From Pseudanabaena sp. ABRG5-3 (GTDB lineage Bacteria > Cyanobacteriota > Cyanobacteriia > Pseudanabaenales > Pseudanabaenaceae), in the NCBI RefSeq assembly GCF_003967015.1, contig NZ_AP017560.1:2914001-2978000 (forward strand): a DNA stretch of 64,000 nt. Reading direction: 5' to 3'. Shown here one piece after another: positions 1 through 64,000 of this stretch. The translations under genes were made by a program, and so were the position numbers. Below the pieces are notes generated by a model that did not search any database, was not told where the DNA came from, and saw only the letters and a list, made by a program, of their open reading frames with translations. Within the stretch, counting starts at the first letter, position 1. Each line of letters opens with the position of its first letter.

Positions 1-1857
1 AATCCTGAAAAATTACATGCGCGATTGAAAGAAATACCTCTGGAAGCAGGGGTTTATTTTATGCGCGATCGCCATGATGGTGTCATCTACATCGGCAAAT
101 CAAAGGCACTACGCAATCGGGTGCGATCGTACTTTCGTAGTAGTCAGGACTTATCGCCACGCATCGCCATGATGGTGCAGTTGGTGCATGAAATCGAGTT
201 TATTGTCACTGACTCTGAATCGGAAGCCCTTGCGCTCGAAGCAAATCTTATTAAGCAATATCAGCCCTATTACAACGTACTGCTGAAGGATGACAAGAAA
301 TATCCTTATGTTTGTATTACTTGGTCAGAGGACTATCCACGTATTTTTATTACCCGTAAACGTAGGATGGGCAGCACAAAGGATAAATACTATGGGCCTT
401 ATGTGGATGTCTTTAATCTCAAACGGACTTTGGGAATTATTAAGCGTGCTTTTCCCCTACGACAAAGACCCATACCAATGTTTAAGGATCGTCCCTGCCT
501 AAACTATGACATGGGACTATGTCCAGGGGTATGTCAAGAGAAGATTTCGCCTGAGGAATATCGTAAAACGATGCTAAGGGTAGCCATGATCTTTCAAGGA
601 AGATCTAGCGAATTAGTGGAAGCCTTTACGGAAAAGATGGAAGTAGCGGCGGAGAATTTGGAATTTGAGAAGGCGGCGGATCTGCGCGATCGCATTCAAG
701 TTTTGCAAAATCTCAACTCTAATCAAAAGGTATCACTACCTGACGATACGGTTTCGCGTGATGCGATCGCCCTAGCCTATGACGATCAACATACCTGTAT
801 TCAGCTATTCCAGATTAGGGCAGGTCGTTTAGTGGGAAGGTTAGCCTTTTTGGCAGATAGTCAGAGCGATACCCCAGAGGCGATTTTGCAGCGCACCTTA
901 GAGGCTCATTATCAAAACTGCGATCCTGTGGAAATTCCCAATGAAGTCCATACACAACTAGAACTTCCTGAGGTGGAAATTTTGCAGGCATGGTTGAGCG
1001 ATCGCAAGGGACGTAAGGTGACAATTGCCACTCCCCAACGCCAACTTAAAGCCGAGCTAATCGAAATGGTGGAACGCAATGCCCAGTATGAATTAGCAAG
1101 AATTCAAAAACAAAGCGATCGCAATTTGCAAGGATTGGAAGACTTAGCCGAACTTCTTAATCTCGATAGTCTACCCCATCGAATCGAAGGCTATGATATT
1201 TCGCATATACAAGGTTCTGATGCTGTAGCGAGCCAAGTTGTATTTATCGATGGTATTCCTGCGAAACAACATTACCGCCATTACAAAATCCGTAATCCTG
1301 ATGTTAAAGCTGGGCATTCCGATGATTTTGCCAGTTTAGCGGAAGTAATTGCCAGAAGATTCAAAAATCATGCCAATCATCAATCACCCATCACCAATTC
1401 ACCAGAAACTGATTTCCCTGATGTCGTCATGATTGATGGTGGTAAGGGGCAATTATCATCGGTGATGAAGATCATTGATAAGTTAGGTTTGCGCGATCGC
1501 CTAACCGTAATTAGTCTTGCCAAAAAGCGCGAGGAAATTTTCTTGCCTGAGCAGTCAGAGCCATTGATCAGTGGCGATCCCGAACGAGCAGGAGTGCAGG
1601 TGTTGCGGCGATTGCGGGATGAGGCTCACCGTTTTGCAATTACCTTCCATCGACAAAAACGTAGTCAAAGGATGCAGCGATCGCATCTCGATCAGATTAC
1701 GGGTTTAGGGCATCATCGCCAAAAATTACTACTTGAGAAGTTCCACTCCGTTGAATATATTCGCCAAGCTAGCGTTGAACAGATCGCAGAAACAGATGGG
1801 ATTGGGAAGAAGCTAGCCCAACATATTTATAATCATTTTCATCCTGCTCCTGAATAA
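1..1857 (+). CDS. uvrC: UvrABC system protein C (excinuclease subunit C), 5' end outside window
   Basis: UvrC makes the two incisions around a DNA lesion bound by UvrB in nucleotide excision repair. The frame is open from base 1 (N-P-E-K-L before the TTG at 25), so the true start lies upstream and about 618 residues are visible. Domains in order: N-terminal GIY-YIG nuclease (GVYFMRD, then [14 protein letters not shown]), the cysteine cluster around [13 protein letters not shown], a UVR helix pair that binds UvrB ([13 protein letters not shown]), the RNase H-like second nuclease ([19 protein letters not shown], later [11 protein letters not shown]), and a C-terminal helix-hairpin-helix pair ([32 protein letters not shown]). 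It converges on the chemotaxis operon with only 24 bp between stop codons. All expected domains are present; the assignment is secure. Confidence 0.97.
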
Positions 1858-1881
1858 TGTCGCCACAGGTGACAATGTTAT

Positions 1882-4794
1882 TTATTTAAAAATCTCTCCC
1901 AAGCATTCAATCAATTCATTAACCACAATTGGCTTACTCAGATATTGATTTGCACCTAAACTAATGGCTTTTTGGCGATGGCGATCGCCTGTACGTGAGG
2001 TCAACATCACCACAGGCATAGCATACCAATGATCGTGGGTGCGGATTGTTTGTAGAAGATTAAAACCATTTACTCTTGGCATTTCTATATCAGAAATCAC
2101 CATTGAGACTTTGCCCTGTAATCGGTTGAGCATGTCGATCGCTTCTTGACCATCACGACAGGAAATAATTTCAAAATCTAATTGTTTTAGCACGAGTTCC
2201 AGCATATTGCGGGTAGCGATCGAATCCTCCGCAATTAAAATTGTTTTAGTTGATGTTTGATTATGTAATAAATTAGAATTGTCAGTATTTTTGTCTATTT
2301 TTTTAGCATTTTGTTTAATATTTCTTTCAATACTTTCTTTTAAGAGAATATGTAAATTATCAGAATTTAAAACAGGTACAACTTGTCCAGTACCTAACAA
2401 TGTACATCCCATTAGATAACTAGGAACTGCAACACTATTATCAAAGGGTTTGATGATTAATTGTCGTTCCTCAACAATCGAGTCAATCGCTATAGTAATT
2501 GGTCTATTAGCTTGATTTATCACTAAACAAACTTTGCTATTAATTAATTCCTGCTGATTTTGACCATAGTTTAAAGCTTGTTTTAAATATATTAAGGGGA
2601 TTGATTTCTTTCGCCAAGAAATTTCAGCAAAATTAGGATGGTGACGCACTAGCTCTTCATTGTAGGCAAAGATATCTAAAATATCATTAATGGGAATAGC
2701 AATTAAATTTTCATTGATTGTACAAATTAGTAAAGTAACTAAACTCAAGCCAAGTGGTAAACGGATCGTAAAAGTTGTTCCCCGACCTTGCAAGGTCTCA
2801 ACTTGAATATTGCCCCGTAAACGATTAACTTGCGATCGGACAATATCTAAACCCATCCCTCTCCCAGAAATATCCGTCACTGTATTACGAGTTGAGAAAT
2901 GGGGTTGAAAGATAAAATTGAGAATTTCTTGGCGTGGGATTTTACCTATAGGTATTTCAACTGGACAAATATTCTTTTCAACAGCTCTTGTATATACATT
3001 ATTCAGATTGATACCATCACCATCATCCTGAAGATAAATAATTACTTGATTACCAGACAAAGAAGCACTCAAAGTGATTTTTGCAGTCTCAGGCTTACCT
3101 AGCTCACGGCGAACTTCAGGTGCTTCCACGCCATGATCAAAGGCATTGATAATTAGATGATTTAGAGGTGTTTGAAGTTGTTCTAAAATTACTTGGTCAA
3201 TTAAAACTTCTTCTCCTTCAATTACCAAGTCAACTTGCTTATTATTGCGTTGACAAAGACGCTTTAGTTGTGGAAAGAAACGATTAGCAATTGTCTTAAA
3301 GGGAACTAGACGAGATTGGGTTAATTCTGCATAAAGACGATCAAGATCTTGGCGCAAATATTGGATTTCTTCACCAAAATCTCGATAACTAAGATCAATA
3401 TCGTAACGAGTCTCACGCACCCTTAACAGAACTTCCTGTAGGTTTTGGAGCGTAGTATGGGAAGAAGAGTATTGATCAAGCTCTAATTGATCAAAGTCAT
3501 CTTGATCAAAAGCATCATTTAAGTTAGTACGATCAACAATATCTGTATTGTCATGGTCATTGTTATGGGTATTGCTATCAGCCTTACCTATAGGATTAGC
3601 GATCGTCAATTCATCGTAAATTGTCTGGACTTGCTCTTGCAGGGGAATCATTTGTAATACAAGAGCTTGTAGATTTTTATTAGCTTGCCCTAACTGTTGC
3701 TGTTGTCTGAGTAAACGTTCATGGCGCAAAATCATCTCCGCAACCGTATTGGTCATACTTTCAATCTGCGATGAAGGAATCCGTAAGTATGAAATCGCTT
3801 CAGTTGGGGAGATAGTGATCGCCTGATTTTCAATAACAGCTTGGCTTGGGTTAGTAGGCTCCTCTAGTGCAGGAACAGATGGCGTTATTTGCGAGTTTAC
3901 TATCTCTACTTCGCTAGGTGACAACCCATCCACTACATCCTCTACTGCAATAGGTTTGATAGATTCAGGATAGAGATATTGAGAACGCTGCGATCGCAAA
4001 TTGTCAATAACTTCTTTGGTATCTGCCAATAAATTAGCGATCGCCAATTCTTTTTGGAGCTTTGCCTCAAAGGGTTCAACCGTATCAATTAGCCAATCAA
4101 TACTTAAGGCATCACCAAGCAGTAGACATTCTTCACAAAAGTACTGTAGTTCCTCTTTGATTTTTGATTCCGATAAAGCTGAAGGATTAGACAACAGAGT
4201 TTCTACTTGTCTAATGCAGGATTCTAAGTCCTTTTCTAAGGAAGAAATTACAATCGCACTCCGCTTTGAGTTTTTCTGCTCTTGTGGAGTAGAGTGATTC
4301 GAGAAAACCTCTTGCTTCTTGGCTTCTAGCGACTCTCCATGCGCAAATACTGATGGCTCAGCAGGATTTTTAATGATTGCTAGTAAAGAATCTAATTTTT
4401 GCAGAAGTTCAGGATCAACCTTAATATCAGCTAGATTATGAGGCGGTAAACTAACGGCTTGGGAGATAACAGATGCAACTTCATCAATACCATGACTAAG
4501 TACCTCCGCAATCGTAGTGCGATCGCAAAACTCGTTATGTTGCAAAATCTCCAAGAGATCTTCTAGCTTATGGGCAATTTGACTCAGACTATTTAGCTCT
4601 GCGATCGCCGAGCCACCCTTGAGCGAATGGGCAGCGTGCATCAAAAATACATAGTCAGGTTTACCCGATTGCAGTTGAGCTAAGCCTTTCTGGAAATTTG
4701 CTAAATATGTGGGTGCATCTTCGCTAAGAAAACATTGACGAGTTTCAATCGCGATCTCTTTGAGAACTTCTAGATTGAGAGATTTCATGGGCAT
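1882..4794 (-). CDS. CheA-type hybrid histidine kinase with CheW and receiver domains (PilL/PixL-like)
   Basis: This is the kinase of a chemotaxis-like pathway and the last gene of its operon, 9 bp after the MCP gene. Domains along the 970 residues: an N-terminal Hpt domain with the phosphorylatable histidine in AHSLKGG (His56); a second Hpt-like helical region near 185-275 with no obvious histidine site; a charged Asp/Asn-rich linker near 400-445; a dimerisation helix; a CheA-type ATPase (N box NHLIINAFDHGVEAPE, DDGDGI, GRGMGLDIV) near 540-690; a CheW domain near 695-830; and a C-terminal receiver (ILIAEDS, SDIEMPR, VMLTSR, LSKPI). In cyanobacteria such hybrids, named PilL, PixL or Hmp proteins, control type IV pilus motility and phototaxis. 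Which named system this is cannot be told from sequence alone. Confidence 0.92.
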   Translation of the reverse strand: MPMKSLNLEVLKEIAIETRQCFLSEDAPTYLANFQKGLAQLQSGKPDYVFLMHAAHSLKGGSAIAELNSLSQIAHKLEDLLEILQHNEFCDRTTIAEVLSHGIDEVASVISQAVSLPPHNLADIKVDPELLQKLDSLLAIIKNPAEPSVFAHGESLEAKKQEVFSNHSTPQEQKNSKRSAIVISSLEKDLESCIRQVETLLSNPSALSESKIKEELQYFCEECLLLGDALSIDWLIDTVEPFEAKLQKELAIANLLADTKEVIDNLRSQRSQYLYPESIKPIAVEDVVDGLSPSEVEIVNSQITPSVPALEEPTNPSQAVIENQAITISPTEAISYLRIPSSQIESMTNTVAEMILRHERLLRQQQQLGQANKNLQALVLQMIPLQEQVQTIYDELTIANPIGKADSNTHNNDHDNTDIVDRTNLNDAFDQDDFDQLELDQYSSSHTTLQNLQEVLLRVRETRYDIDLSYRDFGEEIQYLRQDLDRLYAELTQSRLVPFKTIANRFFPQLKRLCQRNNKQVDLVIEGEEVLIDQVILEQLQTPLNHLIINAFDHGVEAPEVRRELGKPETAKITLSASLSGNQVIIYLQDDGDGINLNNVYTRAVEKNICPVEIPIGKIPRQEILNFIFQPHFSTRNTVTDISGRGMGLDIVRSQVNRLRGNIQVETLQGRGTTFTIRLPLGLSLVTLLICTINENLIAIPINDILDIFAYNEELVRHHPNFAEISWRKKSIPLIYLKQALNYGQNQQELINSKVCLVINQANRPITIAIDSIVEERQLIIKPFDNSVAVPSYLMGCTLLGTGQVVPVLNSDNLHILLKESIERNIKQNAKKIDKNTDNSNLLHNQTSTKTILIAEDSIATRNMLELVLKQLDFEIISCRDGQEAIDMLNRLQGKVSMVISDIEMPRVNGFNLLQTIRTHDHWYAMPVVMLTSRTGDRHRQKAISLGANQYLSKPIVVNELIECLGEIFK

Positions 4795-4803
4795 GATTTA
4801 GCG

Positions 4804-7527
4804 CTATTCAGATTTTTCTAGGCGGAACTGACGTACAGAGGTTTGCAACTCATCGACCACTCCCACTAATACCTGTAGCGAATTAACTACATTTTGAGTA
4901 TCAGTAGCCGTACCTTGGGCAATCATATTGGCATTTTCCATGATGCTATTTACCTTTTGAGAAACCTGCGTTTGCGAAATCGTACTAATCGAAATCGTCT
5001 GCAAATATTTATCAATGGTCTGACTCAAATCCGCTAGATCCTTGAGGGTTTCCTTAGTTTCTTCGACGGATTGGGTTCCTGATACAACTTCAGAAGTACC
5101 CACTTCCATCGCTTTTAAAACCTCCGTTGTTTCATGCTGAATATTGTTAACCAATAATTGAATTTCTTTTGTTGCATCGGTCACACGGTCAGCCAATCGC
5201 CGCACCTCATCGGCAACCACCCGAAAACCTTGACCATTCTCCCCAGCTCTAGCAGCTTCAATGGAAGCATTAAACGCCAGTAAGTTCGTTTTTTCGGAAA
5301 TATTAGAAATAATTGCCACAATTTGTGAAACTTCCTGCGATGATTCGGCTAATTGCTTCATTTTTTTAGCTGTTGCCGCCACAGTGGAGCGGATCGCTTT
5401 GATACTGTGAACGGTACGATCCATTTTCATATCGCCTTCACGAGCGGCGATCGCTGCCCGTCTCGCCACATCTGCTGCATCCTGAGCCGATTGTGCTACT
5501 TGGGCGATCGATTGGGTATTTTGTTCTACGGCTTCTAGGGCTTGGGCAATTCCATCAGACTGGGCTAGGGCAGCAGTAGAAAACTTCTGTACGGATTGCT
5601 CACTATTTTTTGCCAGAGATTCCGCATGGACTGCCGTAGCTTTAACCTCTTTAACCAAGTTCCGCAATTTTCTGATTGTGGCATTAAACGCATCAGCGAT
5701 CGATCCAACTACACCATCAGTTACCTGAGCTTCGGCAGTCAAATCTCCTTTCTGTGTACCTTCAATTTCTAGAAGGAGGTTAATTACTTCTCTTTGTAGA
5801 AGTTCTTTTTCTTTGCGTTGAATTTCGGCTTCTTGCTCCTTAAGTAAAGACTGCTGAGCCAGAGCTTGTTCCGACATTTCAATGCTGTCTGCCATAGTAT
5901 TAAACGATCGCGTTAATTCCCCAATTTCGTCATTGGCAAAAACTTCAGCACGGACTTTGCGATCACCTAAAGTAAAACGTTTAGCGATCGGTGTCAGCGC
6001 TTTTACAGGTTTACCAATAGCGCGATCCAAAAAGCGCGATAGTAGAATATCCAAAAGAATAACAACAATTGAGGAAATACCAAGGATGATCCATGTTCTT
6101 CTCAATAATTCGCTCATTTCGGTTTCAGGCGTACCACGCACCAAAATCGCAACGGGAGCTTTATATTGTGGGACTGAGCCCTTATCCGTTTCAACAATAC
6201 GATTGGGAACAGCTCTAGCGGACATCGTATAGTAAGTATTATCAACTAAAACACGCCCTGTCACAGGCTGTCCATTTTCGGCATTTGCGGCGCGATTGAG
6301 TAAGTCATCTGCCTCTTTACCAGAGATGGGTAGATTGAAAGTACCAGCCTCGAAATTAGGCTGTTCAGCAGAAGTGGCAAGAACAAATTCCCCTGAAGGT
6401 TTGCGATAGTACACAGCACTATAACCACCTAATCCCTTTTTCCCCGTATCCTGTGCAGTTGTCGATAGCGCCTTGAGGGTGTTTTCCACAATTGGTGGTT
6501 TCTTATTGACAATGTCCCCTGAAATCAGTACAGCAATGGTTTTCTGGGAAGTAGGATCTTTTACCGCAGTTGCAGTGTAGCGAATTAGGGAATCCGTTGG
6601 TGTAAATCCATCAGGCAGTGGTGGGGCTTCCTTTTGTAGATCATCGGCACTGACGATCGCTGTTGCCTTAATTTGATTAGGATCCTTGAGGATGTCACTA
6701 ACTAGACCATTGGGATCAAAATCTTGCCCTGTGCGATCGCTATTCGCATTGATAATGATCTTTGCATCAGTCCCCACTAAGGTTGCATACTCAATTTTCC
6801 GAGCCTTAATTTCATTTTCGAGAATTTTTCTGACTTGATCTCTTAATGGTGCAGGAATCGGTTGCTTATTAGCATAGGTACTTGCGGCACTAATTACCGC
6901 CGCATTGTCTGACTGACCTCGGAAACCAAAACCCATCTGATTGACTTTAATGTTGTAGTTGATGTCCATGACCGACACCTCAGACTGAGCCTGTTTGAAT
7001 AACTGATCCTGTAGCGATCGCCCAATTAAAAATGCACCAAACCCGACCAGTGACAGAGATAGAAATTCAGAAGCAATCAGTGCAAAAAGCTGTTTACGTC
7101 CAACTGATAGGTTATAGAACCAACTCAGGGCAGAAGTTTTTTGCTTAGATGTGATTTTTGAAGATTTAACATCCTTGATTTTTTGCTGTGGCTCTCTCTC
7201 TAGTGAAAACTTTCCTGATAGAGGAGCATTTACTCTGTCTTGCGCTTGAGAAATCCCTAAAGTGTTACCACTGTCCTGAACTTCTCCCATTGCATTGATT
7301 GCTTTTTCTGCGATCGCCGCATAGGTTCCATCAGGATCTTCAGCAATTACCTGCTGATAAATTTCCCTCGCCGCACTGACATCACCTCGACTTTCTAAAT
7401 CATAGGCATAGAGAATTTGAGACATCGGATCGCTAGGCTGGGCAGAATCCCCATTATTCTTGCCATTAGCAGCATATCGATCAGAAGTCAGGAGCGCTGA
7501 ATTGAAAGAGTCATTTTTGTCAGTCAT
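4804..7527 (-). CDS. Methyl-accepting chemotaxis protein (PilJ-like)
   Basis: Membrane receptor of the same pathway, 907 residues. Residues 1-130 are cytoplasmic and contain a short TPR-like pair (AREIYQQVIAEDPDGTYAAIAEKAI). TM1 is near 145-167 (LFALIASEFLSLSLVGFGAFLIG is one run of it, cut here by position) and TM2 near 478-500; the roughly 310 residues between them form a double-Cache-like sensor outside the membrane. A HAMP domain follows TM2 (GKPVKALTPIAKRF through DEIGELTRSFNTMADS). A second HAMP-like region precedes the signalling tip, whose hairpin is recognisable from NASIEAARAGENGQGF and VVADEVRRLADR. No GAF or phytochrome module is present, so the signal is probably not sensed by a bilin in this protein. 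Gene order with cheW and cheA supports the assignment. Confidence 0.92.
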   Translation of the reverse strand: MTDKNDSFNSALLTSDRYAANGKNNGDSAQPSDPMSQILYAYDLESRGDVSAAREIYQQVIAEDPDGTYAAIAEKAINAMGEVQDSGNTLGISQAQDRVNAPLSGKFSLEREPQQKIKDVKSSKITSKQKTSALSWFYNLSVGRKQLFALIASEFLSLSLVGFGAFLIGRSLQDQLFKQAQSEVSVMDINYNIKVNQMGFGFRGQSDNAAVISAASTYANKQPIPAPLRDQVRKILENEIKARKIEYATLVGTDAKIIINANSDRTGQDFDPNGLVSDILKDPNQIKATAIVSADDLQKEAPPLPDGFTPTDSLIRYTATAVKDPTSQKTIAVLISGDIVNKKPPIVENTLKALSTTAQDTGKKGLGGYSAVYYRKPSGEFVLATSAEQPNFEAGTFNLPISGKEADDLLNRAANAENGQPVTGRVLVDNTYYTMSARAVPNRIVETDKGSVPQYKAPVAILVRGTPETEMSELLRRTWIILGISSIVVILLDILLSRFLDRAIGKPVKALTPIAKRFTLGDRKVRAEVFANDEIGELTRSFNTMADSIEMSEQALAQQSLLKEQEAEIQRKEKELLQREVINLLLEIEGTQKGDLTAEAQVTDGVVGSIADAFNATIRKLRNLVKEVKATAVHAESLAKNSEQSVQKFSTAALAQSDGIAQALEAVEQNTQSIAQVAQSAQDAADVARRAAIAAREGDMKMDRTVHSIKAIRSTVAATAKKMKQLAESSQEVSQIVAIISNISEKTNLLAFNASIEAARAGENGQGFRVVADEVRRLADRVTDATKEIQLLVNNIQHETTEVLKAMEVGTSEVVSGTQSVEETKETLKDLADLSQTIDKYLQTISISTISQTQVSQKVNSIMENANMIAQGTATDTQNVVNSLQVLVGVVDELQTSVRQFRLEKSE

Positions 7528-7603
7528 AGCGGTTATATAGGGTAAATAAGGTAAAGAAATTGCTTAGAGAGAAGGTGAAAATTCAAATTATCTATCACTC
7601 TCC

Positions 7604-8119
7604 CTATGCGGTTGAGAGATCTGCCAAATCATTAGTCACATTTCCTATTGTGTCCCCTCCAACAATAGACGGATTTAAAATCCGAAATACCTCATTCACA
7701 TTCAAAATTCCATAGGTCTTCTTATCGAAGTTGACTAAACCCGATAATAAAGTTCTCGCCCTCGCTGGGATTTTCTTAGGGACAGGGACAAATTTTTGAG
7801 AATCAAGGGTGATAATCTCTTCCAAAGCCATCACCACACAGGCAAGGCGACAGATACCGACATTCGGCACTTGTATACGAATAGCGATCGCCGAAATTTG
7901 TTTTGCCAAAGGTGTAGGCTTAATCCCCAAAAAGCTCTCCAAGTGCAGCACCCATAGTAATTTCCCCCTTTGATTAGTAAGTCCTAACAAACAAGGATTA
8001 ACTGCGGGAATCGGGCTAATATCTTGAGGTCGTAACTGAACAACTTCTTCAACATAGCTTACTGGCAAGACAACCCACAATAATGGTGAGACCTTCATTC
8101 TGCAATATTCTTGGAGCAT
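7604..8119 (-). CDS. CheW-type coupling protein (PilI-like)
   Basis: CheW domain protein of 171 residues that should link the MCP to the CheA hybrid. Visible family features are the opening strands (WVVLPVSYVEEVVQL), PAVNPCLLGLTNQRGKLLWVL where CheW proteins carry their 'G..N.RG....V' signature, and the closing ILNVNEVFRIL. The first seven codons (MLQEYCR) may not be translated: ATG at 8098 (MKVSPLLW) is an alternative start. It lies 38 bp after the CheY gene and 76 bp before the MCP gene, in the same orientation, within one operon. Confidence 0.88.
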   Translation of the reverse strand: MLQEYCRMKVSPLLWVVLPVSYVEEVVQLRPQDISPIPAVNPCLLGLTNQRGKLLWVLHLESFLGIKPTPLAKQISAIAIRIQVPNVGICRLACVVMALEEIITLDSQKFVPVPKKIPARARTLLSGLVNFDKKTYGILNVNEVFRILNPSIVGGDTIGNVTNDLADLSTA

Positions 8120-8157
8120 AATTCTAGGAATATAGTTTTTTGATTATGCCGAGATAA

Positions 8158-8523
8158 TTAACTAACATGCTGATAAACAGTGTCTAATAGTTGTTTAGGC
8201 GCAAAAGGTTTAGTCAAATAAGCATTACCCCCCTGTCGCAATGCCCAAAATCGATCAAAATCTTGATCTTTGGAAGTGCAAAATACAATTGGAACCTGCT
8301 TTAACTGATCTTGGTCACGAATCGTTCGACATAAATCCAATCCACTTTGACCAGGCATAATTACATCTAAAACAATCAAATTGGGGGGAGTGTGACTTGA
8401 TAGCCATTGCCAAGCATCCTCAGCATTTGACTGCAAAACAACATCAAAGCCAGAACGCGATAATAGACTAGAGATAAGTTGTTGTTCTGCATGTCCATCT
8501 TCAACAACGAGTACTGTTTTCAT
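8158..8523 (-). CDS. CheY-like single-domain response regulator (PilH-like)
   Basis: A stand-alone receiver of 121 residues. It shows the acidic pocket (VVEDGHAEQ), the phosphorylation aspartate in LIVLDVIMPGQSGLDL, the Thr/Ser of VFCTSK and the lysine of LTKPFAP. Its ATG overlaps the end of the preceding PatA-type gene by 4 bp, which suggests translational coupling. In pil/tax operons this position is held by PilH, a regulator or phosphate sink for the CheA hybrid. Confidence 0.92.
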   Translation of the reverse strand: MKTVLVVEDGHAEQQLISSLLSRSGFDVVLQSNAEDAWQWLSSHTPPNLIVLDVIMPGQSGLDLCRTIRDQDQLKQVPIVFCTSKDQDFDRFWALRQGGNAYLTKPFAPKQLLDTVYQHVS

Positions 8524-9695
8524 AGGGCTTTAAGTGATTCTTTTTCTTGTTGATTAACGTTTTTTTGACTGCTTTGAATTAATCGCTTAACTTTGGTAAT
8601 TAGCTTATCTGTATTTACAGGCTTTGTAACATAGTCATTTGCTCCTACTAGTTGCGCTCTCATACGGTCAATGATGCCTTCCCTACCTGTAAACATAATG
8701 ATTGGTACATTTCGTAAATGGCGGGAATGTCGCAGCATATTGCATAGTTCGTAGCCATCTATTTCAGGCATCGTAATATCCATTAAAATCAGATCAGGTT
8801 TTTGCCTGATTAAGGAAGTTAGACAGCTAGTCGGCTCCGTAATTCCTAATACTTGAAAGCCATAGGCTTCTAGTACCATTTTGACTTGGCGTTGCACAGT
8901 ATGACTATCATCAATACAGGCTATTAAGGGTTTAGGAGGGATTAATGCCATCCCCGAATTTGGCTCAGCGGGAATTACTTCCAGTGTTTTATTATTAAGC
9001 AATGGATACAACCATAATGCTAGAAAATGTGGCTCCATTTTCAGTTGTTGACAAATTTCATAGATACTCAATTTCTGCTCTAATATTTTCAGCCAAATAG
9101 ATAGGCTAATACTTTGAGCTAATACTTTTCCTATGGTTACGTTGTGGGAATCATCTAAGAATCGATTAAAATCTCCTACCTTACTAGAATCCAGATAAAT
9201 TCGAGAAAAAGGCGAAGAGATATGATTATGCAGCTTTTTCCAAAAATTAACATGCTGAGCGATTGGTTTGATTAAATCTGGTAATGGTGCAGCAATTAGT
9301 ACAGGTTTAATACAAACGTTAGGTTCAAATTTCACATAAGCGCTGGTATGGGAGAGGGCATGGATCAATGCTTCTCTAGAAAAATGGAGCAGAATCCGTC
9401 TAAATTCAGTGAGAGAAATATGGTTTTCAATTTGCCATTCATAAAGATTCTCATATTCTGATTTATCAGAATTCATCCTTGGTACAGATAAATCTGGCAT
9501 AACTTGTTGCCAAAGTAAACTAAACCGCTCAGGACGAAAATTATTAATAGTGGCAAAGTATAGCCGCGAACCACCAACATATAATTGCCAACCAACTGAA
9601 TTATCTTCGGGGATTGATACCGATAGACATCCCGTTAACTCTCGTTGAACAATAAGTTGCAGTAACTTATATGGATTGTTGAGATTACCCTGCAT
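8520..9695 (-). CDS. PatA-type response regulator with N-terminal PATAN domain (PilG/PixG-like)
   Basis: First gene of the operon, 391 residues. The N-terminal 220 or so residues fit the PATAN/DUF4388-type module of cyanobacterial PatA-family regulators (LTGCLSVSIPEDNSVGWQLYVGGSRLYFAT). The C-terminal 125 residues are a receiver: ACIDDSHTVQRQ, LILMDITMPEIDGYELC with the phosphorylation Asp, IIMFTGREG, and VTKPVNTDKL. PixG/PilG in Synechocystis and PatA in Anabaena share this architecture. The 600-bp AT-rich spacer upstream probably holds the operon promoter. Confidence 0.88.
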   Translation of the reverse strand: MQGNLNNPYKLLQLIVQRELTGCLSVSIPEDNSVGWQLYVGGSRLYFATINNFRPERFSLLWQQVMPDLSVPRMNSDKSEYENLYEWQIENHISLTEFRRILLHFSREALIHALSHTSAYVKFEPNVCIKPVLIAAPLPDLIKPIAQHVNFWKKLHNHISSPFSRIYLDSSKVGDFNRFLDDSHNVTIGKVLAQSISLSIWLKILEQKLSIYEICQQLKMEPHFLALWLYPLLNNKTLEVIPAEPNSGMALIPPKPLIACIDDSHTVQRQVKMVLEAYGFQVLGITEPTSCLTSLIRQKPDLILMDITMPEIDGYELCNMLRHSRHLRNVPIIMFTGREGIIDRMRAQLVGANDYVTKPVNTDKLITKVKRLIQSSQKNVNQQEKESLKAL

Positions 9696-10298
9696 GGACT
9701 TACCGTGCTAAATGCCAATATAACTTGTCATAAGTCTTACCTTAATATTGAAAGATAAGACTATCCCCCTTCCTAAGGTACTTGGTTTACATACTTAGGA
9801 TGCTTCTTGACCATTAAATTTAGAGAAGTACTTAAGAGCAAATCTCCAGATAAAAATGGATATTTAGAATTTATGTCTCGGTTCGGGACGCTTAATTTTG
9901 CCAGTTATTAAGGTTAACTATAGGTAGAACTTATATACATAAATTGTATTTTTAAATACATATTTTTATATAAATGTTCATTGATATTCCATTAACCTTA
10001 TAGTAATCAAGATGTTTGTGATTTATTTATAAAGCCTACTTTTACTATCTCAGATTAGATAATCTTTTGCAATAAGTAAATACTCATTGCAAAACAATAA
10101 GCTAGTCATAGTTAAGATTCTAGAAATTTAGTTTTACAATAAGTCTCATTAAAGTAACGTGAGTTTGGTACAACCATTTTCGCCATGTATGTCGCAAATA
10201 GCGAAAAATGGTAAGAATCGCAAAGCGATTCTTACCATTTTTCGTTTTCATCGAACTGCCTTTAAAAGAAAGTACAGTATGCATTGCAGTGCTTTCTT
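9696..10298. promoter_or_regulatory. AT-rich intergenic leader upstream of the motility operon
   Basis: About 600 bp without a credible ORF. It is strongly AT-rich from about 9880 to 10150. It holds a small inverted repeat (10065-10073 with 10086-10094) and the long perfect hairpin listed separately at 10202-10244. The promoter of the minus-strand pil-type operon should be here, but I can assign no -10/-35 pair with confidence. Confidence 0.4.
10202..10244. repeat. Perfect 20-bp inverted repeat, 3-nt loop
   Basis: Arms 10202-10221 and 10225-10244 are exact reverse complements around the loop AAA. It lies 55 bp past the stop codon of the potassium channel gene and may serve as its terminator. 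It belongs to the class of long dispersed hairpins seen throughout this window. Confidence 0.85.
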
Positions 10299-12680
10299 TT
10301 ATAACGGATAGATTTTAATTGGCAGAAGTCGCATGAGGGCTTGCCCTAAGCGATAGGCTTGAGTGTCATACATCGGCAACTCGATCGCGGCGGGTAGACT
10401 TTGCATAAATCGACGGGCAAGCTCTAGATCGCAACCTGAAATATTTTTGAGTTGATTGCCGGCATCAAGTAGCACACTAGAATTGAGGGGAGGCTTAGCG
10501 CGTAATTGCCAACGCTTGGGAGCGTAGAGATTGCCTAATTCAATTCGTCGTAGTCCCGAAATCGAAGCCAAAATCGTTAGGCGATCGCCTATTTTCATTA
10601 CCTCATCATCTGATGGCATAAAGAACTCACTGTGACCATCGGCTTTTGGCTCATGGGTTTTTAAATAGATCGGTACAACCGTATAACCATAGGCGATTTG
10701 CGAGAGATTTTTGCCGATCAAAGTGTCCTGCTCAGAAATAATATACTCAGCGACTAAAACTGTGCGCTGATTGAGCCGAAATAGACTCAACATATTTTCA
10801 CCAAATGCTGCACCTGCAAAGGCTTCTGCCGATAGAGCATAGGCACAAAAAGATTGTGAATTGGGCAAAAGTTCTGCCAAGTTTTCGCTGAAGTAGCGAT
10901 CATAGGTGCGGATGGCAAGATTTATTTCACGGTTGATCTTTTTCGCCGCATCACGAGCTAGCAATGCAGCTTCGAGATTCAGCATTTGATCATCGGTAAC
11001 AGATAGAATACTTTTGGCTCTCACCAAGTTGGTTTTCGATAATTCTTCGATAATATTGCCAGTGAACCAAGGCACTTTGTCCGCAAGATCGCAATCATTA
11101 GGATTTTCACTAACGATGACAAATGGAAGTTGGAGCTTGAATAGAAGATCAGCAATTCTCTGTCCAAGTCTACCAAATCCAATGAGAACAATGTGATCGT
11201 GGGTGGGTAGAGGTAGCGATCGCTTAAAAAATTCAAATTTGGAACTGAGAATGCGATCAGCAATGAGTCCCAAAACACCTAAGACAAATAGCAAACTAAT
11301 TAAGGTAATCATTAGACAAAAGAGCATTACCCATAAAGGCACTTGGTCTTCCCCTAGTCCACCAAAGACATCGCCATAGCCACCTAGCAGTAAGATCATG
11401 CTAGTTGAAATTGCCTTTTGCCATGAAATATTCGGCACATTTAAAAATAAAATTACGGAACTAAGACCTAATAGGACAATCACTGTAAGGATACCCCAGA
11501 GGATAAGTCGGCGCGATCGCACTGCTTGAAACCAAGCAATCATCTGCTTCCATTGGAATTTCCAAAAGGCTGAATCTGTATATTTATGTAATAGCTGATC
11601 AAGTCTTTGCCAAGACGAAGCTTGAGGACGCTGGTAATAATCTGCTAGCTCGACATAACGATGGCTAGTAGTGAAATCTTGATCGACATATTCAATAAAT
11701 GTAACCCTGTCACCAGCCTGCACAAATTGTTCAGGCTGCCATTGAAAGAATAGGCGATCAGTATTTAGATCGGCGATGCTCAACAGTCGTGAATGTTTTT
11801 TGTGTAGTAGATAGGCGGGACTTCTCACGAAGCGATAGTCCTCTGCTGCCACGGTGCATTCCACTATTCGCAATTTGCGATCGCTAATTTGAAATAGCCC
11901 TAATGTGCCTTCACCTAAACCTGCTACCGCAAAGGCAGCCGCAGGAAGATCTACAGGGTCGAGGGCAACAAAGTTTCCGAGTTGATCCTTAAGCAATTGA
12001 TTGAGGTTTTGACGCGAAGACCGCACCACAATATGGACATTGGGATTCAGTCTTCGGGCTGCGATCGCCGCCTCAATGTTTACATTCTCATTACTAGTAA
12101 CAAGGACAATTGCCCGACATTTATCAATTCCTGCCTTAATTAATACTTCGGTGCGGCGACAATCTCCCAAAATAATTGAGTCATCGAGAAGTTCAGCAAA
12201 ATGATCAAACTCTGTGATTTCGGGTTGTACTTTGTCGATTCCACAGATTTTGACTTCATATTCCTTATAGGCAAACTTTTTTAAATTAAATACGATATGC
12301 TGCCCTAAGCTACCTAATCCACAGACAATAAAGCGATCGCATACAATTGCTTCTTTTGAGTTTATATCTACATTTGGATCTAATTGCTTCTCTTTATCTA
12401 ACTGATCTTGCAGATTTCTTTTATCATGAAAAAGCTCAATTTTTTCTACCCATTGTGGTAATGGTTGACCAAATAGAAAGGTGTAAATTCTAGCAGCTTC
12501 TAAACTATCGTCAATATCTGTAAAGCATTTCGTGATCTCTTCTACTAGCAATTGGCAATCGCCAAAATAGGTAGACTCTAGCAAAACATGCAATTCTTTG
12601 CGCTTGCGTCGAACTGTAACATTTACTTTAATACCTACATCTAACAGGCAGTTTTTGATCAGAAGAGCTAGCGATCGCAT
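10299..12680 (-). CDS. Potassium channel family protein with two TrkA-N (RCK) domains
   Basis: 793 residues. Order: an N-terminal alpha/beta region of about 90 residues (ending PLPQWVEKIEL), RCK1 with a Rossmann GxGxxG (FIVCGLGSLGQHIV), a TrkA-C-like part, then a membrane unit with TM near 392-412 (LILWGILTVIVLLGLSSVIL), a pore loop with LLLGGYGDVFGG in place of the canonical TVGYGD filter, and another TM (LFCLMITLISLLFVLGVLGL). RCK2 follows (HIVLIGFGRLGQRIADLL) with its own C-terminal regulatory part. This RCK-pore-RCK arrangement suggests a gated K+ conductance in the inner membrane. The upstream in-frame codon before the ATG is closely preceded by a stop, so the start is sound. Selectivity is inferred only from the GYGD motif. 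Confidence 0.85.
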   Translation of the reverse strand: MRSLALLIKNCLLDVGIKVNVTVRRKRKELHVLLESTYFGDCQLLVEEITKCFTDIDDSLEAARIYTFLFGQPLPQWVEKIELFHDKRNLQDQLDKEKQLDPNVDINSKEAIVCDRFIVCGLGSLGQHIVFNLKKFAYKEYEVKICGIDKVQPEITEFDHFAELLDDSIILGDCRRTEVLIKAGIDKCRAIVLVTSNENVNIEAAIAARRLNPNVHIVVRSSRQNLNQLLKDQLGNFVALDPVDLPAAAFAVAGLGEGTLGLFQISDRKLRIVECTVAAEDYRFVRSPAYLLHKKHSRLLSIADLNTDRLFFQWQPEQFVQAGDRVTFIEYVDQDFTTSHRYVELADYYQRPQASSWQRLDQLLHKYTDSAFWKFQWKQMIAWFQAVRSRRLILWGILTVIVLLGLSSVILFLNVPNISWQKAISTSMILLLGGYGDVFGGLGEDQVPLWVMLFCLMITLISLLFVLGVLGLIADRILSSKFEFFKRSLPLPTHDHIVLIGFGRLGQRIADLLFKLQLPFVIVSENPNDCDLADKVPWFTGNIIEELSKTNLVRAKSILSVTDDQMLNLEAALLARDAAKKINREINLAIRTYDRYFSENLAELLPNSQSFCAYALSAEAFAGAAFGENMLSLFRLNQRTVLVAEYIISEQDTLIGKNLSQIAYGYTVVPIYLKTHEPKADGHSEFFMPSDDEVMKIGDRLTILASISGLRRIELGNLYAPKRWQLRAKPPLNSSVLLDAGNQLKNISGCDLELARRFMQSLPAAIELPMYDTQAYRLGQALMRLLPIKIYPL

Positions 12681-12818
12681 TCTTTATGTACAGTTGATGA
12701 TCTAAAAATTTAATAATTGACTAAAGTTTTAATCATAAACCATAAACATTAATAGAAGATTATATCGCAATCCTAAATGACTTGTGGGGTGTGCTTCCAC
12801 AAGCCCAAAAATCATACC

Positions 12819-12916
12819 AATTCACGAAAGTGTGATAACACTTTTGTGAATTAAAAACCAACCTCAGTAAGGGTTTTCAAAACTAAAAATGGCTACGCCA
12901 TTTTTAGTTTTGAAAA
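12819..12916. repeat. Two adjacent inverted repeats in the spacer before glmS
   Basis: The 406-bp spacer 12681-13086 separates divergent genes. It carries a 15-bp inverted repeat with one mismatch (12819-12833 with 12838-12852), then a perfect 20-bp hairpin (12874-12893 with 12897-12916, loop TAC). I see no ORF and no ribozyme of the Firmicute glmS type. The glmS promoter is likely between 12920 and 13080. Confidence 0.75.
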
Positions 12917-13086
12917 GCTATATTGGCTGTGCAAAGTACTGTAATTAGGTAGGTAAGTAGCCATAAATTGTCGCTAAATTGTCGCGATAGACTAGGAATC
13001 ACGGCTTTGCATGGTTAAATACAGTAATAAATTTTTGTGTACAAAGTCCGCAAAGTTTATTACTGTATCTACTTCAACTTGACATT

Positions 13087-14958
13087 ATGTGTGGAATTGT
13101 TGGCTACATCGGACATCGCTCGGCAAATGAAGTTTTAATCTCAGGGCTACGCAAACTGGAATATCGCGGCTATGACTCCGCAGGCGTTGCCACAATTCCC
13201 CTAGGCGATCGCAGTCTGCATCGAGTCAGGGCTAAGGGCAAGCTGATTCAACTTGAAGAAAAATTAAATGCTGATACGGCTCCCCAAGCCCCCATTGGCA
13301 TTGGGCATACCCGCTGGGCAACCCACGGCAAGCCTGAAGAGCATAACGCCCATCCACATACCAATACGATGGGGAACCTAGCTGTAGTGCAGAACGGGAT
13401 TGTCGAAAACTATCACCTACTGCGGACTGATTTAAAAGCACTTGGGCATGTTTTTGTCAGTGAAACGGATACGGAAGTAATTCCCCATATGATTGCGGAA
13501 TTTCTCTCGCAATTAAAGAATTTAGGCGATGTTATTCCTGAAAAATCCCCTTCGATTCTATTTGAAGCAGTGCGTCTAACCGTAGCCAAGTTACAAGGAG
13601 CCTATGCGATCGCCGTTATTCACGCTGATTATCCTGACGAGCTGATCGTGGTGCGGCAACAGGCTCCCCTCGTCATTGGTATTGGCAAAGATGAAAATTT
13701 CTGTGCATCCGATACACCTGCATTAGTTGCCTATACCCGCACAGTCATTCCTTTAGAAAATGGGGAAATTGCCCGACTCACTAAAGACTCAGTGCAGGTG
13801 TTTAATGCTAAAGGCGATCGCCTCCGCCGTGCGCCCCAAACCCTCAACTGGAATCCGACAATGGTGGAGAAGCAAGGCTTCAAACACTACATGCTCAAGG
13901 AAATCTATGAGCAACCGGGGGTGTTTCGCGAAGGTCTAGCTAGTTACATCAGTGACAACAATCAAATTCAGTTGAGACTTCCCGCAGGTTTTATCAACTC
14001 CATTGAACGGGTAGAAATTCTCGCCTGTGGAACCAGTTGGCACGCCTCTCTGGTTGGCAAATATCTCCTAGAGCAGATCGCAGGGGTTCCCACTAGTGTT
14101 CAATATGCCTCAGAATATCGCTATTCACCACCACCTTCTTTAAAAAACACACTGGTGATTGGCGTAACCCAATCGGGTGAAACTGCCGATACTTTAGCCG
14201 CTTTAGAATTGGCAAAATCAAGGGGCGATCGCTGTCTGGGCATTACCAATCGTACTGAAAGCTCCATTGGACGTACTGCCGATGCGGTGATTGATACGCA
14301 AGCAGGAATTGAGATCGGTGTAGCAGCGACGAAAACCTTTGTTGCTCAATTATTAATGTTCTATTTACTGGCAATCGAGTTTGGGGTTACTAACGGTAAT
14401 CTGTCAGAAGCGAGAACCCAAGAATTAATCGAAGGTTTGCGCCAACTGCCTGCCTATATGGAAAGAATTCTAGAAAGCCAAGAGCGTTATATCGAGGAAC
14501 TTTCGCGCCAGTTTACTCATACTAAAGATTTCATTTTCTTAGGTCGTGGTATTAACTTTCCGATCGCCCTCGAAGGTGCACTTAAGCTCAAGGAAATCAG
14601 CTATATTCACGCTGAGGGCTATCCCGCAGGTGAGATGAAGCATGGACCGATCGCCTTGCTCGATGAAGATGTGCCTGTCGTTGCGATCGCTACCCCCGGT
14701 AGTGTCTACGAGAAGGTTCTCTCGAATTCTCAAGAAGCTAAGGCTAGAGATGCAAAATTGATAGGGGTTGCACCTTTAGATGATCCTGCGGCCCATGAGG
14801 TATTTGATTACATTTTGCCAATTCCTGTAGTTGATGAGATTTTTTCACCAATTCTCACCGTAATTCCATTGCAGCTACTTTCCTATCATGTGGCAGCACA
14901 TCGTGGTTTAGATGTCGATCAACCCCGAAATCTCGCCAAATCTGTCACCGTAGAATAA
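13087..14958 (+). CDS. glmS: Glutamine--fructose-6-phosphate aminotransferase (isomerizing)
   Basis: GlmS makes glucosamine-6-phosphate from fructose-6-phosphate and glutamine, the first step toward UDP-GlcNAc for peptidoglycan and lipid A. The 623-residue protein begins MCGIVGYIG, so Cys2 becomes the N-terminal nucleophile after Met removal. The glutaminase domain shows GLRKLEYRGYDSAG, IGHTRWATHG and the Asn of VVQNGIVEN. Two SIS domains follow: ILACGTSWHASLVGKY with VTQSGETADTLAAL, and FLGRGINFPIALEGALKLKE with HAEGYPAGEMKHGPIAL. It ends in PRNLAKSVTVE, the usual GlmS terminus. Length and motifs are complete. Confidence 0.98.
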   Translation: MCGIVGYIGHRSANEVLISGLRKLEYRGYDSAGVATIPLGDRSLHRVRAKGKLIQLEEKLNADTAPQAPIGIGHTRWATHGKPEEHNAHPHTNTMGNLAVVQNGIVENYHLLRTDLKALGHVFVSETDTEVIPHMIAEFLSQLKNLGDVIPEKSPSILFEAVRLTVAKLQGAYAIAVIHADYPDELIVVRQQAPLVIGIGKDENFCASDTPALVAYTRTVIPLENGEIARLTKDSVQVFNAKGDRLRRAPQTLNWNPTMVEKQGFKHYMLKEIYEQPGVFREGLASYISDNNQIQLRLPAGFINSIERVEILACGTSWHASLVGKYLLEQIAGVPTSVQYASEYRYSPPPSLKNTLVIGVTQSGETADTLAALELAKSRGDRCLGITNRTESSIGRTADAVIDTQAGIEIGVAATKTFVAQLLMFYLLAIEFGVTNGNLSEARTQELIEGLRQLPAYMERILESQERYIEELSRQFTHTKDFIFLGRGINFPIALEGALKLKEISYIHAEGYPAGEMKHGPIALLDEDVPVVAIATPGSVYEKVLSNSQEAKARDAKLIGVAPLDDPAAHEVFDYILPIPVVDEIFSPILTVIPLQLLSYHVAAHRGLDVDQPRNLAKSVTVE

Positions 14959-14961
14959 TTG

Positions 14962-14990
14962 CTAAAGGCGGGGCAATACCCCGCCTTTAG
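14962..14990 (+). terminator. Hairpin after glmS
   Basis: Perfect 12-bp stem (14962-14973 with 14979-14990), GC-rich in its inner half, directly after the glmS stop. There is only a short T stretch within the arm, so it is at best a weak intrinsic terminator between glmS and comF. Confidence 0.6.
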
Positions 14991-15004
14991 CTAGGTTGAA
15001 AATT

Positions 15005-15703
15005 ATGCAATGGTTATCAGGCTTAGCAAATATAGTTAAAGATTCGCTCTGGCAAGCAAATTGTCCATTATGTAAACGTCCTGCTGATCGCATTTTATGC
15101 AAAGACTGCGATCGCCAAATTACTGCTTATCAAGCACCAGAATTTTTACAAAAAGATCATCCCATTGCTCCAGATATTCCTCTTTATAGTTGGGGAATTT
15201 ATGATGGCGCATTGAAACGAGCGATCGCTGCGTGCAAATATGAAAATCATCCTGAAATTATGGAAGCGATCGCGGTCAAAATTGGCGATACATGGAAGCG
15301 ATCACCGCATACTCAATCACTGACTAAAAAATATAAAAAACTCACCGTAGTTCCCATTCCCCTACATGACAATAAGTTAAAAGTTCGGGGATTTAACCAA
15401 GCTGAAATTCTCGCTCGGCGCTTTTGTGATGTCACTATGCTGCCATGCAATCCACAATTGTTGCAACGAGTTAAGGACACCAAAGCGCAAATGCAGACCA
15501 AGAGTAAACAAGAACGTAAACAAAATCTATCTAGAGCCTTTGCCGTTCTATCAACTCGATTATCTGATCAGCGAGATGTGATTTTATTTGATGACATTTA
15601 TACGAGTGGTGCAACTATACGCGAAGCGATTACTACTCTCAAAGCCAGTAGTATCAATGTACGCAGCGTAGTTGTCCTTGCCCGTCCCCAATTTGACAGA
15701 TAA
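15005..15703 (+). CDS. ComF family phosphoribosyltransferase-like protein
   Basis: ComF proteins assist natural transformation, and the family is found in many bacteria; cyanobacteria with type IV pili carry it too. The 232-residue product has an N-terminal zinc-finger-like pair (CPLCKRPADRILCKDC) followed by a phosphoribosyltransferase fold with VVPIPLHDNKLKVRGFNQAE and the PRPP-binding signature VILFDDIYTSGATI. I chose ATG at 15005. An in-frame TTG at 14996 would add three residues. It lies 46 bp after glmS on the same strand and converges with the DUF1825 gene. Confidence 0.88.
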   Translation: MQWLSGLANIVKDSLWQANCPLCKRPADRILCKDCDRQITAYQAPEFLQKDHPIAPDIPLYSWGIYDGALKRAIAACKYENHPEIMEAIAVKIGDTWKRSPHTQSLTKKYKKLTVVPIPLHDNKLKVRGFNQAEILARRFCDVTMLPCNPQLLQRVKDTKAQMQTKSKQERKQNLSRAFAVLSTRLSDQRDVILFDDIYTSGATIREAITTLKASSINVRSVVVLARPQFDR

Positions 15704-15728
15704 AAGCCAACAGCTAAAAAATAGTAGT

Positions 15729-16052
15729 CTAGCTATGGAGTTCTAGTTCAGACTTCATTCTTTCTAAGGTCAAATTCATCTGATCGAACATTTGCTGTGG
15801 GGTAATCCCAAAATTACCTAACTGGGTTTCCAGTTGTTTTAGGGTCATTTGAGCCATAAAATCGTCGGACAGTTCAAATCGCTTCATAAAAATTTTATAG
15901 CGATCCATCATCTCTTCCATCTTTTCAATGAAGAGGATTTTACCTTCGCGATCGAACTTTCCATAACTACCACCAAGCTGCGTCAATGCTTGATAATCTT
16001 GGAATAGATTACGTGCTTCGTCTTGGACAATCTCAGAATCAAAAAATGCCAT
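15729..16052 (-). CDS. DUF1825 family protein
   Basis: A 107-residue protein that I recognise as the cyanobacterial DUF1825 family from its opening MAFFDSEIVQDEARNLFQDY and its overall helical pattern ending in repeated MxxxLERMK-like turns. It has no membrane segment, cysteine cluster or catalytic motif that I can see. Its function is unknown. It is convergent with comF. Confidence 0.82.
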   Translation of the reverse strand: MAFFDSEIVQDEARNLFQDYQALTQLGGSYGKFDREGKILFIEKMEEMMDRYKIFMKRFELSDDFMAQMTLKQLETQLGNFGITPQQMFDQMNLTLERMKSELELHS

Positions 16053-16150
16053 TTTAACTCTCTGTCTTACTTACATCTGTTTTTATTTACATCTATTCTA
16101 ATTTTACAAGCTGACTCAACTTTACAGAAATTAGTCGAAGTGGGGATATC

Positions 16151-16199
16151 ACACCATTACAACAAAATCGCGCAAAGTGCGATTTTGTTGTAATGGTGT
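16151..16199. repeat. Perfect 21-bp inverted repeat
   Basis: Arms 16151-16171 and 16179-16199 are exact reverse complements around a 7-nt loop. The right arm runs into the left end of the 161-bp repeat at 16196. It lies upstream of the DUF1825 gene and about 160 bp past the unknown gene at 16361. Confidence 0.85.
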
Positions 16200-16356
16200 T
16201 TGAGAAGTTTTTACCCCCTCTAACTCCCCCTTACAAAGGCATCAAGTATATGAACGCCTTTACAAAGGGGTAGGATTTGAGTTTCCCCCCTTTGTAAGGG
16301 GGGATTAAGGGGGGTAAAAGCAGAAATTTATGCTAAATAGGATACTTCTCAAACAC
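16196..16356. mobile_element. MITE-like element (family C), 161 bp, no ORF
   Basis: The ends are 13-bp perfect inverted repeats, GTGTTTGAGAAGT at 16196-16208 and its complement at 16344-16356. Immediately inside lie two imperfect inverted blocks of the C-rich 'taccccc..taa.ccccctta' type (about 16209-16238 and 16283-16318), a sequence class often seen repeated in cyanobacterial spacers. There is no coding capacity. It ends 5 bp from the stop codon of the next gene. I saw only one copy in this window, and no clear target duplication. Confidence 0.6.
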
Positions 16357-16360
16357 GCTC

Positions 16361-16624
16361 TTAGGTCATAATCGGTACAGCGCGATCGCGTTTACGTGGT
16401 AAATATCTGACTGAAAGACGCTTTAACCCAACTTTCTCTTCAAGTTCGTGAATATAATCAACTGCTTCACCCTCATGCTCACGACTGTCAAGGGTTTCTA
16501 ATAAACTAAGAATCTCGTTATCTAAACCAGGCTGACCAGTAAATAAGTGCATGAGAGTTTCGGAACTATCATCGTCAGGGTAAATCGGAATGTAATAGAT
16601 GTAAGGGGTATCCATAAGCTCCAT
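16361..16624 (-). CDS. Small protein of unknown function
   Basis: The frame is open from 16684, but the stretch that looks protein-like begins at ATG 16624 (MELMDTPYIYYIP, 87 residues) or ATG 16615 (MDTPYIYYIP). A GGAG lies just before the latter. The product is acidic in the middle (YPDDDSSE, DNEILSLLETLDSREHEGEA) and basic at the end (RYLPRKRDR). I do not recognise a family. The next gene, moeB, is divergent, with 270 bp or so of shared upstream sequence. Codon use looks normal for the window. Confidence 0.6.
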   Translation of the reverse strand: MELMDTPYIYYIPIYPDDDSSETLMHLFTGQPGLDNEILSLLETLDSREHEGEAVDYIHELEEKVGLKRLSVRYLPRKRDRAVPIMT

Positions 16625-16892
16625 AGTACTGCGTGGATTTAGCAACGGCTCTAAGTAGAGTATAAAACCCCATAAGCTCTGCAAAAGCTTGTTGAGGCAC
16701 TTAGCAATAATTGGTAATCTAAATTTTTGTAAATCTTAGATCGTAGTTATGGCAGTTAAGCTAACTGCAACAAACATACAACATTGCATTAAAGCGTAAA
16801 CTAGGAAACTACAATAGGAATATAAAAATACGCCAAATCAGCATAAGCGATCGCCTGATCACTTACGAACACAAAGTGCGATTTATTTAATC

Positions 16893-18065
16893 ATGCTCAA
16901 CCCAGATCCAAATTCGATTCAACTCACCCAAGATGACTACGAGCGATATTCGCGTCACCTGATCTTGCCTGAAGTTGGGGTAGAAGGACAAAAACGCCTC
17001 AAGGCTGCTAGCGTACTATGTATTGGTACGGGCGGTTTAGGCTCACCTTTGTTGTTATACCTCGCGGCCGCAGGGATTGGGCGCATCGGCATCGTGGACT
17101 TCGATGTGGTGGATACCTCTAACCTTCAACGTCAAATCATTCACAGCACTAGTACCGTTGGTAAACCCAAGATCGAGTCGGCAAAAGCGCGGATCTTGGA
17201 AATCAATCCCTATTGCCAAATTGATCTATACAACACGCATCTATCCTCGGCAAATGCGTTGGAGATCATGGCTCCCTACGACATTGTGGTGGATGGTACG
17301 GATAACTTCCCCACACGCTATCTCGTCAATGATGCCTGTGTATTGCTAAATAAGCCTAACGTCTACGGCTCAATTTTCCGCTTTGAAGGTCAGGCGACGG
17401 TCTTCAATTATGAAGGTGGTCCCAACTATCGCGATCTCTACCCAGAGCCACCACCACCCGGACTAGTGCCTTCCTGCGCTGAAGGTGGCGTTTTAGGGAT
17501 TCTACCAGGGATCATTGGTGTGATCCAAGCGACGGAAACCGTCAAAATTATTCTCGGTCAAGGCAATACCCTCAGTGGACGTTTGTTGCTTTACGATGCC
17601 TTGAAAATGTCTTTCCGCGAACTCAAACTACGTCCTAACCCAGTACGTCCTGTCATCGAGAAATTGATCGATTATCAGCAGTTCTGTGGTATTCCCCAAC
17701 AACAAGAAACCGAAATGGAAGCGCAAAAAGCGATCACCGAAATTAACGTCAAAGAACTTAAAGAGATCATTGATGCTGGTGCGTCGGATTACGTGATTAT
17801 CGATGTGCGTAACCCGAATGAATGGGAAATTGGCAGAATCCCCAATACCGTGCTAGTACCTTTGCCAGAAATCGAAAATGGTAATGGTGTGGAGAAGGTC
17901 AAATCCTTGCTCAATGGGCATAAGTTGATCGCGCATTGCAAAATGGGTGGGCGATCGATGAAGGCTCTTGGCATTCTCAAGCAAGCTGGCATTGATGGGA
18001 TCAATGTACAGGGCGGTATTAACGCATGGAGCGAACAAATCGATCCTTCTGTTCCCAAATACTAA
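16893..18065 (+). CDS. moeB: MoeB-type adenylyltransferase with C-terminal rhodanese domain
   Basis: Activates the C-terminus of MoaD or a similar ubiquitin-like sulfur carrier by adenylation, for molybdopterin and possibly thiamine or tRNA thiolation. The 390 residues comprise an E1-like domain (CIGTGGLGSPLLLYLAAAGI, DFDVVDTSNLQRQ, VDGTDNFPTRYLVND, then PSCAEGGVLGILPGI with the likely active cysteine) and a rhodanese domain from about 285 with its cysteine in AHCKMGGRSMKAL. The two CxxC zinc sites of E. coli MoeB are absent: the first pair is replaced in GPNYRDLYPEPPPPG. As far as I recall this is common in cyanobacterial homologues. Confidence 0.92.
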   Translation: MLNPDPNSIQLTQDDYERYSRHLILPEVGVEGQKRLKAASVLCIGTGGLGSPLLLYLAAAGIGRIGIVDFDVVDTSNLQRQIIHSTSTVGKPKIESAKARILEINPYCQIDLYNTHLSSANALEIMAPYDIVVDGTDNFPTRYLVNDACVLLNKPNVYGSIFRFEGQATVFNYEGGPNYRDLYPEPPPPGLVPSCAEGGVLGILPGIIGVIQATETVKIILGQGNTLSGRLLLYDALKMSFRELKLRPNPVRPVIEKLIDYQQFCGIPQQQETEMEAQKAITEINVKELKEIIDAGASDYVIIDVRNPNEWEIGRIPNTVLVPLPEIENGNGVEKVKSLLNGHKLIAHCKMGGRSMKALGILKQAGIDGINVQGGINAWSEQIDPSVPKY

Positions 18066-18088
18066 AAACTCATTGCGTATCTTGAGCT

Positions 18089-18190
18089 AAGTAGCTGGGC
18101 ATAATTAAAAACCAGAGCAAAAACCTATGGCGCACGCGCAGCGTGCGCCATAGGTTTTGGGGTTTTATATTTAATTGGGCCCACCTACTT
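18089..18190. mobile_element. MITE-like repeat family B, copy 1 (102 bp)
   Basis: The ends are imperfect inverted repeats of about 35 bp, starting AAGTAGCTGGGC at 18089 and ending with GCCCACCTACTT at 18190. Between them is a perfect 18-bp palindrome (18120-18137 with 18141-18158) rich in GCGC. The same ends and the same total length recur at 29534-29635. No ORF. Confidence 0.7.
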
Positions 18191-18194
18191 AAAC

Positions 18195-18234
18195 AGATAA
18201 AAAAGAGGTTGCAAAGCAACCTCTTTTTTTATCT
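18195..18234 (-). terminator. Hairpin terminator of the LivM permease gene
   Basis: Near-perfect stem of 18 bp (18195-18212 with 18216-18234) with loop AAA and T/A tracts on both sides. It overlaps the stop codon of the minus-strand permease gene and could work in either direction. Confidence 0.75.
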
Positions 18235-19125
18235 ATTTAAAGTTAATTCATCTTTATTACCTAAAATTCCCTGTGGTCGCCAGAGCATCAGGATAATTAA
18301 GGTCAAGCCAATCAAAATTAACTGAATTGCTTCAAACCTGCCGCCATCGGCACGTATTTGTTCAGGCAGAAATCTGGGTACAGCATTGTAAAACTGAAAT
18401 AATGCTGCGCCGAGGATCACGCCAAGGTTATTACCAGCGCCGCCAATGGTCACGATTGTCCATGCTTGGAAAGTAATCAGGGGGATAAAGTTATCGGGAT
18501 AGACTGTGGTTAATTGCCAAGCATAAAAAGCACCTGCCATACCACCGATCGCACCACCGATCGCAAAGGCTTGTAACTTGTACCAAAATACATTTTTGCC
18601 TAGAGCCTTAACTACTTCCTCATCTTCACGGATAGCTTTGAGGACTCTTCCCCAAGGCGATCGCACTAGCCATTCCAAGCGCCAATAAATGATCGCCACG
18701 ACAACAATTAATAGGGCAGCCAGAATAAAAGAATAGTTCTGACGAGCCACGATATTGACAAATGGAAGTGGGAAATCCTGTACGCCACCTGTACCTTTTG
18801 TCAGCCATTCTTCATTATTGACAAATAGGCGCACCATTTCTGATACACCAATGGTGACGATACCAAGATAATCCTCGCGCAGTTTAAGGGCTGTACTGCC
18901 GATGAGGATGCCGAGTAAACCTGCGATCGCGGCGGCGATCAGAAAGGCAAGGAACCAAGGCACACCATTGAGGCTTAGTAAAACGGTGGTATATGCACCG
19001 ACGGTCATAAAAGCAACATGACCAAAGTTAACTAATCCCGCGAAACCCCATTGCAGATTTAGTCCTAGACTAAATAGGGCAAAGATTGCTGCATTGATAA
19101 CAAGTGTTGTGATGTATTCGATCAT
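18229..19125 (-). CDS. Branched-chain/neutral amino acid ABC transporter permease (LivM family)
   Basis: Inner-membrane permease of 298 residues with about eight hydrophobic segments. The opening GLNLQWGFAGLVNFGHVAF is the LivM/UrtC signature, and LKAIREDEEVVKALGKNVFWYKL matches the EAA-type loop that docks the ATPases. It ends WRPQGILGNK, as LivM proteins do. At 298 residues it is shorter than UrtC proteins, which favours an amino acid substrate, for example a cyanobacterial Nat-type system. No partner permease, ATPase or binding protein lies nearby, so the complex is encoded elsewhere. Confidence 0.88.
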   Translation of the reverse strand: MIEYITTLVINAAIFALFSLGLNLQWGFAGLVNFGHVAFMTVGAYTTVLLSLNGVPWFLAFLIAAAIAGLLGILIGSTALKLREDYLGIVTIGVSEMVRLFVNNEEWLTKGTGGVQDFPLPFVNIVARQNYSFILAALLIVVVAIIYWRLEWLVRSPWGRVLKAIREDEEVVKALGKNVFWYKLQAFAIGGAIGGMAGAFYAWQLTTVYPDNFIPLITFQAWTIVTIGGAGNNLGVILGAALFQFYNAVPRFLPEQIRADGGRFEAIQLILIGLTLIILMLWRPQGILGNKDELTLNR

Positions 19126-19211
19126 GAATTATTCGGTAACAAGGTGCTAAGCAATCTCTTTACTTGTATGGGCTTTTTATAGGCTTAGGGACATGCCGTA
19201 AAATAAGGAAG

Positions 19212-19244
19212 TTTTGGTGGCGCGGCGAAGTCGCGCCACCAAAA
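19212..19244. repeat. GC-rich hairpin between livM and the kinase gene
   Basis: A 13-bp stem (19212-19224 with 19232-19244) containing GGTGGCGCG. It lies in the spacer between divergent genes, about 90 bp before the kinase start. It is one of the dispersed hairpins. Confidence 0.7.
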
Positions 19245-19335
19245 TCGGGTTCTTTATTAAATCGCAGAACCTTTACGATAAATTTGACTGCGCTAGAGAT
19301 TATAGTAAGTCTAGACTGGTACGCTTTAAAACACC

Positions 19336-21348
19336 ATGCGTCTATGTATTAATCCGAAATGTCCAATTCCTAACCATCCCGACAATGACAATTATCCAAC
19401 TTGTCAAGGATGTGGCTCGGAGTTGTTAATCGATGGCTGCTATACGGTAACTAAATTATTGAGCGACTCTGGGGGCTTTGGAGTCGTATATGAAGCTGAG
19501 AATCCCGCAGGACAACCCAAAATCCTCAAAATCTTGAAACAGGATTTGAATGAGGATAGCAAAGCCGTCTCGCTGTTTCAGCAAGAGGCTTTCGTTTTGG
19601 GACAAATCGAACATGCGGGAATACCAAAAATCGAAACCTATGTGCATCACACCTTGGAAAATGGCAAGATGCTGCATGGAATCGTTATGCAAAAAATTGA
19701 GGGGGTGAATCTTGAACAATGGATCAATCAGCGTGGCAAACAACCGATCGCCCAAAAAAGAGCGATCGTCTGGCTACGGCAATTGGTAGAAATTCTGGCG
19801 TTAGTCCATAGCAAAGGCTATTTCCATCGCGATATTAAGCCAGCGAATGTGATGCTGTCTCCATCAGGACAACTAGTGCTGATTGATTTTGGGACGGCCC
19901 GTGAGGCAACTCACACCTATCTTGCCAAAATTGGCGGGATTCAAGGAGTCACCAGTATTTGCTCGGTGGGCTATACATCTCCTGAACAGGAAAAAGGCTT
20001 TGCTGTGCCGCAGTCCGATTTCTATTCCCTCGGCTGCACGATGATCCATCTAGTGACAGGTAAATATCCCCTTGACACCTATAATCCCGATCGCGATGTC
20101 TTGGAATGGAGATCACATGCTCCTGAAATTTCTGAAGAACTAGCCGATCTCATTGATGCTTTAATTGCGCATAAGCCTAGCGATCGCCCAATTAACTGTG
20201 AAGCCATCTTAAAGATTCTCAAAGAGATGGAACAACTTGAGAAATTGTCTCCTAGTGGTAAGACTAATGCTAAACGAAAATCAATCAAGAAAGCGATCAA
20301 GGAGTCCACACGTAAACCAACTTCACCAGTTTTGCTAACCATATCCGTAGTAATTGCAGCAGCGTTGGGATTGGGCATTGGTACTGTTATTAAAGTCTCA
20401 GCTATTGGTGAAGAAATTAGTTTTCAACTGCCTGTTTTTCAGCAAAAACGTTTAACCCCCAAAAGGGCTTTATCGGGACATACGGACAATATCCAAAATT
20501 TAGCCCTAAGTCCTGATGGTAAAACCATTGCTAGTGCTAGTGACGATGGTACAGTCAAATTTTGGGAGATGGAAGGTGACAATAGCAACTTCATTCGCGA
20601 GATTAAAGATCAAGGTGGTTGGGTACGTGCGGTAGTATTTATCTCTAACCTTCAGATTGCCACCGCAGGTCAAGATAAAAACATTAAAATCATCGATCTT
20701 GCTTCAGGTAAAGTCGTCAAATCCTTAATTGGTCATACCAATCTGGTGAATAGTTTAGCGATCGCTCCTACTAGCGATCTGTTGGTTAGTGGTAGTTATG
20801 ACAATACAGCCAATCTCTGGCAAATCTCTACAGGTAAACTATTGCGATCGCTCAAAGGTCATACTGATAAAATTTTGGGAGTCACAATTTCGCCCGATGG
20901 CAAATATGTCGTCAGTGCCAGTCGGGATAAACACTTAAGGATTTGGGATGTCAAAACGGGAGAAACCTTAAAAATTCTTTCAGGACATCTGTCGGATGTT
21001 ACCTGTGTGTTGATTACGCCTGATGGCAAGAAGATCATCAGTGCTGGTAATGACAAATCAATTCGGGTGTGGGATTTTGCTTCAGGCAAGCAGCTATTTA
21101 TTTTAACGGGGCATGACGAGGTGATTGGCGCGATCGCAATTACTAGTGATGGTAAATATTTAGTAAGTGGTGATAAAGATAGTAGGAACTCCATTCGTCT
21201 ATGGAATCTAGAAACGAAATCATCGATTTGGAATTTAATTGGTCATACGGACTTGGTAACTTCTCTCATAATTACTCCAGACAATCATAAATTGATTAGT
21301 AGTAGTCAAGATAAAAGTATTGATATTTGGGAACTGCCTAAACCTTAA
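19336..21348 (+). CDS. Serine/threonine protein kinase with WD40 repeats
   Basis: 670 residues. A short N-terminal zinc-ribbon-like segment (CINPKCPIPNHPDNDNYPTC then CGSE) precedes a eukaryotic-type kinase: glycine loop LLSDSGGFGVVYEAE, catalytic loop YFHRDIKPANVML, DFGTA, and the APE region SVGYTSPEQE. A basic linker leads to one TM helix near 330-350 (LLTISVVIAAALGLGIG), then about seven WD40 repeats with WD-like ends (VKFWEME, IRVWDFASG, LRIWDVKTG, IRLWNLET, IDIWELP). The C-terminal propeller should lie on the opposite side of the membrane from the kinase. Substrates are unknown. A cyanobacterial SpkA/Pkn-like assignment is as far as I would go. Confidence 0.9.
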   Translation: MRLCINPKCPIPNHPDNDNYPTCQGCGSELLIDGCYTVTKLLSDSGGFGVVYEAENPAGQPKILKILKQDLNEDSKAVSLFQQEAFVLGQIEHAGIPKIETYVHHTLENGKMLHGIVMQKIEGVNLEQWINQRGKQPIAQKRAIVWLRQLVEILALVHSKGYFHRDIKPANVMLSPSGQLVLIDFGTAREATHTYLAKIGGIQGVTSICSVGYTSPEQEKGFAVPQSDFYSLGCTMIHLVTGKYPLDTYNPDRDVLEWRSHAPEISEELADLIDALIAHKPSDRPINCEAILKILKEMEQLEKLSPSGKTNAKRKSIKKAIKESTRKPTSPVLLTISVVIAAALGLGIGTVIKVSAIGEEISFQLPVFQQKRLTPKRALSGHTDNIQNLALSPDGKTIASASDDGTVKFWEMEGDNSNFIREIKDQGGWVRAVVFISNLQIATAGQDKNIKIIDLASGKVVKSLIGHTNLVNSLAIAPTSDLLVSGSYDNTANLWQISTGKLLRSLKGHTDKILGVTISPDGKYVVSASRDKHLRIWDVKTGETLKILSGHLSDVTCVLITPDGKKIISAGNDKSIRVWDFASGKQLFILTGHDEVIGAIAITSDGKYLVSGDKDSRNSIRLWNLETKSSIWNLIGHTDLVTSLIITPDNHKLISSSQDKSIDIWELPKP

Positions 21349-21349
21349 G

Positions 21350-21394
21350 TTTAGAAATACTTCGCCTCTCGGAGAGAGGCGAAGCATTTCTAAA
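21350..21394. terminator. Bidirectional hairpin terminator between kinase and transporter genes
   Basis: A 21-bp stem with one mismatch (21350-21370 with 21374-21394), between the convergent stops at 21348 and 21390. Confidence 0.75.
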
Positions 21395-22730
21395 CAATCA
21401 AAAATCTGAGTGTGACATAGATTGCTGCGGCAATCAATTGCAAAATCATGACGGGAATGCCATAGCGCAAAAACACCTTAAAGGAAATGCGTTTGCCATG
21501 CTGCTCGGCAACTCCAGCCGCGACAATATTGGAGGAAGCACCGACTAAAGTTCCATTACCTCCCAAGGTTGCGCCATACATCATGGCATAGAAAAGTGGC
21601 AATACCACGTTGGGAAATTGTCCTGCGAAATCGGTCGCAAGTACCTCAGGGCTAGCTAAACCGACATTAACAACATATTGCTTCAGCAATGGAACCATCG
21701 CTACTACAAGGGGAATATTCGGAACTACACTGGAAATCAAGCCGACAAAAAAGATTAAGGAGATAGAACCAAGGACAATATTTTTCCCTAATACAATTGC
21801 TAGCACTCCAGACATACTGGCGATTACACCTGTTTTCTCTAAGCTGCCAATCAGTACAAAAATACACATGAAGAAAATTAGGGTACTCCAATCGACATCT
21901 TGCAAAATATGTTTTACAGTATCAATCTTGCTATGGTGAGCTAGCATGAGAGCAAGAGCGGCTCCTAACAAAGCAACAGTTGCGGGTGATACGGGAACTG
22001 GTAAGGTTTCACCAATTACAAAAAACGTCAGCACAAAGGCAGTAATAACTGCGCCAATAGTCAGGATGCGAGGATGATTAATCTTGGGATGCGGAAGGCG
22101 CTCAAGGTTTTCTAACTTCTTATGCCAGATTTTACGAAATAGGAATGGCAACATTGCCACAATCACACCAACAGCGATCGCCCCACCAAGACTGAGTTTG
22201 ATCAGATAGTCCATAAAGCTCATATTGATGGCATCACCGACAATATAAGTAGCGGGATCGCCAACAATGGTCAGTAAACCTGAGCTATTTGCCACAAATA
22301 CCATCAAAATCAACAGCGGTACAAAATCTACACCGATTTCCTGTGCCATGGGTGGAATTAATGGCGCGAGTAGCATAACCGTCGTGGCATTTGGCAAAAC
22401 GGCACAGATCGGGGTGGTGATCGCAACTATGCCTAATAGCAAGCGATCGCCTCTTCCCTTGGCAAGGATCACCATCTGGGTAGCGAGGTACTCAAAGACC
22501 TTTGTAGGTTCAAAGGCGCGTACCATCACCATTACCCCAAAGAACAGTCCCAATGTGCCATGACTTTTGCCGATATAGCCGATCGCCTCAGGCATAGTGA
22601 TTACATTAGTGATAATCACTAGCAATGCGCCAAGAAAGGCGGCGACAACAAAATGTATCCATTCCGTAATCAGTAGGAATATGACACCGAGGAAGCTCGC
22701 TAGGGAGATGATCGCTTGCCAAGTTAACAT
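21390..22730 (-). CDS. SLC13/ArsB-like (ion transporter superfamily) permease
   Basis: 446 residues with 11-12 predicted TM helices. ICAVLPNATTVMLLAPLI and VANSSGLLTIVGDPATYIVGDAI match the family's conserved hairpin regions, where ArsB, NhaD and P-protein relatives carry 'GDPPN'-type sequences. The C-terminal half repeats the theme (VVPNIPLVVAMVPLL, ATLGGNGTLVGASSN), consistent with the inverted-repeat fold. The substrate cannot be read from sequence: dicarboxylate, sulfate, arsenite or Na+/H+ exchange are possible. It stands as a single gene. Confidence 0.82.
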   Translation of the reverse strand: MLTWQAIISLASFLGVIFLLITEWIHFVVAAFLGALLVIITNVITMPEAIGYIGKSHGTLGLFFGVMVMVRAFEPTKVFEYLATQMVILAKGRGDRLLLGIVAITTPICAVLPNATTVMLLAPLIPPMAQEIGVDFVPLLILMVFVANSSGLLTIVGDPATYIVGDAINMSFMDYLIKLSLGGAIAVGVIVAMLPFLFRKIWHKKLENLERLPHPKINHPRILTIGAVITAFVLTFFVIGETLPVPVSPATVALLGAALALMLAHHSKIDTVKHILQDVDWSTLIFFMCIFVLIGSLEKTGVIASMSGVLAIVLGKNIVLGSISLIFFVGLISSVVPNIPLVVAMVPLLKQYVVNVGLASPEVLATDFAGQFPNVVLPLFYAMMYGATLGGNGTLVGASSNIVAAGVAEQHGKRISFKVFLRYGIPVMILQLIAAAIYVTLRFLIV

Positions 22731-22794
22731 TTAGGTTTCTGCGATTTAAGTAAAGAGCCATATTGCGGTGACGTACCTTCACCGCACCACCTTC

Positions 22795-24549
22795 TTAACG
22801 AAGGGAGACTTCAAGTTTATGTTGATTCCAGAGTTTTTGATAGAGAGACGAATCGGCAAGTAATTCAGCATGATTGCCTACTTGGACGATTTTGCCTGCA
22901 TCCATCAAAATAATGCGATCGCAAGTGGAGGCAGCCGATAGATTATGGGTAATAAAGATTACCGTTTTATTATGAGGTAAATTACTTAAAATCCCTGTGG
23001 CGGTTTGATTATCGACACTTGATAGAGCATCATCTAGTACTAAAATCGGCGTATCTACAAGCAAGGCTCTGGCTAAAGCGGTGCGCTGTCTTTGACCACC
23101 AGATAGGGTAATGCCACGTTCACCAACAAGCGTATCGTATTGCTTAGGAAATTTTAAAATTTCCTGCTCAATGCGAGCTTGGTTCGCGAAGTTCTCGACT
23201 TCATGATCGTAGGCTTGGGGCTTACCATAGCGGATGTTATCGCGCATGGTGGCACTGAATAGGAAACTATCCTGTGGTACAAAGGAAATGATCGATCGCA
23301 AATCTTCGATCCGCATTTTGGTAATATCCACGCCATCGATAAAAATTTGATCCGATGGAACTTCCACTAAGCGCATCAAGGCACTGGCTAAGGTGGATTT
23401 TCCAGAACCCACTGTCCCTAAAATTGCAACGGTTTCTCCTTGATGGATCGTAAAACTAATGTGATTAAGGGCAGGTTGAGCAGCATTAGGATAGGTAAAA
23501 CAGAGATCTCTCGCTTCGATTTTGCCTGTAACTTGTTCTTTGTTTAAAGCGATCGCATTTGGTGGATCAACGATGGCAGGGGGTATATCGAGAATGCCCT
23601 GAATTCGCTCAATGCTGACAATACCCCGTTGATAAGTCACCATCACAAATCCCAAAATCGCTGTTGGGAAAATCAATCGCTCTACATAAATAATCAGTGT
23701 GAGTAAATCACCAATCTTAAAAGTAGTATTGGCAGGATTAGCTAGCTTTTCGCCACCAAACCAAATCAGTACTAAAAAGCTAATACTGGCGATACCACCG
23801 AGTAAGGGAAATAAAATATTACGACTACGCGCCATGCGTAAATTGGCATCAAGCAAGCGATCATTCAGCTTACCAAATGCATCCCTTTCATTCTGCTCCT
23901 GTGCATAGGTTTTGATCAGAGCCATGCCATTGAGATCTTCTTGGAGTAACGAACTGACCTGCGATAGTTCTTCCTGCACTTCTAATTGCTCATCGCGCAA
24001 CTGACCACTAAAGCGCTGCACGATCGCTAACATGATCGGATACACCGAAATTGATAGCAAGGTTAATAAAGGGTCAATTGCCACCATTGCAGGTAGCGTC
24101 AAGCTATAGACAAATACCGAGTTGATAATGCTCAGTAGTGCGAACCCCATCAAGCGGCGAATATTCTCGACATCGCTTGTGACAATACTGATCGTTTCCC
24201 CTGCGGAATTGTTGGCAAAGTAGCTCGGTGGTAGTTTGAGTAAATGCTCGAAAATCTGCTGCTTGAGACTAAACTCGATTTTGCGACCAATGCCAAAGAT
24301 CCAGACGCGGGATGCCATGCGGATCACCCACATCAACGATGACAATCCCGCGATCAGCCACACGTAATTCATCAGGTGATGAAAATCCCCAGTTTTAATC
24401 TTGCCAAGATCGTCAACTGCACCCCTGATCAGTGAAGGAATATATGTACCTAGAACATTTGCCAGTAGTAGGGCAACTGTGCCAATAGCTAAGTCACTCC
24501 AGTAAGGACGGAGATACTTTTGAAGATTTTGAAATTGCGATCGCGCCAT
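22795..24549 (-). CDS. ABC transporter, fused permease/ATP-binding (exporter type)
   Basis: 584-residue half transporter: a six-helix type IV exporter TM domain (residues 1-310), then an ABC domain with Walker A ILGTVGSGKSTLA, Q-loop FVPQDSFLF, signature TLSGGQRQRTALARAL, Walker B ILVLDDALSSVD and the His switch FITHNLS. The residue after the Walker B Asp is Asp rather than the usual catalytic Glu, as in MdlA/YheI-type halves. No second half transporter is adjacent. The substrate is unknown; lipid or multidrug export is typical of relatives. Confidence 0.92.
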   Translation of the reverse strand: MARSQFQNLQKYLRPYWSDLAIGTVALLLANVLGTYIPSLIRGAVDDLGKIKTGDFHHLMNYVWLIAGLSSLMWVIRMASRVWIFGIGRKIEFSLKQQIFEHLLKLPPSYFANNSAGETISIVTSDVENIRRLMGFALLSIINSVFVYSLTLPAMVAIDPLLTLLSISVYPIMLAIVQRFSGQLRDEQLEVQEELSQVSSLLQEDLNGMALIKTYAQEQNERDAFGKLNDRLLDANLRMARSRNILFPLLGGIASISFLVLIWFGGEKLANPANTTFKIGDLLTLIIYVERLIFPTAILGFVMVTYQRGIVSIERIQGILDIPPAIVDPPNAIALNKEQVTGKIEARDLCFTYPNAAQPALNHISFTIHQGETVAILGTVGSGKSTLASALMRLVEVPSDQIFIDGVDITKMRIEDLRSIISFVPQDSFLFSATMRDNIRYGKPQAYDHEVENFANQARIEQEILKFPKQYDTLVGERGITLSGGQRQRTALARALLVDTPILVLDDALSSVDNQTATGILSNLPHNKTVIFITHNLSAASTCDRIILMDAGKIVQVGNHAELLADSSLYQKLWNQHKLEVSLR

Positions 24550-24607
24550 AATATATCCATACTACTTTATTTTGGCAAAAGCCTTCCTAGCAAGCCTTTG
24601 AGACAAT

Positions 24608-24634
24608 AATGGGCGACGCTAAGCGTCGCCCATT
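24608..24634. repeat. Perfect hairpin between Rieske and ABC genes
   Basis: A 13-bp stem (24608-24620 with 24622-24634) containing GGGCGACGCT. It lies downstream of the Rieske gene stop (24718) and upstream of the ABC transporter start. Confidence 0.7.
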
Positions 24635-24717
24635 TTCAAAATACTTGTAGTGCTAATTCAAGGTAGCATTTTTCAAGCAAGCTGTTTTCCTGCCAAAGAT
24701 GGGGAAACATCTGGCGA

Positions 24718-25083
24718 TTAAGCATCAATAAATAGATCTTCACCTTCTTGGGTGACAGTGAAGCTGGCGACATCGGTGGAAGATTTGCCCATCGAAACAA
24801 TCTTCTTGGCAAAATCGGGCAAGGGAATACCTACGACAGAATCTACCCACTCGACGTTTTTGCCAGTACAGATCTCAAACTTAGAGCCATGAAAAGGGCA
24901 AGTAATGACACCATTTTCAAATTTACCCTTGGCTAAAGGCAGTCCAAGGTGAGGACATTTGTTAGCGATCGCGCAATGTTTGTCTCCAACTTTTGCCACG
25001 ATCACTGATTGACCATTAGCACTGGTTTTCAAGACTTTGTTCGCACTGACATCTTTAGCGGTAGCAATTTTGACTTTAGCCAT
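24718..25083 (-). CDS. Rieske [2Fe-2S] ferredoxin-like protein
   Basis: 121-residue soluble protein with both Rieske cluster boxes, CPHLGLP (C-x-H) and CPFHGSKFEICTG (C-x2-H), which bind one [2Fe-2S] cluster through two Cys and two His. There is no transmembrane anchor, so it is not a cytochrome b6f Rieske protein. It more likely serves as an electron-transfer ferredoxin, like those of dioxygenase or nitrite reductase systems. No partner oxygenase is adjacent. The 3' region contains the hairpin at 24608. Confidence 0.88.
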   Translation of the reverse strand: MAKVKIATAKDVSANKVLKTSANGQSVIVAKVGDKHCAIANKCPHLGLPLAKGKFENGVITCPFHGSKFEICTGKNVEWVDSVVGIPLPDFAKKIVSMGKSSTDVASFTVTQEGEDLFIDA

Positions 25084-25191
25084 GACGAGATACTCCTGAG
25101 TATGAAAGATTTGTAAAGTTTTTTAAAATAACGATCAGATCATACAGGATTGAATGTTTCGAGTTGGCGTTACAACCTACACCTTTAGATA

Positions 25192-25238
25192 CAAATAAAA
25201 AAAGCTAGGGAGCTTTACCCCCTAGCTTTTTTTATTTG
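25192..25238 (-). terminator. Terminator of glyA
   Basis: A 19-bp stem (about 25192-25210 with 25220-25238), with A and T tracts at its outer ends that give a T-run on the minus strand after the glyA stop at 25242. Confidence 0.8.
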
Positions 25239-25241
25239 ACT

Positions 25242-26540
25242 TTAAACTGCTAGGGCAGGTTCTTTAGCAGCAATTGTGGGGTAATCCAATTCAGGATAGA
25301 GAGGGAAGCGATCGCATAGCGCTTGGACTCTCGTAATGCAATCCGCTTGGACAGCATCACTTTCAGGATTGAGTAAGCGATCGGCGATGATATTAGCGAT
25401 TTCGCGGAAATCAGCTTCCTTGAGACCGCGAGAGGTCATCGCAGGAGAGCCAAGGCGCAAACCACTAGTTACAAAAGGTGATTCAGGATCGAAGGGAACT
25501 GTATTTTTATTAGCCGTGATATTGATACCGCTCACTAATAGGTCAGCAACCTTACCAGTCATACCAATGGAACGCAGGTCAACTAACAGCAAGTGGTTGT
25601 CAGTGCCATTGGAAACTAGTTTCAAACCACGTTCTTGTAATTGGGACGCAAGGGCTTGGGAGTTAGCAATTACTTGTCCGCAATAGGTTTTGAACTCAGG
25701 GCGTAAGGCTTCACCAAAGGCAACCGCTTTAGCGGCAATCACATGTTCGAGGGGGCCACCTTGCGATCCAGGGAAAACTGACTTGTCAAACTTTTTGCCG
25801 AGGGCCGCATCGCGAGTCATGATCAAGCCACCACGGGGGCCGCGTAGGGTTTTGTGTGTGGTGGTGGTGACGACATCACAGTAGGGGATGGGGTTAGGGT
25901 GATGACCAGAAGCTACCAGCCCTGCAATATGGGCGATATCCGCCATCAGGTATGCGCCAACTTCATCAGCGATCGCTCTAAATTTCGCAAAATCAATAAT
26001 CCGAGGATATGCGGAATAACCGCAGATAATCAATTTAGGCTTGTGCTGCAACGCCAAATCACGAATCAAATCAAAATCTAGCTGCTCAGTTTCTTTATTT
26101 AAGCCGTAATGGACTTTGTTAAACCACATACCTGATACATTCACAGGGGAGCCGTGGGTCAAATGTCCACCATGAGACAAGTCCATACCCAAGAAGGTAT
26201 CCCCCGGTTTGAGTAGGGTGAGAAATACAGCAAAGTTTGCCTGTGCGCCAGAGTGGGGCTGGACGTTTGCATGGGCAGCGCCAAATAATTCTTTGATGCG
26301 CTCGATCGCGATCGACTCGATCTCATCTACAAATTCACAACCGCCGTAATAGCGTTTAGATGGCAAACCTTCGGCATACTTGTTGGTCAAAACTGATCCC
26401 TGCGCTGCCATCACCGCAAGGGAGGTAAAATTTTCGCTGGCAATGAGTTCGATATTGTTGCGCTGTCTCTCGATTTCTTTACCGATAAAGCCTGCGATAG
26501 TAGGATCGGATGCGGCGAGGAGGGAAAACAAATTGGTCAT
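25242..26540 (-). CDS. glyA: Serine hydroxymethyltransferase
   Basis: PLP enzyme that interconverts serine and glycine while charging tetrahydrofolate; in cyanobacteria it also feeds one-carbon metabolism and photorespiration. The family motifs are [45 protein letters not shown] and [19 protein letters not shown], whose lysine binds PLP. I place the start at ATG 26540 ([13 protein letters not shown], 432 residues), which matches the usual N-terminus. The frame extends 26 codons further to an ATG at 26618 ([12 protein letters not shown]), which does not look like the family. Confidence 0.95.
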
Positions 26541-26678
26541 TTTTCTGAGCTTCTGTGCTGATTGTCTGAATGATTCGGTCCAAGGCGGTGCTGGGTTAGC
26601 ATTAACAAAAACACCCATTTACACGCATTAATTTATGCTAACACGCCCCGATCTCAAGAATGACCTAGATGCAATGCT

Positions 26679-27902
26679 CTATTTGTCACTACGAAACTCT
26701 TGCCAATCTTGGTAAACTTGCTGGCTATATGATTTAGCATATTCCATGACTTCATTTTTCCATTGAGATTGATTGGCAAAATCAATTAATTCATCAGAGA
26801 TCGCAGAACCCTGTCTACCACTACTCCGCAAATGTGACCAAGCAACTACCTGCCCCAAAGCCTGCATCAACTCTTCAGACTGTTCTAACCGATCATCCCA
26901 TTTTTCGATTTTTAAGTGATCCGTTGGACTTTGCGTAGATTGCAACTCTCGCAATACAAAAGAGTCTTTACCAATGGTTACAGCCTCTAGCCATGCGCTC
27001 GGTATCGCCTGCGATCGCATTTGAATTGACACAATGCGATCGGCTGCATTCTTCCATTTTGGCTGCTTCCAAATAACATAGGGTTCTAAGGACGAAGGCA
27101 TTGATTTTTTCAGATCGATGAGATAGTTCTCATCGGGGGAGCCGTTACCTTCCACCAACACAACATAACGCTCAATCCCTAAACTTCCTTTGCCTGCAAT
27201 CCGTTGTGCCACATCTAATACCTTAAAGAAATCAGGATTAGACTGCTTAGCAGCAAACACTTTCATCGCATCTTTTACTTTCTGTTTTTTCTTTTCAGAA
27301 ATCCCTTGAGCCTTACGTCCATCCAGCTTAATTGATCGCTTTTTTTTGTCTTTACTTAAATCTGTGCGTTCTTCAAGGACTTCTTTGCGTTTGACTTCTG
27401 TTTTGCGAGACAACAAATCAGCAATCACCTTAGGAGCAGTATCGGCTCCCATCCAATAGGCTTTCCCCTCAATGAGCGTTTGGGTATAGGCATGGAGAAG
27501 TTTTTGACAAAGTTCTTCCGTCAGTGATTGCTTGACGGAGAATGTTTGACAGGCAACAAGAATACTCGTCAATAGTCTTGTAATATCCCAAGTACATGGG
27601 GCTAGTACTGCCTCATCAAAGTCATTGATATCAAAATAAACGTGACGATTATCCGCTTTATAATTTCCAAAATTCTCAATATGTAGATCGCCACATATCC
27701 ATACTAATGGAGCATTTTTAAAACAAGATGCAATGGGTAAATCTTCATAAAAAAGATGACAAGTTGCCCGAAAGAAAACGAAGGGATTTTCTTTGTCTTC
27801 TCGCATTACGGCATATTTGGATTCGAGTAGATTGGGAATGGGATCTCTCGATTTATTAACATTAAATTGCAGAATGCGATCGCGAATATTGCGACTTGTC
27901 AT
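26679..27902 (-). CDS. DUF2252 family protein
   Basis: About 407 residues, of the DUF2252 family as judged by FFRATCHLFYEDL, WICGDLHIENFGNYKA and FDINDFDEAVLAPCTWDI. The WICGDLHIENFG and FDINDFD motifs resemble the catalytic and metal-binding loops of aminoglycoside phosphotransferase and kinase-like folds, so a phosphotransfer activity is plausible but unproven. A basic Lys-rich stretch lies near residues 180-215. ATG 27902 is preferred because a GGAGGG Shine-Dalgarno lies 7 bp upstream (complement at 27909-27915). An in-frame ATG at 27938 lacks one. Confidence 0.85.
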   Translation of the reverse strand: MTSRNIRDRILQFNVNKSRDPIPNLLESKYAVMREDKENPFVFFRATCHLFYEDLPIASCFKNAPLVWICGDLHIENFGNYKADNRHVYFDINDFDEAVLAPCTWDITRLLTSILVACQTFSVKQSLTEELCQKLLHAYTQTLIEGKAYWMGADTAPKVIADLLSRKTEVKRKEVLEERTDLSKDKKKRSIKLDGRKAQGISEKKKQKVKDAMKVFAAKQSNPDFFKVLDVAQRIAGKGSLGIERYVVLVEGNGSPDENYLIDLKKSMPSSLEPYVIWKQPKWKNAADRIVSIQMRSQAIPSAWLEAVTIGKDSFVLRELQSTQSPTDHLKIEKWDDRLEQSEELMQALGQVVAWSHLRSSGRQGSAISDELIDFANQSQWKNEVMEYAKSYSQQVYQDWQEFRSDK

Positions 27903-27927
27903 AAATAATCCCTCCAATACATCCCTC

Positions 27928-27957
27928 AAAATAAGCACTGCTAGCAGTGCTTATTTT
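27928..27957 (-). terminator. Hairpin terminator between two minus-strand genes
   Basis: Perfect 15-bp stem (27928-27942 with 27943-27957) flanked by A/T runs, directly after the stop of the exported protein gene. Confidence 0.8.
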
Positions 27958-29276
27958 TATTGAGCTTTACTGATTCCTGTATAGATATTCTCGTTGACTA
28001 GTCCTAACCAAGGATCACTAGCAGGGGTCAGAAATAGTTGATCGTAGACGCGACGGTTTAGCGTTGTTAAAAGGTTGGTATCGCCATTGATAAATTCACC
28101 ATTAGCGAACCAGTTATGGATTTGGGCATGAAATACATACTCATTACGAACTGTATCCTGCGCGATCGCCTTTTCAAAACTATTGACCACCGTTCGTATG
28201 GAGGCAGTAGGCGAGAGCTTGCGTTCCATCACTTTCAGACTTCCTTGATCAAGATAGACCCGATTTTGATAAAGACTTGCCATCCTTGCCCAGTTAGCAT
28301 CGGTGAGTTTCGCAAAGGGAGAGGGTGGATTGAGTTCTGTCAATGGTTCGCCCACGGTACGACTCAATGTTGGTAATTCCACCATCATTTTACCTACAGT
28401 TAAACGGCTGGCAAGCGCAGCACTAGCTTTGGGATCTGTGACTGCTAGAGGTAGTAATGGCTGTAGGGGTATGCGTAGGCGGGTTAGATCGGCTTGCCAT
28501 TTTTTTTCTAACTTGGCATAGCGATCGCGATGATATTTAACTAAAAGTTCGCGCCGCAGGGTCAAGTCTCCATTTGAATTGTTAATTGACTGCGATATTC
28601 CCTCCGCATCTTTGAGATTGTCCATAAATGCTTGTGGACTATACAGCCCCGGGATTGCATCAATGGGGCGACCTTCACTATCAAGAATGTAATGAATGCT
28701 ATTGCCTGTAATCGTTTGCTCTAGCTTCCGTCCATCACCAAAATCAATCGTTACTTTCGGTACAGGGCGCTCTGGCTGCCAATGTAAGATAAAGCGATCG
28801 CGCAGCAATTGGGAAACCGCCGCATTGGGATAAAGAGCAGTGCGGAAAAATCGGCTATTGGCACAGCTAAGTTCATCAGTGAGATTGCCCAACAAGCGCA
28901 AAGATAAAATGGGTTTACCTGTTTCTTTGGATGCGGTCTTTGCGGCTTCTAAATCTTTGTACCAATACAAACGCGAGGCATCACAGTCCTTTTGCTGACA
29001 AATAGCATCTAAGGTTGCTCGTAGTTGGGGATTATTGGGTAAATCTTTTTGATAGGTCGCCCAAAAGGCATCCACACCTGCATTTTTAAATTCGCGTAAT
29101 TTGGCGATCGCCTGTTGCGATGTGGCTTGATCCTTGGAGGTGGCTTGCTGAACAAGAGTATCTAAAATCGGTTGTTCGGCTCTAACAGCCTGTGGTGTAG
29201 CGATGGTTGTTAAAGCGATCGCGCTTAATCCTAATAAAGCAGAATATGAACTAACCTGAAATTTTCTTGCAATCAT
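27957..29276 (-). CDS. Exported protein with a thioredoxin-like stretch, function unknown
   Basis: 439 residues with a clear signal peptide: basic start MIARKFQ, hydrophobic core ALLGLSAIALTTIATP, and a likely cut after AVRA near residue 33. Residues about 110-215 (ETGKPILSLRLLGN, RFFRTALYPNAAVSQLLRD, HYILDSEGRPIDAIPGLYSP) look like the thioredoxin fold of DUF255-type and thiol-disulfide-like proteins, but the position of the redox CxxC reads LGNLTDELSC. A thiol reductase role is therefore unlikely. A second conserved-looking helical part covers 290-430. It lies 54 bp upstream of the DUF2252 gene in the same direction, with a hairpin between. Confidence 0.6.
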   Translation of the reverse strand: MIARKFQVSSYSALLGLSAIALTTIATPQAVRAEQPILDTLVQQATSKDQATSQQAIAKLREFKNAGVDAFWATYQKDLPNNPQLRATLDAICQQKDCDASRLYWYKDLEAAKTASKETGKPILSLRLLGNLTDELSCANSRFFRTALYPNAAVSQLLRDRFILHWQPERPVPKVTIDFGDGRKLEQTITGNSIHYILDSEGRPIDAIPGLYSPQAFMDNLKDAEGISQSINNSNGDLTLRRELLVKYHRDRYAKLEKKWQADLTRLRIPLQPLLPLAVTDPKASAALASRLTVGKMMVELPTLSRTVGEPLTELNPPSPFAKLTDANWARMASLYQNRVYLDQGSLKVMERKLSPTASIRTVVNSFEKAIAQDTVRNEYVFHAQIHNWFANGEFINGDTNLLTTLNRRVYDQLFLTPASDPWLGLVNENIYTGISKAQ

Positions 29277-29391
29277 TTGAGAACCTTCCTAATCGCATGG
29301 GGCAAGCCTTTGGCTGAGAGACGTAACTGTTGTCTAAATAGTTCCCCAAAAGTTCTATAACAATAGCCAGTGTTAGGACAAAAACAAAATC

Positions 29392-29432
29392 CAGAAGAGA
29401 GTTGCGACGCAAATCGCCGCAACTCTCTTCTG
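29392..29432. repeat. Inverted repeat in the glgC upstream region
   Basis: A 15-bp perfect stem (29392-29406 with 29418-29432). The 524-bp spacer 29277-29800 otherwise holds a family B repeat (29534-29635) and, presumably, the glgC promoter after 29640. Confidence 0.75.
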
Positions 29433-29533
29433 AATTTTATGTCTTAACTTATTTGGCTACTGAATATAGAAAGTATCAATCATAAATATCAGACGATATT
29501 ATGGAAATTGCATTAAACCTCTTGTAGATATCT

Positions 29534-29635
29534 AAGTGGCTGGGCGTAATCAAAAAACAGAGAAAAAACCTGCGATTCTCTCGCAGTGAGAGCCGTAGGT
29601 TGTATGGTTTGATATTTAATTGCGCCCAACTCCTT
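29534..29635. mobile_element. MITE-like repeat family B, copy 2 (102 bp)
   Basis: Same ends as copy 1: AAGTGGCTGGGCGTAATCAAA at the left, read by eye against the complement of GATATTTAATTGCGCCCAAC at the right. The length is identical (102 bp). The centre differs from copy 1 and forms an imperfect hairpin with CTCTC/GAGAG arms. No ORF. Confidence 0.68.
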
Positions 29636-29800
29636 ATCCAAATAATAAATTAAGTAAGAATTTCGGCTTTCTAAGGTTTAGTTTGCGGCGAGTATCGGCA
29701 CAAGTAGGCTATATCACTTGCAACGATCCCCGCAAAGATAGACAATGTTTGCATTCAGAAAAATATGCACATAAAAAAGCCAAGATAATCCGAAGAATTT

Positions 29801-31090
29801 ATGAAAAACGTACTGGCTATCATTCTGGGCGGTGGACAGGGAAGCCGACTATATCCCCTCACAAAAACACGGGCAAAACCCGCAGTCCCCGTAGCAGGTA
29901 AATATCGCCTGATCGACATTCCTGTAAGCAACTGCATCAACTCAGGCATTGAAAAAATTTATATCCTGACGCAGTTTAACTCCGCATCCCTCAATCGCCA
30001 CGTCAATCAGGCTTATCGCCCAGCATCATATTCTGACGGATTTGTGGAAATTCTTGCAGCCCAGCAAACCCCCGATAGCCCAGATTGGTTCCAAGGTACA
30101 GCCGATGCAGTGCGTCGCTATGCATGGCTTTTAGATTCATGGAATGTAAGTGAGTACTTGATCCTATCTGGCGATCATCTGTACAACATGGACTATGAAA
30201 AATTTGTCAGACATCACCGTGAAACAGGTGCTGACATCACCCTATCTGTATTACCTGTTGATCAGAAAAAAGCATCCGCCTTTGGTTTACTAAAAACTGA
30301 CAACGAAGGCAAGGTCATTAAATTCCTTGAGAAGCCTAAAGGTGAAGCCCTAGAGGGAATGCGGGTAGATACTACCAAACTCGGCTTAGATGCTACTGAA
30401 GCGATCGCCAATCCATTTATTGCTTCGATGGGTATCTATGTATTTAACAAACAAGCAATGATGAAATTGCTCAGTGAAAATCCTGAATATACGGATTTTG
30501 GTAAGGAAATTATCCCTGCGGCAATTCAAAACTTGAATGTACAGGCCTACCTATATTCTGGCTACTGGGAAGATATTGGAACTATTGAATCTTTCTATCA
30601 AGCTAATCTTGACCTAACTCGTCATCCTGCTACTGCCTTTAATTTCTACGAGACCGAAAAGCCAATCTATACTCGCGCTCGTTATTTGCCACCTAGCAAG
30701 GTTCATGACTGTAAAGTCAAAGATTCGGTCATTGGTGAAGGCTGTATCCTCAACCAAGCAACCATTACTAACTCAGTAGTTGGGATCAGGATGCATATCG
30801 AAGCAAATTGCACAATTGAAGATACGTTGCTGATGGGTTGTGATTTTTATCAGCCACAGGAAGAACGTGCTTCCGATCTTGCTAATAATAAAGTGCCAAT
30901 GGGAATTGGCGAAAATACAATCATCCGTCGTGCAATCATCGATAAAAATGCACGAATTGGTAAAAATGTGCAGATTATCAATAAAGATCGCGTCCAAGAT
31001 GTCAATCGTGAAGAGCAAGGCTATTGCATTTGCAACGGAATTGTTGTCGTTGTCAAAAATGCAGTAATTCCCGATGGCACTATTATCTAA
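29801..31090 (+). CDS. glgC: Glucose-1-phosphate adenylyltransferase (ADP-glucose pyrophosphorylase)
   Basis: Makes ADP-glucose for glycogen synthesis, the committed and allosterically controlled step. 429 residues, matching the cyanobacterial size. Motifs: nucleotide loop [43 protein letters not shown]-like GTADAVRRY, the substrate region [10 protein letters not shown], and [10 protein letters not shown]. The C-terminal beta-helix follows, with the 3-phosphoglycerate site region near [12 protein letters not shown] and the terminal [15 protein letters not shown]. It is a single gene with its own leader, followed by a strong inverted repeat at 31172. Confidence 0.98.
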
Positions 31091-31171
31091 ATATTGGGAG
31101 CTGATCTCAGGCAATTTTCAAACCGTAAAATCTGAACTAAGTCTGATTTTTAATCTCTCAGAATAGACAAA

Positions 31172-31211
31172 ATGAATATAGGGGTAATTTACGAATTGCC
31201 CCTATATTCAT
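31172..31211 (+). terminator. Inverted repeat after glgC
   Basis: An 18-bp stem with one mismatch (31172-31189 with 31194-31211, loop TACG), about 80 bp after the glgC stop and 50 bp before the aldolase start. Terminator function is inferred. Confidence 0.6.
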
Positions 31212-31260
31212 TCTGTGCCATGATCTGTGGCAGTTGATAGCAAAATTTCGCAAAAATCCT

Positions 31261-31902
31261 GTGAATCCTTGGCTAAGTTTGTTGCAGCAGCATCGCATTA
31301 TTGCCGTTATTCGGGCGGATAATGTCAGCATTGCTAGAGAAATGGCACTTGCCGCCGCCGCAGGTGGGATTAAGCTGATTGAAATTGCGTGGAATACCGA
31401 TCGCGCTGAATCATTAATCCCCAAACTGCAACAGGAATTACCTGATTGCAAGATTGGTACGGGTACGGTTTTAGATACCGACAGTGCAGAACGGGCGATC
31501 GCCTGTGGATGTAGCTTTTTATTTACGCCCCATACTAATCCTGAACTCATTACCAAGGGCTTAGAAAATAATATTCCTGTAATCGCAGGTGCATTAACCC
31601 CGACAGAAATTATTACAGCCTGGCAAGCAGGAGCCGCTGCCGTCAAGGTTTTTCCGATTAAAGTTCTAGGTGGTGTGGAATATCTCCAATGTTTACAGCC
31701 AGTACTTCGAGATATCCCTCTCATTCCTACGGGTGGGGTGAGTCTGCAAAATGCTGATAAATTTCTAGCGGCAGGAGCGATCGCTGTGGGCATATCTAGC
31801 CATTTATTTTCCCCTGAAGTAATTGCTGAAGATGACTGGACAACAATTATTGCGCGATCTCAAACTTTAATCCAAAAGGTTCAACCATTTCAAAACCAAT
31901 AA
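31261..31902 (+). CDS. eda: Bifunctional KHG/KDPG aldolase
   Basis: Cleaves 2-keto-3-deoxy-6-phosphogluconate to pyruvate and glyceraldehyde-3-phosphate, the last Entner-Doudoroff step, which is active in many cyanobacteria. It shows HRIIAVIRADN, the catalytic Glu in IKLIEIAWNT, IGTGTVL, FTPHTN, and the Schiff-base lysine in AAAVKVFPIK, then PTGGVS. I prefer GTG 31261 (214 residues), since about ten residues before HRIIAVIRA is normal. An in-frame TTG at 31234 would add nine. Confidence 0.9.
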   Translation: MNPWLSLLQQHRIIAVIRADNVSIAREMALAAAAGGIKLIEIAWNTDRAESLIPKLQQELPDCKIGTGTVLDTDSAERAIACGCSFLFTPHTNPELITKGLENNIPVIAGALTPTEIITAWQAGAAAVKVFPIKVLGGVEYLQCLQPVLRDIPLIPTGGVSLQNADKFLAAGAIAVGISSHLFSPEVIAEDDWTTIIARSQTLIQKVQPFQNQ

Positions 31903-31968
31903 TGGGGAAATCACAAAGCATATACACAACTAAATATCCACAACTAAAAAATCAAGACGCTTAAGGAC

Positions 31969-32397
31969 ATGCAGTACGCAGCACTAGGACTAGATGTAGG
32001 TCGCAAACGCATTGGTGTAGCAGGATGTGATCGCCTTGGGATATCTGTTCATGGCATTACCACGATTATCCGTAAGTCATGGGAAGACGATATGGCAGAA
32101 TTGAGATCGCTGATTATTGAGCGCAATATCGATACGTTGGTAGTTGGCTTGCCCTATAACATGGATGGTTCACTGGGCTATCAAGCAAAACAAGTTCAAA
32201 AATTTGCTAATGGTGCTACAAAAAAATTAGGTATTGCTGTGGAATTTGTCGATGAACGCCTTACTTCCTATGAAGCCGAAGAAATGATGCGATCGCAAGG
32301 TATTTCCACCAGAGAAAACAAAGCGATGATTGATCGCAAAGCTGCTGCCATTATCTTGCAGCAATGGCTGTCCCTAAAACGCCAAGTCATCACCTAA
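31969..32397 (+). CDS. ruvX: RuvX/YqgF family putative Holliday junction resolvase
   Basis: 142 residues with an RNase H-like fold, involved in 16S rRNA processing and Holliday junction resolution in homologues. Motifs: ALGLDVGRKRIGVAGCD at the start with the first Asp, LVVGLPYNMDGSLGYQAKQV, FVDERLTSYEAEEMM with the acidic pair, and DRKAAAIILQQWL at the end. It lies 66 bp after eda, with a hairpin terminator after it. Confidence 0.93.
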   Translation: MQYAALGLDVGRKRIGVAGCDRLGISVHGITTIIRKSWEDDMAELRSLIIERNIDTLVVGLPYNMDGSLGYQAKQVQKFANGATKKLGIAVEFVDERLTSYEAEEMMRSQGISTRENKAMIDRKAAAIILQQWLSLKRQVIT

Positions 32398-32433
32398 AAA
32401 ATTGAGACAGTGCGTCGTATGGTCTCAATTTTT
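32396..32433 (+). terminator. Intrinsic terminator of ruvX
   Basis: A 12-bp stem (32396-32408 paired with 32422-32433) followed by a run of T; it overlaps the end of ruvX. Confidence 0.85.
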
Positions 32434-32531
32434 TGTCCCCTTTGCTGTCATAATGCTTAAGAGCGCCAAAAGCCTTATATAAGAGGGTTTCTCTGAGCTA
32501 GTAGTGCTATTAGGATACAAAACAGCAATCT

Positions 32532-33086
32532 ATGGAAGGATCGACGATTGTACTTACGGATGACACAGGTAAGAGCTTGCCTTGCACTGTCGAAACCAAG
32601 TTTAAAGTGGACAGCACCGAATACCTGTTGCTGCAACCAGTTGACTTCTCTGTGCAAATCTTTGCATGGCAAGAAACCGATGATGAAGAAGAAACTGAAT
32701 TAGTCGATGTCACCGAAGAAGAAATCGATTTAATTTTCTCAACAGCTCAAGCTGTTCTATCGGAACAAAACCTCTCATTACGGCGCTCTGCTTACACTTT
32801 AACAGTTTCGGGTGAGTTGCCTGAACCAACTGAAGAAGATATCATTGAAATTGACACCGAAGAAGATGGTAATTGTGGCGAGTTTCAAGAGCTAGCCCAC
32901 TTCTACTATGAAGAACAAGCTTTTTCTGTATTTACATCCCTTGACCCTCTGATGTTTATTGCCAAAGTCGGAGACAATGGTCTACCTGAAATTCTGACCC
33001 CTGCGGAAATGGCAGCCCTTGAGCCTTATGTGGAGCAATATCTAGACCATGTCCTCAGCACAGAAGATGCCGAAGAAGAGTTCTAA
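32532..33086 (+). CDS. DUF3727 family protein
   Basis: 184 residues, very acidic, with an opening (IVLTDDTGKSLPCTVE) and closing (EILTPAEMAALEPYVEQYL) that I recognise as the cyanobacterial DUF3727 family. The middle resembles DUF1292-like beta domains (YLLLQPVDFSVQIFAW; FYYEEQAFSVFTSLDPLM). No catalytic motif is visible. Its last 38 bases overlap the mltG frame. As far as I recall this pairing with mltG is conserved in cyanobacteria, which suggests coupled expression and perhaps a shared cell-wall role. Confidence 0.8.
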   Translation: MEGSTIVLTDDTGKSLPCTVETKFKVDSTEYLLLQPVDFSVQIFAWQETDDEEETELVDVTEEEIDLIFSTAQAVLSEQNLSLRRSAYTLTVSGELPEPTEEDIIEIDTEEDGNCGEFQELAHFYYEEQAFSVFTSLDPLMFIAKVGDNGLPEILTPAEMAALEPYVEQYLDHVLSTEDAEEEF

Positions 33087-34140
33087 TTGGCTGTTTTATG
33101 GTGTTGTTGTCCCCATAACGATTTTATTTACTGGCGTAGTCAGTAGCTCTTGGTGGATTTGGGCAAGTGCCGCACCTAGTAGTTTTGGGGCAAAGGTTAG
33201 GATTACGATACCTGATGGAATGCCTACTCAAGCGATCGCCCAAGAGCTAGAAGCCGCAGGTGTAATTCGCTCTAGTTTAGCGTTACGCCTATGGCTACAA
33301 TGGCAATCTTTGCGAAGTAGTGACGGAGCATCTTTGCGATCGGGAACCTACGACTTTGCCACCAATCAATCTCTGCAAGATATAGTCGCCCAAATCCAAA
33401 CTGCTAAATCTACCGAAGTGCGCTTTACCATTCCTGAGGGTTGGTCGATCGCTCAGATGGCGGATCTGTTTGAGAAGCAGGGATTTTTTGCGGCAAAAGA
33501 CTTTGTGGCAGCGACTCAACGCACCAGCCCCAAGCGTCGTCCTTGGCTACCTGAGGATATCCCCAGTTTAGAAGGATTCCTATTTCCTGATACTTATCAA
33601 ATTCTGCCATCGGAAGCAACACCAGATCGAATTATTGATCTGATGCTAGATCGCTTTGAGCAAGTGGCTTTGCCTGTTTACAAAGACAATCAGTCTGGAA
33701 AGCCGAAGGTTAAAGTTAGTCTCAAGGATTGGGTAACGCTGGCGAGTATTGTCGAAAAAGAAGCCGTGATTGATTCAGAGCGTCGCATTATATCGGGGGT
33801 TTTCTGGAATCGTCTGAAAAAGAATATGCGTTTAGAGTCAGATCCGACCGTGGAGTATGGTTTAAATATTAAGCAGACTCCCGAAAATCCACTGACGCTA
33901 GATCAGGTGCGGACATCTTCGCCCTATAACACTTATCTCAATGAAGGTTTACCTCCGGGGGCGATCGCCTCGGTCGGATTAGCTAGCCTTAAGGCAACGC
34001 TTGATCCTGCCAGTACTGACTATCTGTTCTTTGTGGCTAAATATGATGGCAGTCATGTCTTTAGTCGCAATTTAGAAGATCACGAAAAAGCATTACAGGC
34101 GATAGACAAAAAAATTCAGCAAAAAACTCCGAAACAGTAA
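33049..34140 (+). CDS. mltG: Endolytic murein transglycosylase MltG
   Basis: Inner-membrane lytic transglycosylase that cleaves nascent peptidoglycan strands. 363 residues: one N-terminal TM (FYGVVVPITILFTGVVSS), a LysM-like region, and the YceG domain with LEGFLFPDTYQI, the catalytic Glu in LASIVEKEAVIDSERRI, SGVFWNRLKKNMRLESDPTV and the closing SPYNTYLNEGLPPGAIAS. The start at 33049 overlaps the DUF3727 gene by 38 bp. ATG 33067 (MPKKSSNW) would reduce the overlap and is equally credible. Confidence 0.93.
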   Translation: MSSAQKMPKKSSNWLFYGVVVPITILFTGVVSSSWWIWASAAPSSFGAKVRITIPDGMPTQAIAQELEAAGVIRSSLALRLWLQWQSLRSSDGASLRSGTYDFATNQSLQDIVAQIQTAKSTEVRFTIPEGWSIAQMADLFEKQGFFAAKDFVAATQRTSPKRRPWLPEDIPSLEGFLFPDTYQILPSEATPDRIIDLMLDRFEQVALPVYKDNQSGKPKVKVSLKDWVTLASIVEKEAVIDSERRIISGVFWNRLKKNMRLESDPTVEYGLNIKQTPENPLTLDQVRTSSPYNTYLNEGLPPGAIASVGLASLKATLDPASTDYLFFVAKYDGSHVFSRNLEDHEKALQAIDKKIQQKTPKQ

Positions 34141-34171
34141 TTAAAAGCGGCGCGATGCGCCGCTTTTAATT
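34139..34171 (+). terminator. Hairpin terminator of mltG
   Basis: Perfect 15-bp stem (34139-34153 with 34157-34171, loop GAT) overlapping the mltG stop codon and followed by TTTT. Confidence 0.85.
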
Positions 34172-34235
34172 TTAGTGAGTTCTCAATTCTGAGTTAAGAT
34201 ATTCTTAATTATTTAATTAAAATACTAAAATCCTT

Positions 34236-34772
34236 GTGAAACCTTGGCGACTTATTGCTCCTGACTTAGTTCTGTCAGCACCGATTTACACGATTACTGC
34301 ACAGTTAATGCAAAAACATGGGTTGAGTGGTCTCATTTTGGATGTTGATAACACCCTCATTGGGGATGATGAATCCGAGGTTTCAGATGAGATTCGTCAA
34401 TGGGTAGAACTAATGCGTCAGCAATATCCCATTTGGTTAGCAAGTAATAATTTTAGCGATCGCCGCATTCAAAAGGTTGCCGAAAGCCTCAATCTGCCCT
34501 ACCGTAGTCGCGCAGGTAAGCCATCTCGCCGCGTCGTCCGTCAAGTTCTCGAAGCAATGGAACTGCCACCTGCTCAAGTTGCGATGGTGGGTGATCGCCT
34601 ATTCACCGATACGATTGTGGGCAATCGTCTTGGCTTGTTTACGATTTTGGTACAGCCTCCTTGTGAGGAGCTAGTATTTAAACCAAATATTGCCACTATT
34701 TTTAAAGCGCGATCGAGCTTTCTCCGCAATTGGGAAATTTGGATTGCTCGCAAATCTGGGGTAAAAATATAA
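34236..34772 (+). CDS. YqeG family HAD IIIA-type phosphatase
   Basis: 178-residue HAD superfamily phosphatase. Motif I is LILDVDNTLIG, motif II WLASNN, and the lysine and acidic motifs are RAGKPSRR and VAMVGDRLFTDTIVGNRLG, as in YqeG/GEP4-type enzymes. Relatives dephosphorylate phosphatidylglycerophosphate. Since phosphatidylglycerol is essential for cyanobacterial photosystems, that role is plausible here but inferred. The start is GTG. Confidence 0.88.
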   Translation: MKPWRLIAPDLVLSAPIYTITAQLMQKHGLSGLILDVDNTLIGDDESEVSDEIRQWVELMRQQYPIWLASNNFSDRRIQKVAESLNLPYRSRAGKPSRRVVRQVLEAMELPPAQVAMVGDRLFTDTIVGNRLGLFTILVQPPCEELVFKPNIATIFKARSSFLRNWEIWIARKSGVKI

Positions 34773-34803
34773 ATTAAGGCGGCGCTTCGCGCCGCCTTAA
34801 TTT
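34771..34803 (+). terminator. Hairpin terminator after yqeG
   Basis: Perfect 15-bp stem (34771-34785 with 34789-34803, loop TTC), GC-rich core GGCGGCGC, followed by T5. It overlaps the stop codon. Confidence 0.88.
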
Positions 34804-34889
34804 TTGTATTAGTCGAACATTTATTTGTCTAATTGCTCGGTAACTTATAATCTCAGATCAATTCATCACAAGCTTATTTAATAACAACA

Positions 34890-35801
34890 ATGGGAAACCT
34901 TCAGGGACGCGATCTTCTTAGTCTGGCAGACTTACAACCCAACGAGATTCAAGAATTACTCACCCTTGCTCAACAACTCAAAGCAGGCGAAGTAAAGTTT
35001 GACTTTCAGCGCAAAACCCTTGGCTTACTCTTCCGCAAAGCCTCAACCCGAACTCGTGTGAGCTTCACCGTTGCCATGCACCAACTGGGGGGACATGTCA
35101 TTGATCTCGATCCAAATGTGACCCAAGTAAGCCGTGGTGAACCCATACAAGATACTGCCAGAGTTCTCGATCGCTACTTAGATGTTCTCGCCATTCGCAC
35201 CTTTGAGCAAGCAGAACTAGAGACCTTTGCGAAGTTTTCTAAGATGCCCATTATTAATGCTTTGAGTGATTTGGAGCATCCTTGCCAAGTCTTAGCTGAT
35301 TTGCTCACCGTATTAGAAAATTTCGGCACACTCAAAGGGCTGACCCTAACCTATCTCGGTGATGGTAACAATATGGCGCATTCCCTGATGATTGGCTGTG
35401 CGCTCGTTGGCATGAATGTGCGAATTGCTTCTCCGAAAAACTTTACGCCAGATCCCGCAATCGTTGCTCAGGCAAAGGCTTTAGCCACTAATTCCGAAGT
35501 TATCGTCACCGATGATCCGAAACTTGCATCTCAAGCGGCGCATGTTTTGTATACCGATGTGTGGGCAAGCATGGGGCAGGAATCGGAAGCAGAAGATCGT
35601 ATTCCCATTTTCCAACCCTATCAACTGAATTCTGAACTCATGGCTTTAGCCGATCGCGATGCGATCGCTTTGCATTGTTTGCCAGCCCATCGAGGCGAAG
35701 AGATTACCGATGCAGTGATGGAAGGCGATCAGTCCCGCATTTGGGATGAAGCGGAAAATCGTCTCCATGCTCAAAAAGCTTTGCTAGCTAGCGTTTTATA
35801 A
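34890..35801 (+). CDS. argF: Ornithine carbamoyltransferase
   Basis: Makes citrulline from ornithine and carbamoyl phosphate in arginine synthesis. 303 residues. Carbamoyl phosphate site: FRKASTRTRVSFTVAM. Also the HPCQVLADLLT loop, YLGDGNNMAHSLM, TDVWASMGQE (ornithine-binding region) and HCLPAHRGEEIT with the catalytic Cys. The HCLPAHRGEEIT motif separates it from aspartate carbamoyltransferase. Confidence 0.97.
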   Translation: MGNLQGRDLLSLADLQPNEIQELLTLAQQLKAGEVKFDFQRKTLGLLFRKASTRTRVSFTVAMHQLGGHVIDLDPNVTQVSRGEPIQDTARVLDRYLDVLAIRTFEQAELETFAKFSKMPIINALSDLEHPCQVLADLLTVLENFGTLKGLTLTYLGDGNNMAHSLMIGCALVGMNVRIASPKNFTPDPAIVAQAKALATNSEVIVTDDPKLASQAAHVLYTDVWASMGQESEAEDRIPIFQPYQLNSELMALADRDAIALHCLPAHRGEEITDAVMEGDQSRIWDEAENRLHAQKALLASVL

Positions 35802-35866
35802 GTACGAGCGGCGCTTCGCGCCGCTCGTACAAAAACAAAAGCCTCGCGATGCGAGGCTTTTGTTTT
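35802..35866. terminator. Two tandem hairpins between convergent argF and coaD
   Basis: First: perfect 13-bp stem (35802-35814 with 35818-35830, loop TTC). Second: perfect 16-bp stem (35832-35847 with 35851-35866, loop GAT), which overlaps the coaD stop. They sit between convergent genes and likely terminate both directions. Confidence 0.85.
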
Positions 35867-36347
35867 AGAGAAACTTTTGTCTGAGGGCGATCGCTACTTC
35901 GGGCGTAACGAGATGATCGATCACGCCGCCAAATCGGGCAATCTCCCGCACCACACTACTACTCAAGAAACTATATTCATTGGAAGTAGATAGAAACACG
36001 GTCTCAATGTCATTTGCCAAGGTCTTATTGGTATGCGCCATCTGCAATTCCATTTCAAAATCGGAAACTGCGCGTAAACCCCGAATCAGAACTTGCGCTT
36101 TCATGAGATGGGCATAGGTGACAGTCAATCCCGTAAATGTATCGACATCAACATTATCTAAATGCCTTGTTGCCTCACGGATTTGTGTCATCCGTTCCTC
36201 CATCGTAAAGAGAGGCGTTTTATTGGGATTGCGTAATACCGCAACAATTACGCGATCGAAGAGATGACTGCCGCGCTTAATAATATCGAGATGTCCAAAG
36301 GTAATTGGATCGAAACTACCTGGATAAATGGCTATCAATGCAGTCAC
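35865..36347 (-). CDS. coaD: Phosphopantetheine adenylyltransferase
   Basis: Adds AMP to 4'-phosphopantetheine to make dephospho-CoA, the penultimate CoA step. 160 residues, the normal length. The nucleotidyltransferase motif is [38 protein letters not shown] is the substrate region, and the ISSTxxR-type end reads [17 protein letters not shown]. It converges with argF. Confidence 0.96.
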
Positions 36348-36383
36348 CGACTCGCTACAACGCGATTATATAGCGCTTGCGCC

Positions 36384-36451
36384 TAAAAAAAGAAACACGC
36401 CTTGCGTGTTTCTTTTTTTAACGAGTAGCGGCGCGAAGCGCCGCTACTCGT
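36384..36451. terminator. Two adjacent perfect hairpins upstream of coaD
   Basis: Stem 1 is 17 bp (36384-36400 with 36404-36420, loop CTT), with A/T ends. Stem 2 is 14 bp (36421-36434 with 36438-36451, loop GAA). They follow the stop of the minus-strand chorismate lyase gene and end within 30 bp of the coaD start. Confidence 0.8.
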
Positions 36452-36461
36452 ATTTTGTTTT

Positions 36462-37082
36462 TTAGATACTGCTTGAGCCGAGATATTTGCCGATCGCTGG
36501 TGAATAAATTTCATAGAGCATGGTGATTGGTTCGCCGCCATGCCATAGCAAATAATGTCTTGCCCAGTACTCCTTAACCTCTGGATAGCCAAAGGCTTGT
36601 GCTAATTGAGGACAAGCCCCCTTATAAATGCCTTTGAGATCGCGATAAAGCTCTGTGTACTTTTGGTTGAGGCTGACCCAGATCGGCAGAGATGGATCTT
36701 TCAAATATTTTTGCATCGCTGCCTCTGACCACCATGAAGTCGCATGGGAAAAAATCTCTCCTGTCTTTTGCGATCGCAAAAAGATTTGGCGACGGATTCT
36801 GGGAGCTGCAATCAAGGAAATATCCGATGGGGCATTGTCGTCATCATCACCAATATTAGTCATGGCTAGTACTTCGACCGAAATCTCGGATTGGGTCAAT
36901 AGCTGTAAATGTCGCGTTGGCGCACCATCACCCATTAAAAACATTTGCCAAGTTGGGGATAGCAAATTAAAGGGCAAGCCTTTACGAATATCATCTTCGC
37001 TACCTTGCCACATGGGTTCTTCAATCCGATTCCAAGGTCGAGCCGTAGTACTTTGGATGCTTTGAGCTGAGGTGAGGGTCAT
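36462..37082 (-). CDS. Chorismate pyruvate-lyase family protein (plastid/cyanobacterial type, DUF98)
   Basis: 206 residues of the DUF98 type, which in Synechocystis converts chorismate to 4-hydroxybenzoate for plastoquinone synthesis. It differs from E. coli UbiC in sequence but shares the pattern of RHLQLLTQSEISVEVL, RIRRQIFLRSQKTGEIFSHATSWW, and the terminal HGGEPITMLYEIYSP. No TM segment is visible. It is flanked by hairpins on both sides and is probably monocistronic. Confidence 0.85.
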   Translation of the reverse strand: MTLTSAQSIQSTTARPWNRIEEPMWQGSEDDIRKGLPFNLLSPTWQMFLMGDGAPTRHLQLLTQSEISVEVLAMTNIGDDDDNAPSDISLIAAPRIRRQIFLRSQKTGEIFSHATSWWSEAAMQKYLKDPSLPIWVSLNQKYTELYRDLKGIYKGACPQLAQAFGYPEVKEYWARHYLLWHGGEPITMLYEIYSPAIGKYLGSSSI

Positions 37083-37132
37083 ACAGGATTTCTCTTAACA
37101 ATCCGTAACATATCCTCTATTGTAGTTCAAAT

Positions 37133-37165
37133 TAAAAAGAAACTCGCTACGCGAGTTTCTTTTTA
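37133..37165 (-). terminator. Hairpin after the YaaW-like gene
   Basis: Perfect 15-bp stem (37133-37147 with 37151-37165, loop TAC), about 20 bp past the stop at 37186, with T-runs on the minus strand. Confidence 0.82.
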
Positions 37166-37185
37166 CGCAAACCTCAGCGCCAGCG

Positions 37186-38025
37186 CTAAGACATTCTCAG
37201 TAGTCTAATTTGAGCAATGATGAAAATAGCGGGAATAATCCGTCCGTAGTTAGTAGCGATCGCCCGCCAACCCAGATCCGCAAAAAATAAACCCCATAGC
37301 GCAGGCGTAATCACAGAGAAAACAGTTCTAGCCGCAGTATATTGGGTCGCCGCAACTGCCATCCCGCGTTTTGCTAAATAGGTAGAGACATAGGCATTTA
37401 ATCTTGTCGCGATCGCAGTGCCTCCTGCCTTCAAAACTTCATAGCCCACTTGGTAAGATGCAAAATGCCATGCCATTTGTCGGGCGATCGCATTTAATAC
37501 TGCCGAACGAATAACGGTACTCACAGCGATCGCGCTACCACCCTTGAGCAGTAAACTCATCGGGTTACGCTGAGCATCAAGGGGCAAGGATTTTTTCAAA
37601 TCTGACTCCGTAAGAGCTGCTTGTACAGAATCATCAAGGCTTGAACGTTCCTGAGGTGAGAGCTTTTTCCATGAATTGCTAATCAAATTCAGGAATAATT
37701 CAGACTCAATATCTTCGACGGTTTGATTTTTAGAATATTTAATATTGAGGTGCTGACAGACACGCTCTAGAACTTCACGATAGCTAACATCACTAGTTTT
37801 GCGGCGGAGTACCGTCAAGCCATCGGCAGCCAAAAATCGAAAACGCTTAGCGATCGCCTCAATTAGTTCATCCCGATCCCAGCTTTGTAACTCTTGCACA
37901 GGAGGAGTAGCCACATAATCAATGGGGTTGAATTTACGCCGAAACAGTATATCCGCAATTTGATATAGCTCTTCATCGGTTGCCAATGCCAGAACATTGC
38001 TTAATTCATCCATTGCCCTATCCAT
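37186..38025 (-). CDS. YaaW-like membrane-associated protein (DUF3944-type N-terminus)
   Basis: 279 residues. The N-terminal LSNVLALATDEELYQIADIL and the later SPQERSSLDDSVQAAL resemble YaaW/UPF0174 proteins with a ubiquinol-cytochrome c chaperone-like region. The C-terminal half is Ala-rich with several hydrophobic stretches (LLLKGGSAIAVSTVIRSAVL, AARTVFSVITPALWGLFFA, IIPAIFIIAQIRLL), which suggests association with a membrane. No catalytic motif is visible. An in-frame ATG 4 codons downstream (MDELSN) is an alternative start. Confidence 0.68.
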   Translation of the reverse strand: MDRAMDELSNVLALATDEELYQIADILFRRKFNPIDYVATPPVQELQSWDRDELIEAIAKRFRFLAADGLTVLRRKTSDVSYREVLERVCQHLNIKYSKNQTVEDIESELFLNLISNSWKKLSPQERSSLDDSVQAALTESDLKKSLPLDAQRNPMSLLLKGGSAIAVSTVIRSAVLNAIARQMAWHFASYQVGYEVLKAGGTAIATRLNAYVSTYLAKRGMAVAATQYTAARTVFSVITPALWGLFFADLGWRAIATNYGRIIPAIFIIAQIRLLRMS

Positions 38026-38253
38026 TGATTTGTTAACGAACAGTATCTCAAGCTTCTCATAGCTTATACCAAATCTATAAATGGTGCTGTCTTATGTAGA
38101 CCTTCACAATTAAGTTGGTATTTCTGACGATGCTAGGATAGAGAGCTTTGCGCCATCTATCCTAACCTCTGACTCACTAAAAGATTCTAGTACTAATTAC
38201 TCAAATGGCAAAGTTATCAAAGTTGCAGGTTTTCAGACCTCACTAATTAGGTC

Positions 38254-39690
38254 TCATTTACGAGATTTGGGTTTACTAAAACCATGCCCCGATTTACTAG
38301 CAGTTTTTGATTTTTTAGATTTAGCCGATGTGGCAATAACTTCGGCTGGGGGAATAGATATAGATGTATGTTCAGCCTCGATCGCAGGGATATCTGGGTT
38401 AACTGTCTCTAGATCTGGCGTTACAACATCAGCAAGAATTGTCTCTAACTCAAGTTCTGGGATGACCTCATCAACATGTTGGTTTTGTGTCTCCACAACA
38501 GGTTGATTAATTTCTATAGTTTTATCTACAGTTTCTAGATTAGTTTCTACAACTTCTTCTTTTTCTAGATTAGTCTCTACGACTGCATCTACAGTTTCTA
38601 CGTTAGTTGCTACAACTGCTTCGTCTATAACTGCATCAACAACAGGCTCTGAAGCCTCTATCACGGGTTCGGCAATCTTTACGTCAATTTCTGGAACTGA
38701 CGCTACCACTAGATTAGAAATTTCTGGTTCTACAATTGGATCTGGTGTTGCGATCTCTACTTCTATATTGTCTATAGGGGCTGTAGGTATATTAGCTATA
38801 GGTTCATGGGTTTTGAGCTTAGAATCAAGTTTATTAAACCCATGCTTAGCGGAAGTCCGTGTTTTTTTGGACTTAGGTGCTACTAAGCTAGACTTAGATT
38901 TTTTCGGAGCAGCTACTGGTAATATTTCTGCTGCTGTATTTTCTCCAGTGATATCATCCTTGGCAGCAACAATTTCTACCGTCTGCTCTACAGCGGTTTC
39001 AGAAATAGTTTCTGGTTCATCAACAGTTTTTACAGGCTCCTCAAGAATAGCTGTAGGCTCAGCAATAGTTTTTACAGTTTCCTCAAGAATATTCTCAGGA
39101 ATAGCTGTAGGCTCGGCAATAATTTCTACAGTCTCTTCAGGCGTAACTTCAGAGACAGGTGCGATCTCTTCTGGTGCTGTTACAGCAATATCTTGCGAAG
39201 TAATATCTGCATTACTCTCCAAGTTTTCTACATCATGGCTATGATGCTCATTTTGAGCAAGAGATGGATCAATAGCACGAATCTCTTCAACAATAGGGGC
39301 ATTAGCTTCTGACAAAGTACTTTCTGCGGATACCTCAATATGCTGATCATCGCTCGCCTTAATAGATGGCTCGATAGATTCTACGGATTCTGCGATCGTA
39401 GGATTATTGTCAATATTGGTTGCGATCGCAGAATTAGCATCAACAGGCTCGTCGTCAATCCTTGACATATCATCAGCCTGAAAGCGAAGAATAGAGACAT
39501 TGATAATCTTTCCACCCAGCCGACGAATTGTTTGCATTCTTTTGGAAAGGGAGCTATAGGCAATAGTGACTGTCTGAGTCTTGCCCTGCATTTTTCCTTG
39601 CTGAATACCACCTGTAAACTCAATCTGGACTTGGTGGTTTCTGTAATCATCCACAGATGGAGTTACAGAATCAATATCTACACTTTTCAT
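38254..39690 (-). CDS. Protein with N-terminal CpcD-like linker domain and long acidic, repetitive tail
   Basis: 478 residues. Residues about 18-68 end in VTIAYSSLSKRMQTIRRLGG and KIINVSI, which matches the CpcD linker fold found at the ends of phycobilisome rod linkers and in cyanobacterial FNR (pattern Y..L...M..I..LGGKI..I). From about 75 to 460 the chain is of low complexity: Glu/Pro/Val/Thr-rich, with repeats such as EETVKTIAEPTAI and VVETNLEKEE, no predicted fold and almost no aromatic residues. Two basic motifs stand out, KKTRTSAKHGFNK near 285 and KKSKTASKSGHGFSK at the C-terminus. It may bind phycobilisomes through the CpcD part. The tail's role is unknown. Confidence 0.7.
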   Translation of the reverse strand: MKSVDIDSVTPSVDDYRNHQVQIEFTGGIQQGKMQGKTQTVTIAYSSLSKRMQTIRRLGGKIINVSILRFQADDMSRIDDEPVDANSAIATNIDNNPTIAESVESIEPSIKASDDQHIEVSAESTLSEANAPIVEEIRAIDPSLAQNEHHSHDVENLESNADITSQDIAVTAPEEIAPVSEVTPEETVEIIAEPTAIPENILEETVKTIAEPTAILEEPVKTVDEPETISETAVEQTVEIVAAKDDITGENTAAEILPVAAPKKSKSSLVAPKSKKTRTSAKHGFNKLDSKLKTHEPIANIPTAPIDNIEVEIATPDPIVEPEISNLVVASVPEIDVKIAEPVIEASEPVVDAVIDEAVVATNVETVDAVVETNLEKEEVVETNLETVDKTIEINQPVVETQNQHVDEVIPELELETILADVVTPDLETVNPDIPAIEAEHTSISIPPAEVIATSAKSKKSKTASKSGHGFSKPKSRK

Positions 39691-39896
39691 ATCAAACTCA
39701 TCCTAGCGATCGCATTTTTACGATCACACGTCAAAATAATTTATCTAAATAATCTGTCTATATAAGTATTCCGTAAAAATGGCTACTAAAACAAATTCTC
39801 TAACCTAAAAATATATAGCTGTCGCCACTCGTATTCTGGTTTTGTGTCCTAACAAGATTGGCGACATGTATGAAGAACAATTATAGCTATTGCTAC

Positions 39897-40056
39897 TTAC
39901 CTCAACGTCAGTTCGGGTTAAGCTGGTAAATTTTAAAAGCCCAAAAGTAAAAGCCTTGCACAGCAAGGCTTTTACTTTTGGGCTTTGAGAGAGGGTTTGC
40001 GTAGCAAACCCTCTCTCAAAGCCCGTTTCAAATTATCCCGAACTCGCGTTACCTCA
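39897..40056. mobile_element. MITE-like element family A, copy 1, with 8-bp flanking duplications
   Basis: The element is 39905-40048 (144 bp). TIRs: left GTCAGTTCGGGTTAA, right (complement) GCGAGTTCGGGATAA. Exact 8-bp direct duplications TTACCTCA flank it at 39897-39904 and 40049-40056. Inside are two hairpins, one of about 24 bp arms with a GCAAGGC core (39940-39985) and one reading GAGAGAGGGTTTG/CAAACCCTCTCTC (39987-40016). No gene of its own. A second copy is at 44769-44914. Confidence 0.82.
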
Positions 40057-40248
40057 GAGCAAAGCAAAACCCAGCAAAGGCTAGCTCTTCGAGTTTACAA
40101 GACTAGCAATAGCCATGTTAAAGCAAGCTGTAATCTATTGCAGGTAAGGCATAACCTAGTCATGTGCTTCCTATAGCCAGCAAAATCTTACCGATGCGTT
40201 AGGATTGCTGAGAGTCCAATTACAACACTTTGCGCTCAAACCAGAACC

Positions 40249-40371
40249 AAGAAAATTTTTAAAAGCGTTGCTTTGCAACGCTTTTAAAAATTTTCTTGTG
40301 GTTCTTTTGATCAAAAACTGCTAACCCAGAGTCCAAAGCTGTGGCGCACGCTGCGCGTGCGCCACAGCTTT
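40249..40371. repeat. Long hairpins and a decayed family B repeat upstream of hemH
   Basis: A perfect 23-bp hairpin (40249-40271 with 40275-40297, loop TTT). Then comes a perfect 17-bp hairpin (40335-40351 with 40355-40371, loop TGC) that shares its GTGGCGCACGC core with family B copy 1. The right end (to about 40404) matches family B ends, but the left end has decayed. The whole spacer 39691-40630 (940 bp) has no credible ORF. Confidence 0.7.
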
Positions 40372-40630
40372 TAGGGTTTTATCCTTAATTGCGCCCAGTT
40401 AATTAGCCAAATAGATCAGCTTATTGTCATAATGAAAATAAATGGCAATAATTTAGTTTTGTGGTCTGCCAAATAAATGTATTGTTTAAGTACTGACAAG
40501 ATTCAGTATGCTGTTCAGGACTACTGGCAAAATTTTAGAGTATTGATCAAAGATTCTTAGAGCTTTTTATCAGTGCTACATAGAACAAACTCATAGTATA
40601 TAAATTGTATAAAAGGATATAGCGATTGAT

Positions 40631-41782
40631 ATGGGGCGATTAGGAGTTTTACTGCTGAACCTCGGTGGACCAGACAAGTTAGAGGATGTCCGCCCATTTT
40701 TGTATAACTTATTTTCTGACCCAGAAATTATTCGCTTGCCATCGCCATTGTTGCAAGCACCCCTCGCATGGCTCATTTCCAGTCTCCGTGCTAAACAGTC
40801 TCAGCAAAACTACAAAAAAATTGGTGGTGGCTCTCCTCTCCGTCGCATTACTGAGGCTCAAGCTCAAGCCTTGCGTACACAGCTCGTCCAAAATGGACAT
40901 GAAGCTCAAGTTTATGTGGGAATGCGCTATTGGCATCCCTTCACCGAAGAGGCGATCGCTCAAATCAAAAAGGACAAAATTGAAGAATTAGTAGTTCTAC
41001 CTTTGTATCCACAGTTTTCGATCAGCACTACAGGTTCTAGCTTCCGCTTACTAGACCGCATTTGGAAAACCGATCCTGAATTACAGAAGATCAAATATAC
41101 AGTTGTGCCTTCTTGGTATGACAACTCATGGTATTTACAATCAATGGCAAACCTGATCGCCACTAAACTTGATCAGGTCAAAGACCCTAGCAAAGCCCAT
41201 ATCTTTTTTAGCGCCCACGGTGTGCCAGTTAGTTACATCGAAGAAGCAGGTGATCCTTACCAAAAGGAAATAGAGGCTTGTGCTGCTTTAATTATGCAAA
41301 AGCTAAATCGACAAAATCCTTATAAGTTGGCTTATCAAAGTCGTGTGGGTCCCGTTGAATGGTTGCAACCCTACACCGATGTCGCGATCGAAGAATTAGC
41401 ATCACAAGGTGTCAAAGAATTAGTCGTGGTTCCGATCAGTTTTGTCTCTGAACATATCGAAACCCTTGAAGAAATCGATATGGAATATCGAGAAATTGCT
41501 GAACATGCAGGTATTGAAACTTTTGCGCGTGTCCCTGCTCCAGATACTGACCCCACATTTATCCAAGCCTTAGTCGATGTGGTACTCAAAGCTTTAGGCG
41601 ATCGCCCTATTCCCTTCTCGGCAACTATCCAGCCACAAAAAAATACCAAACTCTACCCACAAGAAAAATGGGAATGGGGCATGACCCCTTCCGCAGAAGT
41701 GTGGAATGGGCGCTTAGCAATGCTCGGATTCCTGATCCTCTTGCTAGAGCTATGGCTAGGACGTGGGCAAATTTTGCAATAA
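40631..41782 (+). CDS. hemH: Ferrochelatase with C-terminal CAB/HLIP domain
   Basis: Inserts Fe2+ into protoporphyrin IX, the last step of haem synthesis. 383 residues. Ferrochelatase motifs: [24 protein letters not shown]-like [29 protein letters not shown] (with the catalytic His) and [16 protein letters not shown]. The last 35 residues ([19 protein letters not shown] then ILLLELWLG) form one TM helix with the chlorophyll-binding E..NGR.AM.GF motif. This is the type II ferrochelatase of cyanobacteria and plastids, membrane-attached and tied to pigment supply. Confidence 0.97.
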
Positions 41783-41792
41783 GAGATTTTGA

Positions 41793-41831
41793 CAAAAAGA
41801 GGGGTAGTACAAAGTACTATCCCTCTTTTTG
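41793..41831 (+). terminator. Intrinsic terminator of hemH
   Basis: An 18-bp stem with one mismatch (41793-41810 with 41814-41831) ending in T5, 12 bp after the hemH stop. Confidence 0.85.
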
Positions 41832-41880
41832 CTGTTATTAAAGTGCGATCGATATAGCCATTTACACAGTGCTTTGCACT

Positions 41881-42000
41881 GTACGAAAGCAGGAAACAGC
41901 AAGAATCCCAAGCGATTTTTCCTGTTTCCTGCTTTCGTACTGACGTTAAACAAAATTAAAGCCCCAAAGAGATTTACTTTGTAAATCTCTTTGGGGCTTT
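41881..42000. repeat. Two long inverted repeats downstream of hemH
   Basis: First: 19-bp perfect arms 41881-41899 and 41922-41940 around a 22-nt loop. Second: 20-bp perfect arms 41958-41977 and 41981-42000 with loop TTT. They follow the terminator of hemH and are not needed for it. Confidence 0.85.
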
Positions 42001-42066
42001 GTATCTTCACTAAAGCGACCATACGAACATAGCTATATTCTCAAATTTCGTAAAAACGATAAATAT

Positions 42067-42390
42067 ATAATCGTGGCAATGTTGTTTATGACAGGCAACC
42101 TTGTAGTAAGGTACAGTTTTTAATATGGTTTGAGAATAAATATTAATAGGACTGACAGTTACAATACCATTGTGAAGAAATATTTAAAGACACCCATTTG
42201 TCTTTAAATATATTTATATTTGTATGGGGATAAAAAACCTGTAAAGATTTATAAGGAAATTCTAATAAATATTGATGCTTAACTATTTTTTAATCATCGA
42301 TTAACTCCTTACAGCTACGCAAGATCTGGCATTTAATTCTTATCTTTTTTGAGACGGGGATCGCCCATCTAGTAATGATCCCCATTTTTT
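42067..42390 (+). ncRNA. Candidate small RNA or leader RNA ending in an orphan terminator
   Basis: TATAAT at 42067-42072 is a good -10 element. A plus-strand intrinsic terminator follows about 290 bp later: stem 42356-42362 with 42377-42383, then ATTTTTTAT. Between them lies a hairpin at about 42182-42208. No ORF fits, and hemH is already terminated at 41831. The alternative is an attenuator in a long 5' leader of the zinc-ribbon gene at 42715. Speculative. Confidence 0.35.
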
Positions 42391-42714
42391 ATGCTTATAA
42401 TCATTGCATAGCTAAATGCAGGGTTTAAAAATTTATCAGATACCTAATTACCTGAAAATGAATTTTTAAACAAATCTAATTTTTGGGAACTACTCCTTTA
42501 TAAATACCTTCAATTAATTCCTGCTAACTTTCTAGTTCCTAAGAAATCTAACTTGTTACTGTAGTGAACCCGTGACAATCACTAAATAACTGACTCAGAT
42601 TGTGCATAGAGTGCTAGTTCGTTCAAAAAACATCTAAAATCACCCTAAAACTACATTTACAAGTTTTTTATAAATAAAACATTTAAATTTATCCTATAAA
42701 AGGAGCTACTCAAA

Positions 42715-42978
42715 ATGATTGAATCTATTCGCTGCCCTAATTGTGGTTCGATCGCTGAGCGCCACCATCTCGCCTACCTCGCTCAAGTCAAAACCCAATG
42801 CGAAGAATGTGACTATCTATTAGTCATGTGTACTCGTAGTGGTCATGTACTAGAGTCCTATGCCCCAGGCTTACCATCACCACGACCACTCCAGCCAATA
42901 GCTACTCGTCTCGCTTCCCTACCTCAACGCCAAAGCAATAACTCACGAGTTAGAGATATTGCTACTGTAAGCGTTTAA
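42715..42978 (+). CDS. Small zinc-ribbon protein
   Basis: 87 residues with two C-x2-C pairs (CPNC near residue 8, CEEC near 30), a typical zinc ribbon, then a Pro-rich basic tail (PGLPSPRPLQPI). A strong GGAG Shine-Dalgarno lies 10 bp before the ATG. Homologues in cyanobacteria are, as I recall, sometimes labelled PriA helicase, but at this size it has no helicase motifs. Its function is unknown. The upstream spacer 41783-42714 (930 bp) holds only repeats and the candidate RNA. Confidence 0.72.
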   Translation: MIESIRCPNCGSIAERHHLAYLAQVKTQCEECDYLLVMCTRSGHVLESYAPGLPSPRPLQPIATRLASLPQRQSNNSRVRDIATVSV

Positions 42979-43350
42979 GTTACAACAAGGGGAAATTTGA
43001 ATATAGATGCGATTACCTAAAATAGAAAACGGCTCTCTTAGATCTGATGCACCAGCCACTCAAATCTGAGGGAGCCAAAAATTTGATTAGTAATAGTAGT
43101 AATAATTGAGCAGTACGAGGCAATGTCTCCAATGTTCCAAGTCTTTTCAAATTCAAAGTCTGATTCTCCTGAAATAAGCAGACCAAAAAAAGTTAAAATT
43201 CAAAAGCTCTAAGTCATCAGCTACTAACAACAGCATTAATCGATAACTCAAAGCGCGATCGGGATTTGAAGCTTACCAAATCAAATCAAATATTTACCAA
43301 TAACCGATTACCAATCACCAAATAGACACTGTTCATTAAGAAACCGAAAC

Positions 43351-44784
43351 ATGGCTCCCATCGCCAAACTACTGATTGCCAATCGAGGTGAAATTGCCCT
43401 CCGAATCATTCGGACTTGCGAGGAACTAGGAATCCCAACAGTTGCTGTTTATTCCGATGTCGATCGCAACTCGTTGCATGTACAGCTAGCCCACGAAGCG
43501 GTCTGCATTGGCGATTCACCCAGCAGCAAAAGCTATCTGAATATCCCAAATATCATTTCGGCAGCCCTGACCCACAACGCTACAGCCATTCACCCTGGCT
43601 ATGGATTTCTGTCAGAGAATGCCCGATTTGCAGAAATTTGCGCCGATCACAACCTATTGTTTGTTGGTCCTAGCCCTAATTCGATTCGTTCGATGGGTGA
43701 TAAGTCCACAGCTAAGAAGACCATGCAAAAGGCTGGCGTGCCAACTATTCCTGGGAGTGAAGGTTTAATCGAGTCGGAAGAGCAAGCAATTAAAATTGCC
43801 CATGATATTGGCTTTCCTGTAATGATTAAGGCTACCGCAGGTGGTGGTGGGCGGGGGATGCGTCTAGTCACCAATCCCGATGATTTATTGCGTCTACTTC
43901 GGGCTGCCCAAGGTGAGGCAGAGGCTGCCTTTGGCAATGGTGGGGTTTACATCGAGAAGGTGATCGAAGATCCGCGCCATATCGAAATTCAGATCTTGGC
44001 GGATATGCATGGTCATGTGGTGCATTTGGGCGAACGGGATTGCTCGATTCAGCGTCGCCACCAAAAATTATTAGAAGAAGCTCCTAGCAGTGCTGTTAAT
44101 CCAAAATTGCGCGAAAAAATGGGGGAAGCGGCAGTAAAAGCTGCTAAGGCAATTAACTACGTTGGCGTAGGAACTGTGGAATTCTTGCTGGATAAATATG
44201 GCAAGTTTTATTTCATGGAAATGAATACTCGGATTCAAGTTGAGCATCCTGTAACAGAAATGATCACAGGAATTGACTTGATTGCGGAACAGTTGCGAGT
44301 TGCCCAAGGCGATAAGCTGCGCTTCCAGCAAAAGGATATTGAAATCCGTGGTCATGCCATCGAATGTCGGATCAATGCCGAAGACCCCGATCATAATTTC
44401 CGTCCTAACCCCGGTCGGATTAGTGGCTATTTACCCCCTGGAGGTCCGGGCGTCCGTATGGATTCCCATGTTTATACCGATTATGTCATTCCCCCCTATT
44501 ACGATTCGCTGATTGCAAAGTTAATTGTCTGGGGTAGCGATCGCCCCTCCGCGATTTTGCGGATGAAGCGAGCTTTGCGTGAATGTGCAATTACAGGTGT
44601 ACCGACAACAATTCCTTTTCATCAAAAGGTTTTAGATGATGAGGAATTTAGACAGGGTCACGTTTACACCAATTATGTGCCTTTGCTGCAAGCCAGACTA
44701 GAAGATCAAAAAATAAAAACTAAAAATAAAGCGCCCCAATGGGTGCTTTATTTTTTATTCATAACTAAAGTCAGTTCGGGTTAA
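43351..44784 (+). CDS. accC: Biotin carboxylase subunit of acetyl-CoA carboxylase, with 3' extension
   Basis: Carboxylates the biotin on BCCP, the first step of fatty acid synthesis. Motifs: [37 protein letters not shown]-grasp [48 protein letters not shown]. Normal homologues are about 447-455 residues. Here the frame continues to 477 through a terminator-like hairpin (44722-44755) and ends at TAA 44782-44784, which belongs to the left TIR of mobile repeat A copy 2. Losing one A from the six-A run at 44708-44713 would give ...EDQK-stop at residue 454. The enzyme core is complete. Confidence 0.95.
44722..44755 (+). terminator. Terminator-like hairpin inside the annotated accC frame
   Basis: A 15-bp stem with one G-T pair (44722-44736 with 44741-44755, loop CAAT) followed by T-rich sequence. 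It would end accC transcription before the in-frame stop at 44782. Confidence 0.8.
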
Positions 44785-44921
44785 GCTGGCTAAATTTAAA
44801 AGTAACTAAAAAGTAAAGCCTTGAAAAGCAAGGCTTTTACTTTTAGTCTTTGAGAGAGGGTTTGCTACGCAAACCCTCTCTCAAAGACCGTTTCAAATTA
44901 TCCCGAGCTCACATTAACTAA
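44762..44921. mobile_element. MITE-like element family A, copy 2
   Basis: The element is 44769-44914 (146 bp), with the same TIRs and the same two internal hairpins as copy 1 (GCAAGGC core, then GAGAGAGGGTTTG/CAAACCCTCTCTC). It is flanked by exact 7-bp duplications TAACTAA (44762-44768, 44915-44921). The element starts inside the accC reading frame. It is about 80-85 % identical to copy 1 by eye, most of it in the right half. Confidence 0.8.
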
Positions 44922-45011
44922 CAAGAATTGTTATGAAAAGCGCTAAAACCTCCTGAGTATTGGCGATCGCTTTTTTAGTAGACTGAAGATCAACCACTTA
45001 GATGAAACTTA

Positions 45012-46355
45012 ATGGCAGCTAATTCTTCCTCCAAGCCGAAAATTATTGTTCTTGATGACGATCCGACGGGTTCACAGACTGTGCATAGCTGCCTATTGCT
45101 GACGAAATGGGATGTGGAAACCCTACGGATTGGGCTAGCCGATGAATCGCCGATTATGTTTGTGTTGACAAATACGCGATCGCTGACTCCCGAAGATGCA
45201 ACCAAAGTAACCCGCGAAGTTTGCCGCAATCTCAAGCCTGCACTGGAAGCAGAAGGTATCCATGAATTTTTGATCGTTAGTCGTTCGGATTCGACTTTGC
45301 GGGGACATTATCCAGTTGAAACCGATGCGATCGCTGAGGAGTTAGGTAACTTTGACGCGCATTTCCTTGTGCCTGCCTTTTTTGAAGGTGGACGCTTTAC
45401 CAAATCAAGTGTGCATTATTTAGTAGTTAATGGTGTGCCGACACCAGTACATGAAACCGAATTTGCCAAGGATTCAGTGTTTGGTTACAAACATAGCTAT
45501 TTACCTGATTATGTCGAAGAAAAAACTCAGGGGCGTATCCCTGCGGATCAAGTAGAGAGATTTTTATTAGGAGATATTCGTGCGGGGATTCGGTTGCGCT
45601 TAGCGAGACTCCATGACAATCAATGTGGCGTTGTCGATGCCGAAAATCAAGCTGACCTCAATCAATTTGCCTCCGATGTTTTGGCGATCGCGGCTACTGG
45701 CAAACGCTTTCTCTTCCGTAGTGCGGCGAGTTTGCTGACGGCTCTTGCTAAGCTTCCACCACAACCCATTCCTGCGGAAGAAATGTCCAAATATATGCGA
45801 TCGCACAAAGCTGGTGTTGCGATCGTTGGCTCCCATGTCAAAAAAACCACCGAGCAGTTGGAGAATTTACTCAAAGCTCCTAATACTGTTCCCGTTGAAA
45901 TTGAGGTGGCGCGTTTATTGAGCGATACGGAAGCACAATCGGCAATTCTCAAACAGGAAGCCCTCGCCCAAGTTGAACAAGCCCATGCCGCAGGGAAAAC
46001 CGCCGTCGTGTTTACCAGTCGCAAAGAATTAGAATTTGCGGATATTGCCACTCGCCTCGCCTTTGGTCAGTCAGTATCGGCGCTATTGATGGCGATCGTG
46101 CAGGGACTACCCACCGATATTGGCTTTCTGATTAGCAAAGGTGGCATTACTTCTAACGATGTCCTGAGCACAGGTTTAAACCTACCCACAGCGAGGCTAT
46201 TAGGGCAAATTTTGGCAGGTTGCTCCGTGGTACGAACTCCCGCCGATCATCCTCGTTTTCCTGATTTACCCGTGGTCTTGTTCCCCGGAAATGTGGGTGA
46301 CGCGAATGCTCTGGCGACGGTTTATACAAGATTGGCAATGGGTATTGAAGACTAA
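45012..46355 (+). CDS. Four-carbon acid sugar kinase family protein
   Basis: 447 residues, DUF1537/Otn-Dtn kinase type, which phosphorylates four-carbon acid sugars such as erythronate in characterised members. The N-terminal substrate domain starts IIVLDDDPTGSQTVHSC with the conserved DDDPTG, followed by VLTNTRSLTPEDA and IVSRSDSTLRGHYPVETDAI. The C-terminal nucleotide domain shows AVVFTSRKE, ILKQEAL, and ISKGGITSNDVLSTG (a GGxT nucleotide loop). No isomerase or epimerase partner is adjacent, so the true substrate is uncertain. It starts about 100 bp after repeat A copy 2. Confidence 0.88.
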   Translation: MAANSSSKPKIIVLDDDPTGSQTVHSCLLLTKWDVETLRIGLADESPIMFVLTNTRSLTPEDATKVTREVCRNLKPALEAEGIHEFLIVSRSDSTLRGHYPVETDAIAEELGNFDAHFLVPAFFEGGRFTKSSVHYLVVNGVPTPVHETEFAKDSVFGYKHSYLPDYVEEKTQGRIPADQVERFLLGDIRAGIRLRLARLHDNQCGVVDAENQADLNQFASDVLAIAATGKRFLFRSAASLLTALAKLPPQPIPAEEMSKYMRSHKAGVAIVGSHVKKTTEQLENLLKAPNTVPVEIEVARLLSDTEAQSAILKQEALAQVEQAHAAGKTAVVFTSRKELEFADIATRLAFGQSVSALLMAIVQGLPTDIGFLISKGGITSNDVLSTGLNLPTARLLGQILAGCSVVRTPADHPRFPDLPVVLFPGNVGDANALATVYTRLAMGIED

Positions 46356-46451
46356 AAACAGCAAGCATTGCCTAGCATGACTTCCTGTTTCTCTCCACCA
46401 AGCGCTATGCTTTGAGTAAACGATTGTAAAGATTATTTGTAAAGAAGATTT

Positions 46452-46907
46452 ATGGCTTTAAAGGTTGGCGATCGCGCTCCAGAGTTTAGCTTGCCAGATA
46501 CTAACGGCAATATTGTGACCCTTTCAAGTCTCAAGGGTAGCCGTGTAGTTTTGTATTTCTATCCTCGCGACAATACTCCCGGATGTACCAAAGAAGCCTG
46601 TGGTTTTCGCGATAATTACGCCCAATTCCAAGCGAAAAATACTTTGATTTTTGGTGTCAGCACCGATGATGCGAAGGCTCACCAAAAATTCACGCAAAAA
46701 TTTAATCTGCCATTCCCTTTACTTACCGATGCCGATGGTCAAGTTGCCACAGCCTATGAGAGCTATGGTCTCAAAAAATTTATGGGTAAAGAATATGTGG
46801 GTGTCTTCCGTAATACTTTTGTGATTGATGCTGAAGGTAATATTGAAAAGATTTATCTTTGCGTTAAGGCAGAGTTACATCCTGCCCAAGTTTTAGCAGA
46901 TATCTAA
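46452..46907 (+). CDS. bcp: Peroxiredoxin of the BCP/PrxQ type
   Basis: Thiol peroxidase of 151 residues. FYPRDNTPGCTKEACGFRD carries the peroxidatic Cys and, four residues later, the resolving Cys of the PrxQ class; FGVSTDDAKAHQKF follows. It ends on RNTFVIDAEGNIEKIY. Reduction by thioredoxin is expected. It lies 95 bp after the sugar kinase and 22 bp before folP. Confidence 0.95.
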   Translation: MALKVGDRAPEFSLPDTNGNIVTLSSLKGSRVVLYFYPRDNTPGCTKEACGFRDNYAQFQAKNTLIFGVSTDDAKAHQKFTQKFNLPFPLLTDADGQVATAYESYGLKKFMGKEYVGVFRNTFVIDAEGNIEKIYLCVKAELHPAQVLADI

Positions 46908-46929
46908 ATGATGTTTGAGGTTTATTAAG

Positions 46930-47793
46930 TTGGAACCAAGTATAACTAAGCCCGTTGCTGAACCTTGGGTAATTCGTGATCGCCAATTTATTTGGGGCGA
47001 TCGCACTTACATCATGGGCATTTTGAATGTTACGCCCGATAGCTTTAGCGATGGTGGGCAATTTAACTCGCAGGATGCAGCGCTGCAACAGGTAGCGCAA
47101 ATGTTGCCCTATATTGACATTCTCGATATTGGCGGTGAATCTACTCGACCGAATGCCCAGCCCGTTAGTGCTGCGGAAGAAAGCGATCGCATTTTGCCGA
47201 TTATCGAAGCCATCCGCGCCGAATATCCGAATTTACCGATTTCTGTCGATACCGTAAAGGCGAGTGTGGCAAGGTCAGCGATCGCCGCAGGTGCAGATAT
47301 GCTCAATGATGTCTCCGCAGGTAGATTTGATCTCGATATGCTGCCTTTAGTGGGAAAGCTGCAAGTACCAATTTTTTTGATGCACATGCAGGGAGAGCCG
47401 CGCACCATGCAGGAAAATCCTAGATATCGTAATGTCGTGCGGGATGTAAAGCAATTTCTTTCAGATGCAATTTTGGTTGCTAAAGCTTGGGGAATTCCTC
47501 AACATTTAATCGGAATTGACCCTGGCATTGGTTTCGGCAAAACTTTAGATCATAATCTTGAACTTCTCAGAAATTTAAGTGCTTTCAAAACGATTCCCGC
47601 TCCACTTTTATTAGGCGTATCACGTAAAAGCTTTATCGGTAAAATTTGCGATCGCCCTGAGCCTAGCGATCGCCTCTATGGGACAATCGCCGCCTGTACA
47701 GCCTGTATTGCAGGTGGAGCTGATATTTTGCGCGTTCATGACCCTAAAGAAATTGCTGATGCTTGTCGTTTGAGTGATGCTATTTGGCGGTAA
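46930..47793 (+). CDS. folP: Dihydropteroate synthase
   Basis: Joins p-aminobenzoate to hydroxymethyl-dihydropterin diphosphate in folate synthesis. Signatures: YIMGILNVTPDSFSDGGQF, DIGGESTRPNAQPV, ISVDTVKASVARSAIAAGA, FLMHMQGEPRTMQENP and IGIDPGIGFGKTLDHNLELL. No ATG fits. A TTG at 46930 is preceded by GAGG with 9-bp spacing, which decides the start for me (287 residues). TTG 46915 would add five residues. Confidence 0.95.
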   Translation: MEPSITKPVAEPWVIRDRQFIWGDRTYIMGILNVTPDSFSDGGQFNSQDAALQQVAQMLPYIDILDIGGESTRPNAQPVSAAEESDRILPIIEAIRAEYPNLPISVDTVKASVARSAIAAGADMLNDVSAGRFDLDMLPLVGKLQVPIFLMHMQGEPRTMQENPRYRNVVRDVKQFLSDAILVAKAWGIPQHLIGIDPGIGFGKTLDHNLELLRNLSAFKTIPAPLLLGVSRKSFIGKICDRPEPSDRLYGTIAACTACIAGGADILRVHDPKEIADACRLSDAIWR

Positions 47794-47935
47794 TCGCATA
47801 AACTGCATCATTTCTATGCACAATTAGCACAGAACAAAAAGTATCAGTTACAGTCCATCAGTTACAATAACCAAACAGGATGTAGGCTTTAATACAATCT
47901 TGTAAAGTTTGTAATCATTTTTTAGAGGGCAAGAC

Positions 47936-49039
47936 GTGCCACAGGCTAAGCATTTGTTGATTGGTTCTACCAGAGCAGGTAGTGGGAAATCAGCAACAAT
48001 TTTGGGTTTAACATATCATTTGCAAGCCAAGGGTTACAAAGTTGGCTACGGTAAACCAATTGGCACCTTTACGACTAAAGAATTGCCCGAATCAGCAGAG
48101 CATAGCGAAGCTGATGTGGACTTCATCCAGAAAACGCTAAATTTGCCATCGTCACTGTTGCGTCCCACGCTCCTCAATCTTGACCGAGCCGCCCTCCAGC
48201 GTCGTCTATCTGGTGAAGATAAAGCTGATTACAGTACCAAACTGGAAGAATACAAAAAAATTATTGAGGGCGATCTTGTTCTTTTAGAAGCACCTGCAAA
48301 TACTGCCGAAGGGACAATTTTTGGGTTGTCCTTAGAGCAGATGGCAAATAATCTAGATGCACCGATTCTATTAGTAATGCGGTTTGGCTCATTGCTGGTC
48401 GTTGACCATATCTTGATGGCAAAAAATCGCTTTGGCGATCGCCTCTTGGGTGTGGTCATCAATGACATTCCTGATGACCAGTATGAAACTGCGATCGAAA
48501 TCCTGCATCCTTACCTCGAAGAGCAAGGCATTCCTGTATTTGCGCTCATGCCCGAAAACCGTACTTTGCGAAGCGTTAGTGTTTCCGAACTGATCGATCA
48601 ACTTGGTGCAACCATCCTTAGCTGTCCCGAAAATATTGATTTAAGCAAAGTGATGGTCGAAGAGTTAAAAATCGGGGCAATGGATGTTAACTCTGCCCAA
48701 AGCTATTTCCGCAAGTCCTATAACAAAGCTGTAATCACAGGTAGCAGTCGCATTGATCTTCAGTTTGCAGCCCTAGAAACTTCCACTAATTGTTTAATCC
48801 TGACAGGTCGCCCCTATATTAGTGATGATGTTGCCCATAAAGCAATGGAACTAGGTGTGCCCGTTCTCGCTGTGAACAAAGACACCCTCAGCACCGTGAG
48901 TATTATCGAGAGCTGTCTAGGTCAAGTCCGTCTCCATGAAGGAGTGAAGGTCACTAGCATTTGCGACATGATGGCTAAACATTTTAATTTTGATCGCTTC
49001 TTAAAACTAATGAATATTAAGGCTTATGCCACCCTCTAA
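47936..49039 (+). CDS. P-loop/DRTGG protein (phosphotransacetylase-like, BioD-like N-terminus)
   Basis: 367 residues with a GTG start. The N-terminal half is an AAA_26/dethiobiotin synthetase-like P-loop domain (LIGSTRAGSGKSATILGLTYHLQ, VLLEAPANTAEG, VVINDIPDD); the C-terminal half has the DRTGG-type domain found next to phosphotransacetylases (VITGSSRIDLQFAAL, CLILTGRPYISDDVAHKAM). The catalytic PTA domain itself is absent, so despite the common database name it is unlikely to act as phosphotransacetylase. A regulatory role in acetyl phosphate or CoA metabolism is inference. Confidence 0.82.
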   Translation: MPQAKHLLIGSTRAGSGKSATILGLTYHLQAKGYKVGYGKPIGTFTTKELPESAEHSEADVDFIQKTLNLPSSLLRPTLLNLDRAALQRRLSGEDKADYSTKLEEYKKIIEGDLVLLEAPANTAEGTIFGLSLEQMANNLDAPILLVMRFGSLLVVDHILMAKNRFGDRLLGVVINDIPDDQYETAIEILHPYLEEQGIPVFALMPENRTLRSVSVSELIDQLGATILSCPENIDLSKVMVEELKIGAMDVNSAQSYFRKSYNKAVITGSSRIDLQFAALETSTNCLILTGRPYISDDVAHKAMELGVPVLAVNKDTLSTVSIIESCLGQVRLHEGVKVTSICDMMAKHFNFDRFLKLMNIKAYATL

Positions 49040-49041
49040 GC

Positions 49042-49073
49042 TAAAAAAGCCTGCTTATGAGCAGGCTTTTTTA
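49042..49073. terminator. Bidirectional terminator between convergent genes
   Basis: A 14-bp perfect stem (49042-49055 with 49060-49073) with A6 and T6 tracts at its edges, between the stops at 49039 and 49071. Confidence 0.9.
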
Positions 49074-49301
49074 CATCTCATTTAAGGTTTTCCAACCAGG
49101 TGTCCATAGTGAAGATCGCTTTAGTGCTTTCGCATTGAGCCAAAACCTCACCGAGTCATCGCAGGCGGCTTTGATTTCTGCAAAGACTAAATCCCCTTCG
49201 TTTTTGCGATTGACCACAACAAAATGCCGCCAGCCGAAGGTTTCCTGCATGGCAGTCCATTTTGATCCAATTAAATGAGGAAACTTTTGTTTCTTGGGCA
49301 T
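49071..49301 (-). CDS. TIGR02450 family Trp-rich protein
   Basis: 76 residues. HLIGSKWTAMQETFGWRHFVV and the closing LWTPGWKTL are the fingerprint of this small Trp-rich family found in cyanobacteria and marine bacteria. It has five Trp in 76 residues. Function unknown. The opposite frame at 49057-49278 is a shadow. Confidence 0.82.
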   Translation of the reverse strand: MPKKQKFPHLIGSKWTAMQETFGWRHFVVVNRKNEGDLVFAEIKAACDDSVRFWLNAKALKRSSLWTPGWKTLNEM

Positions 49302-49312
49302 AAACCTTCACC

Positions 49313-49338
49313 AAAAAATTGCCCTAGGGCAATTTTTT
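49313..49338 (-). terminator. Terminator of the DUF3134 gene
   Basis: Perfect 13-bp palindrome (49313-49325 with 49326-49338) with A6/T6 edges, at the stop codon of the gene. Confidence 0.85.
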
Positions 49339-49579
49339 AGTCAACATCATCATCATCAAGATCATCATCATCATCATCGATGTAGCTAGCATCATCACCA
49401 AGCATTAATTCGCTTAGTTCTTCAGCCTCATCATCAAACTTTAAGCTGGACTCTGTACCTTCTCTGGCAATAAGGCGACCAGTGGACTCAAGCCAATCAA
49501 GGATTGATGCTTGCTGTCTTGTGGGGATTAGTGCTGCTGGTTCGTTACGTCGCTGTACACGTAATGCGGGGTTATTCAT
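49337..49579 (-). CDS. DUF3134 family protein
   Basis: 80 residues. ASILDWLESTGRLIAREG and EAEELSELMLGDD match the cyanobacterial DUF3134 family. The tail is a run of Asp (DDDDDD and repeats) from residue 68 to the end. Function unknown. It stands alone between two hairpins. Confidence 0.75.
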   Translation of the reverse strand: MNNPALRVQRRNEPAALIPTRQQASILDWLESTGRLIAREGTESSLKFDDEAEELSELMLGDDASYIDDDDDDLDDDDVD

Positions 49580-49602
49580 ATTTCAAAACACCTATTGTTA
49601 GT

Positions 49603-49637
49603 AATCAAATAAGGGCGCTAAGCGCCCTTATTTGATT
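49603..49637 (-). terminator. Hairpin terminator of ebfC
   Basis: A 17-bp perfect stem (49603-49619 with 49621-49637), about 60 bp after the ebfC stop. Confidence 0.8.
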
Positions 49638-49698
49638 ATTTGAGAAAATTATTGACTAGTTAAAATAAGCATATTTGGCATACTTATTGTGAAATTAT

Positions 49699-50037
49699 TT
49701 AGAATCCTGCGGGTAAACCTAAGCCACCAGTGAGGTCTTCCATTTTTTGCTTCATCGTACCAGTCGAGAGCTGGTAAGCATCCTTTAGTGCTGCGAGTAC
49801 TAAGTCTGATAAAACTTCTGCACCTTCATTCAAGGCTTCAGGGGCAATTTCTACACTTTGAGGTTCTTGGTTGCCACTTAGGGTTACTTTGACTAAGCCG
49901 CCGCCCGATTCGCCAGTTAGACGTAGTTGATCTAATTCTTCTTGTAGTTTTTTAGCGCCTTCTTGAATTTGCTGCGCTTTTTGGAAGGCTTCTTTCATTT
50001 TGCCTAAACCAAAGCCAAATCCTTTTCCGTCTGACAT
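49699..50037 (-). CDS. YbaB/EbfC family nucleoid-associated protein
   Basis: 112 residues. The family forms dimers that bind DNA as a nucleoid protein. The features are the Gly-rich start [20 protein letters not shown], then [29 protein letters not shown], and a helical C-terminus ([21 protein letters not shown]). Length and layout are normal. It lies downstream of the PIN gene in the same orientation, about 75 bp away. Confidence 0.93.
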
Positions 50038-50111
50038 AGCAGTATCAGTCTTGTTCTAAGTTTTCCCGTATATTATGTCACTAATCGTCACGGTTCGGTA
50101 AGTACGGTCAT

Positions 50112-50564
50112 CTAGATATCCGTCCACAGACGTGCATCCACAAATCGAGAAATATGTTTAACATTCGTAGTTGCCACAATCACCTCATATCCTTGTTGTG
50201 CTTGTAACAATGCTTGAGCCGCTAAAATCACGTCCCCATCTAGCGCTTTGGAGTCAGTCGTTGGCTTTCCATCTTGCCTTACTTGCGCCCACAACTCCGC
50301 AGCTAACAATACTGTTGGGGTTGTAATAGGTAGATAGATAAACTGAGCTTTGAGTAAATCTAACTGACGAATCCCGCTAAATTTATTTGCTCTTAATAAT
50401 TCCCGTCTTAATTCATAGTCTGATATTTCGGGTATTGCCACTTCATATTCTCGTGATGCTAATGATATTAACCAATCTAAACAATTGACATTATTAGAAT
50501 TTTTCGCTTTAGGATTAGTAACATTGCCTAATACTCCTGTATCCAGCAAAACCATCTGATTCAT
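50112..50564 (-). CDS. PIN domain protein (VapC-like putative ribonuclease)
   Basis: 150 residues with the acidic PIN residues in order: VLLDTGVLGNV (first Asp), the Glu of PEISDYELRRELL, the Asp pair in SKALDGDVILAAQAL, and NVKHISRFVDA near the end. Most PIN toxins are RNases cutting tRNA or rRNA and pair with a small antitoxin. Here the upstream gene, overlapping by 4 bp, is a 238-residue unknown and not a typical antitoxin. Toxin activity is therefore an inference. Confidence 0.85.
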   Translation of the reverse strand: MNQMVLLDTGVLGNVTNPKAKNSNNVNCLDWLISLASREYEVAIPEISDYELRRELLRANKFSGIRQLDLLKAQFIYLPITTPTVLLAAELWAQVRQDGKPTTDSKALDGDVILAAQALLQAQQGYEVIVATTNVKHISRFVDARLWTDI

Positions 50565-51277
50565 ATAATCACAGGACTATAAAGTGGTGATTTAGGATCA
50601 AGGCACTCTTGTAAGTAATTCCAAGTTTCGGTTTGTTCATCTTCATCTTCAGCTAACCATTCTTCCCTTAGCCTAACTAGACCTTGGCGTTGCTTTTCTC
50701 TTATTTTTGTAGGATCTTGACTGTCAATTCTGGTGATGATGCTTTCAAAATAGCCGTTTAGTTCGGTGACAATATCGGAATCTTTGAGTAGTGGGTTAAT
50801 CAAGATTTGAATTTGTTTAACTACGCTAACTAGAAATTGAATTTGGAACGATTGATATTGTCTTTGTAGAGATTTTAAGCTTAATTGTTCTAGGACTAAT
50901 GCATCCGTACCGATAAGTGCATAAGTAAGATAGCGCAAAATGTTTTTACAGTCGCTGGAGATATCTTTTAGGAATTCTTGAGTGATCGCTGCTTGAGCAA
51001 TAGATTCAGTTGTCTCAGTGATCGGGATCTCTTTAATAGCTGTTAAGAGCGCTTCTTGGACTATTTTTTTCGCAGTGACTGTAAGTATTTGGACAAGTTC
51101 TAAAATTTCTCTGAGTCTTGCTAAAGATACATCAGTATTGAATATGTCTATAAATAAGTCGGTATTAACATTGATGGCTAATTCCGTGACTGATGCAATA
51201 GTTGGTTCAGATGTGATCATTGCAATATTTTGCATAGCTTTGTCCCTCATCTGTTTGTACTTAGAGCGCTTAGCCAT
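50561..51277 (-). CDS. Unknown all-helical protein coupled to the PIN gene
   Basis: 238 residues, predicted almost entirely alpha-helical and rich in Ile, Leu and Gln (LREILELVQILTVTAKKI, SLQRQYQSFQIQFLVSVVKQ). The start is basic (MAKRSKYKQMRDKA) and the end acidic (EEWLAEDEDEQTETWN). No TM run or catalytic motif is visible, and I recognise no family. The ATGA overlap with the PIN gene shows translational coupling, so it could be its antitoxin or chaperone, though it is unusually long for one. Confidence 0.65.
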   Translation of the reverse strand: MAKRSKYKQMRDKAMQNIAMITSEPTIASVTELAINVNTDLFIDIFNTDVSLARLREILELVQILTVTAKKIVQEALLTAIKEIPITETTESIAQAAITQEFLKDISSDCKNILRYLTYALIGTDALVLEQLSLKSLQRQYQSFQIQFLVSVVKQIQILINPLLKDSDIVTELNGYFESIITRIDSQDPTKIREKQRQGLVRLREEWLAEDEDEQTETWNYLQECLDPKSPLYSPVII

Positions 51278-51300
51278 GATACTAACACAGCCTATGATGC

Positions 51301-51906
51301 CTATGTAATTACTGAAATTTCTTGGCTAAAGTCTTGGATCTTTTTAAATTTGTAAAAGTCCATAATTGCGCCCCAGATGGCTGTGCCTGTCTCAGGCTCG
51401 ACTCCCCGATCGCCACTCCAAAATTCATCAACACTAACCTCAAAACCTAAGACAACTTGGCGCGATTCGTTTAAATATTGAAAACAACATTTTGCCTCCT
51501 TGGGCATTTCGGCTTTGTAGCGACCATTGGTAAATGAGACATCTAGTAAGCAACCAGCGAGGGGTTCAATATCATTAATGGTGATTTGATTGAGCCGATC
51601 TCGATCGCGTCCAGCCCCAGTCCATGCCACAGGATCTTTAAATCCCCAATATTTCACCTGAATCTTGCCGTCATTTTCTACAAATTGCAGAATACGCTGA
51701 CGATAGGGGCGATCGAGGATTAGGGCATTGGCTTGTTCGGCAAAGATGGCAATGCTGCCCAAAACGTTAAATGGGATAGGACGTTGCCACCAGACTAAGT
51801 TCACAAACCAAACAGGCTGATCTAGCGATTGTTCACGGTTGCTAAATTCTCCTGCCATCCATGAAGTTAGAGTTGAAAGTTCTTTAGAAATACTTGTAAG
51901 TGACAT
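51301..51906 (-). CDS. Phycobiliprotein lyase of the CpcT/CpeT family
   Basis: 201 residues. LSTLTSWMAGEFSNREQSLDQ and PYRQRILQFVE fit the CpcT/CpeT lyase fold, a calycin-like barrel that attaches bilin to Cys-153 (155) of the beta subunit of phycocyanin or phycoerythrin. Only one member is visible and no cpc or cpe structural gene is nearby. Substrate preference cannot be told from the sequence. Confidence 0.8.
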   Translation of the reverse strand: MSLTSISKELSTLTSWMAGEFSNREQSLDQPVWFVNLVWWQRPIPFNVLGSIAIFAEQANALILDRPYRQRILQFVENDGKIQVKYWGFKDPVAWTGAGRDRDRLNQITINDIEPLAGCLLDVSFTNGRYKAEMPKEAKCCFQYLNESRQVVLGFEVSVDEFWSGDRGVEPETGTAIWGAIMDFYKFKKIQDFSQEISVIT

Positions 51907-51951
51907 AAATAACTAAATGCTAGGTGGTTGCGTATGAGATTTATTCAAAAA

Positions 51952-52992
51952 CTAATTGGCTAGGTCAGATATAACTTTGACTAAGCCAGTTACGACTCTT
52001 GTAAGCTTATCAAAATTAATTTTGTCAAAAGTATCTTGTTCTGTATGGTAGTGGGGGTAGCGGTAAGTAGCCGTATCTGTAACCATGATTGCGGGATATC
52101 CCTGTTGCCAAAAAGACCAATGATCTGACCAACCAATTCCAGGTATCCAATCAGGTAAAGAAGCACCTTCAGAGGGGAATTGGGCATGATTACGAAAAGA
52201 GGCGATCGCTTTTCGTACCAAATCTCCAGATTGGATATTGCCAATAAAACCAATGAAATTCCCTTGGTTTGGATAAATTAAGCCGATAGGAAAAGGATAT
52301 TTCTGGCTTTTCTCAATATCTGAAAAATATCCCATCGTCTCTAGGCTCAACATTGCCACAATATTTTCGCCCTGCTGGTGTAGTTGTTTGGCATACACGA
52401 AACTCCCCATATCCTTTGTCCAGAAATAGGGTGGTTCTTCATTCGTAAATTCCACAAACCGAATAGTTCTCTTTGTGGGTTTTGTGGCAAATATTCTAGC
52501 TAGTTCTAGTGTTGCTGCTGCTCCTGTGGCATTGTCGTTAGCACCCTGACTATTAAAAGCGGTGTCATAATGACCGCCCACTACCACAATTTCTTGAGGT
52601 TGATCGGTTCCTATTTTTTCAACTTCTAGGTTGTAGTACGGTTTGTCCTGAATTTTGTACTCAGTTGATTTTGGCTTATAACCTGCTTTAGTAAATGCTT
52701 CTTCAAGAAAATCTTTGGTAGCATTTAGCTTTGCATATTGTCCAGAATTTCTGGCTCCAATTTCCGAGGCGATTTTTTGAATGTCCTGTTTTAGCAAAGC
52801 TTGCAATGCGATTTCTTCAGGCTTTAAAGCTGTAAGTTGACCTCTATAACTTTGAGCTGGCATCGCAAACATGGTGAACCATCCCCATGCACTGAGAATT
52901 AGTAAAATCCCGAAGAATATAACTAGACGAATTAATGCTGGTTTACTAACAATCTGGAATTTTAATCTACGTTTATTGGAAGACTGGTACAT
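51952..52992 (-). CDS. M28 family metallopeptidase, membrane-anchored
   Basis: 346 residues. A signal anchor (residues 20-45, LIRLVIFFGILLILSAWGWF) precedes an aminopeptidase-type zinc domain. VVVGGHYDTAFNSQGANDNA provides the first His and the bridging Asp, FVEFTNEEPP the catalytic Glu pair, and WSDHWSFWQQGYPAIMVTDTA with the terminal HTEQDTFDKI completes the zinc ligands. It should act outside the cytoplasmic membrane on peptides. It does not overlap its neighbours. Confidence 0.92.
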   Translation of the reverse strand: MYQSSNKRRLKFQIVSKPALIRLVIFFGILLILSAWGWFTMFAMPAQSYRGQLTALKPEEIALQALLKQDIQKIASEIGARNSGQYAKLNATKDFLEEAFTKAGYKPKSTEYKIQDKPYYNLEVEKIGTDQPQEIVVVGGHYDTAFNSQGANDNATGAAATLELARIFATKPTKRTIRFVEFTNEEPPYFWTKDMGSFVYAKQLHQQGENIVAMLSLETMGYFSDIEKSQKYPFPIGLIYPNQGNFIGFIGNIQSGDLVRKAIASFRNHAQFPSEGASLPDWIPGIGWSDHWSFWQQGYPAIMVTDTATYRYPHYHTEQDTFDKINFDKLTRVVTGLVKVISDLAN

Positions 52993-53077
52993 AATTTCGC
53001 GATCGCTATTTCCAAAATCTTTTATGCAAAATCGCCTTCAATATACCAAATGAATGTATGTGTATCTAACAGTACAT

Positions 53078-53335
53078 TCATATTTGTATATACTCCTCAA
53101 ACTCTTTCATTGGCGCATCAAAATCTTCTGACATTGTGATTTGACCTTGCCAAATACCAAAGCCATCACGCTTTTTTACTTTTTTATCTTCTAAAGTTTC
53201 TATATTGGCTTGATCAAGTTGTTTTACATAGTTACTTTTTAGAAATTCAATATAATGCAATACCTCAATTTGTAAAGAATCAGGTAGTTGCTTTAAGCTT
53301 TTTTCGACATTTTGAAAAGTTGTTGTTGGTAACAT
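53078..53335 (-). CDS. DUF2281-like antitoxin-type protein, apparently without toxin
   Basis: 85 residues. SLKQLPDSLQIEVLHYIEFL and the tail MSEDFDAPMKEFEEYI are the usual layout of DUF2281 antitoxins. The VapC-like toxin normally follows directly, but the 85 bp to the next gene contains no ORF. It is an orphan, or regulates something else. Confidence 0.75.
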   Translation of the reverse strand: MLPTTTFQNVEKSLKQLPDSLQIEVLHYIEFLKSNYVKQLDQANIETLEDKKVKKRDGFGIWQGQITMSEDFDAPMKEFEEYIQI

Positions 53336-53450
53336 AGTTTTTTTCTTGATTTGGTTAAAATCGCAGAGAAAGATTTAAATTTTCAAAATTAACTCAATCT
53401 AACAAGAGGTTCTTTGGAATAGTAAAAGCGATGAGTAATTAAAAAATATG

Positions 53451-53867
53451 CTAGCTTTTTTCTACCCTTTGGCGCACTAATAAAGATGTTTCAGGTTTGG
53501 CAAATCCAAATTTTTGATAAAAAGGTATCATCTCTGGCAAGCAAAATAGTTGAATGCACTCAAGCTGTGATATTTCGGGATGTGACACAATTTGCTCAAT
53601 AAGTAATGAACCTAACCCTTGATGTCGATGATTTGCTGCCACAATTACGTCATAGACGATCGCTCTATAGGTGTGATCGCTAACAGCGCGAGCAAATGCC
53701 ACCAGTTCTTGAGAATGGGATTCACAAATTCCGAATATATAATCGGAGTAAATTAACATCTTACGAACATCATCTAATGTTCTTCCTTTTGTCCACCACT
53801 CATACTGATAAAGCTCATAAAGCTGTATTGCTTGATCGTCAGTGAGAGTGTCAATATTTCTATACAT
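53451..53867 (-). CDS. GNAT family N-acetyltransferase
   Basis: 138 residues with a compact GNAT fold: YELYQYEWWTKGR, YDVIVAANHRHQGLGSLLIEQI with the acetyl-CoA-binding RxxGLG loop, and the typical ending FYQKFGFAKPETSLLVRQ. Substrate unknown. It lies about 50 bp downstream of the PD-(D/E)XK-like gene on the same strand, which may point to a shared operon. Confidence 0.85.
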   Translation of the reverse strand: MYRNIDTLTDDQAIQLYELYQYEWWTKGRTLDDVRKMLIYSDYIFGICESHSQELVAFARAVSDHTYRAIVYDVIVAANHRHQGLGSLLIEQIVSHPEISQLECIQLFCLPEMIPFYQKFGFAKPETSLLVRQRVEKS

Positions 53868-53917
53868 AATGACAATACCGCACTACACAATAGACTCTTT
53901 ATTCAAATTAGTATCAA

Positions 53918-54886
53918 TTATAATTCTTCAAGACTAATGCTAGTAGGGATTTTACTGGGTTGAGGTGGAGCTAAACATATTGTAATAGTATTGATGGAGA
54001 AATTACCTACTAGTTGAGTAACATAATCTGTCCCCAAATAAGACTTAGATCGGTATGTTTTTGTAGGGTCAAAACCTACATAAAAAACTGATAAAAGCTC
54101 TTTGTCATCTCCTTCTCCTTTGATATACTCCTCAATTTCTCTAAGACCTTGAAGGTGATACTGCTCTCCTCTCCAAATTTTTGTTTCATACAGTAACATT
54201 CCCTCTTTATTAAAAGAAAGGATATCTGTCTTGCCCCCTCTAACTAGAACCTCACGGTAACTTCGACTACGAAGAAATGCTTGCAACAAAGCGCGTGCAA
54301 TATTCTCTTGTGGCTTATTATTGATAAAAATATCTTTCCAAGCCTGTCTTTCTATATGGTTTTTAAATTCAATTAATTCTTGCTTAGCTGTGTCTTCTAT
54401 AGCAGTAAAATTATTTTCTAAGCATATATTTTTAGGGGTTTTATCCAGAGCTTTCTTCAAATATTCTGTTTGTAGAAACTCTAAGCATTCAGAGAAATGT
54501 TTATGTTCAATAAATCTTAATCCATCTTCATCTGTCCATGAATATGATGCTATAGCTTCTTTAGGAAGTATAAAGGGTCTATGTTCATCATCAAAAAGCG
54601 CTATTTCAGGACAAAAGTTTTGGCTAAATGTTCCTTTAATACCACTCTGATTGTATAAAGATTCACCATGAAGTTGAATTTTCTTGTCAGTAAAGTCTGA
54701 TTTTACTTCATTGTAATTTTTGAGCAACTCAAAAACTGCTTCCCTATTTCTAAATGTTTCCTTGTTTTGCTTATAGTAAGTATTGAAATATATGCTGAGT
54801 GCCCATCTTTCACAATATCCTACTAATGGACATCTAGGAGGAAGATTTAATTCTTGACTTTGCCTAAGGTAAGTAAGTTTGTCCAT
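53918..54886 (-). CDS. Unknown protein with a PD-(D/E)XK nuclease-like C-terminal core
   Basis: 322 residues. Near the C-terminus the pattern E212...GGKTD221IL...YE234TK236IW followed by HLQGL fits a PD-(D/E)XK active site, with strand-turn-strand spacing of 13 residues between Asp and Glu. The N-terminal part has a C-P-x5-C pair (CPLVGYC) and no other motif I know. It starts inside the end of the Uma2 gene (40-bp overlap). A nuclease or nuclease-derived role, perhaps in defence, is possible but unproven. Confidence 0.6.
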   Translation of the reverse strand: MDKLTYLRQSQELNLPPRCPLVGYCERWALSIYFNTYYKQNKETFRNREAVFELLKNYNEVKSDFTDKKIQLHGESLYNQSGIKGTFSQNFCPEIALFDDEHRPFILPKEAIASYSWTDEDGLRFIEHKHFSECLEFLQTEYLKKALDKTPKNICLENNFTAIEDTAKQELIEFKNHIERQAWKDIFINNKPQENIARALLQAFLRSRSYREVLVRGGKTDILSFNKEGMLLYETKIWRGEQYHLQGLREIEEYIKGEGDDKELLSVFYVGFDPTKTYRSKSYLGTDYVTQLVGNFSINTITICLAPPQPSKIPTSISLEEL

Positions 54887-55476
54887 AAATTGATTATGTG
54901 AGTTGTTGTAGAAACGATCGCATCATTACCGCGAAACAAATTAATTTCATACTCTCCATCTACCAAAGTACAGATCGAAAGAGTAGGTTGCTTAGGCTTA
55001 CCGATATGTCGAATCCCACCTAAACCTAAATAATCGGCAATCCAATATTCAGGAATACCTAAAGCTGCGTAATCCTCAACCTTACGAGCATAATCATTTT
55101 GCCAATTACTACTTACAACTTCTGCGACAAACTTGATTGAGTCACCCCTTGTGATGATCGATTGTTCTTGCCAGAGAGATTCTTTCGCAACTTCCGTTCG
55201 ATCTACAACCATCACATCAGGACGAAAAGCAGTCATACTTGCACTAGAGGGTCGAAACAAGCCCCTTTGCAACACAAACCAAGGTAAACCTAATTGATCA
55301 ATCTGCACACAGATTTTTGCTGTGATCAAAGCCGCAACTTCCTCATGTTGCCCCGTTGGTTCCAAATCGAACACCTCTCCATCAATCAATTCATAGCGAT
55401 TATCACCACCATAACGGGCAATAAACTCATCTAGGCTGACAGGTTGATGCTGTACTTGTGCGATCGCAAGGGTCAT
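54847..55476 (-). CDS. Uma2 family (PD-(D/E)XK-type) protein
   Basis: 209 residues. The opening FIARYGGDNRYELIDGEVFD, then RPDVMVVDRTEV, FVAEVVSSNWQNDYARKVEDY and GIPEYWIADYLG are the Uma2 layout, abundant in cyanobacteria, with a restriction-nuclease fold (D, E-x-V, K). Function is unproven for the family in general. It is the first gene of the minus-strand run and overlaps the next gene by 40 bp. Confidence 0.9.
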   Translation of the reverse strand: MTLAIAQVQHQPVSLDEFIARYGGDNRYELIDGEVFDLEPTGQHEEVAALITAKICVQIDQLGLPWFVLQRGLFRPSSASMTAFRPDVMVVDRTEVAKESLWQEQSIITRGDSIKFVAEVVSSNWQNDYARKVEDYAALGIPEYWIADYLGLGGIRHIGKPKQPTLSICTLVDGEYEINLFRGNDAIVSTTTHIINLWTNLLTLGKVKN

Positions 55477-55584
55477 AGCTCATCTAGCCCCAATTAGTAT
55501 TTTCAGCTTACCAACTTTTAGCTGTAACTGATGCTTTATCGCAAAACTTGTGTTGCTATAGTGACTAACGCTAACTAGCTAATA

Positions 55585-55609
55585 GGAGGCGCAAACGATG
55601 TCAAAATAG
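55585..55609 (+). promoter_or_regulatory. Shine-Dalgarno and three-codon upstream ORF before lpdA
   Basis: GGAGG at 55585-55589, then ATG at 55598 followed by TCA AAA TAG (stop at 55607-55609), giving M-S-K. The lpdA start lies 29 bp further on. The arrangement looks like a leader mini-ORF or a decayed original start. Confidence 0.5.
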
Positions 55610-55637
55610 TAGATCGATTCTACTGGAGAAAGATTAG

Positions 55638-57041
55638 GTGTCGGACAAATTTGATTACGATTTGATCATTATTGGTGCTGGCGTTGGTGGACATGGCGCA
55701 GCCCTCCATGCCGTCGCTTGTGGCTTAAAAACAGCGATCGTCGAAGATGGCGTAATGGGTGGAACCTGCGTCAATCGTGGTTGCATCCCCTCCAAGGCAT
55801 TACTTGCAGCTTCGGGACGGGTGCGCGAAATGCGGGCAAAGTCGCACCTTAAGGCGTTAGGTATTGACGTGGGTGAAGTAAATTTCGATCGCGGGGCGAT
55901 CGCCAGTCATGCCGATAACTTAGTACTGAAATTGCGCGGCGACTTGACCAATAGCCTCAAACGATTAGGCGTAGATATTTTGGAAGGTCGTGGTCGTGTG
56001 GCAGGTGTCCAAAAAGTTAGCGTTGGTGATAAGACCTACACCGCCAAAGACATTATTCTCGCGACAGGTTCCGAGCCATTTGTGCCTCGCGGTATTCAAA
56101 TCGATGGCAAAACTGTCTACACCAGCGATCAGGCTGTGCGCCTAGAAACCTTGCCTCAATGGGTGGCGATTATCGGTAGCGGTTACATCGGGCTAGAATT
56201 TGCCGATGTCTATACAGCCCTTGGTTCGGAAGTGACGATGATTGAAGCATTAGATATATTGATGCCCGGCTTCGATCCTGATATTGCCAAGATTGCGGAG
56301 CGTGTATTGCTCAAACCTCGGGATATCGAAACGAGAACGGGTGTATTCGCTACCAAGATTACCGCAGGTTCTCCCGTCAAGATCGAACTGACTGATGCTA
56401 AGACTAAGAAGGTCGTGGAAGTTCTGGAAGTAGATGCTTGCCTAGTTGCGACGGGTCGGATTCCGCTCACTAAGGATCTTGGTTTAGAAAGCGTAGGTAT
56501 TGCGCCGAATCAGCGTGGATTCATTGATGTGGATGACACGATGGCAACTTCCGTTCCCCACCTTTGGGCGATCGGGGATGCAACGGGCAAGATGATGTTG
56601 GCTCATGCAGCTTCGGCACAGGGTATTGTCGCTGTGGAGAATATGTGTGGTCGTGCTACCACTATTGACTATCAGAGCATTCCTGCGGCGGCGTTCACCC
56701 ATCCTGAAGTGAGCTTTGTTGGCTTGACTGAACCACAGGCTAAGGAAAAGGGTGCGGCGGAAGGCTTTAAGGTTGCTACAGCTAAGTCTTACTTTAAGGG
56801 TAATTCCAAGGCGATCGCTGAGGGAGAAACCGAAGGCTTAGCCAAGATCGTCTACCGTGAAGATACGGGCGAACTCTTGGGCGTGCATATCATTGGTATC
56901 CATGCTTCGGACTTGATTCATGAAGCATCGGCGGCAATACGCGATCGCCAAACGGTGCAGAAGTTAGCGACGATTGTTCATGCTCACCCAACGCTTAGCG
57001 AAGTCTTGGATGAAGCTTACAAACGCGCAGCCCATATCTAA
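55638..57041 (+). CDS. lpdA: Dihydrolipoyl dehydrogenase
   Basis: E3 subunit shared by pyruvate dehydrogenase and glycine cleavage: it reoxidises lipoamide and reduces NAD+. 467 residues with a GTG start. FAD site [15 protein letters not shown], redox disulfide in [19 protein letters not shown] site [16 protein letters not shown], second FAD segment [16 protein letters not shown], and the C-terminal His-Glu [13 protein letters not shown]. All catalytic residues are present. Confidence 0.97.
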
Positions 57042-57047
57042 ATTCAG

Positions 57048-57074
57048 AAAGCACTCCGATGGGGTGCTTTTTTT
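57048..57074 (+). terminator. Intrinsic terminator of lpdA
   Basis: A 10-bp stem with one wobble pair (57048-57057 with 57061-57070) followed by T-rich sequence. Confidence 0.85.
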
Positions 57075-57099
57075 GTTGAATCTTAAGATTGAGAAGCTC

Positions 57100-57960
57100 A
57101 TGGAATACAACATAGTCCAAAGTGAAAACCACCAAAAAATGACAATTAAAGGTAAACCCGAAGTCATTGCGATTGTCCTTGTAAGTTTTTTGGGTTATGG
57201 TTTCATCTCTCCTTTATTGTCATTCCCCTTTATTGCCTATAGCAGTCTCTATTCTCTTGGTACAAAGACTCTAATTTGTGAGCATAGTCAATCTAAAAAA
57301 GTCATTTGCAAACAAATCTCTGAGCATTTATTAGGATATGCAAAATCTGAAGAGACGACATGGCAAAATGTTACTAAAGCTAATTTCCATCTAGTCCCAC
57401 GCAAAAAAGGTAGTGACGAACAATGGATTACTTTAACAATTAAGGAAAAAGAGATACCTATATTTAGTGATGGTAGCCACCTCAATATCAATATGACAAC
57501 TGAGGAGTTAACCTCATGGGTAGAAAGGTTTAATCAATTTGTTAATTCTAGTGAGGGGAAAATAGAATTAACTTATCCTGTCAGCCAACAGTGGATGCAG
57601 GTTCTTTTACCTTGTCTAATTATTCTCTTTCCTATAGTTGGATTATCTCTAACTTATCTTATATTGCAATGGCATTGTTTAACTTTTGATCGCGATGAGC
57701 AATCTTTAGTTTGGGATGTGCAAACAATCTTTGGTCGTAAGAATGATCGATTTTTATTAATGGATATTAGAGAAGTTACATTAACAAAAACTAGAGGTAG
57801 TAAAGGTGGAATTTTATATTACATAAAAATCTATGTTTCTGGCAAAAAGAGCCCTATTTCTTTAGTTTTTATTTCTATAACAGTTGCCCAAAATATAGCG
57901 CAAAGCTTAGGTAGGTTTTTACGGATTAATGTACAAGATCTGACTGATCGGTGGAGCTAG
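57100..57960 (+). CDS. Membrane protein of unknown function, two TM helices
   Basis: 286 residues from ATG 57100. The frame is open further upstream through the lpdA terminator, but that part is not protein-like. TM1 is near 20-45 (VIAIVLVSFLGYGFISPLLS) and TM2 near 165-190 (LLPCLIILFPIVGLSLTYLI). The roughly 120 residues between should be periplasmic. The C-terminal soluble part (LTFDRDEQSLVWDVQTIFGR, IREVTLTKTRGSKGG) looks like a small beta domain, possibly PH-like. I recognise no family. Confidence 0.65.
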   Translation: MEYNIVQSENHQKMTIKGKPEVIAIVLVSFLGYGFISPLLSFPFIAYSSLYSLGTKTLICEHSQSKKVICKQISEHLLGYAKSEETTWQNVTKANFHLVPRKKGSDEQWITLTIKEKEIPIFSDGSHLNINMTTEELTSWVERFNQFVNSSEGKIELTYPVSQQWMQVLLPCLIILFPIVGLSLTYLILQWHCLTFDRDEQSLVWDVQTIFGRKNDRFLLMDIREVTLTKTRGSKGGILYYIKIYVSGKKSPISLVFISITVAQNIAQSLGRFLRINVQDLTDRWS

Positions 57961-58073
57961 AGCTTGTGAGGCGGCTCAAATATATAGACCCATATATCTA
58001 TAGGCTCAGCCTAAGCAAACGCCACTATGTCCGCCATCTCAAAGCGTCATAACTCCACCCAAGCACTAACAAA

Positions 58074-58110
58074 AACATAAAAAACGGCACTTTGTGCCGT
58101 TTTTTATGTT
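58074..58110 (-). terminator. Terminator of hom
   Basis: A 17-bp perfect stem (58074-58090 with 58094-58110, loop TTT) with A/T runs, overlapping the hom stop codon. Confidence 0.88.
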
Positions 58111-59405
58111 TATAAAACCCGTAATACAGTAGGAATACTATGCAATGTGGATAGCTCACGAATGGCAGCGATCGCCTGTTGGAAATTCAACTCGCTCACC
58201 TGTTGTGTCACCACCACAATTTCAGCTAGACCATCGTGAATCGTATTTTTTTGCAAAATCGCATTCAAACTAACATGGTGATTACCAAAGGCAGTACCAA
58301 GATCGCCAATTACCCCCGGCTTATCGTGGGTGAGCAATCTGGCATAGAACTGCGTCACCGTATTTTCGATGGGTGCAATCTTGGCATAGTGTTCATGGGA
58401 ACAGCCCATCAGTTGATTGATGTTATTAGGGACGGACTTCAAAGCTGCGACAACATTGATAATGTCGGCAACTACAGCACTAGCAGTTGCCCCTGCCCCT
58501 GCCCCAGGTCCTGAAAATACAACTTCACCAACGGGATCGCCTTCAATACGCACCGCATTAGTGACTCCATGAATATTGGCAAGAGGATGCTGAATCGGGA
58601 TTAAAGTGGGATGGACACGGATTTCGAGGTTGCTGTCACCCTCAGTGGCAACCCTTCTCGCAATTCCTAAAAGCTTAATCGTAAAGCCTAGCTCTTTGGC
58701 ATATCCGATATCTGCACTAGTAATTGAGCGAATCCCTTCACGATAAATATCTTCAAGATTGACGCGATCGCCAAAGGCAAGACTCGCCAAAATCGCCATT
58801 TTATCGGCAGCATCATAACCATCGACATCCGCAGTGGGATCAGCCTCGGCATATCCTAATTTTTGGGCTTCAGCGAGAGTTGCCTCAAAATCCGCACCCT
58901 CAAAATACATACGGCTGAGAATGTAATTGGTTGTGCCATTGACAATACCCGTCAACTCACTAATGCGATTACCACCAAGACTTTGTTTCAGCGCTTGAAT
59001 CACGGGAATCCCGCCACAAGCCGCCGCTTCTAACATTACATATACGCCTTTTTGTTTGGAATCAGAGAAAATTTCATTACCATGTCTTGCGATGACAGCT
59101 TTGTTTGCTGTAACGACATGCTTACCATTTGCGATCGCCTTTAAAATTAAACTTTTCGCTGGTTCGATCCCGCCAATCACTTCAACCACGATATCGATCG
59201 CAGGATCATTAACAATAGACTCCAAATCATCTGTAACTATATTGGGATCGATCGCCACATCACGCTGCTTATTTAGCGATCGCACACCCACACGTGCAAT
59301 TTCAATATCAGGGAGTAAGGGATGACGACCCGCAGGGTCTTGAAAAATTTTGGCAACACCAGTACCAACGGTTCCTAATCCGAGAAGTCCAACTTTATAT
59401 GTCAC
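58110..59405 (-). CDS. hom: Homoserine dehydrogenase
   Basis: Reduces aspartate semialdehyde to homoserine, the branch toward threonine and methionine. 431 residues: NAD-binding GLLGLGTVGTGVAKIF, EVIGGIEPAKSLIL, VTANKAVIARHG, catalytic region GGIPVIQALKQSLGGNRI and GIVNGTTNYILSRM, LGYAEADPTADVDGYDAADKMAIL with the catalytic Lys. A C-terminal ACT domain (LLTHDKPGVIGDLGTAFGNH) likely binds threonine for feedback control. Complete. Confidence 0.97.
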   Translation of the reverse strand: MTYKVGLLGLGTVGTGVAKIFQDPAGRHPLLPDIEIARVGVRSLNKQRDVAIDPNIVTDDLESIVNDPAIDIVVEVIGGIEPAKSLILKAIANGKHVVTANKAVIARHGNEIFSDSKQKGVYVMLEAAACGGIPVIQALKQSLGGNRISELTGIVNGTTNYILSRMYFEGADFEATLAEAQKLGYAEADPTADVDGYDAADKMAILASLAFGDRVNLEDIYREGIRSITSADIGYAKELGFTIKLLGIARRVATEGDSNLEIRVHPTLIPIQHPLANIHGVTNAVRIEGDPVGEVVFSGPGAGAGATASAVVADIINVVAALKSVPNNINQLMGCSHEHYAKIAPIENTVTQFYARLLTHDKPGVIGDLGTAFGNHHVSLNAILQKNTIHDGLAEIVVVTQQVSELNFQQAIAAIRELSTLHSIPTVLRVL

Positions 59406-59486
59406 AGTCTTAATTTCTTGTAATTTATCGTCGATTGCTATTGGTTTTCATTGTAGTTTTTTTCGGGACGTGATGAATCATGACCA

Positions 59487-59527
59487 TAAAAGAGAAAGAG
59501 AGCGCAAAGCGCTCTCTTTCTCTTTTA
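59487..59527 (-). terminator. Terminator of the DUF1830 gene
   Basis: A 19-bp perfect stem (59487-59505 with 59509-59527, loop AAA) with T-runs on the minus strand, 13 bp after the DUF1830 stop. Confidence 0.88.
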
Positions 59528-59539
59528 CATATAAGCAAT

Positions 59540-59902
59540 CTAGGCAACTTTAGCAAATACACCTTGTAAATTTTTAGTTGATTCTTTACTAGGTTCTTTG
59601 GTATTGGGGAAATTTGCTGATTTGTCTATGTCCGTGGGCATTGCCAGTTGATAGCAAGGAATCGTATCTGCATGAACTAGTCCAGACATTATGCCTTCAT
59701 AGATCTCTAATAGCGCATTTGCTGACGTAGAGAAATGAATATATTGATTCGGCAAAACGGATCTTTCAAAAAAAGCACTATTAGGTTGAGATATCCGCAC
59801 AATCTGAATCATTTCACTTTCGTTACGATAAATACAAGTTAATTGTTTGACTTGATTTTGTAGGTTGTTCGGATTAGTTTTGTGTGCTTGAACATCTAAC
59901 AT
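59540..59902 (-). CDS. DUF1830 family protein
   Basis: 120 residues. IYRNESEMIQIVRIS, FFERSVLPNQYIHFSTSANALLEI and DTIPCYQLAM match the cyanobacterial DUF1830 family as I know it. No TM helix or known catalytic motif. Its tail of about 30 residues (after MPTDIDKSAN) is Ser/Lys-rich and looks disordered. Function unknown. Confidence 0.75.
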   Translation of the reverse strand: MLDVQAHKTNPNNLQNQVKQLTCIYRNESEMIQIVRISQPNSAFFERSVLPNQYIHFSTSANALLEIYEGIMSGLVHADTIPCYQLAMPTDIDKSANFPNTKEPSKESTKNLQGVFAKVA

Positions 59903-59987
59903 TGCATTTACCTGTGAATAATCGCTATCTGTGCCAATTCATGATCCCAGAGTAGGGGATCGTCTCATGGCTAGCAGTGATATAGCG

Positions 59988-60165
59988 CACATATTCCAAG
60001 TTTCTTAAGCTTTGGGATCGCTGTTTTCGATAAAGGCAAAAACTTAGTTTTGCTTTTATCTGACTATTCTTTGAGATTGTTTGACCATATGTAGATAAAA
60101 GTAAAAAACTTCGTTTTTTACTTTTATCTAGCCACCCTTTGCGATCGCTTAACCATATATTTAGT
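59988..60165. repeat. Decaying tandem triplication of the gene 3' end
   Basis: Three units of about 68 bp lie in the minus direction. The first encodes the true C-terminus (...YMVKRSQRVAR-stop, stop at 60124). The second (stop at 60056) reads HMVKQSQRIVR-stop. The third (about 59988-60055) reads KQRSQSLRN without a stop. Each has an A/T hairpin between its stop and the next unit, for example 60093-60108 with 60112-60127. The duplication followed gene formation. Confidence 0.7.
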
Positions 60166-60804
60166 GAGATCAATAAAGGCATCACGGCGTAAGTAAGGAT
60201 AATCTCCAACCCAAAGATTGTATTGCGGGATATAAGCATCCGAAGTTTGACGACTAACACGACCGAAGCGACGATCATTAGAAAACAGCAACATATATAC
60301 AGTCTGTTCTGGTCGAATCCGCTTGAGTTCACGCCTCATGGGTAAACGTAAAGTCGTCACAAAATCCGTTTCATCCCCAAGCTCGATATTCAAAAAGCTT
60401 TCGGCATCATAACTAACATCCATTCTTCCCCGCGAATCGACCTTCTCCTCCCTTGCCAAGACCTCTTGGGAGACATACACATCCAGCACCTCTGCCTGCC
60501 AAAAACCACAATAGGCAAAGCGCCGCAACTTAGCATTACGAATACTTGCAAGGACTACTGGTTCGAGCATCCAATACAAACCTCCTAATGCTGCACAGAC
60601 AAACATTGCTAATGCGGCAAAACTACTAGGATTATTTTCATGAACACGGTTATAGAGAATCGTGAAAACAATCACACTAGCGATCGAAATTGCAACCCGC
60701 CGAAACACATTCTGCCCATTCCCCGAATAGTATTGGTACTGCTCAGAAGTAGGAACAGCAGGGATCAGTTCATCAAAATTTTTACGTTTGAGTGGAGTAA
60801 TCAT
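60124..60804 (-). CDS. Conserved cyanobacterial membrane protein, two TM helices
   Basis: 226 residues. Two hydrophobic helices close together (near 38-55 and 62-80, VAISIASVIVFTILYN and AALAMFVCAALGGLYWML) lie between a soluble N-terminus starting MITPLKRKNFDELIPAVPTSEQY and a roughly 145-residue C-terminal soluble part. Homologues are, as far as I recall, sometimes annotated as phosphate ABC permease, but it lacks the six helices such a permease needs. The start overlaps the FGGY kinase stop by 4 bp. Function unknown. Confidence 0.7.
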   Translation of the reverse strand: MITPLKRKNFDELIPAVPTSEQYQYYSGNGQNVFRRVAISIASVIVFTILYNRVHENNPSSFAALAMFVCAALGGLYWMLEPVVLASIRNAKLRRFAYCGFWQAEVLDVYVSQEVLAREEKVDSRGRMDVSYDAESFLNIELGDETDFVTTLRLPMRRELKRIRPEQTVYMLLFSNDRRFGRVSRQTSDAYIPQYNLWVGDYPYLRRDAFIDLTKYMVKRSQRVAR

Positions 60805-62078
60805 AGGGGTATTTTAGCCAATAACGCCGCACCATAAGCCGCTTCGGTTTGTATAGACTGTTGCATCGGGATCTGAAGATAGCGATCGCGGATTTTTGTC
60901 CATACTTGATTTTGCGCCCCACCACCTGCGGTATAAATTTGTTGAATGGGGGAAGCACCTAACTCTTGCAAAAGTTTATAGCCTTGCGCCTCGATTCTTG
61001 CCATGCTTTCCAGTAATCCATGCAAAAATTCTACGGGATCATCAGGCTGCGGTTCTAACCGTGGGGCAAGGTTAGGATCGTTAATCGGAAAGCGATCGCC
61101 TATTTTGGGTAAAGGATAATAATCAAGCGGACTATAAATATCAGGATTAATGCGATCGCTTAGTTCTTGCAATTCCTGATCACTAAAAAACTGTCGTAAT
61201 ACTGCCCCACCAACATTCGATGCTCCACCGACTAGCCATAAACAGCCTAGTTTAGGATGATCAAAGCGATGGCTATAAATACCATATTTAGAATTATTCA
61301 CAGGGCGATCGCTTAAAACTTTAAGTACCATCGTTGAACCAAGGGATGTCACGGCTGTGCCGATCTCAGGCTCGGTTGTCCCCACACAAGCTAACAAAGC
61401 TGCATTACTATCTGTTGTACCTGCCCCAATTTCACAGTCTAAGGATAAACCTAACTGCATAGCGATTTCTTCTTGAATTAGCCCCACAGTTGTACTAGGT
61501 GCTAATACTGATGGTAAGACCAAATTAGGGTGTTCTAAGCTCCAAGCCTTGAGCCAATCAGGATAGGTTAATGCTGCGGGATCGTAACCCAACTTCAGAA
61601 CATTGTGATAGTCACTTACACCTAATTTGCCATGTAGCAAATAACTCAACCAGTCTGCTTGATGGAGAAAATACATAAATGAAGAGCTTTGCTCTTCATT
61701 TACAAGCAAAGAAATTAATTTGGCAAAACTCGAAGTTGCCCCACAAACTGAATGCTGAAGTGGGGCAACTTTTTTCACTTGATCTAATATTTCAAGTTTG
61801 CACGCATCACTATAAATCATCGGTGCAGCAATTACTTTGCCATCGCGATCGCAAATTAAAACCGTTGCCGAAGTCCCATCGATGACAATTTTGCGGATAT
61901 TTTGTTTGATATGCTGCGGCAAGCTATCAATTACTTCATAAAGCCCTTTTTTCCATGATCCGCAATTCCGAATTTCATAATCAGCACGAGTAATCGCAAC
62001 AATTTCACGGTTTGAACTAATAGCGATCGCGCGTACTCCTGAAGTGCCAAAATCAATCCCTAAAAAGTAATTCATCAA
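60801..62078 (-). CDS. FGGY family carbohydrate kinase
   Basis: 425 residues. Phosphate-binding LGIDFGTSGVRAIAIS, then VIDGTSATVLICDRDG, FLHQADWLSYLLHGKLGVSDYHNVLKLGYD, GAGTTDSNAALLA, TSLGSTMVLKVLS, and YTAGGGAQNQVWTKIRDRYL at the C-terminus. This is the layout of sugar kinases such as xylulokinase and ribulokinase; a cyanobacterial D-ribulose or xylulose kinase is likely. Two perfect hairpins lie inside the coding sequence (61676-61702 and 61734-61770). The start may be the second Met. Confidence 0.92.
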   Translation of the reverse strand: MMNYFLGIDFGTSGVRAIAISSNREIVAITRADYEIRNCGSWKKGLYEVIDSLPQHIKQNIRKIVIDGTSATVLICDRDGKVIAAPMIYSDACKLEILDQVKKVAPLQHSVCGATSSFAKLISLLVNEEQSSSFMYFLHQADWLSYLLHGKLGVSDYHNVLKLGYDPAALTYPDWLKAWSLEHPNLVLPSVLAPSTTVGLIQEEIAMQLGLSLDCEIGAGTTDSNAALLACVGTTEPEIGTAVTSLGSTMVLKVLSDRPVNNSKYGIYSHRFDHPKLGCLWLVGGASNVGGAVLRQFFSDQELQELSDRINPDIYSPLDYYPLPKIGDRFPINDPNLAPRLEPQPDDPVEFLHGLLESMARIEAQGYKLLQELGASPIQQIYTAGGGAQNQVWTKIRDRYLQIPMQQSIQTEAAYGAALLAKIPL

Positions 62079-62119
62079 CTAAATACCGCATTACAGCCTA
62101 TTGAAGCTTTAAGTAATAC

Positions 62120-62221
62120 AGAACAATTTTGAGAACGACGCGAAGCGTCGCTTTCAAAATTGTTCTAGGTTTCAAGTCAGCATAAAGTGTTGTAGTTACA
62201 ACAAGGGGCTTAAGCCCCTTG
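62120..62221. repeat. Two inverted repeats between FGGY kinase and DUF3119 genes
   Basis: Imperfect 22-bp arms (62120-62141 with 62145-62166, loop GAA), then a 20-bp perfect palindrome at 62202-62221 which ends 14 bp before the stop codon of the DUF3119 gene and probably helps terminate it. Confidence 0.75.
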
Positions 62222-62234
62222 CATATTATGAGCA

Positions 62235-62639
62235 TCAGGATTTTTTCAAAGGAATATATTTCTCCAAACAATTTCTGAGTACATTTACATCAAATAAAAC
62301 AGGCAAGAAATGAATACTTTTTATTTCTTTAAAATAGAACAAGACTGGAAATCCAAACCAAAATACTTTCCAGTCTTGCCATTCTTGATAGGGGAAAGTA
62401 CGGAATTTTTCTTGCGATCGATAAACCTCTAAATCTGTTTCCGTAAATACTAAACGAATAGTCGCTGCTTGATAAACTAAAAACAATCCAAAAATTGAAA
62501 CTACTCCCGCAGCAATTGGCTCTACCCAAATTAACGGTATGCTTGCCAATACTAGTACAGTAGGTATTGCATAGCTTGGATTTAGTTCTGTAGCCTGCGA
62601 TGCAATCTTGGGATCAATAAAAGGATTTGAAGTAGTCAT
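62235..62639 (-). CDS. DUF3119 family membrane protein
   Basis: 134 residues. ELNPSYAIPTVLVLASIPLI, then a second hydrophobic run (VVSIFGLFLVYQAATIRLVF), and the family end FYFKEIKSIHFLPVLFDVNVL, which I recognise as DUF3119. Two TM helices with the soluble end probably cytoplasmic. Function unknown. It is present in most cyanobacteria and in plastid lineages as far as I recall. Confidence 0.8.
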   Translation of the reverse strand: MTTSNPFIDPKIASQATELNPSYAIPTVLVLASIPLIWVEPIAAGVVSIFGLFLVYQAATIRLVFTETDLEVYRSQEKFRTFPYQEWQDWKVFWFGFPVLFYFKEIKSIHFLPVLFDVNVLRNCLEKYIPLKKS

Positions 62640-62819
62640 TATGATTTAAATAATTGATTTCTATCTATAGATATACATTTAATTCTAAATCTATGGCTCC
62701 TTTATTGAAGTGATAAAATCAATATTAGTAAGCCAATAATCCATTTTAGTTAACTTATTTTTAACTTAATGTATTTTGGACAAGACTCCGTAATATCTAC
62801 ACAAGCTTAGGAAATCTCT

Positions 62820-63050
62820 ATGAACTTATCCTCAACAGTGAATGACTTGGCTCTACCTTTGCGCGAAGCTGCCAAAGATCCTAAGGTCTGGAGCGATCTC
62901 AAACAAGCGATCGCCACAAGTTCAGGATTTGACAAATGGCAGCGCTCCCGTCACGGTGAACCTAAAGAAATTTTGGTGGCTCAAGAAGGCGTTCTCGATG
63001 ATCTCGTGCGTAGCTACTTACGTGAGACACTAGAAACGTTAGCGTATTAA
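62820..63050 (+). CDS. Small protein of unknown function upstream of the HEAT gene
   Basis: 76 residues, charged and helical (LREAAKDPKVWSDLKQAI, LDDLVRSYLRETLETL). It ends exactly where the HEAT frame opens, on the same strand, so both are likely in one operon. I recognise no family. Confidence 0.65.
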   Translation: MNLSSTVNDLALPLREAAKDPKVWSDLKQAIATSSGFDKWQRSRHGEPKEILVAQEGVLDDLVRSYLRETLETLAY

Positions 63051-63065
63051 TTGCGAGATTTTCTT

Positions 63066-63737
63066 GTGAGCGAAACTTTTGAAAATTTAAGAGAGCAACT
63101 AGCCAAGGATGACATCGGTCTACGGATGAAGGCAATCCATGCTAGTCGCTCTCTTCCCATGTCTGAACGTTTTGTTTTACTAGTGATCGCTTCGAGCGAC
63201 TCCAATGCCCGTATTCGTTATGATGCAGTAAGTCAAATCGGTACTGTTGGTACTGTTGATTTAGAAAAGTCCTTTGAAATTTTAAGCGATCGCCTACGTG
63301 TTGATTCTGAGTTAGATGTCCGAGCCGCAGCAGCAGCATCCCTTGGTTCTCTACAACTGACTCAGGCTTTTGACTTACTAAAAACTGCTTACGAATCCAC
63401 AAATGACTGGATGTTGCAATTTAGCATCATCGCTGCCATTGGTGAGTTAGGCGCACCCCAAGGATTTGATTTTCTTGTCAAAGCCTTACAAAGCCCTAAC
63501 GACTTAGTTAAAATAGCGGCGATCGGTTCCCTTGGTGATTTAGGAAACCATGAGGCTGTCTCTCTCTTAGTTGCCCTTATTGACGATCCTGATTGGCAAG
63601 TAAGACATCGTGTATCCCAGTCACTAGCACATCTGGGTGGTAACGATGCTAAAGAAGCTTTAGAAAAACTCGTTAATGATCCTATGCCTCAAGTTTCAGA
63701 AACAGCCAAAGCATTTTTATCCTCAATTGCAGAATAG
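63066..63737 (+). CDS. HEAT-repeat protein of the CpcE/NblB type
   Basis: About 223 residues of HEAT repeats: IRYDAVSQIGTVG, VRAAAAASLGSL, FSIIAAIGELGAPQG, VKIAAIGSLGDLGNHEA and VRHRVSQSLAHLGGNDA, each with the helix-turn-helix pattern and small residues at fixed spacing. In cyanobacteria such proteins act as bilin lyases (CpcE/F) or in phycobilisome breakdown (NblB); the length favours NblB. GTG 63066 gives M-S-E-T-F-E; TTG 63051 would add five residues. Which role it has cannot be decided without structure-based comparison. Confidence 0.78.
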   Translation: MSETFENLREQLAKDDIGLRMKAIHASRSLPMSERFVLLVIASSDSNARIRYDAVSQIGTVGTVDLEKSFEILSDRLRVDSELDVRAAAAASLGSLQLTQAFDLLKTAYESTNDWMLQFSIIAAIGELGAPQGFDFLVKALQSPNDLVKIAAIGSLGDLGNHEAVSLLVALIDDPDWQVRHRVSQSLAHLGGNDAKEALEKLVNDPMPQVSETAKAFLSSIAE

Positions 63738-63787
63738 GAAATATTTTGGCAGATTTTAAGATATAAATTTCTAACTCATTTTTAAAA

Positions 63788-63822
63788 TAAAAAAGAGAGG
63801 CGCTAAGCGTCTCTCTTTTTTA
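63788..63822. terminator. Bidirectional terminator between the HEAT and porin genes
   Basis: A 17-bp stem with one mismatch (63788-63804 with 63806-63822) with A/T tracts on both sides, between stops at 63737 and 63841. Confidence 0.85.
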
Positions 63823-63840
63823 GCATCTAACTACCAAATC

Positions 63841-64000
63841 TTAGAAGGAGAATGTGGTACGGATTACACCAACAGTTGCTGTACCATTGGTACTTGCACT
63901 GTTTTGGTTGAATACGAAGAATACACCAGGAGTAATGCTGATGTTCTTAGAAACACGGAAGCGGTAGAAAGCTTCGAGGTGATAAGGAGTATCAGTGCTA
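63841..64000 (-). CDS. Outer-membrane porin (OprB/iron-uptake porin type), C-terminal part
   Basis: Partial: only the last 52 codons are in the window. Translation gives a run ending HLEAFYRFRVSKNISITPG, then VFFVFNQNSAS and the final VGVIRTTFSF. Alternating aromatic beta-strands and a terminal Phe are typical of the SLH-OprB porins that dominate the cyanobacterial outer membrane. The SLH domain and signal peptide would lie beyond base 64000. Confidence 0.85.
   Translation of the reverse strand, partial: STDTPYHLEAFYRFRVSKNISITPGVFFVFNQNSASTNGTATVGVIRTTFSF

Follow-up and report, generated by a model that had tools for sequence, protein, structure and literature searches.

A putative rod-capping linker with a long disordered tail, apparently derived from the phycoerythrin operon, is kept in Pseudanabaena genomes without phycoerythrin

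Introduction

Single CpcD domains, rod caps and the operon (cpe) of the red pigment phycoerythrin are known. The CpcD rod-capping linker in the strict sense is a compact protein of about 80 aa whose gene belongs to the cpc operon. What rod ends do beyond stopping rod growth is poorly understood, and in many cyanobacteria FNR is also carried there. Three-domain FNR, in which a CpcD domain is followed by a flexible stretch, docks at rod ends (PMC10322944, PMC9319322). The FNR CpcD domain does so on PF00427 of CpcC2, the terminal rod linker, and CpcD binds in a similar way (PMC10322944).

Here we describe a gene, called X below, in a stretch of 64,000 nucleotides from Pseudanabaena sp. ABRG5-3 that was analysed as a whole (the window). 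Its product joins a CpcD domain to a long acidic tail with basic GF motifs. A first-pass annotation of the window knew of no described protein with this layout, and in the openly licensed part of the PMC literature we likewise found no description of a CpcD protein with a tail of this type, as far as the available text extends.

Results

Gene X and its product

The features discussed below, in window coordinates, are the following.

38254..39690, minus strand: gene X, 478 aa, with CpcD domain, acidic disordered tail and basic GF motifs (ORF, Pfam, homologues)
39487..39636, minus strand: CpcD (PF01383) rod-cap domain, residues 19-68 (Pfam match at 31-66, AlphaFold2, PDB fold matches)
38875..39468, minus strand: first acidic low-complexity tail segment, residues 75-272 (composition; AlphaFold2 pLDDT 29-47 by block, structureless; dN/dS)
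38818..38874, minus strand: internal basic motif KSKKTRTSAKHGFNKLDSK, residues 273-291 (alignment; dN/dS, the located motifs of a pair being pooled)
38323..38817, minus strand: second acidic low-complexity tail segment, residues 292-456 (AlphaFold2, charge pattern; holds a 30-bp tandem repeat)
38257..38322, minus strand: C-terminal basic motif KSKKSKTASKSGHGFSKPKSRK, residues 457-478 (alignment; motif profile)
40631..41782, plus strand: hemH, a landmark neighbour that also flanks an intact cpe operon in the relatives L108 and L110

The reading frame had been annotated as a CpcD domain fused to an acidic tail of about 400 residues, and this description holds: of the 478 encoded residues, 31-66 match PF01383 (E 6.7e-7, 30.0 bits with the threshold at 27), the only Pfam domain in the protein, and the tail is predicted to be disordered. 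A genome-wide search with PF01383 gave X 33.6 bits. The fold of the N-terminus, which the annotation had proposed to compare with CpcD, agrees with that assignment. AlphaFold2 placed strands at residues 20-26 and 38-44, a helix at 45-57 and a third strand at 61-68 in a model of residues 1-80 that was built on ten aligned sequences and had a mean pLDDT of 69 (65-88 by block over residues 21-70). When the domain was compared with the PDB, chains from phycobilisome structures occupied ranks 1-33 in Foldseek (best E 1.4e-3, none at or below 0.001) and ranks 1-23 in VIA-align (Z 5.0-6.2, with the first unrelated row at Z 4.9). Such values are modest, as would be expected given the small size of the domain. 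A sequence search of solved structures found neither X nor a closely related slot gene of the kind described below; the matches were CpcD, CpcC, FNR, ApcC, a red-algal core linker or a phycoerythrocyanin rod linker. Only five CpcD-domain genes are present in the window's genome (G000), read as CpcC1, CpcC2, CpcD, ApcC and X.

The tail (residues 75-478) contains 14.6% E, 10.9% V, 10.9% A, 10.6% I, 8.7% T, 8.2% S and 8.2% P. It had been called rich in Glu, Val, Pro and Thr; this needs a slight correction, in that Ala and Ile match Val and exceed both Pro and Thr. Trp and Cys are absent, and the only two Phe, at 283 and 469, belong to the two similar basic HGF motifs that were recognised in the first pass. 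AlphaFold2 predicted residues 75-478 to be disordered (pLDDT mostly 29-48 by block), apart from one weak helix at 413-422. An imperfect 30-bp tandem repeat of 3.2 copies (38525-38622) lies within the acidic tail, and is a likely way in which the tail has grown. A profile of the GF motif matched nothing in the window's genome beyond the two copies in X at E of 10 or below, and a role for the motif as a general protein tag is accordingly unsupported there.

Two side observations concern the immediate surroundings of X. Three perfect inverted repeats stand between X and hemH (39936-39986, 39980-40024 and 40248-40298, with arms of 24, 21 and 24 nt and loops of 3 nt); they look like REP- or MITE-type elements, and 44828-44843 holds a further copy of the core of the first. 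A neighbouring gene for a 279-aa protein (37186-38025) has a weak match to PRK10236 (E 4.9e-6). It is kept beside solo X genes in G002, G023 and G025, and lies one gene off in G021.

X and its tail across the genus

A domain query over 58 relatives identified strong homologues of X in 21 of the 26 genus genomes, counting the window's own. A profile search added a diverged copy in G001 (E 5.2e-8) with an acidic tail and a terminal GFNK motif, and the search for this architecture in other genomes that the first pass had called for therefore found X in 22 of 26. Because 21 strong homologues and one diverged copy are present, and complete homologues have the layout in common, the frame is not a chance ORF. 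The ten relatives that carry names are called Pseudanabaena in eight cases, Phormidium tenue in one and uncultured cyanobacterium in one. Four of the 26 genus genomes yielded no X, one of them (G016) with a cpe operon that could be read through the position where X would lie, and none was found in the cpe operons of the sister genera G026, G028 and G029, which indicates that X is dispensable; genome completeness is 82% for G006 and 76% for G016. In G009 the 5' end of X (L156, near 1291-1395) is split over two overlapping frames, either a frameshift or an assembly error. Phycobiliprotein genes were present in 38 of 38 family genomes, so the case raised in the first pass, of homologues confined to phycobilisome-free relatives, does not arise here.

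In complete homologues the tail measures 118-463 residues and ends in a basic S/T/K-rich GF motif, often preceded by one to three internal copies, with four copies at most (L010). The internal motif has decayed in the group formed by G008, G010, G017, G019 and G020, and the X proteins of G011 and G024 have the terminal motif alone. About half of the Phe residues in the tails of homologues fall inside a GF motif (35/67) and the other 32/67 outside. We calculated charge statistics for 19 of 21 loci, leaving out G013 (L004) and G005 (L010), which have undetermined residues, and keeping G009. Segregation of opposite charges exceeded the average over 200 shuffles in 19/19 tails; the last 40 residues had a net charge of +5 to +12, and the most acidic 40-residue window one of -9 to -15. 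The tails of L012 and L013 are nearly neutral. By eye, tail length did not differ clearly between copies from phycoerythrin-less and phycoerythrin-bearing genomes.

A slot in the phycoerythrin operon

In Pseudanabaena frigida (G014, L108) the gene order is cpeC, cpeD, cpeE, X, cpeS, cpeT, cpeR. In this naming CpeS was confirmed by Pfam, and the other names come from sequence reading and operon order. Six genus genomes (G001, G008, G014, G017, G019 and G022) have X between cpeE or cpeD and cpeS. In the window's genome no cpe gene neighbours X, and hemH is the only one of these landmarks at its flank.

The same slot is also filled outside the genus. We read 28 genomes (29 regions) chosen from the best profile matches, a sample that is not a census: 15 of them have a short CpcD gene between cpeE or cpeD and cpeS, G380 has one before cpeS with no cpe linker on the other side, and G082 has one after cpeE without cpeS, so that the slot is occupied or adjoined by such a gene in 17/28. 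G265 has cpeE alone at the slot. The matches in G180, G047, G106 and G372 lie beside cpe-like linkers where no ORF passed the filter or cpeS is missing, and those in G112, G387, G088, G371, G061, G083 and the second G117 region are in cpc-type or other linker loci. Some of the slot-gene tails are close to nil, some are acidic and several have a K/R-rich end; the tails of G168b and G216 were cut too early, and their lengths are therefore not given. Two small CpcD proteins per operon, one on each side of cpeS, are encoded in L248 and L258, and L111 has two different kinds of small CpcD gene in tandem before cpeS.

In a domain tree of 71 sequences, 14 X and 20 slot sequences formed one cluster apart from the domains of CpcD, FNR, CpcC and CpeC/D/E, albeit with weak support (0.8/66). 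The 14 X sequences are not a clade of their own: the slot genes of G032 and G219 fall among them, beside the G001 copy. We scanned nine proteins (the window's X, the G001 copy and seven slot genes) against NCBIfam, and all scored far below the cut-offs of the CpcD and CpcD-FNR models, so that we met no name for this subfamily. Gene order indicates that X arose within the phycoerythrin operon, as its putative cap gene. For a small CpcD gene between cpeE and cpeS we found no description in the open-licence PMC literature, as far as its accessible text goes, and within that scope X adds a gene to the cpe operon.

Retention after loss of phycoerythrin

Searches for CpeR, CpeD and CpeB agreed that 12 of the 26 genus genomes have phycoerythrin and 14 lack it. 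The window's genome is among the latter, with CpeB, CpeD and CpeR not found. X is present in 11/12 phycoerythrin-bearing and 11/14 phycoerythrin-less genomes, and all 11 phycoerythrin-less copies are open from start to stop. Several of these copies stand at the scar of cpe loss. In G010, which retains a CpeR remnant of 27 residues, the order is gcvP, X, HEAT, p160, compared with gcvP, cpeR-T-S-X-D-C, HEAT, p160 in the phycoerythrin-bearing G017. Likewise, hemH, a HEAT gene and X remain in G003, compared with hemH, p160, ankyrin, HEAT, cpeC-D-E-X in L108, and in the window's genome hemH adjoins X. G011 has cpeC beside X, and G020 has a shortened cpeE on another contig than X.

Five phycoerythrin-bearing genomes (G004, G005, G009, G012 and G013) likewise have X apart from their cpe genes. 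The cpe clusters were read in four of these five, that of G009 being spread over small contigs and left out, and in all four they have two CpeD-like linkers and no X. The flanks of G005 and G022 were matched by ORF order and length alone. A cpe cluster of a second type was seen in L265, L266, L267 and L268: it has two CpeD-like linkers ahead of cpeS-T-R and no X, which these genomes keep elsewhere, and in L265 and L268 its stretch also includes cpeB. It is a possible reacquisition of phycoerythrin.

Mapped on a tree of GcvP and FNR, the absence of phycoerythrin amounts to about nine separate lineages, seven of which keep X in at least one member; these counts assume no regain of phycoerythrin and are approximate because the support of deep nodes is low (41-68). 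That several lineages kept X after losing phycoerythrin suggests that the tail has a job of its own.

Selection on the domain, the motifs and the rest of the tail

We estimated dN/dS for 15 pairs, which are not independent of one another; G013 (undetermined residues) and G009 (two-frame 5' end) were left out, and to find the motif (17-51 codons) a pattern was applied to one sequence of every pair. The CpcD domain gave 0.19-0.40 in the 14 pairs with a value. The GF motifs gave 0-0.24, below the domain in 9/9 pairs in which the pattern located a motif, and the remaining tail 0.40-1.21, which stands for the whole tail in the six pairs without a located motif. These sequence comparisons show the constrained part of the tail to be the GF motif and not the acidic stretch. 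Five of the nine motif pairs fall inside the window's phycoerythrin-less clade (motif 0-0.13, domain 0.21-0.39), indicating that the constraint on X persists past the loss of phycoerythrin. GcvP and FNR, taken together, gave 0.04-0.07 in five pairs, and X as a whole is thus less constrained than these enzymes.

Discussion

On balance we favour a reading in which X is a rod-terminal capping linker whose disordered tail anchors the rod end to a partner through its basic GF motif. That X caps rods is quite probable; that its tail is a specific tether comes a little short of an even chance. A tether or spacer on phycobilisomes was already the suggestion of the first-pass annotation and is still the best class of explanation. 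We infer tethering, use on phycocyanin rods and docking at rod ends, the last because X has a CpcD domain and both the FNR CpcD domain and CpcD dock on CpcC2. Since the window's genome already has CpcC1, CpcC2, CpcD and ApcC, X would be an additional cap. The annotation's interpretation is partly supported overall; it missed the origin in the cpe operon, the short slot relatives and the constraint on the motif.

As we envisage it, the predicted CpcD domain would cap the rod terminus, and the charge-segregated, disordered tail of about 120-460 residues would reach out from the rod end and present one to four copies of the basic S/T/K-rich GF motif. Through the motif the rod end would be anchored to the acidic surface of a partner, whether thylakoid lipid, a neighbouring phycobilisome or an enzyme, and X would be kept on phycocyanin rods once phycoerythrin was lost. 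A basic, Ser/Thr-rich motif with one Phe would suit an anionic membrane or an acidic protein surface, and the tail's composition recalls, by analogy, that of MARCKS. The loosely constrained acidic arm would space the motif from the rod; with tail lengths of 118-463 residues no fixed reach is called for, and the repeated motifs of some homologues suggest that avidity is useful. We consider it possible, though doubtful, that X is a new class of tether: a rod cap that would bind to membrane lipid, to neighbouring antennae or to FNR through a repeated basic GF anchor on its disordered arm, and that outlives its pigment. If the tether reading is true, tethering would be useful on any rod, hence the survival of X after its pigment. 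Retention of X in most genus lineages that lost phycoerythrin, together with a conserved motif at the end of the arm, points to a function of rod ends apart from light absorption.

X could instead be a plain rod cap, in which the domain ends rods and the tail is a partnerless bristle that prevents overgrowth or sticking by non-specific entropic or electrostatic means. The fast evolution and variable length of the tail outside the motifs fit such a bristle, and the slot relatives of G082, G328, G312, G191a and G355a are nearly tailless. However, constraint on the GF motif exceeds that on the folded domain in every one of the nine pairs, and up to four copies of it (L010) would be needless for a bristle, and we regard this reading as unlikely.

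The charge pattern could also mean that the tails of adjacent phycobilisomes bind one another through their alternating acidic and basic blocks, and so order or cluster the phycobilisomes as a condensate or array scaffold. All 19 tails tested are charge-segregated, and many have basic blocks repeated between acidic ones. By itself, however, a charge pattern is weak evidence, and with the L012 and L013 tails nearly neutral we find a scaffold rather improbable.

A further possibility is that the tail acts in trans and brings an enzyme, FNR or a different one, to the ends of rods. FNR may be the partner, since it lacks a CpcD domain across the family: each of the 32 family genomes with a full match has a frame no longer than 340 aa, compared with 370-504 aa in 19/23 genomes of other families. 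The FNR of the window's genome (L034, G000:C1:3559141-3559992) is a frame of 299 aa without a PF01383 match. FNR without a CpcD domain is known for Gloeobacteria (PMC10696076), and attachment of FNR to phycobilisomes is reported to matter in Synechococcus 7002 (PMC9319322); in the openly licensed papers searched we did not find the short FNR stated for the window's family. On the other side, the sister genera G026, G028 and G029 have short FNR frames and no X in their cpe operons, for which reason we rate FNR as partner low. Families f13 and f16 have slot genes too, and the FNR frame is long in the single genome sampled from each; nothing in sequence links the tail motif to FNR. Recruitment of an enzyme is hence improbable. 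The notion that X stands in for the missing CpcD domain of FNR is weakened by the same points, namely short FNR frames throughout the family, sister genera without X in their cpe operons, and slot genes in families with a long FNR frame in the genome sampled.

That X is a decaying relict of the phycoerythrin operon, functionless in phycoerythrin-less strains, would agree with its position at deletion sites without any cpe gene, its absence from the searches of 3/14 such genomes, the loose constraint on the tail outside the motifs and a domain less constrained than housekeeping genes, but all 11 phycoerythrin-less copies remain open and both domain and motif stay constrained in the five pairs within the window's phycoerythrin-less clade, which makes this reading very improbable.

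Comparison with known systems

The capping-linker reading of X rests on its likeness to the CpcD rod-capping linker (PF01383, NF058509), with which it shares a single CpcD domain, the fold and a predicted role at the rod end. X differs in having 478 aa, about 400 of them additional and bearing the GF motifs, in lacking an adjoining cpc gene, in its apparent derivation from the cpe operon, and in a score on the CpcD equivalog NF058509 of 22.9 bits, far below the cut-off of 80. The window's genome also holds, besides X, an ordinary CpcD (L029) whose gene lies elsewhere. In X, as in three-domain FNR (CpcD-PetH), the CpcD domain is N-terminal and a flexible stretch follows it, but X lacks an FAD or NADP domain, and the FNR of its own genome has no CpcD domain. 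The rod linkers CpeC, CpeD and CpeE belong to the same operon; their CpcD domain is C-terminal, and X is without their PF00427.

ApcG is a core-to-PSI linker, and MARCKS is a disordered, acidic protein whose Ser/Phe effector motif is basic. We liken X to both only in how it may work, as a disordered tether with a short anchoring motif, and claim no homology.

The short CpcD genes between cpeE or cpeD and cpeS share with X the operon slot, the domain and often a charged tail, and the last 25 residues are basic in G032, G168b, G262, G191b, G355b and G380. They encode 75-181 aa with a tail of near nil to about 120 residues and no repeated GF motif, G032 having one GF-like motif; the window's X has 478 aa with a tail of about 400.
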